Shown piece by piece: positions 1 through 64,000 of a stretch of 64,000 nt of DNA (its first letter is position 1; every line of letters starts with the position of its first letter). The stretch comes from Pseudohongiella spirulinae (GTDB taxonomy: Bacteria > Pseudomonadota > Gammaproteobacteria > Pseudomonadales > Pseudohongiellaceae), in contig NZ_CP013189.1 of NCBI RefSeq assembly GCF_001444425.1, positions 1,736,001 to 1,800,000 of the forward strand. Direction: 5' to 3'. Under the pieces are notes generated by a model, which saw nothing but the letters and a program-made list of their open reading frames with translations, did no database searches and had not been told where the DNA came from. Position numbers and translations under genes: made by a program.

Positions 1-251
1 TTAGAGGCCCACCAGCCCGCATAGAAACCACTGTCAGACTCCAGGTCCAGACCACCCTGCACGGCTGCGCCGTCGTTTTCTGATGCATTGGTAATGCCTC
101 GGAAGACGTAGCCTGAAGCAACGCCGATATTACCGCTGATTTCTACCTGAGCGGCTGCAGAGGTTGACAGGGTCATGCTGCCGGCCAGCAGAATAGCGCT
201 TGTGCCGAGGGCCGCCAGTTTTTTGTTTGATGCGTTTTTTAAAGCCTGCAT
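1..251 (-). CDS. TorF-family putative porin, N-terminal part (cut by window edge)
   Basis: Partial gene: the ATG is at 251-249 and the frame is open to the window edge, giving about 83 residues. It begins with a basic stretch (MQALKNASNKK), a hydrophobic segment and an Ala-rich cleavage region (STSAAAQ), so a Sec signal peptide is clear. The mature start contains GVASGYVFRGIT, the hallmark of the Gcw_chp/TorF outer-membrane porin family, followed by a QGGLDLESDSGFYAG stretch typical of its first beta strands. A good ribosome site (AGGAG) lies 7-8 bases upstream. The predicted role is an outer-membrane beta-barrel; the substrate is unknown. Family assignment rests on the N-terminus only. Confidence 0.7.
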   Translation of the reverse strand, partial: MQALKNASNKKLAALGTSAILLAGSMTLSTSAAAQVEISGNIGVASGYVFRGITNASENDGAAVQGGLDLESDSGFYAGWWAS

Positions 252-583
252 AGTGTTCACTCCTGGTTCACTGTTTTGACTTGATAGTAAGTAGTCTCTT
301 GCACGATCCGGGTTCCTTTTCTGGATGTTGTGCCGAATCTGACAGTGAGAGAGCAATAGCTATGCCACTTTTATTTTTATAAACAATTACAAATAATTAG
401 ATAAAAATAGGAGGTTTTTCAGGAAAAAATCAGAATTCCGGACCGCACCAGCACAGTGCACAAATAAGCAGTTTGCGCCGAGCTGGAGCGGGCGCGCACC
501 GAATTGGTACGCGGTCATGCGGCTAGCCCTGACGCGATGAAAAACATACAATAGCGCCTGAAAAAATTGCAGAGAGTGGCTAT
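252..583. other. Divergent intergenic region between porin and map
   Basis: About 330 bases with no credible coding frame. It must hold the promoter for the porin (minus) and for map-glnD (plus). Positions 360-420 are strikingly AT-rich, which suits a promoter or a nucleoid-protein site. TACAAT at 547-552 is a possible -10 box for map, but no convincing -35 partner was found. I could not fix either promoter. Confidence 0.4.
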
Positions 584-1357
584 ATGAGTATTTCCATCAA
601 AACGCCCGAGGACATCCAGAAGATGCGTATCGCCGGTCGGCTGGCGGCTGAAGTTCTGGAAATGATTGGTGAGCATGTCAAACCAGGCGTTTCAACCGGA
701 GAGCTGGATCGCATATGCCATGACTATATCGTTAATCAACAGCAGGCCATCCCCGCCCCGCTCAACTACAACGGTTTCCCGAAATCCATCTGCACGTCTG
801 TCAATCACGTGGTATGCCATGGCATACCCAGTGACAGTAAAATGCTCAAAAACGGCGATATACTAAACATTGATATCACCGTTATTAAAGATGGCTTTCA
901 TGGCGATACCAGCAAAATGTTTCTGGTCGGTGATGTTGCACCACATGCCAAGCGCCTGGTGCGAATTACGCAGGAGTGTCTTTATAAAGCGATCGAGCTG
1001 GTGCGTCCCGGCACGCGTCTCGGCGACATAGGACACGTCATTCAGACCTACGCCGAAGCCAATAATTATAGTGTGGTACGAGAATACTGCGGGCACGGAA
1101 TCGGTCAGATTTTTCATGAGGACCCACAGGTACTCCACTACGGCAAAGCAGGCACCGGCATTGAATTGCTGGAGGGTATGACCTTCACAATCGAGCCCAT
1201 GATCAATCTCGGATCCCGGCACACCAAACTTTCCAAGGCTGACGGCTGGACAGTGACCACCAAAGATCGTCGTCTGTCAGCACAATGGGAACATACCCTG
1301 GCGGTCACGGCTGATGGCTGCGAAGTCCTGACACGTCGCAGCGAAGAGTCATTCTGA
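584..1357 (+). CDS. map: Type I methionine aminopeptidase
   Basis: Removes the initiator methionine from nascent proteins in the cytoplasm. At 257 residues it has the usual length of the short bacterial class. The active site is complete and in the same numbering as E. coli: His79 (VVCHGIP), metal ligands Asp97 (NIDITV), Asp108 (HGDTS), His171 (CGHGIG), Glu204 (TIEPM) and Glu236 (WEHTL), plus His178 (FHEDP). Translation starts at the ATG preceding SISIKTPEDI; the ribosome site is weak. One base separates its stop from the glnD ATG, so the two are cotranscribed. In many gammaproteobacteria map sits beside rpsB-tsf; here a porin gene is the neighbour. Confidence 0.97.
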   Translation: MSISIKTPEDIQKMRIAGRLAAEVLEMIGEHVKPGVSTGELDRICHDYIVNQQQAIPAPLNYNGFPKSICTSVNHVVCHGIPSDSKMLKNGDILNIDITVIKDGFHGDTSKMFLVGDVAPHAKRLVRITQECLYKAIELVRPGTRLGDIGHVIQTYAEANNYSVVREYCGHGIGQIFHEDPQVLHYGKAGTGIELLEGMTFTIEPMINLGSRHTKLSKADGWTVTTKDRRLSAQWEHTLAVTADGCEVLTRRSEESF

Positions 1358-1358
1358 T

Positions 1359-4037
1359 ATGACAACAGCTTTGTACGCCGATCAATTAGTCGACTTCAAC
1401 CGCGTTGATCAACGCTTGACGGGTGGCGAGTCGGCTGCGGAAGTTCTCCGCGAAGCACTACAGACTGCCTGTCAGGAGCTGGATAGACGTTATCGGGATA
1501 ATGTTGATATCACTTCTCTGATCACCGGTCGGGCGCAGTTTATGGATGAACTGTTAAAACGCGCCTGGCAACAGTTTGCCTGGCAACATGCCGATCAGAT
1601 CAGTCTGCTGGCGGTCGGCGGATATGGGCGCGGTGAATTACACCCTCATTCAGATATCGATCTGCTACTGCTGATGAAAGAGGATTATGCCAATTCTAAT
1701 CGTGAGGCGCTCAGCGCTTTCTTTACCTTACTCTGGGACCTCAACCTTGAGATCGGGCAAAGCGTCAGAACTGTATCACAATGCCGCGACGAAGCCCTGA
1801 AAGACATCACGGTCGCGACCAGCCTGATGGAGTCGCGCACTATTACCGGCCCTGAGACCCTGCGACAACAGATGATAGATATGACGCAGGCCAATGATGT
1901 CTGGCCTGCCAGAGAGTTTTTTAAAGCCAAACGCGACGAGCAGATTGCCCGCCATCAGAAATATTACGATATTGATTACGCACTGGAACCGAATGTCAAA
2001 ACATCGCCGGGTGGATTGCGCGATATTCAGACCATCGGCTGGATAGCCAAACGGCACTACGATGCTGACACCCTGCAAGAACTGGTAGAACTTGGTTTTC
2101 TGCAAGCTTATGAGTATGAACAACTGCGTCGCGGTGAGGCGCTGTTATGGAAGTTGCGATACGGCCTTCATTTGCTGGCAGGACGTAAGGAGGACCGCCT
2201 GTTATTTGACAAACAGCGCGATCTGGCAGCGATGTTTGGCTATCAGGATGATGATAAAAGTCTGGCCATTGAAAAACTGATGCAGGAATACTATCGCGCA
2301 GTCGCGATGCTGCGAGTGCTGAATGACGTGTTGCTGCAACATTTCGACGAAGTAATTCTGAGAGCCGGTGAAAAAGCCGAGATCACCAGCATCAACAAGC
2401 GATTTCAGATTCGCAACAGTTACATCGAAGTCCGTGATGACAAAGTTTTCAAAAAATTTCCTTTCGCCTTGATGGAGATTTTTGTGCTGATGGCACAAAA
2501 CCCGGAAATTCAAGGCATCCGTGCGTCCACTATCAGGCTTATCCGTGAATACCGAACGCTGATTGACGACAAATTCCGCAACGACTTACGAAACACCAGC
2601 CTTTTTATGGAGCTGCTGCGTTCACCGCATGACCTGACCGCACAGCTGCGTCGTATGGCTCGTTACGGCGTGCTGGGGCGTTATCTGCCCGAGTTCGGTG
2701 CGATTACCGGCCAGATGCAGCATGACCTGTTTCATATTTACACGGTTGATGCACATACCCTTCAGGTGGTGGAGAATATGCGTCGGTTCAGGCTGCCCAA
2801 AGCCGAAGAAAACTATCCGATCGCTGCCCACATAGCCCACAAATTACCTAAAATCGAGTTGCTGTATATTGCCGGCCTTTATCACGACATCGCAAAGGGC
2901 CGCGGCGGTGACCATTCGACTCTGGGCATGAACGATGCAACCGAATTCTGCCGGCGCCATCATCTGAGCGCCTGGGACACCAAGTTAGTGTGCTGGTTGA
3001 TTGGCAAACATCTGCTGATGTCCATGACAGCGCAACGTAAAGATATCTCCGACCCCGAAGTCATCCACGATTTTGCCGTTCAGGTGGGTGATAAATTGCA
3101 CCTTGATTATCTGTACGCGCTCACAGTAGCCGATATCAATGCCACTAATCCCACCTTGTGGAATGCGTGGCGTGCTTCATTGTTGCGGCAACTGTACCTG
3201 AGCACCAAAAAAGCCCTGCGCAGAGGGCTTGAGAATCCTATCGACCGGGCAGACAGAATCAAGGATAAACAGGAAAGCGCCCTGCTGAAACTGGCTGACA
3301 AGGGGTTCAGCGAGAAAACCGTGCAGAGTATCTGGCAAAACACCGACGATGAATATTTTGTGCGTGAGTCGGTCGCCAATATCGTCTGGCACACTGAATC
3401 GATCGCAGAACACCAGCGCATGCATCCCGAGCAGGAAACGCTGGTGCTGGTGCAGGATACGGCGGACACACTGGCCGAAGGCGCCACGCATATTTTTATT
3501 TACACCATTAACCGCAATTATCTGTTTGCAGCCAGTGCCGCCGCCATGGAGCAACTTGGGCTGAATATTCATGACGCACGGATTTTTACCTCCAGTAAAA
3601 ACTACTGCATGAATACTTACTCGGTATTGCAATCTGACGGCACACCCATCGGCGAAAATCCCCGCCGCATTGCCGAGATAAAAACCATGTTAACTGATTA
3701 CCTGCAGGAGCCTTCCGCACACCTTCGGGTCGCACAAAAGCGCCGCTCTCGCAAATTGCAGCATTTCGGTCAGCAGATTGAGACCGACCTGATCAACAAA
3801 CCTGATCAGCAGTGGTCAACGCTTGAGATTAACTGTATTGATAAACCGGGCATCCTGGCGGGCATCGGAAAAGTGTTTGCCGAGCAGGACATACAACTTC
3901 TGAATGCCCGCATCGCAACTCTGGGTGAACGAGTCGAGGATTTATTTTTTATTGCCGATGCCAATGATCAGCCGATCACCGATCCGGAGCGCATCAGACA
4001 GTTGCAGGAAGCACTGCAGCAGGAGCTAGGTGAATGA
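1359..4037 (+). CDS. glnD: Bifunctional uridylyltransferase/uridylyl-removing enzyme (PII modification)
   Basis: Senses glutamine and adds or removes UMP on PII proteins, which sets glutamine synthetase activity and nitrogen gene expression. It has 892 residues, full length. In order: a nucleotidyltransferase core with GGYGRGELHPHSDIDLLLL near residue 90, a helical linker, an HD hydrolase domain (LYHDIAKGRGGDHS near residue 510) and two C-terminal ACT domains (about 700-770 and 815-890) that bind glutamine. All catalytic signatures are present, so both activities are expected. It follows map by one base and overlaps the next gene by four bases (ATGA), indicating translational coupling. Confidence 0.97.
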   Translation: MTTALYADQLVDFNRVDQRLTGGESAAEVLREALQTACQELDRRYRDNVDITSLITGRAQFMDELLKRAWQQFAWQHADQISLLAVGGYGRGELHPHSDIDLLLLMKEDYANSNREALSAFFTLLWDLNLEIGQSVRTVSQCRDEALKDITVATSLMESRTITGPETLRQQMIDMTQANDVWPAREFFKAKRDEQIARHQKYYDIDYALEPNVKTSPGGLRDIQTIGWIAKRHYDADTLQELVELGFLQAYEYEQLRRGEALLWKLRYGLHLLAGRKEDRLLFDKQRDLAAMFGYQDDDKSLAIEKLMQEYYRAVAMLRVLNDVLLQHFDEVILRAGEKAEITSINKRFQIRNSYIEVRDDKVFKKFPFALMEIFVLMAQNPEIQGIRASTIRLIREYRTLIDDKFRNDLRNTSLFMELLRSPHDLTAQLRRMARYGVLGRYLPEFGAITGQMQHDLFHIYTVDAHTLQVVENMRRFRLPKAEENYPIAAHIAHKLPKIELLYIAGLYHDIAKGRGGDHSTLGMNDATEFCRRHHLSAWDTKLVCWLIGKHLLMSMTAQRKDISDPEVIHDFAVQVGDKLHLDYLYALTVADINATNPTLWNAWRASLLRQLYLSTKKALRRGLENPIDRADRIKDKQESALLKLADKGFSEKTVQSIWQNTDDEYFVRESVANIVWHTESIAEHQRMHPEQETLVLVQDTADTLAEGATHIFIYTINRNYLFAASAAAMEQLGLNIHDARIFTSSKNYCMNTYSVLQSDGTPIGENPRRIAEIKTMLTDYLQEPSAHLRVAQKRRSRKLQHFGQQIETDLINKPDQQWSTLEINCIDKPGILAGIGKVFAEQDIQLLNARIATLGERVEDLFFIADANDQPITDPERIRQLQEALQQELGE

Positions 4038-4387
4038 TTACCCTGTACGGCATAAAGAACTGCGATACCGTAAAAAAGTCGCAGCAGCTGCTTGATAAAG
4101 AAAAACGCGCGTGGGTACTGCACGACTTTCGCGAACAGGGCCTGGAACGCGACCTGATCGAGACCTTTCTGGATGCATTGGAGGCTTCGGAACTGGTCAA
4201 TAAACGCAGCACGAGCTGGCGACAACTGACCCGCGAACAGCAGCAACAGATCAGCAGTCGCGTCGCGCTTGTCGACACCTTGCTGCAGTATCCAACACTG
4301 ATCAAGCGCCCGGTCGTTAAAACCGGGCAAGGCGACTGGCTGATCGGATACGCCGCCTTAAATGACTACCTGCGCCGCACGGCCTGA
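4034..4387 (+). CDS. ArsC/Spx-like thiol reductase family protein (YffB type)
   Basis: 117-residue thioredoxin-fold protein of the ArsC family. It starts with ITLYGIKNCDTVKK, in which Cys10 is the single N-terminal thiol; there is no CxxC pair. The RPVVKTG segment near residue 95 is the conserved cis-Pro/binding region. Related YffB-type proteins bind glutathione, and their physiological substrate is not settled. The start overlaps the glnD stop by four bases. A gene of this family next to dapD is a recurrent gammaproteobacterial arrangement, which supports the family call but not an arsenate role: there is no arsR, arsB or other arsenic gene here. Confidence 0.8.
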   Translation: MITLYGIKNCDTVKKSQQLLDKEKRAWVLHDFREQGLERDLIETFLDALEASELVNKRSTSWRQLTREQQQQISSRVALVDTLLQYPTLIKRPVVKTGQGDWLIGYAALNDYLRRTA

Positions 4388-4420
4388 CCCCGACAATTAT
4401 CACACCTGGCAGGAAACTGA

Positions 4421-5455
4421 ATGATGAGCTTTAATTCACTTCACAGCTTTGCTATCGGCATCGCTACTACAGACACTTCCGGCACCATTATTGAGGTCTA
4501 TTATCCGCAGCCGCTGCTTAATCCGGCTGCCGAGTTAATTGCACCAGTTGCCAACTTGATGGCTTATCAGTCCGGCAATGCCAGTCTGCGAATCAATCCG
4601 GATCAACTACAGCAGTTGAGTCGTGAATCCGCCTGCCCCTTTGACGAGCAGATCGCCACGCAGTTAGCGGACGGCAACAAGACCTTGATCGCCTGTTTTA
4701 TCGCCGAAGATCGAGCGCCGGAAAACATCGCTGAGGTGTACCTGAAACTGCATTTGCTGTCCCATCGACTGTGCAAACCTCACGCGGTCAATCTGCAGGG
4801 TGCTTTTGGTATATTGCGAAATATTGCCTGGACCAATCAGGGAGCCATTGCGATTGAAGATCTACCACAGCGTCAGTTGCAAGCGCGGGCGAGTGGCCAG
4901 TTTCTGGATGTTATATCAGTCGATAAATTCCCCAAGATGGCCAACTATATCGTACCCGCCGGTGTACGGATTGCCGATACTGCCAGGGTTCGACTGGGCG
5001 CTTATGTGGGCGAAGGCACCACTGTCATGCATGAAGGTTTTATAAACTTCAATGCGGGTACAGAAGGCACAGCCATGATCGAAGGTCGCATATCGGCAGG
5101 CGTTATCATCGGCGAAGGCAGCGATCTGGGGGGCGGCTGCTCAACCATGGGCACCTTGTCAGGAGGCGGCACAGCCATCATTTCCGTCGGGCGGGACTGT
5201 CTGATTGGTGCCAACGCCGGCATCGGTATAGCACTGGGCGATCGCTGTATCGTTGAAGCGGGCCTGTATGTGACCGGTGGCACCAAAGTCACCTTATTGG
5301 ACAATGACGGACAGCAGGTAGATCTGATCAAGGCTCGGGAGCTGTCCGGAAAAAGTGACCTGCTGTTTCGGCGCAACTCGCAAACCGGTGCAGTGGAATG
5401 CAAAACCAACAAAACCCGTATTGCCCTGAATGAAGAGCTGCACAGCCATAATTGA
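4421..5455 (+). CDS. dapD: 2,3,4,5-tetrahydropyridine-2,6-dicarboxylate N-succinyltransferase (long form)
   Basis: Transfers succinate from succinyl-CoA to tetrahydrodipicolinate in the succinylase branch of lysine and meso-diaminopimelate synthesis. Its 344 residues match the long Pseudomonas-type DapD rather than the ~274-residue enteric form. A left-handed beta-helix of hexapeptide repeats runs from about residue 185 to 300, with the signature VGEGTTVMHEGFINFNAGTE and then GGGCSTMGTLSGGG. AGGAAA precedes the first ATG; an immediately following second ATG is an alternative. It is followed 16 bases later by dapE, so two consecutive pathway steps are probably cotranscribed. Confidence 0.95.
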   Translation: MMSFNSLHSFAIGIATTDTSGTIIEVYYPQPLLNPAAELIAPVANLMAYQSGNASLRINPDQLQQLSRESACPFDEQIATQLADGNKTLIACFIAEDRAPENIAEVYLKLHLLSHRLCKPHAVNLQGAFGILRNIAWTNQGAIAIEDLPQRQLQARASGQFLDVISVDKFPKMANYIVPAGVRIADTARVRLGAYVGEGTTVMHEGFINFNAGTEGTAMIEGRISAGVIIGEGSDLGGGCSTMGTLSGGGTAIISVGRDCLIGANAGIGIALGDRCIVEAGLYVTGGTKVTLLDNDGQQVDLIKARELSGKSDLLFRRNSQTGAVECKTNKTRIALNEELHSHN

Positions 5456-5471
5456 CCGGAACTGACTGACT

Positions 5472-6620
5472 ATGAAGAGCCCCACTGTTGACCTGGCTGA
5501 AGAGCTGATTCGCATCCCCTCGGTTACCCCCGATGACAAGGGTTGTAATCAGTTGATGATTGATCGCCTGACCGAACTCGGTTTCAGCATTGAAACGATG
5601 CGCTTTGGCGACGTCAATAACTTCTGGGCCCGCTTTGGCGACCGCTCTCCCCTGTTATGTTTTGCCGGGCACACCGATGTCGTACCCAGCGGACCGGAGA
5701 AAGAGTGGCAATCGCCACCTTTTGAACCCACTATACGCCAGGGCAGGCTTTACGGCCGCGGTGCCGCTGACATGAAAGGCAGCCTGGCGGCCATGATAAC
5801 GGCATGCGAGCGCTTTGTGGGCCAATGCCGTGAACAGGGCAAACCGCCGCACGGATCGATAGCTTTTCTGATCACGGCAGATGAAGAAGGTATAGCAATC
5901 AACGGTACCCGCAAAGTCATTGAGGTGCTGGAATCCCGCGGTGAAAAGATTGACTGGTGTATTGTCGGAGAACCCAGCAGCACCGATACACTGGGAGATG
6001 TGATCAAAATCGGCCGACGCGGCTCTCTGCACGGTCGACTGACGGTGCATGGTGTGCAAGGTCATGTTGCCTATCCTCACCTGGCGAGCAATCCAGTACA
6101 TAAAGCCATGCAGCCTCTGCATGAGCTTTGCGCCACAGTCTGGGATGAAGGTAACGAAGCCTTTCCTCCCACAACCTTTCAGATCTCCAATATCCATGCC
6201 GGAACAGGCGCTGATAACGTTATCCCCGGCAACCTGGACGTGGTGTTTAACTGGCGCTTTTCGACCGAACTGGATGAGCAGGCCATTCGCGAACGCACTG
6301 AAGAGATTCTGGGTCAGCATGATATTGAATACTCTCTGGACTGGAAGTTGTCAGGCTTGCCCTTCCTGACCCGGGGAGACACCTTGATCAGTGCCGTTAC
6401 CGAGAGCATACGCGAGGAGACCGGTGTTGTCTGTCAACCTTCCACCAGCGGTGGCACATCTGACGGGCGTTTTATCGCACCGACTGGTGCTGAGCTGGTC
6501 GAGTTGGGACCATGTAATGCCACCATTCACAAGATAGACGAATATGTGAAGGTCGCTGATCTGGATAAACTGTCGCAAATCTATGAGCGGATAATGCAAC
6601 GCCTGCTTTTGCCAACGTAA
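5472..6620 (+). CDS. dapE: Succinyl-diaminopimelate desuccinylase
   Basis: Zinc-dependent M20 hydrolase that removes succinate from N-succinyl-LL-diaminopimelate for peptidoglycan and lysine synthesis. It has 382 residues, typical length. Metal and catalytic motifs are all visible: [11 protein letters not shown] (His ligand and Asp), [14 protein letters not shown] (bridging Asp), TADEEG (catalytic and ligand Glu), IVGEPSS, and the C-terminal [12 protein letters not shown] with the last His ligand. It lies directly after dapD. Its 3' end overlaps the convergent rsmJ 3' end by about 40 bases. Confidence 0.96.
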
Positions 6621-7318
6621 ATATCAAAGCGGGCCGTCTTGCCTGCAATACTGGCCGAGGGCGCCTTGTCCTGCAGGGCTGGCGCCAGTCTCGGTCGCTT
6701 GACAACCACTTTGCGTGCCACGTCCAGCGCTGCCATCAGCAGGCCATCACCCTGTGCCTCAGCGCCATGCAGATGCTGGAGGAGATAGCGATTCTTTTTA
6801 ACCCGGGCTGACTTGTTGCGCTCCGGAAACATGGGGTCGAGATACACCACATCCACCGGTTCTGTCTGTCGCAAAAAGCAGACGCTGTCGACAGCTGCCT
6901 GCAGCCGCATTCGGTCCAGGATGGCAATCAATGTAGCGTCATTCGACTGGTGGGCGGTCAATATTGCGCGCGCAATACCGTCACTCAGCAGAGCATGAAT
7001 CACCGGTGAACGTTCAAGCATGATCACCTGCCAACCGGCGCACGCCAGCATGAAGCTGTCCTGCCCCAAACCAGCGGTCGCATCAATGATGCTGGGGACC
7101 TCAGCAATCCGGCGATTATCGACCACACCACCAACCGCTTTAATCAGCATCTCCTTGCCTAAAGGCTGGTGACGCCTGTAACCAATTTCCGGGGTTAAAA
7201 AATCGACCCGCACTGCACCTGCATCTGGTTCGGTTTCTGACAGCAGCGTTAAGCCCTGAGCAGTACGTTCCAGCTTCAGACCGGCAGGCAGTGCGTCGTC
7301 GACCTCAGAGTCGTTCAT
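6581..7318 (-). CDS. rsmJ: 16S rRNA (guanine-1516-N2)-methyltransferase RsmJ
   Basis: 245-residue SAM-dependent methyltransferase matching RsmJ (YhiQ). Motifs include the conserved [18 protein letters not shown] lead-in, the SAM-binding [21 protein letters not shown], and the catalytic [17 protein letters not shown]. It methylates 16S rRNA in helix 45 of the small subunit. Its start overlaps the tsaB stop by four bases, so the pair is translationally coupled. The C-terminal coding end overlaps the end of dapE on the other strand. Confidence 0.93.
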
Positions 7319-7995
7319 TGGTGCTCTACCGTTCGATACGGCAGTTCTTCCTTAAGATAACTGAGGGCGGCAAGTTCAGGTGCTATGGTTCCTGTCTTCT
7401 CGAATTGCTGAATTGCAAGAGATAAGAGAACGCGTGCATCAGGCAAACACTCAAGCGAATTCTCAATACCCAGAGAGCGCCAGTCTGAACCAGCGAAGAC
7501 CAGTTGCCCGACAGGTACGCCCTGCAATGCAGCCCTCACATCGTCCGCATCGATAACCTGGTCAGCGAGCAGGCAGTTCGGGAATTGACCCAGCGCATCC
7601 TGATACACACCCAGGTAATACTCCTGTTCTCTAGCCGCCATCAAAGCAGCGAACGATGACTGAGTGCTCTGCAACTGGCTCGCTGCACAACGGGCCAGCA
7701 TCGCCAGAGCCGACACCGTTATAATTCCTTTATCCGAGCCGAATGCCAGACCCTGAGCAACCGCCAGACCTATTCTCAATCCCGTGAAGGAACCTGGACC
7801 ACTGACCACGGCTATGGCATCCAGATCAGACAGTGTGAGACCGGACTCTGCCAACAGACCCTGAACCATGGCCAACAGGTCATCGGCATGTCGACGGGTG
7901 TTGACACTGGTATTAAAAAATTGCTGAACGCCGTTATGCAGCGCAACTGAACAGAGGGCGGCGCTGGTATCAATGGCAAGAATGCGGGGAATCAT
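7315..7995 (-). CDS. tsaB: tRNA threonylcarbamoyladenosine biosynthesis protein TsaB
   Basis: 226-residue ASKHA-fold protein. TsaB pairs with TsaD and TsaE to transfer the threonylcarbamoyl group to A37 of ANN-decoding tRNAs; it is a non-catalytic partner and scaffold. Visible features are ILAIDTSAALCSVAL at the N-terminus, the VVSGPGSFTGLRIGL loop near residue 65, and the absence of the metal-binding HxxxH found in TsaD. It is coupled to rsmJ downstream. The start has ATG followed by IPRILAIDTS, standard for the family. Confidence 0.93.
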   Translation of the reverse strand: MIPRILAIDTSAALCSVALHNGVQQFFNTSVNTRRHADDLLAMVQGLLAESGLTLSDLDAIAVVSGPGSFTGLRIGLAVAQGLAFGSDKGIITVSALAMLARCAASQLQSTQSSFAALMAAREQEYYLGVYQDALGQFPNCLLADQVIDADDVRAALQGVPVGQLVFAGSDWRSLGIENSLECLPDARVLLSLAIQQFEKTGTIAPELAALSYLKEELPYRTVEHQ

Positions 7996-8022
7996 GGCGG
8001 GTATGTTTTATTCCACTGATTA

Positions 8023-8058
8023 CTCAGGCTGGCCGCTATCACAAGTGGCCAGCCTGAG
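8023..8058. repeat. 12-bp perfect inverted repeat between H1-like gene and tsaB
   Basis: CTCAGGCTGGCC at 8023-8034 pairs with GGCCAGCCTGAG at 8047-8058 around a 12-base loop. It lies just downstream of the H1-like stop codon on the minus strand. No T-run follows on either strand, so it is not a textbook intrinsic terminator. It may act as an mRNA 3'-end stabiliser or a Rho-linked end. Confidence 0.6.
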
Positions 8059-8070
8059 ATCAGTCAGAGG

Positions 8071-9018
8071 TCAGGCGCTGGCTGCTGGAGTGGCTTTCTT
8101 TGCCCGCGGGGCTCTTTTGGGCGCCGCTTTTTTTACCGCGGCTTTTTTAGGGGCCGCTTTTTTCACTGGTGCTTTTTTTGCCGCCGCTTTTTTGGCAACA
8201 GTTTTTGTGCTTACTGCCTTTTTGGGTGCTGCCTTTTTAGGTGCTGCTTTCCTGGGGGCCGCTTTTTTTACTGCAGTTTTGGGTGTCGCTTTTTTGGGAG
8301 CAGCTTTTTTTACCCTGGCTTTTGCCGCCGCTTTTTTAGCGGCTGCTTTTTCACGAGCAGCTTTCAGTTTAGCTGCGGCTTTGGCCTTGGCAGCGGCTTT
8401 ACGCGCAGCTGCACGCTCTTTGGCAGCTTTCGCCTTGGCCGCTGCACGAGCCTTAGCCGCTGCTTTTTTTGCAGCGGCACGTTCTTTGGCTGCTGCTTTC
8501 TTGGCTGCTATCTTTTCACGTGCTTTGATTTTCTTGATACGGGCCGCTTCTTTAGCTGCATCGACTTTTTTGCGCTTTTTCATCCACTGCGACGCAAATG
8601 CTTTAACAGCTTTCTCCAGATCAGCTTCTGCTTTAGCAGCAATGGCTTCCTTACGCTCTGCCTCTGCTTTAGCTTTGGCCTCAGCCGCTGCCTTGGCTTT
8701 GGCAGCATCACGCATTGCCTTGACCTGGGCTTTGGCATCTTTCAGTTTGTCATTTACTGACGAGAGATTGGCCGAGGCTTTTTTGGCCGCAGCTTCAGCA
8801 CTGGCCAATGCCTTTTTGCCTGCGGCAGTGGCATTCTTCGAAACTTTAGCGGCGGCTGCTTTCGCTTTCGCTTCTGCAGTTTCTACTTTCTTTTTGCCTA
8901 TCGCCAATTCTTTCTCAACTTTTACCAGAGAGGCTTCAGCTTTTGCCAAGGCAGCGTCTTTCATTTTTTTCACCGCTGAGTTGGCAGACGTCTTCTTTTT
9001 TGCTTTAACTTTGGCCAT
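8071..9018 (-). CDS. Lys/Ala-rich histone H1-like DNA-binding protein (AlgP/AlgR3-like)
   Basis: 315-residue, extremely basic low-complexity protein. Residues 1-140 are Lys/Ala/Glu-rich and probably helical or coiled-coil. From about 150 onward it is made of AAKKAAAKARAAAK-type and KKAAPKKA-type repeats resembling eukaryotic H1 tails and Pseudomonas AlgP. There is no enzymatic motif. The expected role is nonspecific DNA binding and nucleoid compaction, perhaps transcriptional modulation; this is inference from composition. A good ribosome site (GGAGAG) precedes the ATG. The upstream gap to adk (9019-9186) is very AT-rich and probably carries its promoter. The repeat tract is prone to length variation between strains. 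Confidence 0.85.
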   Translation of the reverse strand: MAKVKAKKKTSANSAVKKMKDAALAKAEASLVKVEKELAIGKKKVETAEAKAKAAAAKVSKNATAAGKKALASAEAAAKKASANLSSVNDKLKDAKAQVKAMRDAAKAKAAAEAKAKAEAERKEAIAAKAEADLEKAVKAFASQWMKKRKKVDAAKEAARIKKIKAREKIAAKKAAAKERAAAKKAAAKARAAAKAKAAKERAAARKAAAKAKAAAKLKAAREKAAAKKAAAKARVKKAAPKKATPKTAVKKAAPRKAAPKKAAPKKAVSTKTVAKKAAAKKAPVKKAAPKKAAVKKAAPKRAPRAKKATPAASA

Positions 9019-9186
9019 ACTTTTATCTCTCCAAAACTGTGGAAGAAAACCACCATCTTATTTTAAACGCGCACTCAGCCACGTTTGAGCTGGACGATAA
9101 CACAAAATTTTTTTGCTATACAGTGATATGCATTAAATTTGTGTTTAATTACACTCTGTTTATGCAAAAACTGATTGTTTTTTGAT

Positions 9187-9849
<663 letters not shown>

Positions 9850-9875
9850 TTACTTGATAAAATTCGTATTGCTGA

Positions 9876-10709
9876 TTAGCGTTCTTGTGCCTTTGCATCG
9901 CACCACCAGATTTCCAGCCTGTCGATCGGAACATCCGAAACTGATACGCCCTGATGTGCTGCGCGATCTTCCAGAAAGCGAAACCGGTTTTCAAAGCGGG
10001 CATTAGCGTCACGCACTGCGCCTTCGGGGTCAAGTTTCAGATGACGCGCCAGATTGACACAGGTAAACAACACATCACCCAACTCATGGGACTGCTGCCG
10101 GGCATTACCAGAACTAATGGCTGACCTGAGCTCATCAATTTCCTCTGTCAATTTCGCCAGGACACCGTCCACGTCCTGCCAGTCGAAGCTCAGCGATGCA
10201 GCGCGTTTCTGCAATTTGCCGGCCCTTTCAAGCGCAGGCATGGCCCGTGGCACATCATCCATCACGCTCACAAAAGCCTGATCCGCCCTGGACTGACGTT
10301 CGGCGTTTTTGATCAGTTCCCAGTTTTTCTCGACCTGCTCGGCGGTCAGGTCTGATGGTTGACCAAAACTTTCCAGTGTGCCATCCGGAAAAATATGCGG
10401 ATGACGGTGCAACAGTTTACCGACGATTCCATCGGCAACATCTGCGATATCAAACAATTTCTGTTCCTGGGCAATACGTGCATAAAACACCACCTGAAAC
10501 AGCAAATCACCCAGCTCATCCCGGATTTTTGCGGCATCACCTTCATCAATGGCATCGATCACTTCGTACACTTCTTCCAGAGTGTGGCGCTTTAACGACT
10601 CCAGTGTCTGCTTGCGATCCCAGGCACAGCCGTGCTCCGGGTCGCGCAAATCCGCCATTAACTCAACCAATCGGGCAAATGACTGAGTCTGTCGTCGTTT
10701 ATCGTTCAC
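9876..10709 (-). CDS. mazG: Nucleoside triphosphate pyrophosphohydrolase MazG
   Basis: 277 residues with two tandem all-alpha NTP-PPase repeats. The N-terminal copy carries CAWDRKQTLESLKRHTLEEV and DELGDLLFQVVFYA; the second has the EIDELRSAI and HELGDVLFTCVNLA helices, whose acidic residues bind Mg2+. It hydrolyses NTPs to NMP and pyrophosphate, and in E. coli it lowers cellular ppGpp. The start overlaps the relA stop by four bases (ATGA), so the ppGpp synthetase and this enzyme are made from one mRNA, a conserved pairing. Confidence 0.95.
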   Translation of the reverse strand: MNDKRRQTQSFARLVELMADLRDPEHGCAWDRKQTLESLKRHTLEEVYEVIDAIDEGDAAKIRDELGDLLFQVVFYARIAQEQKLFDIADVADGIVGKLLHRHPHIFPDGTLESFGQPSDLTAEQVEKNWELIKNAERQSRADQAFVSVMDDVPRAMPALERAGKLQKRAASLSFDWQDVDGVLAKLTEEIDELRSAISSGNARQQSHELGDVLFTCVNLARHLKLDPEGAVRDANARFENRFRFLEDRAAHQGVSVSDVPIDRLEIWWCDAKAQER

Positions 10710-12742
10710 GCTTGGGTGTCCTGTCGGTGGGCATCGATTACGCTTTCCAGGTCATTCAAATGATCAAGAGCGCGCGCCAGACTGTTGAATGACGACACTT
10801 CAATTTCAAGCTGCATGACAGCTGTTCCTTCACGCCTGTCGCTGCGGGTGGCAATTGAGAGTACGTATATGGACTCCCTGGCCAGTATGGTAGTGACATC
10901 CAGCAACAAACCCGCCCGATCGCGTGCCAGAATCTCGATATTTACGATGACCGGCGATGTATCCGTCAAAGACTCGTCAGCACGTTCTGAAAACAGATCG
11001 TCATGCGATATCAACGGCAGTACCTGATTTGTAATCTCGATAACCTCATCCACCTCGATTGCACCGGTACCGACTGAAATAAAAAGGCCGTCAACGTTCT
11101 TGCAACCAAGACGCCGTGCTATCTCTTCGTAAGCGATATCCGGCATCGCCAGGCGACTGAATTCAGTGTTCAGCCATTGACGACCGAACTCCAGATTCTC
11201 TTCACGCGATCCACTTTTGAACCATTGCACCAATTTCGCCCGGGCTCTGGGAGTATTGACATACCCAAGGTGCGGCTTCAGCCACTCACGGCTCGGCTCA
11301 TTCAGGTCGCTGGACAAAACTTCAACTCTATCACCCGTTTTGAGTCGGTAGTTCAAGGGCACCAACTTATCGTTGACTCTAGCACCTGAGCAGTGATTTC
11401 CGACCTCTGTGTGCACATAGTAGGCAAAGTCGAGGGGCGTGGCACCTGCCATGAGGTCAACTACATGACCTTCGGGTGTGAACACGTAAATACGATCATC
11501 AACACCGGCATCAGTGCGAAGCTGTTCAGCCAGACCGCCAACCATGCCCATTTCATCATGCCAGGCCAGTACCTGTCGCAACCATTCAATTTTGCCGTCA
11601 AAACCATCCCGATATTCGGGGTCGTTAATACCTTCTTTATAACGCCAGTGTGCGCATACACCCAATTCGGCATCATCATCCATGGCAAACGTCCGGATCT
11701 GAATCTCAAACACTTTGTTTTCAGGTCCGATCACGGCGGTGTGCAATGACTGATATCCGTTTTCTTTGGGGTTGGCGATATAGTCATCAAACTCATGTGG
11801 AATCACCCGCCACAGATTATGCACTATGCCAAGCGCAGCATAACAATCGCGCACATCCGGCACCAGTACCCGCACCGCCCGAATATCATATATCTGATTG
11901 AAATCAAGATGCTTACGCTGCATCTTGCGCCATATGCTGTAGATACTTTTGGCCCGTCCGTTAATCTCAGCATCGATTCCTGCCCGATTAAACTGGCGGC
12001 GCAGCTCGTCGGTAACCTCGGTAATGTAACGCTCCCTGTCTACCCGTCGTTCATCTATAAGACTGGCGATACGTTTATAATTGTCGGGCTGCAGGTAACG
12101 GAAAGACAGATCTTCCAGCTCCCACTTCAATTGACCGATACCCAGGCGATGAGCCAAAGGCGCGTAGATATCAAAAACCTCGCGCGCCACCCGGCGGCGT
12201 TTCTCTTCAGTTGCCGTTTTTACCGCCCGAATGGCGCAGGTTCGCTCAGCCAGTTTGATCAGAGCTACCCGCACATCATCAACCATGGCCAGCAGCATTT
12301 TGCGGACGTTTTCTACCTGATCCTGAGACTGTCCCAGCACGCGTGTGTGGCTGGTATCCGTTTCATTGATCGCCGCCATGCGTAACACGCCTTCCAGCAA
12401 GGTGGCGATACTGTCACCAAAGTCCTCACGCACAGCATCCAGCGTCAGGCGTGATTCGCGAACCGGACGATACAGAACCGAAACAATAATGGCCTCACTG
12501 TCCAGATGCAGTTGTGCCAGAATTTCCGCCATTTCAAGCCCGGTTCGATAGCTGCTGACCCCAGGCGACCAGATATTCTTTGCCGCTATTGCCTGCTGCT
12601 CAACCTGCCAACTGACATCGCAGGCGCTTCTGATCTGATCATGACGGTCCAGGCCGACATAACTTTCCAGCCGGCCAATCCATTGTTCAAAATTAACGCT
12701 GCCATCGGCGTTGAATGAGTATTCTTCACGAACCTGGACCAT
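10706..12742 (-). CDS. relA: GTP pyrophosphokinase RelA lacking the conserved-cysteine/zinc-finger domain
   Basis: Ribosome-associated (p)ppGpp synthetase of the stringent response. 678 residues against about 744 in E. coli. An inactive HD-like region comes first, then the synthetase (GRAKSIYSIWRKMQ, EFDDYIANPKENGYQSLHT, AELGVCAHWRYKEG), a TGS domain (IYVFTPEGHVVDLMAGATPL) and a shortened helical region. The chain then passes straight into the C-terminal ACT/RRM domain (starting PVIVNIEILARDRAGLL near residue 597). The segment between, which in other RelA proteins holds the paired cysteines and HARCC..GISVHR motif that contacts the ribosome, is absent. The frame is continuous, so this is not a frameshift. 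Cotranscribed with rlmD upstream (12 bases) and mazG downstream. Confidence 0.93.
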   Translation of the reverse strand: MVQVREEYSFNADGSVNFEQWIGRLESYVGLDRHDQIRSACDVSWQVEQQAIAAKNIWSPGVSSYRTGLEMAEILAQLHLDSEAIIVSVLYRPVRESRLTLDAVREDFGDSIATLLEGVLRMAAINETDTSHTRVLGQSQDQVENVRKMLLAMVDDVRVALIKLAERTCAIRAVKTATEEKRRRVAREVFDIYAPLAHRLGIGQLKWELEDLSFRYLQPDNYKRIASLIDERRVDRERYITEVTDELRRQFNRAGIDAEINGRAKSIYSIWRKMQRKHLDFNQIYDIRAVRVLVPDVRDCYAALGIVHNLWRVIPHEFDDYIANPKENGYQSLHTAVIGPENKVFEIQIRTFAMDDDAELGVCAHWRYKEGINDPEYRDGFDGKIEWLRQVLAWHDEMGMVGGLAEQLRTDAGVDDRIYVFTPEGHVVDLMAGATPLDFAYYVHTEVGNHCSGARVNDKLVPLNYRLKTGDRVEVLSSDLNEPSREWLKPHLGYVNTPRARAKLVQWFKSGSREENLEFGRQWLNTEFSRLAMPDIAYEEIARRLGCKNVDGLFISVGTGAIEVDEVIEITNQVLPLISHDDLFSERADESLTDTSPVIVNIEILARDRAGLLLDVTTILARESIYVLSIATRSDRREGTAVMQLEIEVSSFNSLARALDHLNDLESVIDAHRQDTQA

Positions 12743-12754
12743 AACTTTCTCTGC

Positions 12755-14149
12755 TCAACGACCTTCAGACACGCGTTCAAAACGGGCCATCGACTCGACG
12801 TGCCCCGTATGAGGGAACATATCCATCACCCCGGCATGCGTCATTCGATATCCCGACATCACCAACTGGGCAGCATCACGAGCCAGGGTTGCCGGATTGC
12901 AGGACACATAAACAATCACGTCCGGTGCCAGTTCATTTATGCGTGACACTATTTCAATAGCACCTGAGCGCGGCGGGTCCAACAGCAATTTATTATACCC
13001 CCCGTTGGCCCAGCTCTGCGTATCAAACTCAGTAAACAGATCCGCAACATGAAATTGCACATTATCGATATTATTTCGGCTGGCATTGTCGGCAGCACGC
13101 TGCAACATGGAATCACTGCCTTCGACGCCGGTCACCTGAGCACAACGCCTCGCCATCGGCAACGTAAAATTGCCAAGCCCGCAAAACAGGTCGAGCACCC
13201 TGTCGAGCTCGGTCAGATCCAGCAACTCAAGCGCCTGCCTGATCATGCGACGGTTAATCTTTGCATTGACCTGAGTAAAGTCATCAGGCCGAAAGCGCAT
13301 TTCAATATCGCCCAACGGATCGGGCAGAAAGTAATTCAACTCCTTGTTCTCATCTGGCGGCCAGAATTTTTTTACTGTAGCGGGACCACCGGATTGCAGA
13401 TACCAATGAATATTGTGCAACTGTCCAAAGTCTCTCAGACGATTCAGATCAGTTTCGGATAATGCTTCCAGATGACGAAGAATCAGGCTGACGCTGAGCA
13501 CCTTGTCAAGCTCGTCGTCATCCACACATTTCTGTTCGCCCACCGCGACCTCGATCTGGGGAATATCGCGTTTTCCGTCCATTGACATCAGCAGATCCCG
13601 CAAGGGCCTGATCAAAGAGCCTACAGGTCTCACAAGAACAGCACAGGACTCCATATCGGCGATAAACGAATTGGCCTTTTCCCGAAATCCAACCAACACA
13701 TCATTTTTTTTGTGCACGTAACGCACAGCAAGGCGCGCCTTGCGACGATAAGCGAGATTATCTGCGCTCATAGCCGGCAGACATTCAAACTCTGTCAGTG
13801 CGGCAGGGCTGTGTCGCAGATGCTCCAGCAGGATCTGCTGCTTTAATTGTAATTGCGCATCTGCCTGCATGTGCTGCAAAACACAGCCACCACATACCGC
13901 AGCAAATTCACAGGGCGGTACCGCGCGTTGGGCAACCGGTTCAATAATCTGCTGCACGCGCAACTCATCGTACTTGCCACGCCGGTTGATAAAAACCGCA
14001 TCAACCGTTTCTCCCGGAAGCGCTCCCTCCACAAATGCCACTTTGCCTTCATTACTGGCAATACCCCGACCGTCATGCCCGACACGATCAATTGTTAAAC
14101 GTACAGGATCAACGGGCAATTGCTGCCGTCTTCGGTTAGATCTGCGCAT
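12755..14149 (-). CDS. rlmD: 23S rRNA (uracil-1939-C5)-methyltransferase RlmD
   Basis: 464 residues. An N-terminal TRAM RNA-binding domain (about 8-70) is followed by the [4Fe-4S] cluster cysteines in CEFAAVCGGC with a fourth in MESCAVL. A SAM-dependent core follows, with VLDLFCGLGNFTLP, LLDPPRSG and the nucleophile motif VYVSCNPATLARD. It methylates U1939 of 23S rRNA. Placement between cysM and relA is the arrangement known from pseudomonads. It ends 12 bases before relA. Confidence 0.95.
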   Translation of the reverse strand: MRRSNRRRQQLPVDPVRLTIDRVGHDGRGIASNEGKVAFVEGALPGETVDAVFINRRGKYDELRVQQIIEPVAQRAVPPCEFAAVCGGCVLQHMQADAQLQLKQQILLEHLRHSPAALTEFECLPAMSADNLAYRRKARLAVRYVHKKNDVLVGFREKANSFIADMESCAVLVRPVGSLIRPLRDLLMSMDGKRDIPQIEVAVGEQKCVDDDELDKVLSVSLILRHLEALSETDLNRLRDFGQLHNIHWYLQSGGPATVKKFWPPDENKELNYFLPDPLGDIEMRFRPDDFTQVNAKINRRMIRQALELLDLTELDRVLDLFCGLGNFTLPMARRCAQVTGVEGSDSMLQRAADNASRNNIDNVQFHVADLFTEFDTQSWANGGYNKLLLDPPRSGAIEIVSRINELAPDVIVYVSCNPATLARDAAQLVMSGYRMTHAGVMDMFPHTGHVESMARFERVSEGR

Positions 14150-14157
14150 ATTCAGAC

Positions 14158-15075
14158 TCAGGAAAAAACACCAGTGGAAAGATAACGATCACCACGGTCG
14201 CAGATAATCGCTACGATAACAGCATTGCTCAGTTGTCGGCTGAGTTGCAGCGCGCCGTAAACGGAACCGCCCGAAGACACACCACAGAAAATGCCTTCTT
14301 CGCTGGCCAGGGCACGCATGGTCTGCTCAGCATCCTGCTGATCAATATCGATGATCTGATCAACACGAGCAGGTTCGAAAATGCGCGGCAGGTATTCCTG
14401 TGGCCAGCGCCGGATACCAGGAATTTTAGAACCATCTTTTGGCTGCAGACCCACTATACGGATCTCGGGATTCTGTTCTTTCAGGTAATGAGATACACCC
14501 ATTATCGTGCCTGTGGTCCCCATTGAGGCAACAAAATGGGTGACTGTTCCCTGTGTATCGCGCCAGATCTCAGGGCCGGTGCCATGATAATGGGCAGCAG
14601 GATTATCCGGATTGCCAAATTGATCGAGAATTTTGCCGCGCCCTTCCCGGCTCATTCGTTCAGCCAGATCACGGGCACCTTCCATGCCCTGCTCGTCGCT
14701 GACCAGTACAAGTTCCGCACCGTAGGCAGCCATAGACGCTTTCCGCTCCTGCGACATAGTTTCCGGCATTATCAGGATCATTCTGTAACCCTTGATAGCT
14801 GCTACCATTGCCAGCGCAATGCCCGTATTACCACTGGTGGCCTCGATAAGCGTATCACCGGGGCTGATTTCTCCGCGCAACTCTGCCTGCAGAATCATAT
14901 TGTAAGCCGGGCGGTCTTTTACCGATCCGGCCGGATTGTTACCCTCAAGTTTCAGCAAAATGGTATTGCCATCCTGTGCACCAAGGCGTTGCAGACGGAC
15001 CAAGGGCGTGTTGCCAATCTGTGATTCAATCGTGGGGAAGGCAGATCCTGTCGGGATGGCATTCTGATTTGACAT
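14158..15075 (-). CDS. cysM: Cysteine synthase B (O-acetylserine sulfhydrylase)
   Basis: PLP enzyme making cysteine from O-acetylserine and sulfide or thiosulfate. It has 305 residues. GNTPLVRLQRLG opens the fold, PAGSVKDRPA contains the PLP-binding lysine (about residue 50), EATSGNTGIALAM is the substrate and phosphate loop, and the chain ends GDRYLSTGVFS as in the CysM subgroup rather than CysK. It is separated from rlmD by only 8 bases, and a 99-base gap to recO upstream probably holds its promoter. Confidence 0.94.
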   Translation of the reverse strand: MSNQNAIPTGSAFPTIESQIGNTPLVRLQRLGAQDGNTILLKLEGNNPAGSVKDRPAYNMILQAELRGEISPGDTLIEATSGNTGIALAMVAAIKGYRMILIMPETMSQERKASMAAYGAELVLVSDEQGMEGARDLAERMSREGRGKILDQFGNPDNPAAHYHGTGPEIWRDTQGTVTHFVASMGTTGTIMGVSHYLKEQNPEIRIVGLQPKDGSKIPGIRRWPQEYLPRIFEPARVDQIIDIDQQDAEQTMRALASEEGIFCGVSSGGSVYGALQLSRQLSNAVIVAIICDRGDRYLSTGVFS

Positions 15076-15174
15076 AATTCAAGCAGTCTTGTTGCTGACA
15101 AAGTCGCAATTTTACCCTTTATTGGGCAATGGGGGTAGGCAAAAGGACAGAACGAGCCGGCGACAGGGCCTGAG

Positions 15175-15867
15175 TCATTCTGTACCTGCCATAAAAAGAT
15201 GCCTGCTCATCAGGGGTTTGTTTCCCAGTAGTGGTCCCAGCGCCTGACGCATGAGGCGTTTGGCATCGGACTGCTGTTCCAGCGTCATCAACAAAGGGTC
15301 ACCAGTCAATACCTTTTTTAGTGACAAAAGAGCCTGACCAGCGAAATCGCGGCGATCGCTCAGGGAAGCGACTGGCTCGAAGCCATTCAAGGGGTCAAAG
15401 CGATAGCAATGCCCCGGCTCCAGAGCGCTGAAATCAATTTCGTAACCCAGTTCCTGCAGCAGTGACCATTCGAAGCTGCGCAACAAGGGTTCCAGTGGAT
15501 ACTCTTCATGCAGGCGCAGCAACGTCTGCTGATAAAGGCGAAAAACCGCCGGATGGCTGTCAGCGGGCTGCAGTAATCGCTCCAGAATCTCATTCAGATA
15601 CAAAGCGCTGAACAGCCGGTGTCCGGTAAGAAAAAAACCGGCCGCGGCCTGCTCGGTATGTGTCAGCGTCAAGAGTTCACCGCGTCCGCTCAAGGACACC
15701 AGCAACAACTGGTGTTGTTGTAGTGCCGTGCTCCTGCGACGCCCGCGAACACCCCGTGCGACGGCGCGAATAAGTCCGTGATCCAGCGTTAACAGATCCA
15801 CCAGGGCGCTGGAGTCCCGATAGGGACGACTGTGCAACAGATAAGCCGGTTGCAGCTCGATTCGCAT
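15175..15867 (-). CDS. recO: DNA repair protein RecO
   Basis: 230-residue RecO: an N-terminal OB fold (about 1-80, with SRPYRDSSALVDLLTLDHGL) and a helical C-terminal domain. RecO works with RecR to load RecA on SSB-coated gaps. Zinc-binding cysteines seen in some RecO proteins are not evident. It is the last gene of the lepA-lepB-rnc-era-recO operon, four bases after era. Confidence 0.93.
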   Translation of the reverse strand: MRIELQPAYLLHSRPYRDSSALVDLLTLDHGLIRAVARGVRGRRRSTALQQHQLLLVSLSGRGELLTLTHTEQAAAGFFLTGHRLFSALYLNEILERLLQPADSHPAVFRLYQQTLLRLHEEYPLEPLLRSFEWSLLQELGYEIDFSALEPGHCYRFDPLNGFEPVASLSDRRDFAGQALLSLKKVLTGDPLLMTLEQQSDAKRLMRQALGPLLGNKPLMSRHLFMAGTE

Positions 15868-15871
15868 GAAT

Positions 15872-16759
15872 TCAACTCAGGCTCTGCAGGGCGCGCTCAT
15901 CATCGGCCCAGCCTGACTTCACTTTTACCCAAAGATTGAGCATTACCTTGTGTTCGAAAGCTCTTTCCATATCAAGACGAGCCGCCGTGCCGATGGATTT
16001 CAGACGTTCGCCGTCACGTCCGATAATAATCTGTTTCTGACCAGCCTTATCAACCAGAATCAGCCCATGAATATGCAGTACGGCACCCTGCTGTTCAAAC
16101 TTCTCAATTTCCACCGTAACCTCATAAGGCAGCTCGTCGCCAAGTTGCCGAGTGATCTTTTCCCGTATCAATTCAGCCGCCAGGAATCGGGACGAACGGT
16201 CGGTAATCTGATCTTCGGGATAAAGAAATCCGCCTTCCGGCAGGTAGTTTTTTACACAGGAAAGCACTGTATCCAGATTATGACCATTCAGTACAGCAAG
16301 CGGGATAATTTCTGCAAAGTTATAAAGCCTGGATAAGCGCTCCATATGGGGTAACAGTTTTTCACGACGATCAATCTGGTCAATCTTGTTGATTAACAGT
16401 AACACCGGCACTTTGATACCTGACAAAGCGTCCAGCACCATCTGGTCTTCATCATTAAAAACCAGCCGCTCGACCACAAACAGCACGACATCTACATCTT
16501 TGAGCACATCGAGTACCGTTGCGTTCATGAGCCGGTTCAGGGCTTTGTGCTGCTCTTTATGCAGACCGGGAGTATCAACAAAAACAAGCTGCGTATTACC
16601 TTCGGTATAGACGCCAGTTATACGATGACGGGTGGTCTGGGGCTTGCGGGACGTAATACTGATCTTCTGACCCAGCAAGTGGTTAAGCAGGGTTGATTTC
16701 CCGACATTAGGACGGCCTACAATGGCCACGAATCCGCACCGCGAAGTCACATCAGTCAC
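15872..16759 (-). CDS. era: GTPase Era
   Basis: 295 residues. The GTPase domain carries [12 protein letters not shown] (G1), the TTRHRITGV switch (G2), DTPGLH (G3) and NKID (G4). The C-terminal KH domain (about 200-290) has [19 protein letters not shown] and [12 protein letters not shown]. Era binds the 3' end of 16S rRNA and is needed for 30S maturation. Its start overlaps the rnc stop by four bases. Confidence 0.97.
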
Positions 16760-17448
16760 CTTGCTTTTCCCTCGCCTGCCAATTGTTGTAGTGCCTTGCT
16801 GGCTGCCTGTTGTTCGGCCAGTTTACGTGAACGACCAGAGCCGCTCACCGCGTGGCTCAGTAGTGCCAGCTGACAAGTAACCTGGAACTGTTGCTGATGC
16901 TCAGCGCCATCAATATTTTTTACAGTGTAATCAGGCAAGGGCAGACCCCTGGCCTGCATCAATTCCTGGAGCCGGGTCTTGGCATCTTTACTGTCTGCCG
17001 GCACAGTCTGTTCAAGTCGCGAAGCGAACAGATGCGCCACGCACTGCCGACACCTGTCAAAACCACCATCAAGAAATACAGCACCAATGACCGCTTCCAT
17101 GGCATCAGCCAGAATCGAATCGCGCTGGCGTCCTCCGCTCTTGCGTTCCCCCAGCCCCAGTGTCAGATAATCACCCAGATTCAGTTCACGCGCTACTGCT
17201 GCCAGGGTTTGCTGGTTAACCAGACTGGCGCGCAATTGACTCAGCGAGCCTTCGGGACTGTCGGGCCATTGTTGATACAGCAGGTCAGCCATGATCATTC
17301 CCAGGCCTGCATCACCCAAAAATTCCAGTCGCTGGTTATGCTCGGCACCGGCACTGCGGTGAGTCAGGGCCAGCCTGAGCAGTGCGGAATCTTCAAAATG
17401 ATAAGCCAGTCTTTTCTCTAACTGGCCCAGAGACGATGACCCTGTCAT
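16756..17448 (-). CDS. rnc: Ribonuclease III
   Basis: 230-residue double-strand-specific endonuclease that processes rRNA and some mRNAs. The catalytic domain (1-150) has the signature NQRLEFLGD, with Glu42 and Asp46, and [11 protein letters not shown] with Asp115 and Glu118, so the Mg2+ ligands are intact. The first Glu of the classical NERLEFLGD is Gln39 here, a mild deviation. A double-stranded RNA-binding domain follows (155-225). It is translationally coupled to era. Confidence 0.96.
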
Positions 17449-17458
17449 GCAACGTCAC

Positions 17459-18232
17459 TCAGTTTATCAGCTGATTTCGATTAAAGGTCGGCAGATTAAG
17501 GCCGGGTTCTTTATGCATCCAGACAGCAAACGCTTTACCCACTATGTTCTGTTCCGGTACCGGACCCCAGACCCGACTGTCTGCGCTGTTATCCCGGTTA
17601 TCCCCCATCATGAAATAATGTCCTGGCGGCACAACCCACGAGGTTCTTGAGCTGCGACGCATGTCATTATTGACGATCTGGGCCTGATGTGTCGCTACAC
17701 CGATCGTTTCATTAAAGAGAATGCCAGCGCGCATTGCTCCACCAGCTTCCAGCTGCACATCACCGAGCACTTCGATATCAACAGGCTCACCATTGATTCT
17801 GAGCACCTTATTCTCATACTCAATGGTATCACCGGGCAGACCGATCACACGCTTGATAAAATAACGTCGCTCGTGAGGTGGAAAAAACACCATTACTTCG
17901 CCGCGCTGCGGTTCGTTGTTCGCCATGATTTTTGTGCCGATTACAGGCAAACGCAGACCATAGTGATACTTGTTTACCAGGATAAAATCACCCACTTCCA
18001 GGGTGGGAATCATGGAGCCGGAGGGGATCTGGAAAGGTTCAATAACAAAGGAGCGCAACATCAGCACAATTAACAGGACGGGGAAAAATGACTTGGCATA
18101 TTCAACAACAACCGGCTCTTCTTCCTTGCCCTGTTTTTTGCGCGATGCGGCAAACAGAAAATGATCCAGCAGCCAGATAAATCCACAAACTGCGACCAGA
18201 ATCACCAATACCAGCGCAAAATCGATATCCAT
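17459..18232 (-). CDS. lepB: Signal peptidase I
   Basis: 257-residue inner-membrane serine protease that cleaves Sec and Tat signal peptides. Two N-terminal membrane segments (about 5-28 and 48-66) flank a basic cytoplasmic loop. The periplasmic domain carries the nucleophile Ser73 in PSGSMIPTL and the general-base Lys127 in RRYFIKRVIGLPGD, plus the conserved GDNRDNSADSR box near residue 210. Its ATG shares one base with the lepA stop (TGATG), giving tight coupling. Confidence 0.96.
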   Translation of the reverse strand: MDIDFALVLVILVAVCGFIWLLDHFLFAASRKKQGKEEEPVVVEYAKSFFPVLLIVLMLRSFVIEPFQIPSGSMIPTLEVGDFILVNKYHYGLRLPVIGTKIMANNEPQRGEVMVFFPPHERRYFIKRVIGLPGDTIEYENKVLRINGEPVDIEVLGDVQLEAGGAMRAGILFNETIGVATHQAQIVNNDMRRSSRTSWVVPPGHYFMMGDNRDNSADSRVWGPVPEQNIVGKAFAVWMHKEPGLNLPTFNRNQLIN

Positions 18233-20031
18233 CAGCTATCCACCTTGAGTACGGCCAGAAACGCTTCCTGCGGTACTTCCACGTTACCCACCTGCTTCAT
18301 CCGTTTTTTGCCGGCTTTCTGCTTCTCCAGCAATTTCTTTTTCCGTGTGACGTCGCCGCCATAACATTTGGCCGTAACATTCTTGCGCAGTGCCTTGACC
18401 GTCGAGCGGGCGACGATCTGACCGCCGATCGCCGCCTGAATAGCCACGTCGAACATCTGGCGAGGAATCAATTCCTTCATTTTTTCAACCAGTACACGGC
18501 CTTTGCTGTGTGCCTGGTCACGATGCACAATCAAGGCCAGCGCATCAACACGGTCACCATTGATAAGCACATCAAGGCGCACCAGACTGGCTGGCTGAAA
18601 GCGCACAAAATGATAATCCAGAGAGGCATAACCACGGCTGGCCGACTTCAGTTTATCAAAGAAATCCATAACCACTTCGGCCATAGGCAGTTCATAGGTC
18701 AGAGAAACCTGGCTGCCAATAAACTGCATGTCACGCTGCACACCCCGGCGTGCGACACAGAGGTTGATAATGTTCCCCACATAATCCTGAGGTACCAGAA
18801 TACTGGCCAGCACAATCGGCTCTCTGGTTTCAACAATGGACGCAGTTGGCGGCAGCGCCGAAGGGCTTTCCACCCTGACCACTTCATTGTTACGCAGCAC
18901 AACTTCATAAACCACGGTGGGTGCAGTTGTGATCAGGTTGATGTCATATTCGCGCTCAAGACGTTCCTGCACAATCTCCATGTGCAACATGCCCAGGAAA
19001 CCACAGCGGAATCCAAAACCCAGAGCATCCGAGCTTTCAGGTTCGTAAAACAGCGACGCATCATTAAGTGTCAATTTTTCGAGCGCATCCCGGAAGTCTT
19101 CAAAGTCATCGGCAGACACCGGATACAGACCCGCATACACCTGTGGCTGAATTCGTCTGAAACCTGACAATGCCGGTGTATCGGGTGTGGAAGACAAGGT
19201 CAGGGTATCACCAACCGGCGCCCCCTTGATGTCCTTGATTCCCGCGATGACGTAACCCACCTCGCCGGCCTGCAGCTGCGGCAGGTCATGGCGCTTGGGA
19301 TCAAAATAACCAACATGATCCACCAAGTGAGCTTTGCCAATGCTCTTGGCAATAATTTTGTCACCTTTGCGCAGAGTGCCCTGTTTAACTCGGACCAAAG
19401 ACACGACCCCAAGGTAATTGTCAAACCAGGAATCAATGATCAAGGCTTGCAGCGGAGCCTCTCTGTCCCCCTGAGGTGGCGGCACCAGGCGAACCAGCTC
19501 CTCAAGCACCTCCTGCACTCCCATGCCCGTTTTGGCACTGCAGGGAACTGCGACCGACGCATCAATCCCGATGATTTCTTCAATTTCGTGGCGTACTTTG
19601 TCGGGATCAGCCTGCGGCAGATCCATCTTGTTGAGTACAGGAATAACTTCCAGGCCCTGCTCGATAGCTGTATAACAGGTCGCTACCGACTGCGCCTCAA
19701 CACCCTGTCCCGCATCGACCACCAGCAGTGCACCCTCACAGGCAGCGAGTGAACGGGACACTTCATATGAGAAATCAACATGTCCGGGCGTATCGATAAA
19801 ATTGAGCTGATAGCGTTCGCCGTCCTTCGCATCGTAGAAAAGCGTCACACTTTGTGCCTTGATGGTGATACCGCGCTCCCGCTCAATGTCCAGCGAGTCC
19901 AGTACCTGCTCAGCCATTTCACGATCGGTCAATCCACCACAGTACTGAATAAAACGGTCAGCCAGAGTCGATTTGCCGTGATCAATGTGAGCGATAATTG
20001 AGAAGTTGCGAATGCGGTTGAGATCAGTCAC
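18232..20031 (-). CDS. lepA: Elongation factor 4 (LepA)
   Basis: 599-residue translational GTPase. G motifs are [13 protein letters not shown] (G1), RGITIKAQ (G2), DTPGHVDF (G3) and NKMD (G4). The LepA-specific C-terminal domain ends near [15 protein letters not shown]. It acts on ribosomes during initiation and elongation stress. Length and all domains are standard. It heads the lepB-rnc-era-recO operon; mucD lies 74 bases upstream, so read-through from mucD is possible. Confidence 0.97.
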
Positions 20032-20105
20032 TTAAGCGGTACACCCATAATCCAGAAGGCGCCAAGTCTACATGATCCGGCGCCTGCTGTCAGGGGTTTT
20101 CGGGC

Positions 20106-21542
20106 CTAGCGCAGCTCCACAACCAGTGTTGTACCACGGCCGTTGCGCACTACGCGCACTGCCACGAAACCTTCTTCCGGCAAGGATTCAACGACCCGGT
20201 TAAAATCTGCAACAGAACCAATTGGCTGGTGATTGAGCGTTACAATCACATCACCACTGGCCAGACCGGCGGCCCGTGCGGGACCATCGCGCAGCTCGTC
20301 GATAATCACACCACCATCGGCGAGTTCCGGAACATCATCCGCTGCCCCTGATGGCAATGGCGTGACTGTCAGGGCCAGTGAATTACCTCTGCTGCTGGGT
20401 CTGCTTGCGCCTGAAGCGGCAACATCGTTACTTGGCAACGCGCCAACTACTACATCCAGATCAAGCTGTCGTCCCTCACGCATGACTGTCAAGACTGCCT
20501 GAGTACCCGGGCGAACCTGACCAACGTAAAACGGTAACTGCGCAGACTGCTCAATCTGGGTGCCATTAAATGCCAGAACAATATCATTGGTGCGGACCCC
20601 CGCCCGCTCTGCCGGGCTGCCAGGCTGAACTTCGTCAACAAAAGCGCCTCTGGGGCGGTTCAGGCCAAAAGCCTGCGACAAGGCATGATCCACATCTTTA
20701 ATCAGTACGCCCAATAATCCGCGTGCTACGGTACCGTTCTCGCGCAACTGCTCAATCACATTGAGTGCCATATTGCTCGGTATTGCAAACGAAATACCGT
20801 TAGAGCCACCTGTACTGCTAAGGATCTGCGAATTGATTCCGATCACCTCACCAGCCAGATTAAACAGCGGCCCCCCTGAATTACCCTGATTGATCGCCAC
20901 ATCAGTCTGAATGAAGGATACATAGTTGGCTGGACCACGCGAAGGGACATTGCGCGACTTGGCACTGACAATGCCTGCCGCAGCTGAGAACTCCAGACCA
21001 AAGGGCGAGCCGATCGCCAATACCCATTCTCCAACCCTGACCTGCTCGGAGTCTCCGAAAATAACCGGATTCAAGCCAGTCGCATCAATCCTGATCAAGG
21101 CCACGTCAGACAATTCATCACTGCCTATGATGTCAGCAATGTATTCCCGTCGGTCGGTCAATGTCACTGTTATTCGGTCAGCATTCGCGACCACATGGTG
21201 ATTGGTAATAATGTAGCCATCATCGCTGATGATAAAACCGGAACCTACACCACCTCGCGGTCGGGTTGGCGGCAGTTCCGGGATTTCAGCCGACTCCCCA
21301 TCGGGCTGCAGTTGGCGCAATAATTCTTCAATATCACGTTGCCTGGAGCTGTTGCGAACCGGAACTTCCTGGCGCGTGGTGATGTTAACAATGGAGGGGC
21401 TGTTGGCTTCTACCAGTGACACAAAATCAGGCAGTCCGGACTGTGCAACCGCCGTCACAGACAGGCAGGTCAGCAACACGGGAAGGCCAAAGGACATAAA
21501 AAAACCGACTGCCCTGCGTGCGTGCCATTGATGCTCTGCCAT
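20106..21542 (-). CDS. mucD: Periplasmic serine protease, DegP/HtrA family (MucD-like)
   Basis: Chaperone-protease of the envelope stress response. The trypsin-like domain has the triad His (TNHHVVANAD), Asp (DVALIRID) and Ser (GNSGGPLFN). Two PDZ domains follow (about 285-375 and 395-475). The start is taken at ATG 21542 because AGGAG lies 6 bases upstream and the protein then opens with a signal peptide ending VTAVAQ; a longer open frame upstream runs over a terminator and is unlikely to be translated. 478 residues. It is in the position of mucD in the pseudomonad sigma-E locus, but is separated from rseA by an intrinsic terminator and so needs its own promoter. Confidence 0.93.
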   Translation of the reverse strand: MAEHQWHARRAVGFFMSFGLPVLLTCLSVTAVAQSGLPDFVSLVEANSPSIVNITTRQEVPVRNSSRQRDIEELLRQLQPDGESAEIPELPPTRPRGGVGSGFIISDDGYIITNHHVVANADRITVTLTDRREYIADIIGSDELSDVALIRIDATGLNPVIFGDSEQVRVGEWVLAIGSPFGLEFSAAAGIVSAKSRNVPSRGPANYVSFIQTDVAINQGNSGGPLFNLAGEVIGINSQILSSTGGSNGISFAIPSNMALNVIEQLRENGTVARGLLGVLIKDVDHALSQAFGLNRPRGAFVDEVQPGSPAERAGVRTNDIVLAFNGTQIEQSAQLPFYVGQVRPGTQAVLTVMREGRQLDLDVVVGALPSNDVAASGASRPSSRGNSLALTVTPLPSGAADDVPELADGGVIIDELRDGPARAAGLASGDVIVTLNHQPIGSVADFNRVVESLPEEGFVAVRVVRNGRGTTLVVELR

Positions 21543-21573
21543 ATCCACTCCTGAAAACTGATAAACAGGCTTT

Positions 21574-21602
21574 AACATACCGCGATGTGTCATGGGGTTC
21601 AA
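21574..21602 (-). promoter_or_regulatory. Candidate sigma-70 promoter for mucD
   Basis: On the minus strand TTGAAC (21602-21597) and TATGTT (21579-21574) are separated by 17 bases, each matching the consensus at 4 of 6 positions. It lies between the terminator and the chosen mucD ATG, leaving a short leader of about 25 bases. No sigma-E-type GAACTT box was seen here. Confidence 0.4.
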
Positions 21603-21621
21603 TGGCGAAGTAAATTGCAGA

Positions 21622-21656
21622 TAAAAAAAACCCGAGACAGCTAAGTTCCCGGGTTT
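21622..21656 (-). terminator. Intrinsic terminator after rpoE-rseA
   Basis: On the minus strand AAACCCG (21656-21650) pairs with CGGGTTT (21634-21628) around a 15-base loop, followed by a run of T residues ending at 21623. It stops transcription coming from rseA before mucD. Confidence 0.75.
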
Positions 21657-21822
21657 GTTCAGCTGTTTCCCAGCTGAAAATAAGGCCTGACAGGCTTCAC
21701 ACACCACTAAATGCACTTACTCTACATACTTCGCTTACTCTAAATACCTGGCTTTGCCGACCTGCTCCAGCAACCTTCTCAGGGAGAACACTGCTCTGGA
21801 CCATATCCCGCAAAAAATCCCA

Positions 21823-22473
21823 TTACTGCCCTGACGCTGGCTCTCTGGCTGGCGTCTCGACCAGCTCCCGGTCAGACACCGGTCGCAGAAGGGGTGATTC
21901 ATTCAGCACATTAAAAGGTGCTGGCGCGTTAGCAGCCCGGGCCGGAATATTCACACTGCGGATATACTCGTTAAGCCGTTGCTGGGCATCCGCCTGAACG
22001 GCAACCTGTCTGGATTCACTGTTGAACACCGCACTGTCTGAAGAGTCTGCCTTCTGGCTGTCGGTATTGCCCGCCAGCAATGGTTGGCCGTCTCCCGGCA
22101 ATACGGTCTGCATGCCAACAAATACTGCCAGCGCAACAGATGCCGCGACCGCGACCCGACCCACAGCGATACGCCACTGCGACTTTGACGGAGTAGCCTG
22201 CAGAGGCTGCTCGTCAGCCACCTGTTGCATCACGCGACGCGCAAACGACTGACTGCCAGAACTGCTCATCGGACGACGAATCAACTCGGGCTGCAATGCC
22301 GCTTCGGCAAGATTGTAACGCTCCCAGCGCTCAAGCAAGTCGGGATTTTCATCCAGGCGGCTCAATAGGCGACGGAGTTCAAAATCACTTAACTCGCCGT
22401 CAATCAATGCCGACAACGCTTCATCATCAATCTGGTTCTGACCTGTCTGGCTGTCCTGCTGCATGCAATACAT
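21823..22473 (-). CDS. rseA: Sigma-E anti-sigma factor (RseA/MucA-like)
   Basis: 216-residue single-pass inner-membrane protein. The cytoplasmic N-terminus (about 15-100) has the RseA_N pattern ALIDGELSDFELRRLLSRL and WERYNLAEAAL, which clamps the sigma factor. One membrane segment lies at about 104-124 (VGRVAVAASVALAVFVGM), and a periplasmic tail of about 90 residues would be the target for regulated proteolysis. ATG 22473 and an in-frame ATG three codons later are both possible starts, because AGAGG sits close to the first. It lies 90 bases after rpoE. The usual next gene, rseB/mucB, is missing. Confidence 0.9.
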   Translation of the reverse strand: MYCMQQDSQTGQNQIDDEALSALIDGELSDFELRRLLSRLDENPDLLERWERYNLAEAALQPELIRRPMSSSGSQSFARRVMQQVADEQPLQATPSKSQWRIAVGRVAVAASVALAVFVGMQTVLPGDGQPLLAGNTDSQKADSSDSAVFNSESRQVAVQADAQQRLNEYIRSVNIPARAANAPAPFNVLNESPLLRPVSDRELVETPAREPASGQ

Positions 22474-22563
22474 ACCTCTGTCTGTTCCGGGATGCTGGTA
22501 CTTAAGACTACCAGTGCCTGACTTAGTTCCCTGAAAAAGCCGAACTATGGCAAAAAAATGACA

Positions 22564-23142
22564 TCAACTATTGAGCAACTCCTGAACCCGCTTGTCAATC
22601 GCCTCCCGGGCTCTGAATATCCGCGAGCGAACCGTGCCAACAGGACAATTCATCACTTCCGTAATATCCTCGTAACTGAGACCGGAAAACTCACGCAGAC
22701 TGAAGGCCGTCTGCAACTCCTCAGGCAACTCTTCAATGGCCTGATAGATGACCCGCCGAAGATCTTCTTTTTCCATATTCGCTTCAGGTGTATCGAGCTC
22801 TCTGAGGGTGCTGGTATCATCAACCAGCTGCGCATCATCCATGTCGACATCGGTGCTGGGCGGCCTGCGCCCCCGCGAGACCAGATGGTTTTTGGCGGTA
22901 TTCACAGCAATGCGATACAACCACGTATAAAAAGCACTGTCACCCCGAAAATTGGGCAATGCACGATACGCTTTCAGAAATGCTTCCTGGGCCACATCCT
23001 CTGCCTCGTGCGGATCTTTTACAAAACGACTTATGAGGCCCAGCACCTTATGCTGGTAACGCGTGACCAACAATGTAAAAGCCCGCGTGTCGTTCTGCAG
23101 TACCCGCTCGACAAGCTGGTTATCGGTCACCTGATTATTCAT
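22564..23142 (-). CDS. rpoE: RNA polymerase sigma factor RpoE (AlgU)
   Basis: 192-residue ECF sigma factor of the RpoE/AlgU group, controlling the extracytoplasmic stress regulon. Region 2 is in QHKVLGLISRFVKDPHEAED and the following FLKAYRALPNFRGDSAFYTW; region 4 in LREFSGLSYEDITEVMNCP and VGTVRSRIFRARE. It is divergent from nadB, as in many gammaproteobacteria. A sigma-E-type promoter immediately upstream suggests autoregulation. The cognate anti-sigma gene follows on the same mRNA. Confidence 0.97.
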   Translation of the reverse strand: MNNQVTDNQLVERVLQNDTRAFTLLVTRYQHKVLGLISRFVKDPHEAEDVAQEAFLKAYRALPNFRGDSAFYTWLYRIAVNTAKNHLVSRGRRPPSTDVDMDDAQLVDDTSTLRELDTPEANMEKEDLRRVIYQAIEELPEELQTAFSLREFSGLSYEDITEVMNCPVGTVRSRIFRAREAIDKRVQELLNS

Positions 23143-23185
23143 ACTACCTGTGTTGCGCCTCAGCCACCTGCCCCGCTCCAGTGAA

Positions 23186-23213
23186 CACTGACCATCGGGA
23201 TTTGCAAAAGTTC
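23186..23213 (-). promoter_or_regulatory. Sigma-E-type promoter of rpoE
   Basis: On the minus strand GAACTT (23213-23208) is followed after 16 bases by TCAGTG (23191-23186). The -35 box matches the sigma-E/AlgU consensus exactly, and the -10 is close to TCTGA. It lies about 45 bases upstream of the rpoE ATG, inside the rpoE-nadB divergent region. Confidence 0.7.
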
Positions 23214-23264
23214 TGAGAGTCTATAGAATTCTTCGACCCCGCACCACAGCAAAGGCTGATTACT

Positions 23265-24893
23265 GTGTACGACTATGACATTCTGATTATTGGCAGTGGT
23301 GCCGCTGGCCTCAGTCTGGCTCTGAAAACCGCCTCGTTCGCTCGCGTTGCCGTACTGAGTAAAGGCAGCCTGAATCAGGGCGCCACATTCTGGGCACAGG
23401 GCGGCATTGCTGCCGTGCTGGACGAAAACGACAGCGTTGATGCCCACATAGCAGACACCCTGGACGCCGGCGCGGGTCTTTGCAACGAAGACATGGTGCG
23501 TCATGTCGTTGAACACAGCCAACAGGCTATTCAGTGGTTAGTGGAGCAAGGCGTGCCATTTACCGTCATGTCCCGCGAAGAAGCCGGCACAGGCGCTGCA
23601 TCTGAACCATTAAATGCCGACAATCTGAAACCTCTGCACCTGACTCAGGAAGGTGGCCATAGCCACCGGCGCATCATTCACGCCACGGATGCCACTGGCC
23701 GCGCCATCTTTGAAACTCTGTTGCGTCAGGCGCAGCAGACATCAGGCATCACACTGTATGAAAACCGCCTTGCGGTAGATTTGATCACGCGCCAGAAGCT
23801 GGGCCTGGAGGGCAATGACTGTGTCGGGGCTTATGTCTATAACAACGAAAGCAGAAGCGTGGAAGTCTTCCGTGCAAGGTTTGTGGTTCTGGCCAGTGGT
23901 GGAGCCAGCAAGGCCTACCTGTACACAACCAATCCCGAAAGTGCTACCGGCGATGGGATCGCCATGGCCTGGCGCGCCGGCTGCCGGGTAGCCAACATGG
24001 AGTTCAATCAGTTCCACCCAACCTGTCTGTACCACCCGCACGCGCGCTCGTTTCTGATTACCGAAGCTCTGCGCGGTGAAGGCGCCACTCTGGAACTACC
24101 TGCTGGCAGCCGTTTTATGCCAGCGTTTGACGAACGCGCCGAGCTGGCTCCACGTGATATCGTCGCCAGAGCCATCGACCATGAAATGAAACGTCTGGGC
24201 TGTGATTGCGTGTATCTGAACATCAGCCACAAACCGGCCGCGTTCATACGCGAACACTTCCCCACAATCTACGCCCGTTGCCTGGAATTTGGCATTGACA
24301 TTACCCGCGACCGGATTCCGGTAGTACCCGCCGCGCACTACACCTGTGGCGGAGTGATGGTCGACAAACTCGGACGCACCGATATCAATCATCTGTATGC
24401 CATAGGTGAAACCAGCTGCACGGGGCTGCACGGGGCCAATCGTATGGCCAGTAATTCGTTGCTGGAGTGCTTTGTACTGGCCTTCGGTGCTGCCGATGAT
24501 ATTCGCACCCATATCGACAGGCTGCCTGCCGCACCAGAAAAAATCCCGGACTGGGACGAAAGTCGCGTCACGCAGTCACAGGAAGAAGTGATTGTCGCTC
24601 ACAACTGGGATGAATTACGGCGGGTCATGTGGGACTTTGTTGGTATTGTGCGCAGTGACCAGCGACTTCTGAAAGCAAGGCGACGCATACAGATGCTGGA
24701 GCACGAGATTTCCTACCATTATCGACATTATCTGATCAGCCGTGATCTGCTGGAACTGCGAAATCTGGTTCAGGTGTCGCGCCTGATTGTGGAGTCAGCT
24801 CTGCTGCGCAAAGAAAGCCGCGGTCTGCACTACACCATCGATTATCCGGATCTGGCCAGGAGTGCTTCAGACACTGTGCTCACGCCGCAGTGA
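23265..24893 (+). CDS. nadB: L-aspartate oxidase
   Basis: 542-residue FAD enzyme that oxidises L-aspartate to iminoaspartate, the first step of NAD synthesis. The dinucleotide fold is IIGSGAAGLSLALK; further motifs are GATFWAQGGIAAV, the substrate-binding HPTCLY region, RGEGATL, and HYTCGGVMVDKLGRT and GLHGANRMASNSLLEC near the C-terminal part of the flavoprotein domain. A helical domain completes the chain. The start codon is GTG (reading VYDYDILIIG). Its 3' end overlaps ygfX on the other strand by 27 bases. Confidence 0.96.
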   Translation: MYDYDILIIGSGAAGLSLALKTASFARVAVLSKGSLNQGATFWAQGGIAAVLDENDSVDAHIADTLDAGAGLCNEDMVRHVVEHSQQAIQWLVEQGVPFTVMSREEAGTGAASEPLNADNLKPLHLTQEGGHSHRRIIHATDATGRAIFETLLRQAQQTSGITLYENRLAVDLITRQKLGLEGNDCVGAYVYNNESRSVEVFRARFVVLASGGASKAYLYTTNPESATGDGIAMAWRAGCRVANMEFNQFHPTCLYHPHARSFLITEALRGEGATLELPAGSRFMPAFDERAELAPRDIVARAIDHEMKRLGCDCVYLNISHKPAAFIREHFPTIYARCLEFGIDITRDRIPVVPAAHYTCGGVMVDKLGRTDINHLYAIGETSCTGLHGANRMASNSLLECFVLAFGAADDIRTHIDRLPAAPEKIPDWDESRVTQSQEEVIVAHNWDELRRVMWDFVGIVRSDQRLLKARRRIQMLEHEISYHYRHYLISRDLLELRNLVQVSRLIVESALLRKESRGLHYTIDYPDLARSASDTVLTPQ

Positions 24894-25295
24894 AGGCAGG
24901 GCTAACAGCAGTCGACGCAATTGCCGTTGCTGTTCTGCGGAGCTGATACCTATGGCGGCACAGATAATATGCCACCGACGACTGGCATCCTGAACGGACA
25001 GCAACTGCAGATGAGTACTCAGAAAACCGAAACCGGGCGTGACGACCAGGCAGCGGCCGCTTTTTAATGACAATAGACAGGTATCGTTTTCAATCACGCA
25101 GCTTAGCGGTGCATCGTGAATTTTCTGAGCCCGGCCAAGCATAAGCAACACGACCGATATCATCAGGCCGCCCGGCAAAATACCAATTCCGCTGTGCAGC
25201 ACGGCACCGATGGCGGCCATTGGTATACTCAAACGCAACAGAAACAACAGCGTGCGGTCACGCTGCCGGGACTGCCAGCACAGAGCCTCAGACAC
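24867..25295 (-). CDS. YgfX/CptA-like membrane protein (SdhE partner)
   Basis: Small membrane protein of the YgfX type: a membrane hairpin at about residues 14-58 of the chosen frame and a soluble C-terminal region. I take the GTG at 25295, five bases after the sdhE stop, giving 142 residues, close to the ~135 of E. coli YgfX. A longer open frame exists that overlaps sdhE, but it lacks a ribosome site. sdhE-ygfX is the conserved gene pair; in E. coli YgfX was described as the toxin of a toxin-antitoxin pair with SdhE, a role now doubted since SdhE is a flavinylation factor. Confidence 0.7.
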   Translation of the reverse strand: MSEALCWQSRQRDRTLLFLLRLSIPMAAIGAVLHSGIGILPGGLMISVVLLMLGRAQKIHDAPLSCVIENDTCLLSLKSGRCLVVTPGFGFLSTHLQLLSVQDASRRWHIICAAIGISSAEQQRQLRRLLLALPSLRREHSV

Positions 25296-25299
25296 CGAC

Positions 25300-25587
25300 T
25301 CAGTGTGGACGTTTGACTCCGGACTTTGAAAATTCACGGATTTTGACAACAAGAGCCTGCAATTCGGGATCCGGGTGCACGGCGCGTTCGACCAGGCAGG
25401 CAAACAAATCCTGGTCTTCTTCTGACAGGAGCCTCTCGTAGAGTCGTTGTTCGGATTCACCCAGCGTCAACAATTGCTGTTCGGCAAATGGCAACAGCAG
25501 GATATCCAGCTCCCACATACCGCGTCGACTGTGCCAGAGCAACTTCTTGTAGGCAATTTCTGATAACATGCCAGTATTGTAATCCAT
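25300..25587 (-). CDS. sdhE: FAD assembly factor SdhE
   Basis: 95-residue helical-bundle protein that promotes covalent attachment of FAD to succinate dehydrogenase SdhA. The key SRRGMWELDILL motif (RGxxE) is at about residues 20-31. It is followed at once by ygfX and is divergent from ygfZ, the same trio as in E. coli. An internal Met at residue 7 (MLSEIAYKK) is an alternative start. Confidence 0.93.
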   Translation of the reverse strand: MDYNTGMLSEIAYKKLLWHSRRGMWELDILLLPFAEQQLLTLGESEQRLYERLLSEEDQDLFACLVERAVHPDPELQALVVKIREFSKSGVKRPH

Positions 25588-25614
25588 ATTTCAGGCGTTT
25601 GCCCTCAAACTTTT

Positions 25615-26505
25615 ATGACTTCAAGTACCAATAGTTTTGTAGCCGATATCCCGTGTGATCTGCTGCTGGTCAGCGGCAAGGACAGCCAACGATTTCTACA
25701 GGGGCAGCTCAGCTGCGATATGAACCGACTGTCGGGCAACACAAGGCTGAGAGGTGCCCTGTGTAATCTTAAAGGTCGGGTCATCAGTGACGTACAACTC
25801 TGGCAACATGAAGACAACATTATCATGCAATGTCCTCAGGGTATGGCTGAAAAGATCCGCAGCAGCCTGTCCAAATATCAGGTCTTTTTCAAGACAGATA
25901 TCGAGACCATGGATGCCCGCTTCCAGTGTATTGGTGTCAGTCTTTCAGACCCGGGACACTCGTCCGCCGCTGAGTTTCAGAACTGGCCAGGTGACATCGA
26001 CCAGGTGATCAATTTGCCAGGTCTGAAAGTGGCGCGTATCAATAACAGCACATCAACACCGGCACGCTTTGAATTGCTGCTGGATTCCGGCCATGACAAG
26101 GTCAGCCAATGGCTCAGCACTTTGGCTGGAAACCTTCGGCAGGGTCAGGCAGTTGACTGGCGATTATTTGATATACAGGATGGCATTGCCCATGTTCGAC
26201 CGGGCCAGGAAGAATGTTTCACGCCTCAGCTACTGGGTTACGACCTTAACGGCACCATCGATTTCAAGAAAGGGTGTTACACGGGGCAGGAAGTGGTCGC
26301 TCGTATGTACTATCGGGCAGAAGCCAAAAAACGACCCGGCTATCTGCTGCTGGAACAAGGCGAATCACTGGACAATTTTGGTATTGAGGCAGACAATGAC
26401 ATTATCGACATGGTAGAAACACCAGACGGAAAACGTCACTACCTGCTGGTGGCAAACACTCGCGATGAACAGCGTCACAGCCGCATTGAATTGATCGCAG
26501 GCTGA
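25615..26505 (+). CDS. ygfZ: Folate-binding tRNA-modifying/Fe-S repair protein YgfZ
   Basis: 296-residue GcvT-like protein that binds folate and supports Fe-S enzymes such as MiaB. The family hallmark KKGCYTGQEVVARMYYR is at about residues 220-236, with the conserved Cys. It starts at ATG 25615, 27 bases from the divergent sdhE start, so promoters overlap. It ends one base before the convergent M48 gene ends. Confidence 0.94.
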   Translation: MTSSTNSFVADIPCDLLLVSGKDSQRFLQGQLSCDMNRLSGNTRLRGALCNLKGRVISDVQLWQHEDNIIMQCPQGMAEKIRSSLSKYQVFFKTDIETMDARFQCIGVSLSDPGHSSAAEFQNWPGDIDQVINLPGLKVARINNSTSTPARFELLLDSGHDKVSQWLSTLAGNLRQGQAVDWRLFDIQDGIAHVRPGQEECFTPQLLGYDLNGTIDFKKGCYTGQEVVARMYYRAEAKKRPGYLLLEQGESLDNFGIEADNDIIDMVETPDGKRHYLLVANTRDEQRHSRIELIAG

Positions 26506-26506
26506 G

Positions 26507-28399
26507 TCAGTGCCAGGATGCGGGTAATGGCACCTGCAGAATTTCTGCCAGGGTAGCCAGCAGATCACGCTCCGCCTGATTAATCTGACCATCCTGGTGC
26601 ACACATAGTAACGCTGCGCGCAACAGCGTCTGTTTGGCTTCGACATTTAATTGAGCCAGGCGATCAGTCGCCTTGTCAAGCTGCTCCAGACTCAGACTGT
26701 CTGCCGCAACAGCGTCAACGCCAGTCACGGCCAGCTCCCTGGCTGCCGCGTTAAATGCTTCAGTAGCCTGCCGTCCACCCAGATACGCCAGCAGCGATAA
26801 CACAACCGCCAGCTCTGCGCGCACAGCGGTCAGAGCCAGACTGCCGTCGACCGGATACTCAGGCACCCCACCGCTGAATTGCCCGTCCAGATGACTGACT
26901 AATAATTTTCGGACCAGCCAGCGACTGAGTCTGGGTTTGCTGTCAAGTCGTGACAACGCCTCGATATTATCGCGCAATATGTGGTACTGATTTTCTGACA
27001 ATTGCCGAAGCGCCGATAGTGCCACGTTCAGAACCGGCAGTCGCAACTCAGTGCTCAACAACGGCGACTCCTGGAGAAGCTTTTCAAGTTCGACCAGTAC
27101 TGCCGGATCTGCCTGCCTTTCCAGAACCCGCCATTGCTCAGCACGACACTCAGCCGCCTCTTCCAGCAACAACAGATAAACAATCGCCCGCGCGCCGAAA
27201 GGCGTACGAGCAGCAGCCAGCATGGCGACGGGTATCTGCTGATGCAACTGGCCTGCGCGTTGCAGATCATTTTTGTCGGGATTGCCGATACGCTGCATGG
27301 CAACTGGCAGAGTCAGAATCACTTGCGCCAGTGTCGACTGACGATTGGCATCTGCCTGTTTCGACGATGATGCCGACGAAGCCGGACGTGGCTCTGACGG
27401 AATATATTCGCCATTCCAATCCGGATCCAGGCGACGAATGCGCCGCTCCAATGGCGGATGGGTGGCAAACAGCCCTTGCAGATTAAGTCTGGAGCCAGCA
27501 CCAAACAGAGAATGACTGATTTCTTCAGCCGCCGGGTTATCCAGCAATGAACCGTTTTGATGAGCCGCTATATGCTTCAGCGCTGAAGCAATTCCATCTG
27601 GATTTCGGGTATATTGAACCGCTGATGCATCGGCCAGAAACTCTCGCTGGCGGCTTACCGCAGCCTTGATGAGTTTGCCAAAAAATACACCAACCGCACC
27701 AATGATTCCAAGCCCCAGTCCTATCACAACAATAGCCGCAGTATTATTCCCTCGCCGCTGAAAACGTGCCGATCGAAGCAGATAATAACCGAGCATGCCA
27801 ATGACGAGGATGCCATGCAACAATCCCATCAGACGAATATTGAGGCGCATATCGCCATGCAATATGTGACTGAACTCATGAGCTATAACACCCTGCAACT
27901 CATCGCGACTCAATGTATCGAGCGCGCCACGTGTCACGCCTATAACTGCATCAGCCGGAGTATAACCCGCCGCAAAAGCATTGATGCCCGCTTCGTCCAG
28001 CACATACACCGGCGGCACTGGCATGCCCGATGCAATCGCCATTTCTTCTACAATATTCAGCAGGCGTTGTTCATTGAAGCTACCGTTATCAGCAATCAGC
28101 AGGCGCCCGCCAAGCGCTTCAGCGACACGACGACCACCGCCACGCAAACTGACAATTTTGTAAAGGCTGGCTAATGCGATGACAGTAATAATAGCCACCG
28201 CAGAACCAGCAAAAAGCACAGGATCATAGGCCAGGGTTACAGCGCCCTGCCCTGCATCGCGTCCTTGCGAAAGCGCCTGCAAAGTCACCCAGAGCAGAGC
28301 CTGAGTAATCAACACAAGGCACAGTACAGCCAGAATAAACAGGATGACAAGCCGCTTGCTCAGCGACCTGGCATGCTGCTGCGCTCCAAAAAAATCCAT
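26507..28399 (-). CDS. M48-family membrane metallopeptidase with long C-terminal extension
   Basis: 630 residues. Two N-terminal membrane segments (about 16-40 and 58-80) precede a zinc protease domain with AHEFSHILHGDMR (HExxH) and a distal REFLADASAVQYTRNP that supplies the third ligand; two more hydrophobic segments lie between. Up to about 330 it resembles HtpX-like M48 enzymes. The remaining ~300 residues are helical and unlike HtpX, and the last ~40 (around HQDGQINQAERDLL) recall TerB-type acidic helices. Adjacent lemA, 18 bases upstream, suggests a LemA-M48 membrane quality-control pair. Substrates are unknown. Confidence 0.85.
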   Translation of the reverse strand: MDFFGAQQHARSLSKRLVILFILAVLCLVLITQALLWVTLQALSQGRDAGQGAVTLAYDPVLFAGSAVAIITVIALASLYKIVSLRGGGRRVAEALGGRLLIADNGSFNEQRLLNIVEEMAIASGMPVPPVYVLDEAGINAFAAGYTPADAVIGVTRGALDTLSRDELQGVIAHEFSHILHGDMRLNIRLMGLLHGILVIGMLGYYLLRSARFQRRGNNTAAIVVIGLGLGIIGAVGVFFGKLIKAAVSRQREFLADASAVQYTRNPDGIASALKHIAAHQNGSLLDNPAAEEISHSLFGAGSRLNLQGLFATHPPLERRIRRLDPDWNGEYIPSEPRPASSASSSKQADANRQSTLAQVILTLPVAMQRIGNPDKNDLQRAGQLHQQIPVAMLAAARTPFGARAIVYLLLLEEAAECRAEQWRVLERQADPAVLVELEKLLQESPLLSTELRLPVLNVALSALRQLSENQYHILRDNIEALSRLDSKPRLSRWLVRKLLVSHLDGQFSGGVPEYPVDGSLALTAVRAELAVVLSLLAYLGGRQATEAFNAAARELAVTGVDAVAADSLSLEQLDKATDRLAQLNVEAKQTLLRAALLCVHQDGQINQAERDLLATLAEILQVPLPASWH

Positions 28400-28417
28400 C
28401 AGAGTAGATCCGCCGAA

Positions 28418-29014
28418 TCAGAACGATACCTTGGGCGCAGACTGAATCTGCTCGCTGTCTGCAAATTCCAGCAGACTGGCGTCACTGCCGTGCCCCATCA
28501 AGCCTGCCAACACAATCGGTGGGAAACTCTGGCGATAGGTATTGTAGGCCATGACCTGATCGTTATAAGCCTGGCGGGCAAAGGCGACCTTGTTCTCAGT
28601 GCTGCTGAGCTCTTCGTTCAATTGCATCATATTCTGGCTTGCCTTCAGGTCAGGGTAGGCCTCCATGACAACATTAAAGCGACTCAGCGCACCTGCCAGG
28701 GCGTTTTCCTGTCCTTGCAGGGCTTGCATGGCCGCCGCATCACCGGGAGTGGCCGCCGCATTCTGAAGACCTTGCGCGGCTGCATTGCGAGCCGCTATGA
28801 CCGATTCAAGTGTCTCTCGCTCATGGCTCATGTAGGCCCTGGCAGTTTCCACCAGGTTAGGAATCAGGTCATAACGACGTTTAAGCTGAACTTCGATTTG
28901 CGCAAAACCGTTCTGATATCGATTACGCAAGCTGACCAACTGGTTGTAAATACTGACACCATACAAAAGCAGTACGGCAAACAAAACCAGCACAATAACG
29001 GATGACAGGCCCAT
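28418..29014 (-). CDS. lemA: LemA family protein
   Basis: 198 residues: one N-terminal membrane segment (about 3-22), then the LemA helical domain with the conserved NQLVSLRNRYQNGFAQIEVQ and LKRRYDLIPNLVETARAY. LemA proteins are membrane-anchored coiled-coil proteins of unknown biochemical role, frequently encoded next to M48 proteases as here. It reads directly into the protease gene. The next gene upstream (RND pump) ends 56 bases away. Confidence 0.93.
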   Translation of the reverse strand: MGLSSVIVLVLFAVLLLYGVSIYNQLVSLRNRYQNGFAQIEVQLKRRYDLIPNLVETARAYMSHERETLESVIAARNAAAQGLQNAAATPGDAAAMQALQGQENALAGALSRFNVVMEAYPDLKASQNMMQLNEELSSTENKVAFARQAYNDQVMAYNTYRQSFPPIVLAGLMGHGSDASLLEFADSEQIQSAPKVSF

Positions 29015-29070
29015 CAGCGTCTCCTCAACAGTAATTTCCCTATATCAGGCGACGCTGCTGCCAGACAAGC

Positions 29071-32000
29071 CTACAGATCATCAAGGCGCTGATTGACAGT
29101 CTGACCATCAGCACCACCTGCGTGCGGCGGCAACGGAGCCGATCTGGCCCCAGTGTATTTGCTTTGCAAGGTATTAAGCAAGTTGGAAACCGCCTGCGGC
29201 GAACCCGTGTTACGGGCCAGCAGATCATAAACTACGGGCACCACAAACAGGGTCATCAAGGTGGTCATCAATACTCCCGAGAAAATCACGGTACCCAATA
29301 ACATGCGACTTTCCGATCCCGCACCGGTGGAGAAGATCAGTGGCAGCGAGCCCATCATGGTCGATAGCGCCGTCATCAGCACAGGCCGCAGTCGCATGTC
29401 ACAAGCTTCGACCAGCGCCTCACGGAAGGCCTTGCCTTCGTCGCGCAGCTGGTTGGCAAATTCGACGATCAGAATACCGTTCTTGCTGGCAATGCCCACC
29501 AGTACAATCAGCCCGATATTGGTATAAATGTTCAATGTACCATCGGTCAGCAACAAGCCAATCAAAGCCCCAAATATAGCAAGCGGGACCGTTGTCATGA
29601 TTACCAGAGGATGAATAAAGCTTTCGAATTGCGCGGCCAGTACCAGGTATACCACCAGCAGGGACATGGCAAAAATAAACACCAGCCCGCCACTGGCCTC
29701 CTTAAGCTCCAGTGATTCACCTTTATAATCAATCTGGGCGTATTCCGGCAATTCTGTCAGCACCAGGTTTTCAAGAAATGCCAGCCCTTCGTCCAAGGTG
29801 ACACCGGGCTGTAAACCTGCACTGATAGTGATGGCACGTACCCGGTTATAACGATTCAGTGAATTGGGTGATGAGGTATTTTCAATGCGGATCAGGTTGG
29901 CCATCGGAATCAACTGCCCGGTGCTTTCTGAGCGCACATAAATATTGGTCAGATCGTCCGGCGACGCTCGCTGAGTCTCTTCCGCCTGAAGAATCACATC
30001 GTATTCTTCACCCGCATCAACAAAGGTCGTCACGCGACTTTCGTTCATCATGGCCTGCAATGTTCTGCCAATGCTCTGAATCGACACGCCAAGATCGGCA
30101 GCCCGTACCTTGTCTACCGTGATGGTGAGGCTCGGGCGAGTTTCCAGAAAGTCAGAGGTCATGCGTGTAAACAGACCACTGGCTTCACCCTGTTCAATCA
30201 ACATGTCACGCCATTGGGCCAGCTCTTCATAGGTTCGTCCACCAATGACAAATTGGACCGGCTGACCACCGCCACCGCGCACCAGACCAGAGCGCATGAA
30301 TATCATGGTTTCCAATCCCGGAATATTGCGCCACTCGGTCATCAGCTCGCCCATGATTTCAGTTGTTTCACGCGGCCGCTCGGCCCAATCAGGGAGCGCA
30401 ATAATGGTCATGCCGCTGCTCACGCCGCTACCGCCACCAAAACCAGGCAGCATGGTCACAATGCTTTTCACCTCACCCCGATCCAGGTAAGGCATTAGCG
30501 TATCCTGCAGCAGATTTGTCTGTTCCTGCATGTATGCCATGCTGGCTCCTTCCGGGCCACTCATGCGTGCCATCATCACACCCTGATCTTCCTGCGGGGC
30601 GAATTCTGATGGCACCTGTTGCCAGAGAAAATAGACGGCGATACCAATAAAAAACAAACCGGCGACGACCAGCGAGCGGAATTTGAGACACACCTCAAGT
30701 GTGCTATGGTAACCGCGCTGCAACCAGCGGAAGAATTGATCCACCTTACGGGTCAAAAAGCTTTCATGGGAGTGGTTGTTGAGTAGCTTTGAACTCATCA
30801 TGGGTGTCAGTGACAGGGCCAGAACCGTCGAAAACACCACGGCACCGCCAATGGTAATCGCCAGTTCATAAAACAGAATGCCCATATTGCCTTCCATGAA
30901 CACCACTGGCACAAAAACCGCGATAAGAACCAGCGTTGTGGCTATGACCGCGAATCCGACCTGACGAGAGCCATTGAAGGCTGCCAACAATGGCGGCTCA
31001 CCCGCCTCAACACGTCGCTGAATATTCTCCAGAACCACAATGGAATCATCGACTATCAAACCCACACACAGCACCATCGCCAGCAGCGTGATCAGGTTGA
31101 TGGTCAGACCGAAAGCCAGCAGCACGATAAAGGCTGCCAGCAGACAAACCGGGATTGTAACGGCCGGAATCAGCATACTGCGGATGGAGCCCAGGAACAT
31201 GTAGATGACCAGACTGACCAGCGCAATGGTCAAAAAGATGGTTGAATAGACCGAACTGATGGCGTTTTCGATAAATTCTGCATCGCTGTTAGACAGAACC
31301 AGTGTCATATGATCTGGCAGTGTTGCATTGATACGCTCGGTCAGCGCCTTCGCCTCACGCAACACGGACAGGCTGTTAGCGTTTGACTGCTTGACCAGCC
31401 CCAGGCCAACCGCGTCAGTGCCATTGCCCTGAAAGACAGAGCGCGTGCTGGCCGCGCCCAGTTCAACTCGTGCGACTTCGCCCAGTGTAATCTGGTGACC
31501 GTCCTGACCTCTGCCGATGACCAGTCGGGAAAAATCGTCAGGTGTCTGATAAACCCGGTCCACGCGAACGGTAAACTCACGATCTACAGAATCAACACGT
31601 CCGGCCGGCAATTCCAGATTCTGGCGACGCAACGCCGATTCGACGTCCGTTACCGTCAGCCCGCGCGCCGCCAGCTTGACCCGGTCAAGCCATACTCGCA
31701 TTGCATAGCCGCCCGTACCCCGCACACTAACATTGGCCACGCCATCAATGACAGCAAACTGGTCGACGATATAACGCTCAGCATAGTCATTGAGCTCCAG
31801 AAAGCTCATCCGGGTACTTGTCAAATTGAAAAAAGCGATCGGGCGGCCATCGGCGTCAGCCTTGGCAATTTCCGGCGGATCCACGTCTTCGGGCAGTCGC
31901 CGAGTAACGCGGGAAATTTTATCCCGAATGTCATTGGCAGCCTGGTCGATATCACGGCCCACTTCGAATTCAACGGATACGCGAGAGCTGCCGTCACTGC

Positions 32001-32250
32001 TCGAGGAGCTGATCGAGGTTACGCCTTCAACTCCGTTAATCTGGTCTTCGATCAGCTGGGTGATCTGCTGCTCCACAATTTCCGCCGACGCACCCGGATA
32101 GCTGGTGCTGACAGACACAATGGGCGGGCTGGTATCAGGATATTCCCGCAATGGCAGCTCCATAAAAGACAGGATGCCAAAAGCCACCAGCAGCAGGCTG
32201 ATGACTGTCGCAAAAACCGGGCGTTTGACAGAGATGTCAGACAAAACCAT
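29071..32250 (-). CDS. RND-family efflux transporter permease (HAE1 type)
   Basis: 1059-residue inner-membrane drug/proton antiporter. The N-terminus SDISVKRPVFATVISLLLV is typical, followed by the porter-domain YPGASAEIVEQQIT. A repeated 6+6 membrane architecture holds the proton-relay Asp pair in CVGLIVDDSIVVLEN on TM4. The C-terminal half has the matching GASMAYMQEQ and GIASKNGILIVEFAN segments. A strong GAGGAAA ribosome site precedes the ATG. It is cotranscribed after its adaptor (35-base gap). Substrate range cannot be deduced, and no outer-membrane channel gene is nearby, so a TolC-like protein encoded elsewhere is presumably shared. Confidence 0.95.
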   Translation of the reverse strand: MVLSDISVKRPVFATVISLLLVAFGILSFMELPLREYPDTSPPIVSVSTSYPGASAEIVEQQITQLIEDQINGVEGVTSISSSSSDGSSRVSVEFEVGRDIDQAANDIRDKISRVTRRLPEDVDPPEIAKADADGRPIAFFNLTSTRMSFLELNDYAERYIVDQFAVIDGVANVSVRGTGGYAMRVWLDRVKLAARGLTVTDVESALRRQNLELPAGRVDSVDREFTVRVDRVYQTPDDFSRLVIGRGQDGHQITLGEVARVELGAASTRSVFQGNGTDAVGLGLVKQSNANSLSVLREAKALTERINATLPDHMTLVLSNSDAEFIENAISSVYSTIFLTIALVSLVIYMFLGSIRSMLIPAVTIPVCLLAAFIVLLAFGLTINLITLLAMVLCVGLIVDDSIVVLENIQRRVEAGEPPLLAAFNGSRQVGFAVIATTLVLIAVFVPVVFMEGNMGILFYELAITIGGAVVFSTVLALSLTPMMSSKLLNNHSHESFLTRKVDQFFRWLQRGYHSTLEVCLKFRSLVVAGLFFIGIAVYFLWQQVPSEFAPQEDQGVMMARMSGPEGASMAYMQEQTNLLQDTLMPYLDRGEVKSIVTMLPGFGGGSGVSSGMTIIALPDWAERPRETTEIMGELMTEWRNIPGLETMIFMRSGLVRGGGGQPVQFVIGGRTYEELAQWRDMLIEQGEASGLFTRMTSDFLETRPSLTITVDKVRAADLGVSIQSIGRTLQAMMNESRVTTFVDAGEEYDVILQAEETQRASPDDLTNIYVRSESTGQLIPMANLIRIENTSSPNSLNRYNRVRAITISAGLQPGVTLDEGLAFLENLVLTELPEYAQIDYKGESLELKEASGGLVFIFAMSLLVVYLVLAAQFESFIHPLVIMTTVPLAIFGALIGLLLTDGTLNIYTNIGLIVLVGIASKNGILIVEFANQLRDEGKAFREALVEACDMRLRPVLMTALSTMMGSLPLIFSTGAGSESRMLLGTVIFSGVLMTTLMTLFVVPVVYDLLARNTGSPQAVSNLLNTLQSKYTGARSAPLPPHAGGADGQTVNQRLDDL

Positions 32251-32285
32251 GCTAATTTCCTCTGAAAACAGTCAGTACCTTCACA

Positions 32286-33464
32286 TCAGGTACGGTTATT
32301 ACTGTCGGAACCGGATGTTCGACTGCTGTCGCCCGCACTGGACGAAGTGCTGGAGGTCGGGTTGTTAAGAATTCTTACGGGCTGTCCCGGGCGCACCTGG
32401 GCGACTCCCTCGGCAACCACCCGCTGCCCCGGCACCAGGCCTGACAGCACCTCAACGATGCCCGGGCGTCTGGCGCCCAGTGTCACTTCAACGCGGCGTG
32501 CCGTGTTTTCTTCATCAACTACAAATACGTATTGGCGTCCCTGTGCGGGCACAACGGCCTGCTCCGGGATGACAATGGTGTCACGCTCATTAAGCATCAT
32601 GCCCACGGTCAGTAACATGCCGGGGCGCAGGTCCCCGTCGGGGTTATCAATAAGCGCGCGCACCGGTACAGAGCGGGTTGCTTCGTCGACCCGCGAACCG
32701 ATAACCTGCACATCACCGGTAAATGTCCGGCCCGGATAGACAATACTATTGGCATTAATCTGCAGACCACTCTGCAGTTGAGCCAGAAAGGACTCTGCCA
32801 CGTTGAAATCAAGTTTGATGGTCGAAATATCATCCAGGGTAGTGATGGCCGTGTTCGGAGTCACCATGGTTCCTTCGCTGATGTTACGAAAACCGAGCAC
32901 ACCGCTGAATGGCGCCACAATCACCCGATCACGCATATTGGCAACCACACCTTCCAGCCGTGCAGAGGCAGTCTCTACCCGGCTTTCGGCGTCATCAAGA
33001 TCAGACTGGGATACCAGGTTATTGGCACTCAACTGTTTGACGCGTTCCAGCTGGCGACGGGCATCATCAAGTGCTGTCTGTGCTTCTGACAGACGTGCTG
33101 TTTCAGCGGTATTAGTCAGCTCAACCAGTAAATCGCCCTTTTCCACGTAGTCGCCGTCGGAAAAATGCAGCCGTGTGACAATATCCGAGACTTTAGGGGT
33201 AATGGTCACCGATTCATTAGCCTGTGCGGTGCCCACTGACTCGACGCGATCGATGAAACTGCCTCTTTCTACCAGAGCGACTGTCACTGAAGGTGCCGCC
33301 ATCCCGCCAGGCCGCCCTCCCATGCCTGGAGGTCCACCGGTTGCATTACCTGCCGCAGGCTGGAGCTTGGTATAAACACCATAAGACAGAGCAATCAAGG
33401 CTGCCAGAAAAAAGATGACAAGCGGGTGTCGGCTGATAAATTGCAATTTCCACTCCCGGGCCAA
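32286..33464 (-). CDS. RND efflux periplasmic adaptor subunit
   Basis: 392-residue HlyD/MexA-type membrane fusion protein linking the pump to the outer-membrane channel. One N-terminal membrane anchor (about 14-30), a Gly/Pro-rich linker (GGPPGMGGRPGGM), a split lipoyl domain with FSDGDYVEKGDLLVEL and DRVIVAPFSGVLGFRNI, an alpha-hairpin between them, then beta-barrel domains. The tail is Ser/Thr-rich. The start codon is TTG (33464-33462), with GGAAG 8 bases upstream. There is no regulator gene next to it. Confidence 0.93.
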   Translation of the reverse strand: MAREWKLQFISRHPLVIFFLAALIALSYGVYTKLQPAAGNATGGPPGMGGRPGGMAAPSVTVALVERGSFIDRVESVGTAQANESVTITPKVSDIVTRLHFSDGDYVEKGDLLVELTNTAETARLSEAQTALDDARRQLERVKQLSANNLVSQSDLDDAESRVETASARLEGVVANMRDRVIVAPFSGVLGFRNISEGTMVTPNTAITTLDDISTIKLDFNVAESFLAQLQSGLQINANSIVYPGRTFTGDVQVIGSRVDEATRSVPVRALIDNPDGDLRPGMLLTVGMMLNERDTIVIPEQAVVPAQGRQYVFVVDEENTARRVEVTLGARRPGIVEVLSGLVPGQRVVAEGVAQVRPGQPVRILNNPTSSTSSSAGDSSRTSGSDSNNRT

Positions 33465-33622
33465 GGGCCACTTCCAATCCGTCGGCTTACAAAAAAATAA
33501 GCGCTGTCAGGTGCGCAAGCTGGAGTATACGGTCTTGATAAATGACTGTGGTGACAAAGTGTTACCGCAGTTCAAAGTTGCGCCCAATTAACTGACATTT
33601 ACGATCAAAAGCAGCAACAAGA

Positions 33623-35215
33623 TCATGAACTGCATGAAAGCATGGAACATCCGGCCCGGCTGCGGGCCCAATCCGGGCGCAATGCACCGAAGCGGGCGGC
33701 CTGTTGCGGCTGATCGGCGTAAGGCTGCCTCAATACAGCCGAAAGCTCATCGAACACTGACCAGTCGCCCTGATGCGCGGCATCAATGGCCTGTTGGGCA
33801 AGGTAATTTCGAAGCACGTAGCGAGGATTGCAATGTTTCATGCGATCACGGCGGGACTCATCGTCGGGATCACGAATCAGAAGACGGTATTGTTCCTCCA
33901 GGCGACGATAGAGGTCGAGATTCTCCGCCCGGAGTTCGCCCGCATAAAACGCGGACTGCACACAAACCTGCAATGATCTGTTGTCATGCGATCGGCCGAA
34001 TTCGCTCAATGAGCGAAAAAACAGCGTCATGTCGGTCTCCTGAGCGGTTAACGCCTGTTCCAGCAACTCTTTGACCGGCGAGGCAGCCAGGTCTTCAGCA
34101 TCAACGCCCAGTTTGTCAGCCATCATTTGGTGAAGGCGCCGGCTCAACTCGACTGCAATCACATCCACCGCATCCTGAAGTGGCTCTGCCTCGCCAATCA
34201 ATGGATAAATGGCATTGGCCAGACGAAACAGATTCCAGCGCACGATTTCTGGCTGGGCCCCGAATCGATAACGGCGCTGTCCGGCATCGGTGGTGTTCGG
34301 TGTGCAGTTCGGGTCGTAGTCATCTATCCAGCCATAGGGGCCATAATCAATGGTCAGTCCATTAACGGCCATATTATCTGTGTTAAGCACACCATGCACG
34401 AATCCCACCCGCTGCCAGGCAACTACCAGATTCATGGAACGATCACAGACGGCGCTGAACCACTGCAGATACACCGCGACCCTTTCTGCATCCGACGTTG
34501 ACGTTGCCAGCAACGGGGCCAGCTCAGGATAATCATGGCGAACGGAGTAATGCAGCAGAGCCCTCAGTACATCGAGTTCACCTCGCACCGCAGGCAGCTC
34601 GAAATGACCGAAGCGAAGGAAGCCAGGCGCAGCGCGGCAGACAATCGCGCCCGGCTCATTTTGCGGATTGCCGTCATAAAACATATCACGCACCACCATG
34701 TCCCCGGTCTCCACAAGGCTCAGGGCCCTTGTAGTCGGGATGCCCAGATGGTGCATGGCTTCGCTGCAGAGGTATTCACGAATCGATGAGCGCAATACCG
34801 CACGACCGTCAGCATGTCTGGAATAAGGCGTTCGTCCTGCCCCTTTTAGCTGCAGGGTCCAGTTCTGGTCGTCTGCTGCCTGCCATTCACCGAGATTGAT
34901 CACCCGTCCATCGCCAAGCTGACCGGCCCATTGCCCGAATTGGTGTCCTCCGTAACAGGCAGCATAGGGCTGCATTCCATCCATCAGACGATTGCCTGAA
35001 AAAACGGACGCACAAAGTTCTTTTTCAATCGTCAAGCCCAGCTGTTCTGCCAGGCTGGCGTTCCATGCTCGCAACTGCGGAGCGGAAACCGGTTCAGCTC
35101 TGGCGGGCGACCAGGCCGCTCCGTAAACCTGACGAGGCTCAGCCGAACTCTCGCTGGAAGCACCCTCTTCGCCCGGCAGCTCACGAACATAGGTGTTAAC
35201 AAACCCTGTCATCAT
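33623..35215 (-). CDS. selO: Protein adenylyltransferase SelO (YdiU)
   Basis: 530-residue pseudokinase-fold enzyme that transfers AMP to Ser/Thr/Tyr of target proteins and is linked to redox homeostasis. Signatures are QLKGAGRTPYSRHADGRAVL (nucleotide-binding Lys/Arg), RSSIREYLCSEAM, HGVLNTDNMAVNG and IDYGPYGWIDDYDP (metal-binding Asn/Asp). The C-terminus ends GCSMLSCSS, keeping the conserved Cys in the place of the selenocysteine of animal SelO. Its ATG shares a base with the thiolase stop codon (TAATG), so both are translated from one mRNA. Confidence 0.95.
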   Translation of the reverse strand: MMTGFVNTYVRELPGEEGASSESSAEPRQVYGAAWSPARAEPVSAPQLRAWNASLAEQLGLTIEKELCASVFSGNRLMDGMQPYAACYGGHQFGQWAGQLGDGRVINLGEWQAADDQNWTLQLKGAGRTPYSRHADGRAVLRSSIREYLCSEAMHHLGIPTTRALSLVETGDMVVRDMFYDGNPQNEPGAIVCRAAPGFLRFGHFELPAVRGELDVLRALLHYSVRHDYPELAPLLATSTSDAERVAVYLQWFSAVCDRSMNLVVAWQRVGFVHGVLNTDNMAVNGLTIDYGPYGWIDDYDPNCTPNTTDAGQRRYRFGAQPEIVRWNLFRLANAIYPLIGEAEPLQDAVDVIAVELSRRLHQMMADKLGVDAEDLAASPVKELLEQALTAQETDMTLFFRSLSEFGRSHDNRSLQVCVQSAFYAGELRAENLDLYRRLEEQYRLLIRDPDDESRRDRMKHCNPRYVLRNYLAQQAIDAAHQGDWSVFDELSAVLRQPYADQPQQAARFGALRPDWARSRAGCSMLSCSS

Positions 35216-36402
35216 TACCAGTCAATACCATCCATACGCTCTATTAAAGTCGCATTGGCCGTTCCACCACCTTCACAAATAGCAATCAGCCCGTAACGCG
35301 CCTCGCGCCGTTCCAGTTCATGCAACAGAGTTGTAGTCAATTTGGCGCCAGTTGCACCCAAAGGATGACCAAGCGACTGTGCGCCGCCATTCACATTAAG
35401 TTTTCGCAGATCTGCACCGAGCGCTTTAGCCCAGGCCAGTGGCACTGACCCAAAGGCCTCGTTTACTTCATACAGATCGATATCATCTATAGTCAACCCC
35501 GCCCGTTCCAGGAGCTTTTCTGTGGCAGGCACCGGACCTTCCAGCATGATCTCCGGATCAGAGCCCACCACGGTCAAGGTGTGAATCCTGGCACGTACAG
35601 GTAAATTGTATCGTTCCACCGCTCGTCGGTTTGCAATCATCACAGCGGCTGCGCCGTCGCTGATCTGGCTGGCAGTGCCCGCTGTAATCACGCCTCCTTC
35701 AAACAGCGTTTTCAGGCCTTGCATTGACTCAAGATTGGCATCGTAACGGATACCTTCATCAACAGTATGCGTTTCAAGGCTCCCATCCTCAGTCGTAATT
35801 TCTACCGGCACGATTTCGCGATGAAAATATCCATTCTGGGTCGCCTGAGCCGCGCGCTGGTGGCTCAACACACCAAATTTGTCCAGCTCATTACGGCTGA
35901 TATGGTATTTTTGTGCCAGCAATTCAGCGCCGGAGAATTGGCTGAATTCTATACCTGGGTACAGCTCATCAATTCTTTCACCGCGCGGCACGCCGCGCCC
36001 CAACGATAAGGAGTCATTTATATTCGAACCGATCGGAACCAGGCTCATGCTTTCAACACCGCCACAAATCACCAGATCCTGGGTTTCCGACATCACCGCC
36101 TGCGCACCAAAGTGAATGGCCTGCAAGGAAGAGCCGCACTGTCTATCTACTGTGACACCTGGCACCGAAATATCCAGCCGGGACGCAAGGACTACATTAC
36201 GTCCAAGATTACCCGCCTGTGCGCCAATTTGACTGACACAACCAAATATCACGTCGTCAACCGCCATTACCGGTACGGCACTTCTATCCAACAATTCATC
36301 AACCACGGCCGCGCCCAGGTCGATGGGATGAATTTTGCTGAGCCGGCCATTTCGTCGCCCACAGGCTGTACGCACCGCGCCCACTATGTATGCTTCGCCC
36401 AC
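35215..36402 (-). CDS. Thiolase family acetyl-CoA acyltransferase
   Basis: 395-residue thiolase. The acyl-accepting Cys is in DRQCGSSLQAIHFGAQAV (near residue 90), the His in NEAFGSVPLAW and GGAQSLGHPLGATGAK, and the second Cys in ICEGGGTANA. It condenses or cleaves acyl-CoA; whether it serves beta-oxidation or a specific catabolic route is unclear, as no hydratase or dehydrogenase gene is adjacent. I choose GTG 36402 because AGGAG lies 5-9 bases upstream; an ATG nine codons earlier would put that ribosome site inside the coding sequence. Coupled to selO downstream. Confidence 0.9.
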   Translation of the reverse strand: MGEAYIVGAVRTACGRRNGRLSKIHPIDLGAAVVDELLDRSAVPVMAVDDVIFGCVSQIGAQAGNLGRNVVLASRLDISVPGVTVDRQCGSSLQAIHFGAQAVMSETQDLVICGGVESMSLVPIGSNINDSLSLGRGVPRGERIDELYPGIEFSQFSGAELLAQKYHISRNELDKFGVLSHQRAAQATQNGYFHREIVPVEITTEDGSLETHTVDEGIRYDANLESMQGLKTLFEGGVITAGTASQISDGAAAVMIANRRAVERYNLPVRARIHTLTVVGSDPEIMLEGPVPATEKLLERAGLTIDDIDLYEVNEAFGSVPLAWAKALGADLRKLNVNGGAQSLGHPLGATGAKLTTTLLHELERREARYGLIAICEGGGTANATLIERMDGIDW

Positions 36403-36455
36403 TTTCTTTCTCCTTTTTTTGCAGATCACTTATTTCTCAGGCTTGTAACGATCAG

Positions 36456-36941
36456 TCAGATGATATGTCCCACCCAGCGACCCGACAACATGACACCAGC
36501 CCATAGCAGCAATGAGGCAAAGCCCGCCACCCGAACGGATACAGGCAATGTTTCAGCTTGCTGAGCATTGCGATAACGACGCAGCATAAAATGCAGCAGC
36601 ACCATATTGATACCCGCCAGCAACATCAAAATCATCTTCCACTGAAAAGCAATATTCAGTACATGCGCACTCGCCCGGGTAATAAACAGACCAAGACCCG
36701 TGACCACCGAGATCACAAAAGCGCCCCAGACCCAGGGCAAAAAATCACGCGTCAGCATCTGCAGACTGTATATTCGAGCCGCCAGACCACACAGGCGCAG
36801 GTCCACCATCAACAGAGAGCCCAGCATGAAGGTAATGCCAATCACGTGCAGCGAGTTGAAGAGCGGAAACAACCAGGTAGCCCCTATTTGCTCAGACAGC
36901 CAAAGATACTCAAGATTCAACCAGAATTCACTTTGCAGCAT
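36456..36941 (-). CDS. Small four-helix membrane protein (DUF6644/DUF2214-like), copy 1
   Basis: 161 residues with four predicted membrane segments (about 18-45, 68-90, 95-117 and 135-155). A His in the first helix (NSLHVIGITFMLGSLLMVDLR) and the closing SGRWVGHII resemble small CopD/DUF6644-type integral membrane proteins. It is clearly paralogous to the next gene upstream: both share a LHVIG/IHLLG first helix and an xGRW end. Function is unknown; the His in the helix would allow haem or metal binding, which is speculation. Confidence 0.65.
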   Translation of the reverse strand: MLQSEFWLNLEYLWLSEQIGATWLFPLFNSLHVIGITFMLGSLLMVDLRLCGLAARIYSLQMLTRDFLPWVWGAFVISVVTGLGLFITRASAHVLNIAFQWKMILMLLAGINMVLLHFMLRRYRNAQQAETLPVSVRVAGFASLLLWAGVMLSGRWVGHII

Positions 36942-36947
36942 AAGCCT

Positions 36948-37451
36948 TCACCCTGCCCAGAATATGTAATCAACATAGGCAATCCAGCGTCCTGCCAGCG
37001 CCGTCAACAACCACGACAGCAACGCGCACACCGCCATCAGTCGGGCTGTGATACCCGGCGCCTCAGAAGACAGCCGCCGTAAATGGCGCAGAAGGCTGAT
37101 GCTGGCGAGAAGCGCCACAAGCAAGGCAACCAGTTTGATCGCAAAAATGGGGTTGTAGATATAACGCTGCGGGCGTGCCAAAAAAAATGGCAAGGCACTG
37201 AACAGCATGACCGGCAGGCTCCAATAGAACCAGGGCTGCAATCGCAATCCAAGCTCCTGCAGTTGTTGACGACGGGCGGCTATATTCAGTACCCGCAGGC
37301 AAATCATGACAACTGATGCCATGAGCATCACCAGCCCCAATAAATGAATAGTCTGCAATATAGGTGGCAGTCCCGGGATACTGCGTAGCATTTCTGTACT
37401 GAATTCACGTAGTGAACTATTCATGAACCACTCAGAGAGAAGGTCACGCAT
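36948..37451 (-). CDS. Small four-helix membrane protein (DUF6644/DUF2214-like), copy 2
   Basis: 167 residues, four membrane segments, TIHLLGLVMLMASVVMICLR in the first and LAGRWIAYVDYIFW at the end. Paralogue of the gene 6 bases downstream. ATG 37451 is preceded by GGGGTG and overlaps the stop region of the EAL gene by 8 bases, so it is probably cotranslated with it; ATG 37424 is an alternative. The adjacent EAL and thiolase genes do not reveal a function. Confidence 0.65.
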   Translation of the reverse strand: MRDLLSEWFMNSSLREFSTEMLRSIPGLPPILQTIHLLGLVMLMASVVMICLRVLNIAARRQQLQELGLRLQPWFYWSLPVMLFSALPFFLARPQRYIYNPIFAIKLVALLVALLASISLLRHLRRLSSEAPGITARLMAVCALLSWLLTALAGRWIAYVDYIFWAG

Positions 37452-38694
37452 CAATGTGCACCCCGTTCAGCAGGCTTATGGCATCTGACTCAGCAAGAGG
37501 CCTGGAGAAATAGAATCCTTGAGCTACGTGGCAGCGTAAAGAGCGCAGCATACTGACTTGCTGGTCGTTCTCCACACCCTCGGCAATTATCGATAAACCC
37601 AGGTTGTCACTGATCGACATAATAGATCGAACAAGTCCCAGCGCACCGTCATCACTACTCATGTTACTGATAAAACTCTTATCAATTTTAAGTGTGCTGA
37701 TGGGGTAGCGGTGCAGGTAACTCAAAGATGAGTAGCCGGTACCAAAATCATCAATTGACACTTCCATGCCCTTATCCCGACACAGTTTGAGCGTCTCGCT
37801 GACATGGCTCGCCTGACGCAGCAATAAGCGCTCGGTTATCTCAAGATGAATATTGCGGGGCTCAATGCCTTCCTGTTCGGCGACATTGCAAAGCGATGTG
37901 ACAAATTCCGGCTCATCAAAATCCTGCGCCGAAAAATTAATGCTCATAAAAAGATCGTTATTGCCTGCCGCTTGCTGCATTCGCAACAAGGCTCCGCAGG
38001 CCTCACGAAATACCCAGCGTGTCGCCGCTATTATCTGACCGGTTTCCTCTATAAGAGGGATAAACTGATCCGGTGGCATACGGCCATGCACTGGATGATT
38101 CCAGCGCAGCAACGCCTCAAACCCAATCACCGTACCACTGCTTAATTCCACAAAAGGCTGGTATTCAAGAAACAGTTGCGAATCGGCGAGCGCAACCCGA
38201 AATTCGTTTGACAGTCGAACGGCATCCAGGACTTTGCTCTGCTCGGCGTGGGCATGCTCTTCCCGCTCCAGGGCTACCGACGCGGGATCAAGTTCGCCCA
38301 GTGAGGCTGAACGCTGCAGGATATTGCGATACCGCATCAGGATCAGTCGGGTAACCAGACCAACAATGGGATTGGCGTGCGTAAGCGCCTTACTAAACTC
38401 TGAACGACTGATTTCCAGCAGACAGCAGTCCTGCAGAGCGATGATCGATGCGCTGCGAGGCCCACCGTCAACAATTGCCATTTCGCCAATCAGACTGCCA
38501 GCGCTGCGACGGGCCACTTCAACCTCGCTGCCATCCGCCAGGCGCACCAGCACCTGAACCTGACCTTGCTGGATAAAGTAGGCAATCTCACCAGGCTCGC
38601 CCTGGCGCATGATAATTTCGCCGGCCCGGAAGTTTTTTTCCACCTGCGGCGTTTCAGCTACCAGCAAGTTGTGTAGATGAGAGTCTGGCGTCAT
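37444..38694 (-). CDS. Cyclic-nucleotide-binding-domain EAL phosphodiesterase
   Basis: 416 residues, cytoplasmic. An N-terminal cNMP-binding (CRP-like) domain at about 20-130 (GEIIMRQGEPGEIAYFIQQG, LIGEMAIVDGGPRSASI) is linked to an EAL domain at about 165-410. Catalytic residues for c-di-GMP hydrolysis are all present: EALLRW, the Asn of FMSINFSAQ, LEITER, IDDFGTGYSSLSYL, LKIDKSFI and AEGVEN. It should therefore be an active phosphodiesterase gated by a cyclic nucleotide or another ligand. No GGDEF domain is present. The membrane-protein gene downstream overlaps it. Confidence 0.92.
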   Translation of the reverse strand: MTPDSHLHNLLVAETPQVEKNFRAGEIIMRQGEPGEIAYFIQQGQVQVLVRLADGSEVEVARRSAGSLIGEMAIVDGGPRSASIIALQDCCLLEISRSEFSKALTHANPIVGLVTRLILMRYRNILQRSASLGELDPASVALEREEHAHAEQSKVLDAVRLSNEFRVALADSQLFLEYQPFVELSSGTVIGFEALLRWNHPVHGRMPPDQFIPLIEETGQIIAATRWVFREACGALLRMQQAAGNNDLFMSINFSAQDFDEPEFVTSLCNVAEQEGIEPRNIHLEITERLLLRQASHVSETLKLCRDKGMEVSIDDFGTGYSSLSYLHRYPISTLKIDKSFISNMSSDDGALGLVRSIMSISDNLGLSIIAEGVENDQQVSMLRSLRCHVAQGFYFSRPLAESDAISLLNGVHIDA

Positions 38695-38715
38695 AGCAGA
38701 ATCGGGCTTTTAATG

Positions 38716-38745
38716 ATTATAATCAGCACGAGTGTACGCTGTAAC
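38716..38745 (-). promoter_or_regulatory. Candidate promoter for the EAL gene
   Basis: On the minus strand GTTACA (38745-38740), an 18-base spacer and a perfect TATAAT (38721-38716) lie 22 bases before the EAL start. The -10 box sits in the palindrome GATTATAATC. Confidence 0.45.
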
Positions 38746-38823
38746 ACACATCAACGCCAAGTGCACAAGCAGATTCAATACCGCCCAGCCCGCTCATCTC
38801 TTGAATGCGGGCATGTCGAAGAT

Positions 38824-39654
38824 CTATAAAATTCGGATACCGTCAGCACTCAGATCAATAAGGCCATCCTTGTACAGGCGGCCGATGCATTTCTTGAAAG
38901 CCGCCTTGCTCATGCCCAGTGTCTGCTCTATCAATTTCGGATCTGATTTGTCGTGCAGCGGTGCAAATCCATCCTGTTGACGCAGATATCGCATGATAGT
39001 CTCAGCGTTTTTGTCGAGCCTGTCATCCCGACTCTGCAAACTCAGATCGATCTTGCCATCGGGGCGCACATGCTTGATATAACCCCTGAGACTCTGACCA
39101 AAACTCAATCGCTGATTGACGTCAGATTTATGCAGCAAGCCCCAATGACTGTGATTGATGATAGCCTTGTAACCCAGATCTGTGCTGTTAGCTATAGTGA
39201 GAGACACGGCCTGACCAGCCCGGAATCGATGCGGCCGATCATCATCCAGGAATTTGTCAATTTTGGAAGATGCGACAATCCGCCCATGTACCCGGTCGAC
39301 GTACAAATAAACCAGACAGGACTGGCCGACCTTCATGGGTTTGTGTTGTTCGGGATATGGAACCAGCAGGTCCTTCTCCAGCCCCCAATCCAGAAACGCA
39401 CCGGCGTTATTGACATCCACTACCGTTAAAAAGGCAAACTCACCCACCATGGCCAGGGGAATACGGGTAGTGGCGATCAATCGGTCATCACTGTCCAGAT
39501 AAAGAAACACACTGATTTCCGCGCCGACTGTCAGTGACGCCGGCAGGTGCCGGCGCGGTAACAAAACCTTGCCGAGATTTCCCGCATCCACATAGGCGCC
39601 CATATCGGACAATTCGGAAACTCGCAGGGTGTAGCGTTTGCCAAGTTGAATCAT
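38824..39654 (-). CDS. CvfB/YitL-family S1-like RNA-binding protein
   Basis: 276 residues with three S1-like beta-barrels in tandem (about 1-60, 65-135 and 145-210) and a C-terminal winged-helix (ETIMRYLRQQDGFAPLHDKS, then MSKAAFKKCIGRLYKDGLI). This is the CvfB architecture; in Staphylococcus CvfB binds RNA and affects virulence gene expression. In gammaproteobacteria its role is not settled. ATG 39654 (reading MIQLGKRYTL) is preferred over an upstream TTG. The tRNA-Pro terminator lies upstream. Confidence 0.85.
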   Translation of the reverse strand: MIQLGKRYTLRVSELSDMGAYVDAGNLGKVLLPRRHLPASLTVGAEISVFLYLDSDDRLIATTRIPLAMVGEFAFLTVVDVNNAGAFLDWGLEKDLLVPYPEQHKPMKVGQSCLVYLYVDRVHGRIVASSKIDKFLDDDRPHRFRAGQAVSLTIANSTDLGYKAIINHSHWGLLHKSDVNQRLSFGQSLRGYIKHVRPDGKIDLSLQSRDDRLDKNAETIMRYLRQQDGFAPLHDKSDPKLIEQTLGMSKAAFKKCIGRLYKDGLIDLSADGIRIL

Positions 39655-39696
39655 TGTGGTGAACCCGCACCTCTGAAACAAGGAACCGCAGAAAGC

Positions 39697-39722
39697 AAAA
39701 CAGCGACCTGAGTCGCTGTTTT
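39697..39722. terminator. Intrinsic terminator of tRNA-Pro (bidirectional form)
   Basis: AAAACAGCGAC (39697-39707) and GTCGCTGTTTT (39712-39722) form an 11-bp perfect stem with a 4-base loop (CTGA). It lies 12 bases past the tRNA 3' end on the minus strand. Confidence 0.75.
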
Positions 39723-39734
39723 ACATAAAGAAAT

Positions 39735-39811
39735 TGGTCGGAACGGCAGGATTTGAACCTGCGACCCCCACACCCCCAGTGTGGTGCGCTACCAGACTGC
39801 GCTACGCCCCG
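39735..39811 (-). tRNA. tRNA-Pro (anticodon GGG)
   Basis: 77 bases with CCA encoded. The acceptor stem CGGGGCG pairs with CGTTCCG, with two G-U pairs. The D arm is GCGC..GCGC. The anticodon stem CCACA/TGTGG holds the loop CTGGGGG, so the anticodon is GGG. The T arm is GCAGG TTCAAAT CCTGC. It forms a single-gene transcription unit with its own promoter and terminator. Confidence 0.95.
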
Positions 39812-39826
39812 AAAAGCCAGAGCGGC

Positions 39827-39854
39827 ATTATACTTGCCCTGCGCCGGCATGCAA
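39827..39854 (-). promoter_or_regulatory. Promoter of tRNA-Pro
   Basis: On the minus strand TTGCAT (39854-39849), a 16-base spacer and a perfect TATAAT (39832-39827) end 15 bases upstream of the tRNA 5' end. The bases after the -10 are GC-rich (GCCGC), as in stringently controlled stable-RNA promoters. Confidence 0.7.
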
Positions 39855-39899
39855 GTAGATGTACCGATAAAAGCGTTCTTAAACAGAACTCTTAAACAG

Positions 39900-39934
39900 A
39901 AAAAGGCGGCCCGGGGGGAACAGGCCGCCTTTTT
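39900..39934. terminator. Intrinsic terminator of the TonB receptor gene
   Basis: AAAAAGGCGGCC (39900-39911) and GGCCGCCTTTTT (39923-39934) form a 12-bp perfect stem with an 11-base loop. It is 40 bases beyond the receptor stop on the minus strand and would also work from the other side. Confidence 0.85.
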
Positions 39935-39973
39935 ACTGTATTGATTACAGCTGCCTATACAACTGCATACACA

Positions 39974-42883
39974 TTACATGTCAAATGTAACGCGACCATA
40001 TACCATACGTCCTGTCGGATCATACAGAATGGACTCCATACCACCGAGCATGGGCACTTTCTGAGGCAAACGATCGAACAGGTTACGGGCACCAATGGTG
40101 AAGGAGAACTCACCACCCAGCGCCTCTACACCGCGGTAGTTGTAGCTGGCGTCGGTGATGGTTGAAGCACGCAGTGTGTCTACCTCGCGGTAATTGCTGA
40201 ACGGCAGAAGCCGCTGGAATGAGAACTTGCTGGCATCAAACACCATGTCATCAATGTATCGAACCAGCACGTTAGCGCTGTGGTTACCACGAGACCAGCC
40301 CAAACGGGCGTTAGCCTTCCATTCCGGCATGGGTGGTACCGCACCAGTCAGGTTGTTCTGCAATCCTTTTGCCTCAACAACCGGCCGCTCAGGTGACAAC
40401 TGATAGGTATAGCTATCCACATAAGTGGCATCCAGACCTACCGTAAAGGTGCCCCAGTCTCTGACATCAAACTGATAGGAGGTCTTCAGATCGATAGCCT
40501 TGACCAGCATCTTTGAAGCGTTGCTGGAACTGCTGATGATGCGATCAATCTGGGCCATATTGTTCGGATCACGCTGAATGCGCTTATCCGACGCCGGATT
40601 GGCGTTCCAGGCAGCTACCTGAGCCAGTGTCGGCAGTCCAGGGCCCGAGAACCCGGTCTGTTGCTGGAAGTTAAAGAAATCGGCAGCCAGAATATCAGCC
40701 GTTGTTGAGCTGATGATTCGGTCGACGAAGTCCGTCTCGCTCCAATCTACACTGATGCTCAAGCCATCAATAGGATCGATGGTGATACCAAAAGACTGGG
40801 TATCAGCCGATTCCGGCACCAGGTTCGGGTTACCCTGTGAACAGTTCGCAGTAAATGCAGCGAATGTTGTAAAGGGGTCAGCTACGTTGGTCAGACCACA
40901 GGACTGAGGAGCATTGAGCTGGTTCAATGACGGTGCAATAAATGAGGTGCCTTTTGTTGCCCGAAGAGTCAGCCAGTCAGTCGGGATATAAACCAGACCG
41001 TACTTGGGATCAGTAGAGGACTGGCCCGTGCTGTAAGACTCATCACGGACCGCGACCTGTGCTTCCAGGTTATCCAGAATCGGCAGCGACAGTTCCGCAA
41101 AGTAAGCATCTACTGTACGTCCATCGCGGACCGGGAACAGTTGCGTACCGATAAACACATCACCAGTCAGGCTGTGCAGACTTGGGGTGTTGTCAAAGCG
41201 ATCTTCCCGATATTGGTAACCAAATGCCGCGCCGATCTGGCCACCGGGCAACTCGAAACCACCGGGCGCAATCACGCCGTTTATGACCAGATCAAAGGTC
41301 TGCAGGGAGTCCACATCGTTGACGCGGTTCTGCAGGTAGGTTGAATCAGCAACTTCCTGGGTGTTCAATGTAGACGGGTCAGTGGACACAAATGGATTGA
41401 AACACGATGCCCGATCATTCGCCACATCGCAATTCAATCCGTCGGTCAGAGCACTCAGACTGAAGTTATTGGCGAGACTTCGGTCTGTGTGACGTGTGTA
41501 CATATAAGTCGCGGAGCCTTCCCAGCCTTCCAGGACGGGTACAGTGAAGTCGGCACGCAGCGCTGTGCGCCAGCCACCAATCTCACCGGCGCCTACAGTT
41601 GCACCATCTGGTCCCAGTTGAGACGGCAAAGTACCGTGTTTACCCCAGGGACGCCAGGATGCGAACAACACATCCTCATTAAATGGAATGCCGCTGTTTG
41701 CATCGGCTGCACGTATCACGTTGCCATTACCATCACGATCCGGCACGCCGTCACCATTGGCATCAACGGCATAGAGCTGGTTGCCATTGGCATCACGCGC
41801 CGGGAACGGGTTGCCCGGAATTTCTCCGCGAACCGGCGGCAGCTCACCCACACGTCCACCCGGGTTAGAGGGCGAACCACGGTTATATGACCAGCGTTTG
41901 AACAATCCCCACTGCGCAGACAGAGTCAAATCAGAGCTGACATCATACTGGGCGCTGGCAAATGCCTGTGCAGTATCCTGCGCCGCCCGAAAATCCCAGA
42001 ACTCACCAAAGTCATACCAGCACTGTCCACCAAATGTGAAGCCATTAGGGTTGTTGCCCATCTGGGTCGGATCTTCGCGGGTACCGCCACAGTTCGGATC
42101 AGAAATTGTGCGATATGCGCCGGTCAGGTTGCCACTGGCATCACGCACGGGCACGCGGTAGCGACCCGGGTTAGGCGTGCTGGATGAGGTCAGTCCGGCA
42201 TTAAAGTTGTCGGGACGATCGATCATTTTCAAACGACCATTGGTGCGGTATTCACCAGCCACTACCAGGTCTATGCCATTCCATTCAGTACCGGCCAGCA
42301 GGCTGAACTGATCGTCGGTATAGTCGCCGCGATCATCACCCTGGCGATAAGCTTCCAGCCGCACACCGTCGTAAGATTTGCGCGGCACGAAGTTGACAAC
42401 CCCTGCCACGGCCTGGGAGCCATAGAGTGCGGCTGCACCATCAGTAACGATGTCCATGCGGGCGATGGCGATCTGGGGCAAGAATGTGTTCACGTTTGTG
42501 CCTATCACACGCATGCCATCAACCAGATTCAACGTTGCGCCTGATCCAAGGCCGCGCAGGTTAATTGATGTGGCAGTGCTGGAGGCACCTGTCAATGAGT
42601 TTTGGGTAATGGTGGAACCCTGGTTGAAACTCAGGTTATGGATCACGTCACCCATATTGGGTGTGCCTTCCACAGCGATGTCTTCTGCAGTGACTTGCAG
42701 AATCGGTGAAGCCGCCTGGAATCCCTCAGAGCGACGAATGAAGGAACCAGTTACTACAACTTCTTCAACTTCGGGTGTCTGCTGGGCAATCGCTGAGCCA
42801 GCCGGTAGCATCAGACTACTGGCAATTGCAACGTACAACAGCTTACGGACGGGCTTGTGGGTAGTTTCATTAACAAACTTCAT
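39974..42883 (-). CDS. TonB-dependent outer-membrane receptor
   Basis: 969 residues. The signal peptide ends near AGSAIAQ (about residue 34). A TonB box follows (EVEEVVVTGS), then the plug domain (SINLRGLGSGATLNLVDGMR, IVTDGAAALYGSQAVAGVVN) and a long 22-strand-type barrel ending in VYGRVTFDM with the terminal aromatic-x-hydrophobic pattern. At about residues 364-395 an inserted loop has Asp/Asn/Gly-rich DANGDGVPDRDGNGN, a type-3 thrombospondin or EF-hand-like calcium motif. The family imports siderophores, vitamin B12, sugars or peptides; the substrate cannot be named. No transport genes flank it. A strong terminator follows. Confidence 0.94.
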   Translation of the reverse strand: MKFVNETTHKPVRKLLYVAIASSLMLPAGSAIAQQTPEVEEVVVTGSFIRRSEGFQAASPILQVTAEDIAVEGTPNMGDVIHNLSFNQGSTITQNSLTGASSTATSINLRGLGSGATLNLVDGMRVIGTNVNTFLPQIAIARMDIVTDGAAALYGSQAVAGVVNFVPRKSYDGVRLEAYRQGDDRGDYTDDQFSLLAGTEWNGIDLVVAGEYRTNGRLKMIDRPDNFNAGLTSSSTPNPGRYRVPVRDASGNLTGAYRTISDPNCGGTREDPTQMGNNPNGFTFGGQCWYDFGEFWDFRAAQDTAQAFASAQYDVSSDLTLSAQWGLFKRWSYNRGSPSNPGGRVGELPPVRGEIPGNPFPARDANGNQLYAVDANGDGVPDRDGNGNVIRAADANSGIPFNEDVLFASWRPWGKHGTLPSQLGPDGATVGAGEIGGWRTALRADFTVPVLEGWEGSATYMYTRHTDRSLANNFSLSALTDGLNCDVANDRASCFNPFVSTDPSTLNTQEVADSTYLQNRVNDVDSLQTFDLVINGVIAPGGFELPGGQIGAAFGYQYREDRFDNTPSLHSLTGDVFIGTQLFPVRDGRTVDAYFAELSLPILDNLEAQVAVRDESYSTGQSSTDPKYGLVYIPTDWLTLRATKGTSFIAPSLNQLNAPQSCGLTNVADPFTTFAAFTANCSQGNPNLVPESADTQSFGITIDPIDGLSISVDWSETDFVDRIISSTTADILAADFFNFQQQTGFSGPGLPTLAQVAAWNANPASDKRIQRDPNNMAQIDRIISSSSNASKMLVKAIDLKTSYQFDVRDWGTFTVGLDATYVDSYTYQLSPERPVVEAKGLQNNLTGAVPPMPEWKANARLGWSRGNHSANVLVRYIDDMVFDASKFSFQRLLPFSNYREVDTLRASTITDASYNYRGVEALGGEFSFTIGARNLFDRLPQKVPMLGGMESILYDPTGRMVYGRVTFDM

Positions 42884-43163
42884 CTACGAACCTCTTGATA
42901 ATTATTATTTGAAACAAAGAGTCGTCGATGCTGAGACAATAGCCAACCCAGGCCTCTCCCGAAACCTGGTAGCCAACAACAAGCCTCAAACAGTGACATG
43001 CTTCTTTTTATTTTTACTGCTTAAGAAACGGCAACATGTAATCGCTGCCGCGAATGCAATATATCATTCGAGATGATGATGTAAAGATGAAATTTGTGAA
43101 AAGCGGAAAAACATTTAGAGCAATCGCTCGAAACAACATGTAGCAGTCTCGCTAACAAAGTAA

Positions 43164-43520
43164 TCAGAGCAGAGCGATAGCTTCCTCCAGCGCCCTGATC
43201 ATCTCCCTGAGTTCGGCTTTTTCAACTGCAGCACCGGAGGGTTGGCTGTGCTGCCCGCTCATCTGCTGACGGGCACCGCCAATCGTGAAGCCCTGATCGT
43301 ACAACAGGGATTTGATCTGACGGATCAGCAGGACATCTTCACGCTGATAATAGCGACGATTGCCTCGTCGCTTGACTGGCTTAAGCTGCGGGAACTCCTG
43401 TTCCCAATAACGCAGCACATGCGGCTTGACCGTGCACAACTCCCCCACCTCGCCAATGGTGAAGTAGCGTTTGGAAGGAATCGGTGGCAGATCCTGGGCC
43501 TGACTACTGGCTTCCGGCAT
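43164..43520 (-). CDS. MerR-family transcriptional regulator
   Basis: 118 residues. The winged-helix domain has [26 protein letters not shown] and [20 protein letters not shown], followed by a coiled helix and a short C-terminal tail without metal-binding cysteines. It is the MerR-like protein conserved after ihfA in the pheST-ihfA operon of many gammaproteobacteria; its regulon is not known. Its start overlaps the end of ihfA by 17 bases. Confidence 0.92.
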
Positions 43521-43809
43521 ATTTTTCTACCCGCGCCTTCAGCTTCTGGCCAGGACGGAATGTCACAACACGACGCGCCTTGATGGGGATCTCTTCACCG
43601 GTTTTTGGATTCCGGCCCGGACGCTGCTTTTTATCCCGCAGGTCAAAGTTGCCAAAACCAGAGAGTTTAACCTGCTCATTACTCTCCAGAGCAAGACGAA
43701 TCTCCTCGAAAAAAAGCTCAACCAGCTCTTTGGCCTCGCGTTTGTTGACACCTAATTCGTCAAACAGACGTTCCGCCATTTCTGCTTTTGTCAGCGCCCC
43801 TTTCTCCAT
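43504..43809 (-). CDS. ihfA: Integration host factor alpha subunit
   Basis: 101-residue DNA-bending HU/IHF protein, partner of IhfB encoded at 58.5 kb. It has [29 protein letters not shown] and the DNA-arm signature [18 protein letters not shown]. The start is taken as ATG 43809, two bases after the pheT stop, because AAGGA lies 8 bases upstream; an in-frame TTG two codons earlier is less likely. Placement after pheT is the classical arrangement. Confidence 0.97.
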
Positions 43810-43811
43810 GC

Positions 43812-46196
43812 TCAATTCCTTAAACTTGCATTAAATTTGTCTTGCAGGCCTTTGACACAACGATCAATTATCACATTGATATCAGAGTCATCTAGAGTGC
43901 GCGAAGGATGTTGCCAGGTCAAGCCTATTGCAACACTTTTTTTATCATTATCAAGCTTATCGCCTTGATAAACATCAAATATTCGCATATCAATCAGATA
44001 TTCCCCGGCCAGCTCGCGTAAACAGGCCTCAATCTCACCAACCGGCAACTGTCTATCAACTACCAGCGCCAGATCACGGCCAACCTCGGGATAACGCGAC
44101 AAGGGCTCAAACGCCGGGACGGGCGCTCTGGAGACTGCCGCCAGATCCAGCTCGAACAGAAACACTTTGTCGTTCAGATCCAGCTGCCGCTGCAGGCGTG
44201 GATCAAGTGTACCCATATGCCCCACAAGCTGGCCGTCCAGAATGATCCGGGCACACTGGCCGGCGTGCAGGGCCGGATGATTGCCAGGTTCAAAACGGCA
44301 GCGCAACAGCGCACCACCGACCGACAATACGGCTTCCACATCACCTTTCAAATCGTAAAAATCCAGCGGCTCGCGAGCATGCGACCAGTCTTTCGGAAAG
44401 CGGCTGCCATACATCAGCCCAGCCAGCCGTTCCGGCTGCTTGATGGACTGCCCGTCATCCAGAAACACCTGCCCGGTTTCAAACAGACGCACGCGATGCT
44501 GTTGACGATTAACATTGCGCTGCAAGGTGGACAGCAGACCTGGCCAGAGACTGGTGCGCATGACCGCCATATCTGCAGAGATCGGATTCTGCAGAGCAAC
44601 TGCAGCCGGTTCAGGCTGAATCAGCTGCTGCAGACCCGGTTCAACAAAACTGTAGGTAATAACTTGCTGGTAACCCGCCGCGACCAGCCGCTCACGCAGA
44701 CGTGACAGCGGCACCTGCGTCTCGCTGGTCTCGGGAATACGCATGCGCATACCCGGACGAGTGACCGGCAGTCGCTCGTAGCCATACACCCGGGCAACCT
44801 CTTCAATCAGGTCAGCCTCGATGCTCAGGTCGAAGCGGAACGAGGGAATGTCAAAAATCAACTCGTTTTCGGAACGACTTACAAGAGTCACACCTAAGCC
44901 GTTAAGTATGTTGATTATTTCATCATCTTCAAGTGACATGCCCAATACTTTGGCCAACCTGTCAGGACGCAGACTGATCTCGCGGGCAGAAGGCACCTGA
45001 CCGTTGTTGACTGTTACGGGACCCGGTTTGCCACCGGCAACGGAAATTAACAATTCAGTTGCGCGTTCGATTGCCAGAGTCTGCAGATTGTAATCAACAC
45101 CGCGTTCGTAGCGATGTGAAGAATCAGTATGAAGACCATAGCGCCGGGCCCGCCCGGCAACTGCCAGCGCATCGAAACAGGCGCACTCCAGAAACACATG
45201 GCGGGTCTGTTCGCTGACACCGCTATGCTCGCCGCCCATGATTCCGGCCAGCGCCAGAGGGCCAGTGCTATCAGTGATCAGCAAGGTATCGGTATCCGGC
45301 TGCACAACCTTGCCGTCCAGCAATGTGATCTGCTCCTGACCGTCGGCCATACGGACCACAATGCCGTCCTGCAGACGCTCCAGATCAAAGGCATGCATGG
45401 GCTGCCCCAGTTCCAGCAGTACGTAGTTGGTGACATCCACCACCGGATCAATGCTGCGCAGGCCGCAGCGGCGAAGCTTTTCCTGCATCCAGAGCGGAGT
45501 AGTCGCACTGACATCCACATCACGAATGACTCGCCCAAGGTAACGAGTACAGGCGTCCGGCGCATCGATGCGAACCGGGAAGGTATCGTCAATCTGTGCC
45601 GGGACGTTACTGTTGATGATTTCCTTGAAGGGCTGATTATTCAGCGTAGCTATCTCCCGTGCCAGCCCGCGGATACTCAGGCAGTCACCTCGATTGGGCG
45701 TCAGATCCAGCTCGAAATAGATGTCATCGAGCTGCAGGTAATCCCGGACGTTCTCCCCCACAGGCGCATCGGCAGGCAGCGGCAGCAGACCATCGGAAGA
45801 TTCAGCCATGCCCAGTTCCTCGGCAGAACACAGCATCCCGTGAGATTCGACACCACGCAGGCGCGCCTTTTTGATCGCGAAAGTCTTACCATCTTTGCCC
45901 GGCAACTGTGCGCCAATGGTGGCATAGGGAACACGCATGCCGGTCACCACATTAGGCGCACCACACACCACCTGGTGGATCTGGCTGCCATCATTAACCT
46001 GACAGACACGGAGCTTGTCAGCATCGGGGTGAGGCTGAACATCCTGTACCTCGGCAACAACAATACCGCTGAAGTCGGCAGCCACCGCCTCACTGGCATC
46101 GACTTCCAGGCCAGCCATTGTCAGCTGGTGTACCAGGGCATCGGGGTCCAATGGCAGATCCAGCCACTCGCGTATCCATTGTTTTGTGAAAATCAT
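43812..46196 (-). CDS. pheT: Phenylalanine-tRNA ligase beta subunit
   Basis: 794 residues, usual length. In order: a tRNA-binding OB domain (about 40-150), the B3/B4 editing domain (about 210-390, HAFDLERL), the B5 domains and the catalytic-like core, and the C-terminal FDX-ACB anticodon-binding domain (about 700-794, [15 protein letters not shown]). It forms the (alpha-beta)2 PheRS with PheS. 41 bases separate it from pheS; its stop is 2 bases from ihfA. Confidence 0.97.
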
Positions 46197-46237
46197 AATT
46201 ATCAGCTCTTACAAACAGCTTTCTAAAAATCCTGCAA

Positions 46238-47281
<1,044 letters not shown>

Positions 47282-47308
47282 TTATTCCGCTATGCCATGA
47301 ATGTACAA

Positions 47309-47341
47309 AGCCGGCACGGGCACATTGATCCCGAACCGGCT
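47309..47341 (-). terminator. Hairpin in the rplT-pheS gap (terminator or attenuator)
   Basis: On the minus strand AGCCGGTTCGGG (47341-47330) pairs with CCCGTGCCGGCT (47320-47309), 11 pairs with one mismatch, over a 9-base loop. TTTGTACATT follows, a weak U-tract. It would reduce read-through into pheST. No phenylalanine-rich leader peptide like E. coli pheM was found next to it. Confidence 0.5.
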
Positions 47342-47368
47342 CTGCAGGAAAATTACCGCGTTGTGGAC

Positions 47369-47725
47369 TTATGCCAGGGCTGCTTTAGCCTGATTGACCA
47401 GTGCAGCAAACGCTGCCTTGTCATGCACAGCCAGATCGGCCATTACACGACGATCCACGGCAATATTAGCTTTCTTCAAGCCAGCAATCATCTGGCTGTA
47501 GGTCATTCCGTTCGCACGAGCCTGTGCGTTGATACGGGTAATCCACAGCGAGCGGAATACACGCTTTTTCGCACGACGGTCACGGTAGGCGTACTGGCCG
47601 GCTTTGATAACCGCCTGGAACGCTACGCGATAGACACGACTACGGGCACCATAATAACCCTTAGCCTGCTTCAGAATTTTTTTGTGACGGCGACGCGCCG
47701 TTACGCCACGTTTAACTCGGGCCAT
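47369..47725 (-). CDS. rplT: 50S ribosomal protein L20
   Basis: 118-residue basic r-protein, essential for early 50S assembly. It has the typical [20 protein letters not shown] start and the [20 protein letters not shown] block. In E. coli L20 represses its own operon by binding the rpmI leader. It lies 24 bases after rpmI. Confidence 0.98.
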
Positions 47726-47749
47726 ATCAGTCTCCTAAATCCGCTGGGG

Positions 47750-47944
47750 TTACACTTTACGCAGCATACGATCGATCAACGGCTTGTCGCAGGCAGATAC
47801 CAGCGATGTGCCGCGCAGATGACGTTTGCGCTTGGTGGTCATTTTGGTCAGGATATGGCTCTTGTTGGCGCTTTTGCACTTCCAGCCAGAGGCTGTCTTT
47901 TTGAAGCGCTTGGAAGCACCGCTATGGGTCTTCATCTTGCTCAT
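47750..47944 (-). CDS. rpmI: 50S ribosomal protein L35
   Basis: 64-residue r-protein with [18 protein letters not shown] and the C-terminal [12 protein letters not shown] 47944 is chosen because it gives the family length and CGGAG lies 8 bases upstream; a 10-codon upstream extension is unlikely. It sits between infC and rplT, the standard order. Confidence 0.97.
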
Positions 47945-47998
47945 TACTGCAACTCCGCATTTATCAGCCATCACTGGCGATACAGGTTAAGATAAATA

Positions 47999-48022
47999 AA
48001 ATCCTGAAACCGATCAGGATTT
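47999..48022 (-). terminator. Hairpin at the infC stop codon
   Basis: On the minus strand AAATCCTGA (48022-48014, containing the infC stop) pairs with TCAGGATTT (48007-47999) over a 6-base loop, followed by TATTTATC. It may be a weak terminator or part of the leader through which L20 controls rpmI-rplT. Confidence 0.45.
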
Positions 48023-48553
48023 CTTCTTTTTCGTCGGCGCCAGAACCATAACGGCCTGACGACCTTCCATCTTGGGCTCTTGTTCAACCACACCGTATTC
48101 CTCAAGATCTTTGCGGATACGGTTCAGCAACTCCAATCCAAGATGCTGATGGGCCATTTCCCGGCCGCGGTACCGAAGTGATACCTTGGCCTTGTCCCCA
48201 TCAGTCAGGAAACGTATCAGGTTGCGTAGTTTTACCTGATAATCTCCCTCTTCCGTCCCTGGTCGAAACTTTATTTCTTTCAGTTGAGTCTTACGCTGTT
48301 TCTTTTTACTGGCAGCCTTTTGCTTCTTGATATCGAAGATATGCTTGCCGTAGTCCATGATCTTGCAGACCGGAGGCTCTGCGTCCGGCGCGATCAACAC
48401 CAGGTCCAGTTTAGCCTCCGCCGCTTCGGCGCGGGCCTCTTCTATGGTCACAATGCCTTTTTGCTCACCATCGGCGAGAACCAGACGCACTTCCGTGGCG
48501 TCGATATTTTCATTGATGACCGGTTTCCTGGAACTACTCTTCATATTTGACAG
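48014..48553 (-). CDS. infC: Translation initiation factor IF-3 (probable CTG start)
   Basis: IF-3 keeps 30S subunits free and rejects wrong start codons. N-domain [21 protein letters not shown], linker near [21 protein letters not shown]-domain [18 protein letters not shown] and [17 protein letters not shown]; about 179 residues. The only strong ribosome site, AGGAGAG (48566-48560), is 17 bases before ATG 48544 but 8 bases before CTG 48553. Rare start codons are the norm for infC (AUU in many bacteria) because IF-3 represses its own translation through them, so CTG is the likelier start; the ATG three codons downstream is the alternative. It lies 24 bases after thrS. Confidence 0.93.
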
Positions 48554-48577
48554 CGTCTTCTCTCCTGTAAAAATTCC

Positions 48578-50500
48578 TCATTCAGCGCCAGTGCGCCCGA
48601 ACCGGGCAACAGCGGCAGCCATATGCTCGGCAAATGCCTCAATTGTCATGACTCCGAGGTCTTCACCTTCACGGGTACGCACAGCAATCCGGTTATTTTC
48701 CATCTCCCGATCGCCGACTACCAGCATAAATGGCACTTTCTGAATAGTGTGCTCGCGGATTTTAAAGCCGATCTTCTCATTTCTCAAGTCCGCACTGACA
48801 CGAAAACCCTTTTCTGCCAGTATTTTACGTACTTTTTCACAATATTCAGCCTGTTTGTCGGTAATATTGAGAATCACGGCCTGCTCGGGCGCCAGCCACA
48901 CTGGCAGCGCGCCGGCGTAATGTTCGATCAATACACCAATGAATCGTTCAAACGAACCGAGAATGGCCCGGTGCAACATGACTGGCACTTTTCGGCTGCC
49001 ATCTTCCGCCACGTACTGCGCACCCAAACGATCCGGCATTGAGAAATCCACCTGAATCGTGCCGCACTGCTGCACCCGACCCATACAGTCTTTTAATGAA
49101 AACTCAATCTTGGGACCATAAAAAGCACCCTCACCCGGCAACAGCTCCCACTTGAGACCACTGTTATCCAGCGCCTGGCGCAGAGCCTCCTCCGCCCGAT
49201 CCCAGATCTCGTCACTGCCAACGCGCTTTTCCGGGCGTGTAGAAAGACGCAAAATGATGTCGTCGAACCCAAAATCGCGATACACACCAAACAGCAGCTC
49301 CATAAAGGCCGCCACTTCGCTCTGGATATCATCTTCAGCACAGAAAATATGCGCGTCGTCCTGGGTAAAACTGCGCACACGCATCAAACCGTGCATGGAG
49401 CCTGACGGCTCGAAACGATGGCAGGAACCAAATTCCGCCAAACGTAAAGGCAGGTCACGGTAACTTTTCAGACCCTGATTAAACACCTGCACATGGCAGG
49501 GGCAATTCATGGGTTTGATGGCATACATGCGGGTTTCCGACTCAACACTGAACATTTCGTCGGCAAACTTATCCGCATGGCCTGACTTCTCCCACAGAGT
49601 ATAGTCAACCAGCTGCGGCGTGCGGATTTCCTGATAACCGTGTTCATTCTGCAGCTTCTGCATGTAGTGCTGGATTTCCTGGTAAATGGTCCAGCCTTTC
49701 GGATGCCAGAACACCATGCCCGGTGCTTCTTCCTGAAAGTGGAACAGGTCCAGCTTTTTGCCAATCTTGCGGTGGTCGCGTTTCTGCTGCTCTTCCAGGC
49801 GAAACAGATAATCAGCCAGCTGCTTTTTATCCGGCCAGGCAGTGCCATAAATGCGCTGCAGCATTTCATTATTGGAATCGCCGCGCCAGTAGGCACCCGC
49901 TACTGATGTCAGTTTGAAGGCTTTGAACTTGCCGGTGTTGGGCACATGCGGCCCACGACACAAGTCAATAAAATCGCCCTGACGATAAAAAGACAGCTCT
50001 TCATCACCCGGGATATCCCTGATGATCTGGACCTTGTACTTTTCGCCCATCTCCTCAAACATGGCGATTGCGTCGTCACGGCTCATGACCTCGCGGCTGA
50101 CCGGAAGGTTCTCCTTGACGATGTCTGACATGGCTTTTTCGATTTGTTCCAGATCTTCAGGCGTAAAGGCACGCTCAAAGGCGAAATCGTAGAAAAAGCC
50201 GTCTTCGATGACCGGCCCGATAGTAACCTGCGCCTCGGGAAACAATCGCTGAACCGCCTGTGCCATCAAATGCGCACACGAGTGTCGAATGATCTCCAGA
50301 CCTTCATCATCACGATCAGTCACAATGGCAAGGTCTGTATCCACATCAATGCGGTAAGAGGTATCTACCAGCGAACCGTTGACCCGGCCGGCAAGCGCGG
50401 CCTTGGCCAGGCCGGCACCAATGGATTCAGCCACCTGGGCTACTGTCACAGCCTGATCGAAGCTGCGCTGACTACCGTCGGGAAGAGTAATTACTGGCAT
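48578..50500 (-). CDS. thrS: Threonine-tRNA ligase
   Basis: 640 residues. TGS domain (about 1-62, [19 protein letters not shown]), editing domain with [16 protein letters not shown] and the zinc-type [14 protein letters not shown], class II core with [22 protein letters not shown] and [20 protein letters not shown], and the anticodon domain at the end. ATG 50500 is chosen for family length; the longer frame upstream reads through the tRNA-Val gene and is artefactual. There is no clear ribosome site before this ATG, which is odd for an essential gene and may indicate leader-based control. Confidence 0.97.
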
Positions 50501-50550
50501 AGGAAAGAAAGTTTCAGAGTCCGGTTTACGATGTGGCACCCGCAGAGGAG

Positions 50551-50627
<77 letters not shown>

Positions 50628-50670
50628 GCTGCTGCAACAGCTTTTGCCATTGCTTTACTACTAACGCCTT

Positions 50671-50708
50671 TCCATCCCGGCGCGGGGCCTCTCCATTCTG
50701 GCGCGGGG
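50671..50708. repeat. Two imperfect direct repeats in the tRNA-Val leader
   Basis: TCCATCCCGGCGCGGGG at 50671-50687 recurs as TCCATTCTGGCGCGGGG at 50692-50708, period 21 bases, two mismatches. They lie between the promoter at 50727-50755 and tRNA-Val. Function is unknown; a local duplication is the simplest reading. Confidence 0.55.
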
Positions 50709-50726
50709 GGCCGCCAAAGGAGTGCG

Positions 50727-50755
50727 ATTATAGGGGCCTTTTACCCAGCCTGCAA
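50727..50755 (-). promoter_or_regulatory. Promoter of the tRNA-Val-thrS operon
   Basis: On the minus strand TTGCAG (50755-50750), an exact 17-base spacer and a perfect TATAAT (50732-50727). It overlaps the last codons of uvrB and drives the tRNA and probably the whole thrS-to-merR set. Confidence 0.7.
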
Positions 50756-52774
50756 CAGCTGTTTCTTCAACAGATGCACCTGATCGCGCAGCACGGCGGC
50801 TTCCTCGAACTCCAGATTACGGGCAAGCTCCAGCATGCGAGCCTCAAGACGGGTGATTTCAGCGGCAATGTGTTTGGGATCTGACAATATGGGCGCGCCA
50901 GTGCCATAGCTGGCAATCTTCTCCGCCACCGCTTTGCCACGCTTGCGCTGGCGTGTCGAGCCATCTCCAGCGGAGTAAGCGCCTTCCATGACGTCCATAA
51001 TGGTTTTGCTGACCCCGGCCGGCGTAATGTTATGCGCTTCATTAAATGCAATCTGTGTCTCGCGCCGCCTCTCCGACTCGTCAATCGCTCGTTGCATGGA
51101 ACCGGTTATGCGATCTGCATAAAGAATGGCACGTCCATGCACATTGCGCGCAGCTCGCCCCATGGTCTGGATCAGTGAACGGTCAGAACGCAGGAAACCC
51201 TCCTTGTCGGCATCAAGAATGGCCACCAGTGACACTTCAGGAATGTCCAGACCTTCCCGCAACAGGTTAATACCTACCAGCACATCAAAATTCCCCAGCC
51301 GCAGATCACGAATGATTTCCGATCGCTCCACCGTATCGATATCCGAATGCAGGTAGCGTACCCGTACGTCATGATCCATCAGATAATCCGTCAGATCTTC
51401 GGCCATGCGCTTGGTGAGCACAGTCACCAGAACCCGCTCCTGCCTGGCCACCACCAACCTGATTTCTGACAACAGATCGTCCACCTGCGTGCCAGCCGGT
51501 CGAATATCTACAGCCGGATCAACCAGACCAGTGGGGCGTACCACCTGCCGCACAACCTGACCCGAACGACTCTCTTCATAGGGCCCGGGAGTTGCCGACA
51601 CAAAAATCAATTGTGAGGTCAGTGCCTCCCATTCCTCAAAGCGCAGCGGCCGATTATCCAGGGCAGATGGCAGTCGAAAGCCATACTGAACCAGGGTTTC
51701 TTTACGTGAACGATCTCCTTTATACATAGCACCGATTTGCGGTACGGAGACATGTGATTCATCAACAATAACCAGAGCATCCGGAGGCAGATAATCAAAC
51801 AGCGTGGGTGGCGGCTGGCCCGGATCGCGACCAGACAGGTACCTGGAGTAATTTTCTATGCCAGTGCAATAGCCCAGTTCGCTCATCATCTCCAGATCAA
51901 AGCGGGTGCGCTGGGACAATCGCTGGGCTTCAATCAGTTGATGATTGCTTTCAAGCTGTGTAACCCGTTCATTAAGCTCCAGCTTGATCAATTCCAGCGC
52001 GTCCATGACTTTCTCGCGCGGCGTCACGTAGTGTGATTTGGGAAATATTGTGAGACGCGGCACTTTGCGGATCACTTCTCCGGTAAGCGGATCAAAAAAA
52101 GACAGACCCTCAATCTCATCATCGAACAACTCTACACGAATGGCATGCTCATCAGAATCGGCCGGATAAATATCGATCACATCGCCACGAACACGATAAG
52201 TGGCTCGCTGCAGATCCATGTCATTGCGGGTGTACTGCATATCTGCCAGTCGGCGCAGAATGTATCGCTGATCAACCCGATCACCCCGATCCAGATGCAG
52301 CACCATTTGCAGATATGAGCCGGGATCTCCCAGACCGTAGATGGCCGATACCGTTGCCACCACGATGACATCGCGTCGCTCAAGCAGGGCCTTGGTAGCC
52401 GACAAACGCATCTGCTCGATGTGCTCGTTTATAGACGCGTCCTTTTCAATATAGGTATCGGACGAAGGGACATAGGCCTCAGGCTGGTAGTAGTCGTAAT
52501 AAGAAACAAAATACTCAACAGCATTGTCCGGAAAGAATTCTGAAAACTCGCCATAGAGCTGTGCAGCCAATGTCTTGTTGGGTGCCATGACCAGCGCAGG
52601 ACGTTGCGTACTGGCAATCACGTTGGCAATGGTGAAAGTCTTTCCTGACCCGGTTACACCCAGCAGAGTCTGAGCGTGCAAACCCTCTTCCAGCCCTTCA
52701 ATCAAACAGCGGATGGCATCTGGTTGATCACCGGCCGGCTGGAAACGGGACCTCATTGTAAATGGTATGCTCAT
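50741..52774 (-). CDS. uvrB: UvrABC excinuclease subunit B
   Basis: 677-residue helicase-like damage-verification subunit of nucleotide excision repair. Motifs: [11 protein letters not shown] (Walker A, about residues 37-47), the beta-hairpin region [29 protein letters not shown] (Walker B), helicase motifs [10 protein letters not shown] and [11 protein letters not shown], and the C-terminal UvrC-binding UVR domain ([20 protein letters not shown]). ATG 52774 ([15 protein letters not shown]) fits the family start. A LexA box ends one base upstream, so SOS control is expected. There is no clear ribosome site; the mRNA may have a very short leader. Confidence 0.96.
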
Positions 52775-52775
52775 G

Positions 52776-52791
52776 CTGTAAGTATACACAG
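52776..52791 (-). promoter_or_regulatory. LexA (SOS) box at the uvrB start
   Basis: CTGTGTATACTTACAG on the minus strand is a perfect CTGT-N8-ACAG LexA site. It contains TATACT, a plausible -10 box, and ends one base before the uvrB ATG. uvrB is an SOS gene in E. coli. Confidence 0.8.
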
Positions 52792-52835
52792 CTGCATCAG
52801 GGCTCAGCCAGCAACAAAAACTTTATAAACAAAGG

Positions 52836-52867
52836 TTGACCATTAAAAAAAATGTCATTAGTATACG
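52836..52867 (+). promoter_or_regulatory. Candidate promoter of tRNA-Asn
   Basis: TTGACC at 52836-52841 is followed after 17 bases by TAGTAT (52859-52864), or after 20 by TATACG (52862-52867). It lies 35-60 bases before the tRNA, in the AT-rich uvrB-tRNA divergent region. Confidence 0.5.
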
Positions 52868-52900
52868 CGTCCTGTTGAGGCCACACATGGCCGTCTTCAC

Positions 52901-52975
52901 TGCCCAATAGCTCAATGGTAGAGTAGGTGACTGTTAATCACTTGGTTCCTGGTTCGAGTCCAGGTTGGGCAGCCA
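52901..52975 (+). tRNA. tRNA-Asn (anticodon GTT)
   Basis: 75 bases with CCA encoded. The acceptor stem TGCCCAA pairs with TTGGGCA, discriminator G. The D arm GCTC/GAGT has a short 7-base loop (AATGGTA). The anticodon stem GGTGA/TCACT holds CTGTTAA, anticodon GTT. The T arm is CCTGG TTCGAGT CCAGG. The D loop is one base shorter than in E. coli tRNA-Asn. Confidence 0.95.
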
Positions 52976-53067
52976 AATTCCTCCCTCATCACCAGTAAAG
53001 CCCCTCTTTTCCTGACACCGCCTGACTGATCCGGTTTTTTCTCATTGATTTGTGTCCGCTGTTGCCG

Positions 53068-53097
53068 TTCACGTTAAACGAATTCTGTGGTTATAAT
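53068..53097 (+). promoter_or_regulatory. Candidate promoter of the cyclophilin gene
   Basis: A perfect TATAAT at 53092-53097 with TTCACG at 53068-53073, 18-base spacer, 41 bases before the ATG. The -35 is weak. Confidence 0.5.
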
Positions 53098-53138
53098 CGG
53101 CGTCTCGATCCAACCAAGACTTTAACCGGGATAACACT

Positions 53139-53816
53139 ATGACTGCACTCAACTACAAACGTCTGTTTATGGCCCTGCTGTTTGGCAGCATGCTGACCTT
53201 AGGCGCCTGCTCAGGCGAAGACACCAATCCGCAAACACAGTTGACAGACACTGCGCAGGAAGCACCTGCGGAAATGCAAAGTGCGACCGGTGACGATGCC
53301 ATGCCTGCAAGCAGCGACAATCCCGTGGTGGTCATGGAAACCAGCATGGGCATCATCGAAATTGAACTTTGGCCCGAAGAAGCACCTTTATCTGTAGAAA
53401 ACTTTTTGCGCTATGTTGATAACAGCCTGTATGACAACCTGACCTTTCATCGGGTTATCCCCGGTTTTATGATACAGGGCGGCGGTTACGACAGCGATTT
53501 TGTAGAGCTGTCCGGATACCCGGCCATCAAGAACGAAGCCCGTCCGGCCCTGAGAAATGACCGGGGCACCATCGCGATGGCTCGCACACAGGTCGTTGAC
53601 AGTGCCACCAGTCAGTTTTTTATTAATCTTGTCGACAACGAATTCCTGAATCAACGCGGTACCTCTCCCCAGGAGTTCGGTTACGCGGTATTCGGGGAAG
53701 TTATAAGTGGTATGGACGTAGTGGATCAGATTGCCGGTGTACAGACCACCAGTAGACGCGGCCATCAGGATGTGCCCGTTGAAGCGGTTACTATCGTTTC
53801 CGCCACACGTAGATAA
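53139..53816 (+). CDS. Cyclophilin-type peptidyl-prolyl isomerase, lipoprotein
   Basis: 225 residues. The N-terminal hydrophobic segment ends in the lipobox TLGACS (Cys near residue 24), so it should be a lipoprotein; Ser at +2 predicts sorting to the outer membrane. An acidic, Ser/Thr-rich linker (25-60) leads to a cyclophilin domain with [36 protein letters not shown] and [17 protein letters not shown]. The catalytic Arg (FHRVI) and Phe/Gln residues are present. It catalyses prolyl isomerisation during folding in the periplasm. It ends 8 bases before the convergent wbpM-like gene. Confidence 0.92.
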
Positions 53817-53824
53817 ACCGGATA

Positions 53825-55801
53825 TCAGGAGCGCTTGTGCAGCGGTGTCACTTTGGCAGATTTGACTTTTGCAGTCACCGTGCCTGACACCGCTGGCAGC
53901 TCCACAACCTGATCAGGCACCGTCCATAAGGGGTCATCCTTCAGCGATATTGGCTCAAAGCCATCAACTGCCTCAATCAGCAGTTCTCTGATACGCAAAA
54001 GGTCCAGGTTTTGACAGGCTTGATGCAGCTCATCCAGCATGGGCTGCAGATGTTCCCAGGGCAGAAATCCTTCCTCGGCACGCATTATTTTTGGATGGTC
54101 TGTCCCAGTTACCGATTCCCCAATCAGCAACTCTTCGAACAGTTTTTCACCCGGTCGCAAACCAGAATACTCAATGGCGATGTCGCCCCTGTGAGCATTT
54201 TCGTCTTTCACATCGTAACCCATCAGGTGGATCATTTTACGTGCCAGATCAACAATGCGGATTGGATCATGCATATCCAGCACAAACACCTCCCCGCCAC
54301 TGGCCATTGATCCGGCCTGAATAACCAGTTGTGCCGCTTCCTCAACTGTCATGAAATAGCGGGTTACTTCCGGGTGCGTAACCGTAACCGGCCCGCCCTC
54401 TGCTATCTGCCGCCTGAACAGGGGCACTACTGACCCGGACGAACCCAGTACATTGCCAAAGCGCACCATGCTGAAGCAGGTATTACTCTGAGTCGCAGCC
54501 AGTGCCTGCAGTATTTGCTCTGCAAAACGTTTAGTTGCCCCCATAACATTTGTCGGACGCACGGCCTTGTCAGTTGAAATCAATACGAAGTCACGAACCG
54601 CCGCAGCCTGAGCCGCCTGCGCTGCCACCACCGTGCCAAAGATATTATTGTAGACGCCCTCCACAACATTTTTCTCAACCATGGGAACTTGCTTATAAGC
54701 CGCCACATGATAGACCGTCTCAATACTGAATCGATTGATTACCGCATCCATCAGGGACCGGTTGCATACATTGCCCAGCATCGCCACGATTTCGGTGTCG
54801 GCGCTTGAATCGCGCATGCCCTGAAGCTCCAGCTCAAGGTCATAAAGACCAAACTCAAAGCTGTCCAGCAGTATCAGCCGTTGTGGTCTAAGAGCAATAA
54901 TCTGGCGGCACAACTCAGACCCGATGGAACCGGCTGCCCCGGTTACCATCACCGAGCGACCGCTGATACAGGCACCCATCAGCTCCGGGTCCGGCGGCAC
55001 AATGTCTCGCCCCAGCAGATCCTCAATATCGATGTCGCGCACCTGGTCGACGTGCAATCTTCCCGAACGCATGTCGAAAAGCTCCGGGACGGTTTTGACG
55101 TGCACAGGCAGGTGCTCCAGCCTGTTAAGAATCGATTTGCGGGTCGCGTGGGTCACGGAAGGCATGGCCAGCAGAACCTGCCGCACAGAAAAATTATTGA
55201 TCAGATCAGGTAAAGATGCCGGACTATATACCCGCACCCCATTCACAATGCTGCCAATGATATGGCGGCTGTCATCTACAAAGGCCACCGGCAGGTATTG
55301 ATTACCGTTCAGCAAGGCCGCCACCAACTGCATCCCGGAACTACCGGCACCGTAAATTATCACCGGCTCTTTGGGGCGAAAATTCTGAATCAGACTTTGC
55401 AGGGCCAGCTTGGCGATAAATCGACTACCACCGACAAACAGCAGAGCGATCATCCAGAATATGGGGACAATCGCATTATTGGGCGAAGGCGGATCAAGTA
55501 TCAGGTAGTAAACTGCGCCAAACAGCAGGGCTGCAATCGCAACACCCTGAACAACAATGAAGCCGGACTGTAACCCCATGTAAAGCAGCAAGGCCCGGTA
55601 AAGACCAATCCGGTAAAAAGCCGCGACACTGATCACAGCGGCCAAAGCGAAATAAACCACGGCCTGGTCAGTCGGCATCTCAAGCCTGATACCCAGCATG
55701 TTAAACGCCAGCCAGGCCGCAAGTGCGAGCATCAGCGCATCTGCCACCATCAGCAGCGCCTGCTTGACATTCCGCGAAATCGGTACTGTATACAGATTCA
55801 T
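53825..55801 (-). CDS. wbpM: Membrane NDP-sugar 4,6-dehydratase (WbpM/CapD/FlaA1 type)
   Basis: 658 residues. Four N-terminal membrane segments (about 12-35, 45-65, 80-100, 110-130), a first Rossmann-like region (IIYGAGSSGMQLVAALL) and a second, catalytic SDR domain with VTGAAGSIGSELCRQI, YHVAAYKQVPMVE, and the ISTDKAVRPTNVMGATKR active-site segment. Homologues convert UDP-GlcNAc to a 4-keto-6-deoxy sugar for surface polysaccharides. The stop of the upstream WbpL-like gene is only 3 bases from its start, so the two are cotranscribed. The symbol is by analogy with the P. aeruginosa O-antigen locus. Confidence 0.9.
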   Translation of the reverse strand: MNLYTVPISRNVKQALLMVADALMLALAAWLAFNMLGIRLEMPTDQAVVYFALAAVISVAAFYRIGLYRALLLYMGLQSGFIVVQGVAIAALLFGAVYYLILDPPSPNNAIVPIFWMIALLFVGGSRFIAKLALQSLIQNFRPKEPVIIYGAGSSGMQLVAALLNGNQYLPVAFVDDSRHIIGSIVNGVRVYSPASLPDLINNFSVRQVLLAMPSVTHATRKSILNRLEHLPVHVKTVPELFDMRSGRLHVDQVRDIDIEDLLGRDIVPPDPELMGACISGRSVMVTGAAGSIGSELCRQIIALRPQRLILLDSFEFGLYDLELELQGMRDSSADTEIVAMLGNVCNRSLMDAVINRFSIETVYHVAAYKQVPMVEKNVVEGVYNNIFGTVVAAQAAQAAAVRDFVLISTDKAVRPTNVMGATKRFAEQILQALAATQSNTCFSMVRFGNVLGSSGSVVPLFRRQIAEGGPVTVTHPEVTRYFMTVEEAAQLVIQAGSMASGGEVFVLDMHDPIRIVDLARKMIHLMGYDVKDENAHRGDIAIEYSGLRPGEKLFEELLIGESVTGTDHPKIMRAEEGFLPWEHLQPMLDELHQACQNLDLLRIRELLIEAVDGFEPISLKDDPLWTVPDQVVELPAVSGTVTAKVKSAKVTPLHKRS

Positions 55802-55804
55802 TAA

Positions 55805-56827
55805 CTATCCTTGCTTTCCCGCACCAAGCGCAGCGGCCAGAGCCATTAACGGTACTATACCAGAGAATGCCAGCACCACCCCATATTCGGGGTATGTTAA
55901 CGCGAGCCAGGCAAATGGTAATGACCAACAAAGATTCACGGTTGTAAAAGCAGCCGTAACCTTCCAGTGATTTCCCCACCGCCTGGCCAGTCGCTGGTAG
56001 GTATGTGAGCTGTGGCCTTCCGTTACAGAGACTCCGGCCAGGGCACGTCTCAATAAGGTATAGGTGGTGTCGGCAATAAATGTCGCCATCAGCAGTACCC
56101 AGACCCAGACTGACAACACACCTGAGTAGTGCGTCATTAAACCCAGCACGCCTAGTATGAACCCAAGATAGGTACTACCGACATCACCCATAAATAGACG
56201 CGCCGGAGGAATATTCCACACCATAAATCCGAGGGTGGCTGCCACCAGAGCGGCACAAACCCACATCAGCGGATCAGCCAGAGACCACAGCATTAAACCG
56301 ACCGCGCCACACACGAATACGCATTGAGCTACAGCCAGGGTATCAATGCCATCCATGAAGTTGTAAAGATTCAATAACCAGACCAGTGCAACGATCAGAA
56401 TCAGCATTTGTAACCAGTCGGGCATGCTTAACCAGCCACTGAAAAACGGCTCTGGCACCGGACCCAATAACAGTAAGACCAGTGCTGCGTTCAGCAGGTG
56501 CAGGGGCAGACGTATTCGAACCGGTAAGGCATGCAGATCATCCAGAAATCCGATCAGGGCAACCGGGGATGCACACATCAATATCAACCACTGCCAGACG
56601 CTGAGTGTGCCATTCAGGGTAAACAGTGACAGCATCAGGAACAGACTGATAGCAATGGCAATGCCGCCACCTCTTGGTGTGGCATGGCTGTGAGCGCTGC
56701 GCGCAACCGGCACATCCAGAAGCCGGTGACGGGCAAACCTGACAAGCAGCGCACAAACGCCGGTACTTAGCAAAAACCCTGTCAGCAGTATCAATCCGGC
56801 TGGCTCCGGGCCGGTAAGATCCGTCAT
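55805..56827 (-). CDS. wbpL: Undecaprenyl-phosphate glycosyl-1-phosphate transferase (WbpL/WecA family)
   Basis: 340-residue integral membrane protein with about ten membrane segments. Family motifs are SAHSHATPRGGGIAI, GFLDDLHALPVRIRL, NLYNFMDGIDTLA (catalytic Asp region), ARLFMGDVGSTYLG and the sugar-specificity loop GHSSHTYQRLARR. It transfers a HexNAc-phosphate onto undecaprenyl phosphate, the first membrane step of O-antigen or exopolysaccharide synthesis. It is coupled to wbpM. A terminator-like hairpin is 14 bases upstream of its ATG. Confidence 0.9.
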   Translation of the reverse strand: MTDLTGPEPAGLILLTGFLLSTGVCALLVRFARHRLLDVPVARSAHSHATPRGGGIAIAISLFLMLSLFTLNGTLSVWQWLILMCASPVALIGFLDDLHALPVRIRLPLHLLNAALVLLLLGPVPEPFFSGWLSMPDWLQMLILIVALVWLLNLYNFMDGIDTLAVAQCVFVCGAVGLMLWSLADPLMWVCAALVAATLGFMVWNIPPARLFMGDVGSTYLGFILGVLGLMTHYSGVLSVWVWVLLMATFIADTTYTLLRRALAGVSVTEGHSSHTYQRLARRWGNHWKVTAAFTTVNLCWSLPFAWLALTYPEYGVVLAFSGIVPLMALAAALGAGKQG

Positions 56828-56840
56828 AAATCATCCATAA

Positions 56841-56861
56841 GAAAAGGGGCGCAAGGCCCCT
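56841..56861 (-). terminator. Intrinsic terminator/attenuator between comEA and wbpL
   Basis: On the minus strand AGGGGC (56861-56856), 5-base loop, GCCCCT (56850-56845), then TTTTCTT. It ends 14 bases before the wbpL ATG, leaving no room for a separate promoter behind it, so it may act as an attenuator. Confidence 0.6.
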
Positions 56862-56910
56862 ATTCTAACTTACTTGCACTGCAGTTCGGCATCAGTGTCT
56901 GTGATTCCTG

Positions 56911-57258
56911 TCACTCCGACTCGTCTTTCACGAGAATTTTGTGCCGATTACGCTCCAGAGTTGCCTTGCCTATTCCGCGAACCCGCTCCAGTTCATCTAC
57001 AGTTTTAAAATGACCATGTTCCTCGCGATAGGCAATGATGTCCAGCGCACGCGTCATACCAACGCCATCGAGTGCCAGGGCCAACATATCAGCATTGGCC
57101 GTATTGATGTTGACCTGCTCCTCCATGACGGCAGCCACTTCTGGCTGATCGTCGTCTGCTATTGCGAAAGGTACTGACAGCGTGGCCGAAATGGCCAATG
57201 CGGAAGCGATCAATGTTGAACGAGCAAACCGACCCATTTTCGAATCAGATTTCAGCAT
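56911..57258 (-). CDS. comEA: ComEA-like helix-hairpin-helix protein
   Basis: 115 residues: an N-terminal signal peptide ending near VPFAIA (about residue 34), then a double helix-hairpin-helix (VNINTANADMLALALDGVG, GHFKTVDELERVRGIGKATLE). Small periplasmic ComEA homologues bind incoming DNA in natural transformation; other competence genes are not in the window. AAGGAG lies 6 bases before the ATG. In Pseudomonas a similar gene follows wbpM. Confidence 0.9.
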   Translation of the reverse strand: MLKSDSKMGRFARSTLIASALAISATLSVPFAIADDDQPEVAAVMEEQVNINTANADMLALALDGVGMTRALDIIAYREEHGHFKTVDELERVRGIGKATLERNRHKILVKDESE

Positions 57259-57308
57259 GGGAAACTCCTTTTCCTCTAAATTGAACTTGCTTGAGAACCA
57301 TTAAACAT

Positions 57309-57354
57309 TCAGCACGACAGCACCCATCGGCAATTATGCGTCGGTTCGTGCTGA
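57309..57354. repeat. Inverted repeat between pyrF and comEA
   Basis: TCAGCACGA at 57309-57317 and TCGTGCTGA at 57346-57354 are a perfect 9-bp inverted repeat with a 28-base spacer. It may be a pyrF mRNA end or an operator in front of comEA; there is no T-run. Confidence 0.4.
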
Positions 57355-57376
57355 CTGTTTACTAGCACAGCCTATT

Positions 57377-58078
57377 TCAGTTTGCCAAAATTTCTGCCTG
57401 AATCTCGCTCAATTTGAGATGCGGATCACGAGCCCGTGTGATCGGCCGCCCGATCACCAGATAATTGCTGCCAGACTGGACCGCGTCTGCCGGCGTTACA
57501 ATGCGCTTCTGATCATCGGCATTAGCCCCCGTCGGCCGGATACCGGGCGTCACCAACAGAAAGTTTTCGCTCAAAAGTTTACGCAATGACACCGCTTCGG
57601 CAGCCGAACAGACCACACCATCCATACCGTTGCCCTGGGCTAACGAAGCCAGGCGCTGCACCTGCTCTTCGACACTGCGTTCGATGCCCTGCACAGCCAG
57701 ATCGCTGGACTCCAGGCTGGTCAAGACCGTGACAGCAACAAGCAGCGGGGGGTGATCCATGCCCTGCACGGCATCCCGCGCCGCCTGCAACATGGCAGCA
57801 CCGCCTGATGCATGCAGGGTCAGCATCCAGACACCAAGCTCAGCCGCAGCGCGCACGGCCTTGTTAACAGTATTGGGAATATCATGAAACTTGAGGTCGA
57901 GAAAGATCTCAAATCCCAGCGCCTGAATTTCACGCACCAGATCGGGCCCAAAGCGAGTAAACAACTCCTTACCGACTTTGACACGGCATTGAGAAGGATC
58001 AAGTTCACGGACAAGATCCAATGCCTGCTGTCTTTCTTCAAAATCCAGGGCGACGATTATACAGTTGCTGTCCTTCAC
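57377..58078 (-). CDS. pyrF: Orotidine 5'-phosphate decarboxylase
   Basis: 233-residue TIM-barrel enzyme for the last step of UMP synthesis. The catalytic [11 protein letters not shown] (Lys-Asp pairs, near residue 60) is intact, with VTVLTSLES and [18 protein letters not shown] forming the phosphate side. It lies 34 bases after lapA; the order lapA-pyrF is common in gammaproteobacteria. Confidence 0.97.
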
Positions 58079-58112
58079 AGTCGGTTCTCCTTGTTACTCA
58101 ATTTTTCATTTA

Positions 58113-58406
58113 TCAAATTTCCCGTTCCGCGGGCGGAAAACGGGGACGACTGGCCAGCTCTTTCTCCAGTCGGCGTATCCTCAGGCGCAGTCTGACATCA
58201 CGCACCACCCCTGCTCCCAGGACCAGACCACATAATCCACCCAGGCAGAAGGCAGCGATGACCCATACGGCCAATGGTCGATCTGCAAAACTGACAATGC
58301 CAAAGGACAGCGGAACCGGAACTGTATTCCACAAGCTGAAACCAGCGCTCAGCAACACTATCAGCAAGAGCAGCAATATCGTAAGCCAGCGTTTTAATCC
58401 TTGCAT
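58113..58406 (-). CDS. lapA: LapA/YciS family (DUF1049) membrane protein
   Basis: 97 residues with two membrane segments (about 7-28 and 45-68) and a basic cytoplasmic tail with a short coiled coil (LRLRIRRLEKELASR). In E. coli LapA works with LapB to control LpxC turnover and lipopolysaccharide assembly. No lapB (yciM) gene follows here; pyrF does directly. Confidence 0.88.
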   Translation of the reverse strand: MQGLKRWLTILLLLLIVLLSAGFSLWNTVPVPLSFGIVSFADRPLAVWVIAAFCLGGLCGLVLGAGVVRDVRLRLRIRRLEKELASRPRFPPAEREI

Positions 58407-58420
58407 AAGCGCGCACTCCC

Positions 58421-58456
58421 AAAAAAAAACGGCGAAATTCTTTCGAATCCGCCGCT
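58421..58456 (-). terminator. Intrinsic terminator after ihfB
   Basis: On the minus strand CGGCGGATTC (58454-58445), GAAA tetraloop, and GAATTTCGCCG (58440-58430) form a stem with one bulge, followed by nine T residues (58429-58421). A strong terminator between ihfB and lapA. Confidence 0.85.
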
Positions 58457-58510
58457 TTATTCTAACTCAGAGATTGGCATCGGGGCTCGCCCCCGGGCCA
58501 CATCAGGCTG

Positions 58511-58801
58511 TTACTGCTGCATCGTGCTGTTGACACGATCGCGTAGCTCCTTGCCTGGCTTGAAATGCGGAACATACTTTCCACTCAGGCTGACCGGGGT
58601 GCCGGTCTTCGGGTTGCGCCCGATTCTCGGCACCCGGTAGTGCAGTGAAAAGCTGCCAAAACCCCGGATTTCAATGCGACCACCATCAGACAAAGCCTCT
58701 GACATGTACTCGATAATCGCTTTTACCGCAAATTCACAGTCTTTAGCTGAAAGCTGTGCCTGTTTTGCTGCAATTCTCTCGATAAGTTCTGACTTTGTCA
58801 T
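58511..58801 (-). CDS. ihfB: Integration host factor beta subunit
   Basis: 96-residue partner of Ihf[15 protein letters not shown] opens the chain, then [14 protein letters not shown] and the DNA-arm signature [15 protein letters not shown]. It lies 18 bases after rpsA, the classical rpsA-ihfB pair, and ends at a strong terminator. Confidence 0.97.
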
Positions 58802-58819
58802 AACAGATCCCTGATGGTG

Positions 58820-60496
58820 TTATTTCTTTTCCATTTCCGCTTTGATCAGATCACCAATCGTGGTCGGACCGGCTGCCGGTGCTTCCTGATTCTTGTGATC
58901 CTGGATCGCTGCTTTCTCATCGTCAATCTCGATCGCCTTGACCGATAAACCCAGTACGCGGTTCTTGCGATCAACACTGACCACCTTCACATCAAGCTGG
59001 TCGCCAACATTAAGCACATTGCGGGCATCTTCCACTTTATCACGGCTGATTTCAGACGCGCGCAGTGAACCGATCACACCGTTGCCGAGATCGACTGTTG
59101 CAGACTTGGCTTCAACTTCTGTGACGGTACCTTTAACGATGCTGCCTTTCTCGAATTCACCAACGTAGTTGGCAAACGGATCTTCGGACAGCTGCTTGAT
59201 GCCCAGAGAAATGCGCTCACGCTCCGGGTCGATGGACAGAATGACTGTCTCGATTTCATCACCCTTTTTGTACTCGCGTACCGCATCTTCACCGCTTTCA
59301 TCCCAGGAGATGTCAGACAGGTGAACCAGACCATCGATGTTGCCTTCCAGACCGATAAAGATACCGAAGTCAGTGATGGACTTGATGCTGCCGGAGATCT
59401 TGTCGCCCTTATTGTACTGCTCAGCGAAACGATCCCACGGATTCTGGTAGCACTGCTTGATGCCCAGAGAAATACGACGACGCTCTTCGTCGATATCCAG
59501 GATCATCACGTCTACTTCGTCACCCAGCTGCACGATCTTGGACGGATGCACATTCTTGTTGGTCCAATCCATTTCAGAGACGTGAACCAGACCTTCAACA
59601 CCTTCTTCCAGCTCAGCAAAGCAGCCGTAGTCGGTCAGATTGGTCACACGCGCCTTGACGACAGTGTTTTCCGGATAACGTGACTTGATTTCCACCCACG
59701 GATCTTCGCCCAGCTGCTTCAGACCCAGAGATACACGGTTACGCTCGCGGTCGTACTTCAGTACCTTGACCTTGATCTCATCACCCACGTTAACGATTTC
59801 GCTCGGATGCTTGATGCGCTTCCAGGACATGTCAGTGATGTGCAGCAGGCCGTCAACACCACCCAGATCCACGAATGCACCGTAGTCAGTCAGGTTCTTG
59901 ACGATACCCTTGATAACCAGACCTTCCTGCAACGTAGCCAGCAGCTCATCACGCTCCTCAGAGCTGACCGCTTCCAGTACGGCACGACGCGACACAACTA
60001 CATTGTTGCGCTTCTGGTCCAGTTTGATCAGTTTGAATTCCAGCAGCTGGCCTTCCAGGTGCGCTGTGTCACGGATCGGACGAATATCAACCAGTGATCC
60101 GGGCAGGAAGGCACGGATATTGTTGAGGTCAACCGTGAAGCCACCCTTGACCTTGCCATTGATGATACCTTTGACGATTTCGTTCTTCTCGAAAGCCGCT
60201 TCCAGTTCCATCCAGGACTCAGCCCGCTTGGCCTTCTCTCTGGACAGGCGCGTCTCACCAAACCCGTCTTCAACGGCTTCCAGTGCAACTTTGACCGTGT
60301 CACCCACATTCAGGGTAAATTCGCCATCTTCATCCAGGAACTGGCTCTTGGGGATAACCCCTTCGGACTTCAGTCCGGCGTGGACTGTTACCCAGTCAGC
60401 ATCGATGTTCACGATAGTGCCGGTCACGATGGCACCGGGGGTCATATCAACATCAATCAGACTCTGTTCAAATAATTCAGCGAAACTTTCACTCAT
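58820..60496 (-). CDS. rpsA: 30S ribosomal protein S1
   Basis: 558 residues with six S1 (OB-fold) domains, each about 70-85 residues. Domains 3-6 show the recurrent [20 protein letters not shown] pattern. S1 delivers mRNA to the ribosome and protects RNA. Its start is preceded by AGGAT. The 179-base gap to cmk (60497-60675) holds a TTGACA on the minus strand, but no -10 at the proper distance, so its promoter was not fixed. Confidence 0.98.
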
Positions 60497-60675
60497 GTTA
60501 AATCCTGTTAATTAATCTCACCGCGGGATCATCAGATAACGATGTCAACGCAGCTTCTATTCAACCGTGCACCAGCACACACGGGCCAATGGTTAAAAGC
60601 CGGACCGGGGACAGTGCTGGAATCCCTGATCAGGCTGCTCTTAAACGCTTACTCCGGAGGCTGTCATGCCGCCAC

Positions 60676-61344
60676 TCAGACTCTCTCTTGAACTTTATTG
60701 ATAACAATATCAAGCACCTGAGAGATACTCAGACAAGTCGTATCAAGACTGTACGCATCCTCAGCCGGCCGTAATGGTGCCACGGCTCGCTGGGTATCGC
60801 GCTCGTCACGCGCCCGGATATCCGCCAAAAGGTCGCCGATCTTAACATCAATACCCTTTGCAATCAACTGCTTATAGCGCCGTTCTGCACGCTCTTCAGC
60901 AGAGGCTGTCAGAAAAATTTTGACCGGGGCTTCAGGGAAAACTACCGTCCCCATATCACGACCATCAGCCACCAGTCCGGGAGGCTGACAAAAGTCCCGC
61001 TGGCGCTGCAGCAGCGCCTCGCGAACGGCCGGAATGGCGGCAACCAGCGATGCATGGCTGCCGGCCTGCTCTGTGCGAATAAACGCAGACACCTCTTCGC
61101 CGTCGCACCAGACACTATCGTCATTGCCCGTGCCAAAACGAATATCCAACTGTCGCGCCAACGCTGCCAGCGCTCGCTCATCATCCAGCGCAATCTGCCG
61201 ACGTTGCGCCGCCATCGCCAACAGACGATACAATGCACCACTGTCAAGGTAATGCCAGCCCAGCCGTTGTGCGGCAAGACGACTGATAGTGCCTTTGCCT
61301 GCGCCACCGGGCCCGTCAATAGTCACGACCGGAGTATCTGCCAT
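60676..61344 (-). CDS. cmk: Cytidylate kinase
   Basis: 222 residues. The P-loop is [20 protein letters not shown], followed by [11 protein letters not shown] and the NMP-binding [20 protein letters not shown] region, then [19 protein letters not shown]. It phosphorylates CMP and dCMP. Its ATG shares a base with the tyrA-aroA stop (TAATG). The order aroA-cmk-rpsA is standard in proteobacteria. Confidence 0.97.
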
Positions 61345-63125
61345 TACACCAGTTCCTTGATTTTAAAACCCAGACTGCCTAGTGTGACCAATAAACCGGG
61401 ATACTGAGCGGCCAGGTCTCCGACAGCAGTCAGAGTCATCTCATGGGCTCCCGTTGCCACCAGAGCCGCCGTCAGTAGAGCCAGCTCGGTATCGTGATCG
61501 CAGTCAATTTGATGCACATCTGCTGCCCAGAGTCCGCTTTTCACCTGCACGGTTGTCGAATCTGCCAGTGTGATCTGCAACCCCGAGTCTCGCCAGGGGC
61601 GGAGCCGATGCCATAAAGCGGCGCACTCTGAAGTCTCTAACGCAATTTCAAGTTCCTGATCTCCGGTCAGCCCCCATGCAACCAGTGCCAGACTCTCCGC
61701 AAGCGACAGACTGCCGACCGGCACATCCAGTCGCGTGCCACCGGTCATGGTCGTCACCAGTGCCGCGATCTGCAGGTCTTTGTTATCCTGCACCGACAGG
61801 TTCAGGCCAAGTTCAGACCATAGCGCGGGCAAACCGCTCAGCGCCGCCTCGTCACCCAGCCCGTCACGAATAACAACAGAAGACGCTGGCAGGCAGGAAG
61901 CCGCCAGACCGATGACCGCGATGAGCAGCGGGTCAGCGCCCAGCGACAGATTCACTGTCTTCTGATCGCCAGCGAAAACCAATAGCTCACCCTGCTCAGG
62001 GCCACTGATTGGCGTGCCGGCAGCATTCAACTTTTGCACAAGCTGCAATGATTGCCTGTCCTCCGGAAAGCCACGGATCAAGGTTTTTTGCCCCGTAGCC
62101 AGAGCACCCAGCAGGGCTGCACGGGCACCTTCTGCCCCGGATGACAGCCAACAATCACCCTTTATACAGACTGCCGGCGTCACGCGAAGTGGCCGCGATG
62201 ACTCAGGCTCAGGGACATCCAGAGCAGACTGACCGGCCCTGAATCGACGGATAAAATCGTCCCTCACTGATTTGGCGCGCGCGAACCCGGTCTGCAGCGC
62301 AACCCCATCGGCCTGCAGCAAAAGACGCTTCATGTCAGTCAACGAGTTCATGTAGGCATCCAGCACAGACACCGTAGCCTCCCGGTTGGCCAGAAATATA
62401 TCGCGCCACATCACCGGATCGCTTGACGCGATGCGACTGAAATCGGCGAAGCCACCAGCCGCATAGTCAAACACCTGCTGCGGGCGATCGGGTTCTCCAA
62501 CCTTATCGACAAGCGTGTTAACCAGAGCAAACGCAAGTAAATGCGGCAAATGGCTGGTACCGGCAAGGATCCTGTCGTGACGTCCGGCACTCATGGCGTG
62601 TACATCAGCCCCAAGACACTGCCAGAGCTGCATTACCGTCTGAACTGCCACTGTCTGGTTTTCTGCCACCGGCGTCAGAATGACTTTGCGCTGCTGATAG
62701 AGATCGGCTCTGGAGGCCTGATAACCACTCTGTTCCGATCCGGCAATGGGATGCCCGGCAACAAAGCGTGAGCTGGCTGATCCCAGGATGCGGCGCGCAT
62801 CGGCGAGCACGCTGCCTTTGACACTTGCCGCGTCAGTTACGATCGCATCGGCACGCAGCAGATCGCTGATCTGCTCCAGCACACGGGCAACAGTCAGCGT
62901 TGGTGTTGCCAGCAGAATAATATCGGCATCCGGCACCAATGTATCTGGCGTAGTGGCATAACCATCGATAACCCCATCCAGCAAAGCCGTCTGTAAAGGC
63001 CCCTCGTCGCGGCCACAGGCCAGGATGCGTCGACAGTGTCGACCGGCCGCCAGTCCACGCGCCACAGAGCCGCCAATCAGCCCCAGACCAATTATAAGAA
63101 CTGTTTTATTTTCAAGAAGATGCAC
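61344..63125 (-). CDS. tyrA: Prephenate dehydrogenase fused to a shortened, degenerate EPSP synthase-like domain
   Basis: 593 residues from GTG 63125. Residues about 1-298 are a normal TyrA: NAD(P) loop [44 protein letters not shown] and [15 protein letters not shown]. Residues about 310-593 align over both ends with AroA, but the segment is ~280 residues instead of ~430. The expected Lys of the GDKS motif is Cys (IKGDCWLSS), the SGTxxR substrate Arg motif is unseen, and the C-terminal Lys is replaced ([11 protein letters not shown]). It probably keeps prephenate dehydrogenase activity only. Pseudomonas has a full TyrA-AroA fusion of about 750 residues here. It overlaps the pheA end by 14 bases. 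The start is uncertain: GTG 63161 is an alternative. Confidence 0.85.
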
Positions 63126-63960
63126 GAGTATACGAACCCAGGTTCTTGATTTTAACAACACGCTCGGTCAACTGGCTGAAGACCTGTTTAACTGCTGCAT
63201 CGTCGCTGTGCCCCTCGAAATCTATAAAGAATACATAGGACCACATATCATCGCGGGCAGGTCGGGTCTCAAGCCGGGTCAGGCTGACCTGAAATCGGTC
63301 AAACGGCTCAAGCAGGCGAAACAGGGAGCCAGGTTTGTTTTCGGCGTACACGATGATAGAGGTCTTGTCGGCACCGCTCGGCTGCGTATTACGCACACGT
63401 GCAAGCGTCAGAAAACGGGTGGTGTTATTGCGCCTGTCCTGAATGCCCGCCACCACGACGTTCAAGCCATACAATTCGGCAGCTTTCAAACCTGCAATGG
63501 CGGCTGTTGACGGATCTTCGGCAGCAAGTCTTGCCGCCTCAGCGTTGCTGCTCACATCCAGCAATTCAATATCGGGGTAGTGGCTACGCAACCACAAGCG
63601 GCACTGGCCCAGTGATTGCTTGTGGGAAACAATGCGGCGCACATCGACCATATCAGCGCCGGGCTGCAGCAAAAGGTTGTGCTCTATGGGAATAAACACC
63701 TCACCAACGATGCTGAGTGAGGTATCGATAAGGCAGTCCAGGGTCGTATTGACTGCTCCCTCCGTGGAGTTCTCTACCGGCACCACTCCGAAATCTGACT
63801 GCCCGGCTTCCACATCCAGAAATACGTCATCAATGCTGGCAACACTGTGATAATCCAGAGTACGGCCGTCCTCACTGAACGCGCGATCGACGGCAGCGTG
63901 CGAAAACGTTCCGGGCGGCCCGAGGAAGGCCACCCTGATAACATCATCAGTCTTCTGCAT
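63112..63960 (-). CDS. pheA: Prephenate dehydratase (no chorismate mutase domain seen)
   Basis: Converts prephenate to phenylpyruvate for phenylalanine synthesis. From ATG 63960 there are 282 residues: a PDT domain (RVAFLGPPGTFSHAAV, PVENSTEGAVNTTLD, catalytic NNTTRFLTL) and a C-terminal ACT domain (ENKPGSLFRLLEPF, LETRPARDDMWSYVF) for Phe feedback. The enteric and pseudomonad P-protein has an N-terminal chorismate mutase; none is present here, although the frame is open to the window edge and upstream ATGs at 63993/63990 are possible. hisC, which sits between pheA and tyrA in Pseudomonas, is missing. Confidence 0.9.
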   Translation of the reverse strand: MQKTDDVIRVAFLGPPGTFSHAAVDRAFSEDGRTLDYHSVASIDDVFLDVEAGQSDFGVVPVENSTEGAVNTTLDCLIDTSLSIVGEVFIPIEHNLLLQPGADMVDVRRIVSHKQSLGQCRLWLRSHYPDIELLDVSSNAEAARLAAEDPSTAAIAGLKAAELYGLNVVVAGIQDRRNNTTRFLTLARVRNTQPSGADKTSIIVYAENKPGSLFRLLEPFDRFQVSLTRLETRPARDDMWSYVFFIDFEGHSDDAAVKQVFSQLTERVVKIKNLGSYTRASS

Positions 63961-64000
63961 CGACATCCGGCAGACCTTCCGGCTCTTCATCATCAGGGTC
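63947..64000 (-). CDS. C-terminal tail of an upstream gene (possibly gyrA)
   Basis: A minus-strand frame enters from the window edge and stops at 63947, encoding the acidic tail DPDDEEPEGLPDVDAED. Such acidic ends are typical of GyrA, and gyrA lies upstream of the serC-pheA group in pseudomonads. Only 17 residues are visible, so the identity is a guess. It overlaps the pheA start by 14 bases. Confidence 0.35.
   Translation of the reverse strand, partial: DPDDEEPEGLPDVDAED

Follow-up and report, generated by a model that had tools for sequence, protein, structure and literature searches.

The window analysed here is a stretch of 64,000 nucleotides of Pseudohongiella spirulinae. Near its end, an open reading frame on the minus strand (61344-63161, 605 aa as listed) encodes the prephenate dehydrogenase TyrA followed by a C-terminal tail. 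The likelier start of TyrA, as placed by homologues, is the GTG of residue 13 at position 63125. Pfam recognises both PDH_N (3.9e-30) and PDH_C (1.1e-23) in this frame, and H137, S142, H204, H207 and R253, which we take to be the catalytic residues, show no variation across 12 proteins of Pseudohongiella. Judged by these domains and invariant residues, the prephenate dehydrogenase half is intact. The features of the locus are collected in Table 1, in which the assignment of units A to D to EPSP-synthase domains I and II is our assumption.

Table 1. Positions of the TyrA part, the tail and the neighbouring gene within the window.
Feature	Positions	Strand	Basis
TyrA (prephenate dehydrogenase) catalytic and dimerisation domains, ORF residues 13-300	62262..63125	-	PDH_N, PDH_C and invariant residues
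EPSP-synthase domain predicted to be catalytically dead, with four beta-alpha-beta-alpha-beta-beta units	61347..62189	-	hhalign, AlphaFold2, Foldseek, site residues
Strand region at the N-terminus of the dead domain (tail residues 26-34)	62163..62189	-	Secondary structure of the model
Unit A, presumably the sole remaining repeat of domain II; GDKSISHR lost	61968..62162	-	Alignments and model
Junction left by the deletion; domain II lacks its units 2 and 3 here	61956..61967	-	Alignments
Unit B, presumably first repeat of domain I	61761..61955	-	Model and alignment
Unit C, presumably second repeat of domain I; IDEFP and VKESDR lost	61542..61736	-	Alignments and model
Unit D, presumably last repeat; GDHR lost, YPGL and LGF kept	61353..61523	-	Alignments and model
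cmk	60676..61344	-	ATG overlaps TAA of the tyrA ORF by one base (TAATG)

We compared the tail with EPSP synthases both as a single sequence and as a member of its group. In the window tail, Pfam gave no EPSP_synthase match at E <= 1, and a single-sequence search of the PDB placed an A. baumannii EPSP synthase at the top with only 0.028. Among 13 Pseudohongiella tails, six match PF00275 (best 7e-5). The profile built from the 13 tails retrieves the Acinetobacter baumannii EPSP synthase 5buf at 7.5e-19, and hhalign of 14 tails against 15 intact AroA domains of the same family gives a probability of 99.4 and an E value of 1e-21, in an alignment that covers both ends and leaves a single large gap inside. 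The HMM comparison that the original prediction had proposed thus fails for the window tail alone but succeeds with the tail profiles. As a group, and as far as profiles and the predicted fold can tell, the tails clearly belong with EPSP synthase, having ancestry and fold in common with PF00275. A scan of genome contigs with the tail as the only query found no relative; the 28 loci of the relatives were obtained through full-length alignment instead.

The tail has lost a defined part of this domain and nearly all of its active site. It comprises 306 aa, compared with about 460 in an intact domain, and what is absent is a single block made up of the second and third units of domain II, 144 residues long in the intact reference. 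Two of the six repeats are therefore gone and domain II is reduced to a third, so that the tail, with four units, does not have the six-repeat, two-domain architecture that closes over an active site; in some longer tails, unrelated residues stand at the place of the missing block. In joint alignments, the motifs GDKSISHR, IDEFP, VKESDR and GDHR are replaced in the tails, and GNSGTAMR, SAQVKS and RDHTE are deleted. We scored 18 positions, chosen by us from the sites of the CP4 EPSP synthase (CP4 numbering) and presumed to be its substrate sites. The window tail keeps 3 of the 18 and the 14 tails between 1 and 3, as against 17 or 18 in 15 intact sequences of the family. The original prediction, which had read an AroA-like C-terminal domain lacking about 150 internal residues and having its PEP- and shikimate-3-phosphate-binding residues replaced, is borne out on both counts. 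Consistently, NF011381, the model for bifunctional TyrA-AroA, aligns with residues 7-569 of the window protein at 365.7 bits and does not reach its cut-off of 902, which an intact fusion of the family, that of genome G007, passes with 1022 bits. On these sequence grounds, the tail is almost certainly not an EPSP synthase.

AlphaFold2 predicts that the tail nevertheless folds. The best model of the tail only has a pLDDT of 85.8 and a pTM of 0.84 (five models, pLDDT 69.9-85.8); the alignment supplied consisted of 13 tails without any intact AroA, and no template was used. Foldseek with this model returned the MurA 5ujs first (3.0e-13), followed by the EPSP synthases 3roi (9.6e-13, TM 0.72 by query), 2gg6 and 5bs5. 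The boundary proposed at 62204 lies close to where the predicted fold begins. Since AlphaFold2 may have recognised the family, the fold stands as a prediction and not as independent proof. Members of the EPSP synthase / MurA family normally have six units, as opposed to the four of the tail. A full-length model was poor, with low confidence in the TyrA dimerisation domain, and gave no placement of the tail on TyrA.

We then searched for the enzyme that could supply EPSP synthase activity. The expectation of a second full-length aroA elsewhere proved correct: the closed genome of P. spirulinae carries an intact standalone aroA at C1:712299-713534 (465.7 bits with PF00275), besides which the only further PF00275 match in that genome is murA. 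This standalone protein scores 619 bits against 1g6s, which we take to be the E. coli EPSP synthase, and 126 against the CP4 EPSP synthase 2gg4, whereas an intact domain from one of the family's fusions has the opposite preference (150 and 386 bits). The standalone and the fused AroA are accordingly of different types, for which we use the names class I (E. coli type) and class II (CP4-like). In a survey of 99 genomes of the family, and among the matches listed, class I is present in 14 of 15 genomes of Pseudohongiella (genus g1) and in 13 of 14 genomes of its sister genus g5; the two without a class I match among those listed, G066 (g1) and G065 (g5), are 72% and 76% complete. The same 14 Pseudohongiella genomes have both a read tail and a class I match among those listed. 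A tree of 53 class I proteins, midpoint-rooted and with rows from within the order only, has g1 and g5 sharing one side of a branch whose support is 99/96; g1 is not one clade within this group, and the proteins of G007 and of f27, another family of the order, lie outside it. Because the spread is patchy and the type different, the class I gene would have arrived by transfer.

The locus itself was followed across the family. The gene order pheA-tyrA-(aroA)-cmk-rpsA is seen in the loci read, as far as each extends, and the genera differ in how the genes are joined. The tyrA and aroA genes are separate in g2 (6/6 loci read) and g8 (5/5). In g3, a PheA-TyrA fusion lies upstream of a separate aroA (5/5 loci read, L039-L043). 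An intact TyrA-AroA fusion is found in g4 (5/5 loci read, from about fifty genomes) and in one locus each of g6 and g7. TyrA with the dead domain occurs in 14 of 15 Pseudohongiella genomes, that of the window included, with no match in the fifteenth (G066, the 72% complete genome). Finally, in g5 the AroA domain is gone and Cmk is fused directly to TyrA in 13/13 readable cases, that is in 13 of 14 genomes (loci L017-L020, L022-L030, L054, L055, L069 and L070), while the fourteenth, G055, gave no match at the locus. The g7 genome, G007, has a class I aroA in addition to its intact fused domain, its fourth PF00275 match being a murA-like fragment; as an intermediate of the same event it is a weak candidate, with a bin that is 7% contaminated and a class I copy outside the g1 and g5 group.

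The tail is open in all 14 readable Pseudohongiella genomes. Internal stops had been flagged for G028, G045, G053 and G011; we judged them to lie upstream of the start and outside the tail, since each ORF is open from before the TyrA domain through the end of the tail. As open-frame lengths may include read-through, which was seen in g2, stop-to-stop ORFs were used instead. A cmk start overlapping the end of the frame is possible in 8 of the 12 other Pseudohongiella genomes, and none is found among the listed candidates in the remaining 4.

In addition, we estimated the selection acting on the tail. In seven close pairs, which exclude the protein of the window, tail dN/dS by the Nei-Gojobori method is 0.17-0.37, with bootstrap upper bounds of 0.24-0.70, all below 1; the TyrA part gives 0.04-0.10 in the six pairs that could be estimated, so that the tail changes at several times the rate of TyrA. 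The nearest pairs of the window protein give tail values of 0.35 (with G028, dS about 2.2) and 0.48 (with G045, dS about 1.6). Among the 30 of 91 pairs listed, values climb to 0.55 at greater distance, where dS is mostly saturated. All these values are rough, since dS is unequal between the TyrA part and the tail in some pairs (0.42 and 1.19 in G028/G045; 0.48 and 0.10 in G041/G060, with G060 read from two contigs), which suggests recombination or binning artefacts in these two. Loss of the catalytic residues and purifying selection on the sequence, two marks of a pseudoenzyme, are both seen in the tail, and a third, the kept fold, is confidently predicted.

The pattern of conservation indicates what this selection may act on. 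Outside the TyrA helix, 14 tail positions do not vary across the 13 rows, and every one of them is G, P, A or L. No polar residue is invariant, and only two aspartates and one serine (D111, D258 and S128) reach 90%. Conservation of units A and D minus that of units B and C is 0.088 (0.032-0.147) in Pseudohongiella and 0.208 (0.131-0.280) in f27, as compared with -0.037 (-0.115 to 0.039) for 15 intact domains and, for the five of g4, 0.013 (-0.073 to 0.095), a contrast that was picked after the per-unit values had been seen and that therefore serves as a lead. In the intact domains unit A is already the most conserved, by a small margin, and unit D the least, so the shift is mainly one of D relative to B and C. 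We read this pattern as a probable constraint on folding and on packing by the TyrA linker, not as a binding site.

To place these results in a wider frame, we tallied class I and class II matches in 194 sampled genomes of the order. Class I aroA is present in 35 of them, in 16 of 96 genera (E <= 1e-60). Of the 159 genomes that lack class I, 151 match an intact class II query at E <= 1e-78, and a strong match occurs in only 8 of the 35 genomes that have class I (G105, G154, G199 and G270 at 1e-147 or better; G135 and three of genus g53 at 1e-116 to 1e-101). These tallies were made by eye on genomes that are not phylogenetically independent, and a strong match need not mean that the enzyme is active. 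The 8 remaining genomes without class I are G167, G159 and G192, the latter two with no match, and five of family f40 (G137, G173, G201, G251 and G272). The f40 genomes, with no class I match at E <= 1e-60 and a best class II match of only 1e-21 to 1e-24, perhaps use a third type of EPSP synthase. Outside the Pseudohongiella family, the TyrA frame of the 30 class I genomes is of fusion length (740-811 aa) in 15 and measures 296-358 aa in the other 15. The latter are too short for a fusion, and the domain has probably been lost in these other families as well.

Among the fusion-length frames we found a second lineage in which the domain appears dead. In genus g34 of family f27, each of the seven genomes sampled has a TyrA fusion of full length (L193-L199) that scores only 132-162 bits with PF00275 and keeps 5-9 of the 18 site residues. 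The dN/dS of the domain could be estimated in 18 of 21 pairs and ranges there from 0.10 to 0.28, with lower bounds mostly at zero because dS is saturated. Since f27 is a different family that has the domain at full length, and since close relatives of Pseudohongiella are intact, we take the two losses to be independent. The other fusions keep 13-15 of 18 (three of g53), 12 of 18 (G135) and 17-18 of 18 (four others); those of g53 and G135 (L200-L203), which stand beside a class I aroA, are possibly in early decay. One of the f27 fusions with a dead domain, L194:1364-3604, scores 852 bits with NF011381, so near the cut-off that its relatives may carry the bifunctional annotation. Fusions with a dead domain can receive the name 'bifunctional' from partial similarity.

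We consider it probable that the tail is a pseudoenzyme domain kept mainly as a structural module of TyrA. The common ancestor of g1 and g5 would have acquired a class I aroA, the class I gene would have taken over and the fused half would then have lost its function. The non-catalytic tail would probably pack on TyrA through its N-terminal strand and units A and D, near the linker and the chain ends, and would aid the stability, the solubility or the dimer of TyrA. Such a role entails selection on folding and not on catalysis. What counts against it is that relatives manage without the domain, namely g5 with its TyrA-Cmk fusion and the 15 of 30 class I genomes with short TyrA frames. The faster change of the tail than of TyrA, the higher dN/dS at greater distance, the slight lead of unit A already in intact domains, the spread of pLDDT over the five models and the poor full-length model weigh against it too. 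Regulatory domains are known on TyrA, and the dead domain could instead have been recruited to control TyrA by sensing a partner or a metabolite such as shikimate 3-phosphate, PEP or tyrosine. Purifying selection without catalysis would agree with such a recruitment, which Song et al. 2005 (PMC1173090) proposed for a remnant in P. syringae. We nonetheless find it unlikely, since the tail has no invariant polar residue, with just the two aspartates and the serine above the 90% level, and its substrate sites are replaced or deleted. The original prediction had envisaged a leftover that became structural or regulatory for TyrA; the idea is plausible, and its structural half fits the conservation pattern better than its regulatory half.

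Selection could also act on the frame and not on the domain, if stops or frameshifts in the tail were polar on the overlapping cmk-rpsA, so that the tail would stay open while decaying. The overlap of the tyrA stop with the cmk start in the window, possible in most of the other genomes of the genus, and the loss of the domain in g5, which left TyrA and Cmk fused in frame, speak for this; a dN/dS of 0.17-0.37 with upper bounds below 1, the predicted fold, the non-random conservation by unit and the 4 of 12 genomes without an overlapping cmk start among the listed candidates speak against it, and we hold it to be quite unlikely. A passenger in slow neutral decay, caught mid-way, would explain rates far above those of TyrA and the total loss in g5 and probably in other families, but it is very unlikely in view of frames that are open in every readable genome of the genus and of a close-pair dN/dS well under 1. 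That the tail is still an enzyme, as a minimal EPSP synthase or with a new activity of the enolpyruvyl type, has nothing in its favour except the family fold retained by prediction; with catalytic motifs replaced or deleted, one domain cut to a third and an intact class I aroA in the genome, this is scarcely credible. Hence, of the 'dead remnant' originally proposed, 'dead' is right by sequence, with 3 of 18 sites kept, but 'remnant' is too weak a word for a domain that is open in 14 of 15 genomes, has dN/dS bounds below 1 and is predicted to fold: it is most likely a selected pseudoenzyme domain with a structural role. A bolder proposal, to which we give little credence, is that whenever a class I aroA freed a fused EPSP-synthase domain from its task, the dead domain was converted, repeatedly and independently, into one kind of accessory module for TyrA, which might be a new type of metabolite sensor for tyrosine synthesis.

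These genomes provide a natural series for what becomes of half of a fusion enzyme once its job is taken over, from both copies intact, through a few substitutions, to a domain that is dead at full length, then dead and shortened, and finally removed with the formation of a new fusion. Because conservation is distributed in a similar way in the two dead lineages, the question of folding or regulation versus catalysis becomes directly testable.

The window protein shares its domain order, as well as its operon place in pheA-tyrA.aroA-cmk-rpsA, with TyrA-AroA fusions (NF011381 / PRK14806), and its tail shares the beta-alpha-beta-alpha-beta-beta units of the EPSP synthase / MurA fold (PF00275), without the active site. 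The fungal quinate-pathway repressor is a transcription regulator built from dead AROM domains. It likewise keeps dead domains of the aromatic pathway, but it regulates transcription, whereas the Pseudohongiella tail is part of a metabolic enzyme. The nearest precedent is P. syringae, in which, according to Song et al. 2005 (PMC1173090), about 200 residues are deleted in the fused AroF (AroA) domain of TyrA and the standalone gene, Agrobacterium-like, was probably acquired by transfer. The paper calls that deletion recent and places it N-terminally, once C-terminally; going by this description, it may overlap the block lost in Pseudohongiella. A truncated fused domain beside a standalone gene of foreign affinity is thus common to both, and the kind of event is already known. 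In the literature searched, whose coverage leaves out most subscription journals, we found no description of the Pseudohongiella-wide and f27 cases. The genus-wide spread, the evidence for selection with the predicted fold, the second dead lineage with graded intermediates, and the g5 loss with its TyrA-Cmk fusion seem to be new. The P. syringae case is one of a single species with an Agrobacterium-like gene, whereas that of Pseudohongiella is genus-wide, with an E. coli-like gene, a predicted fold and selection on the domain.
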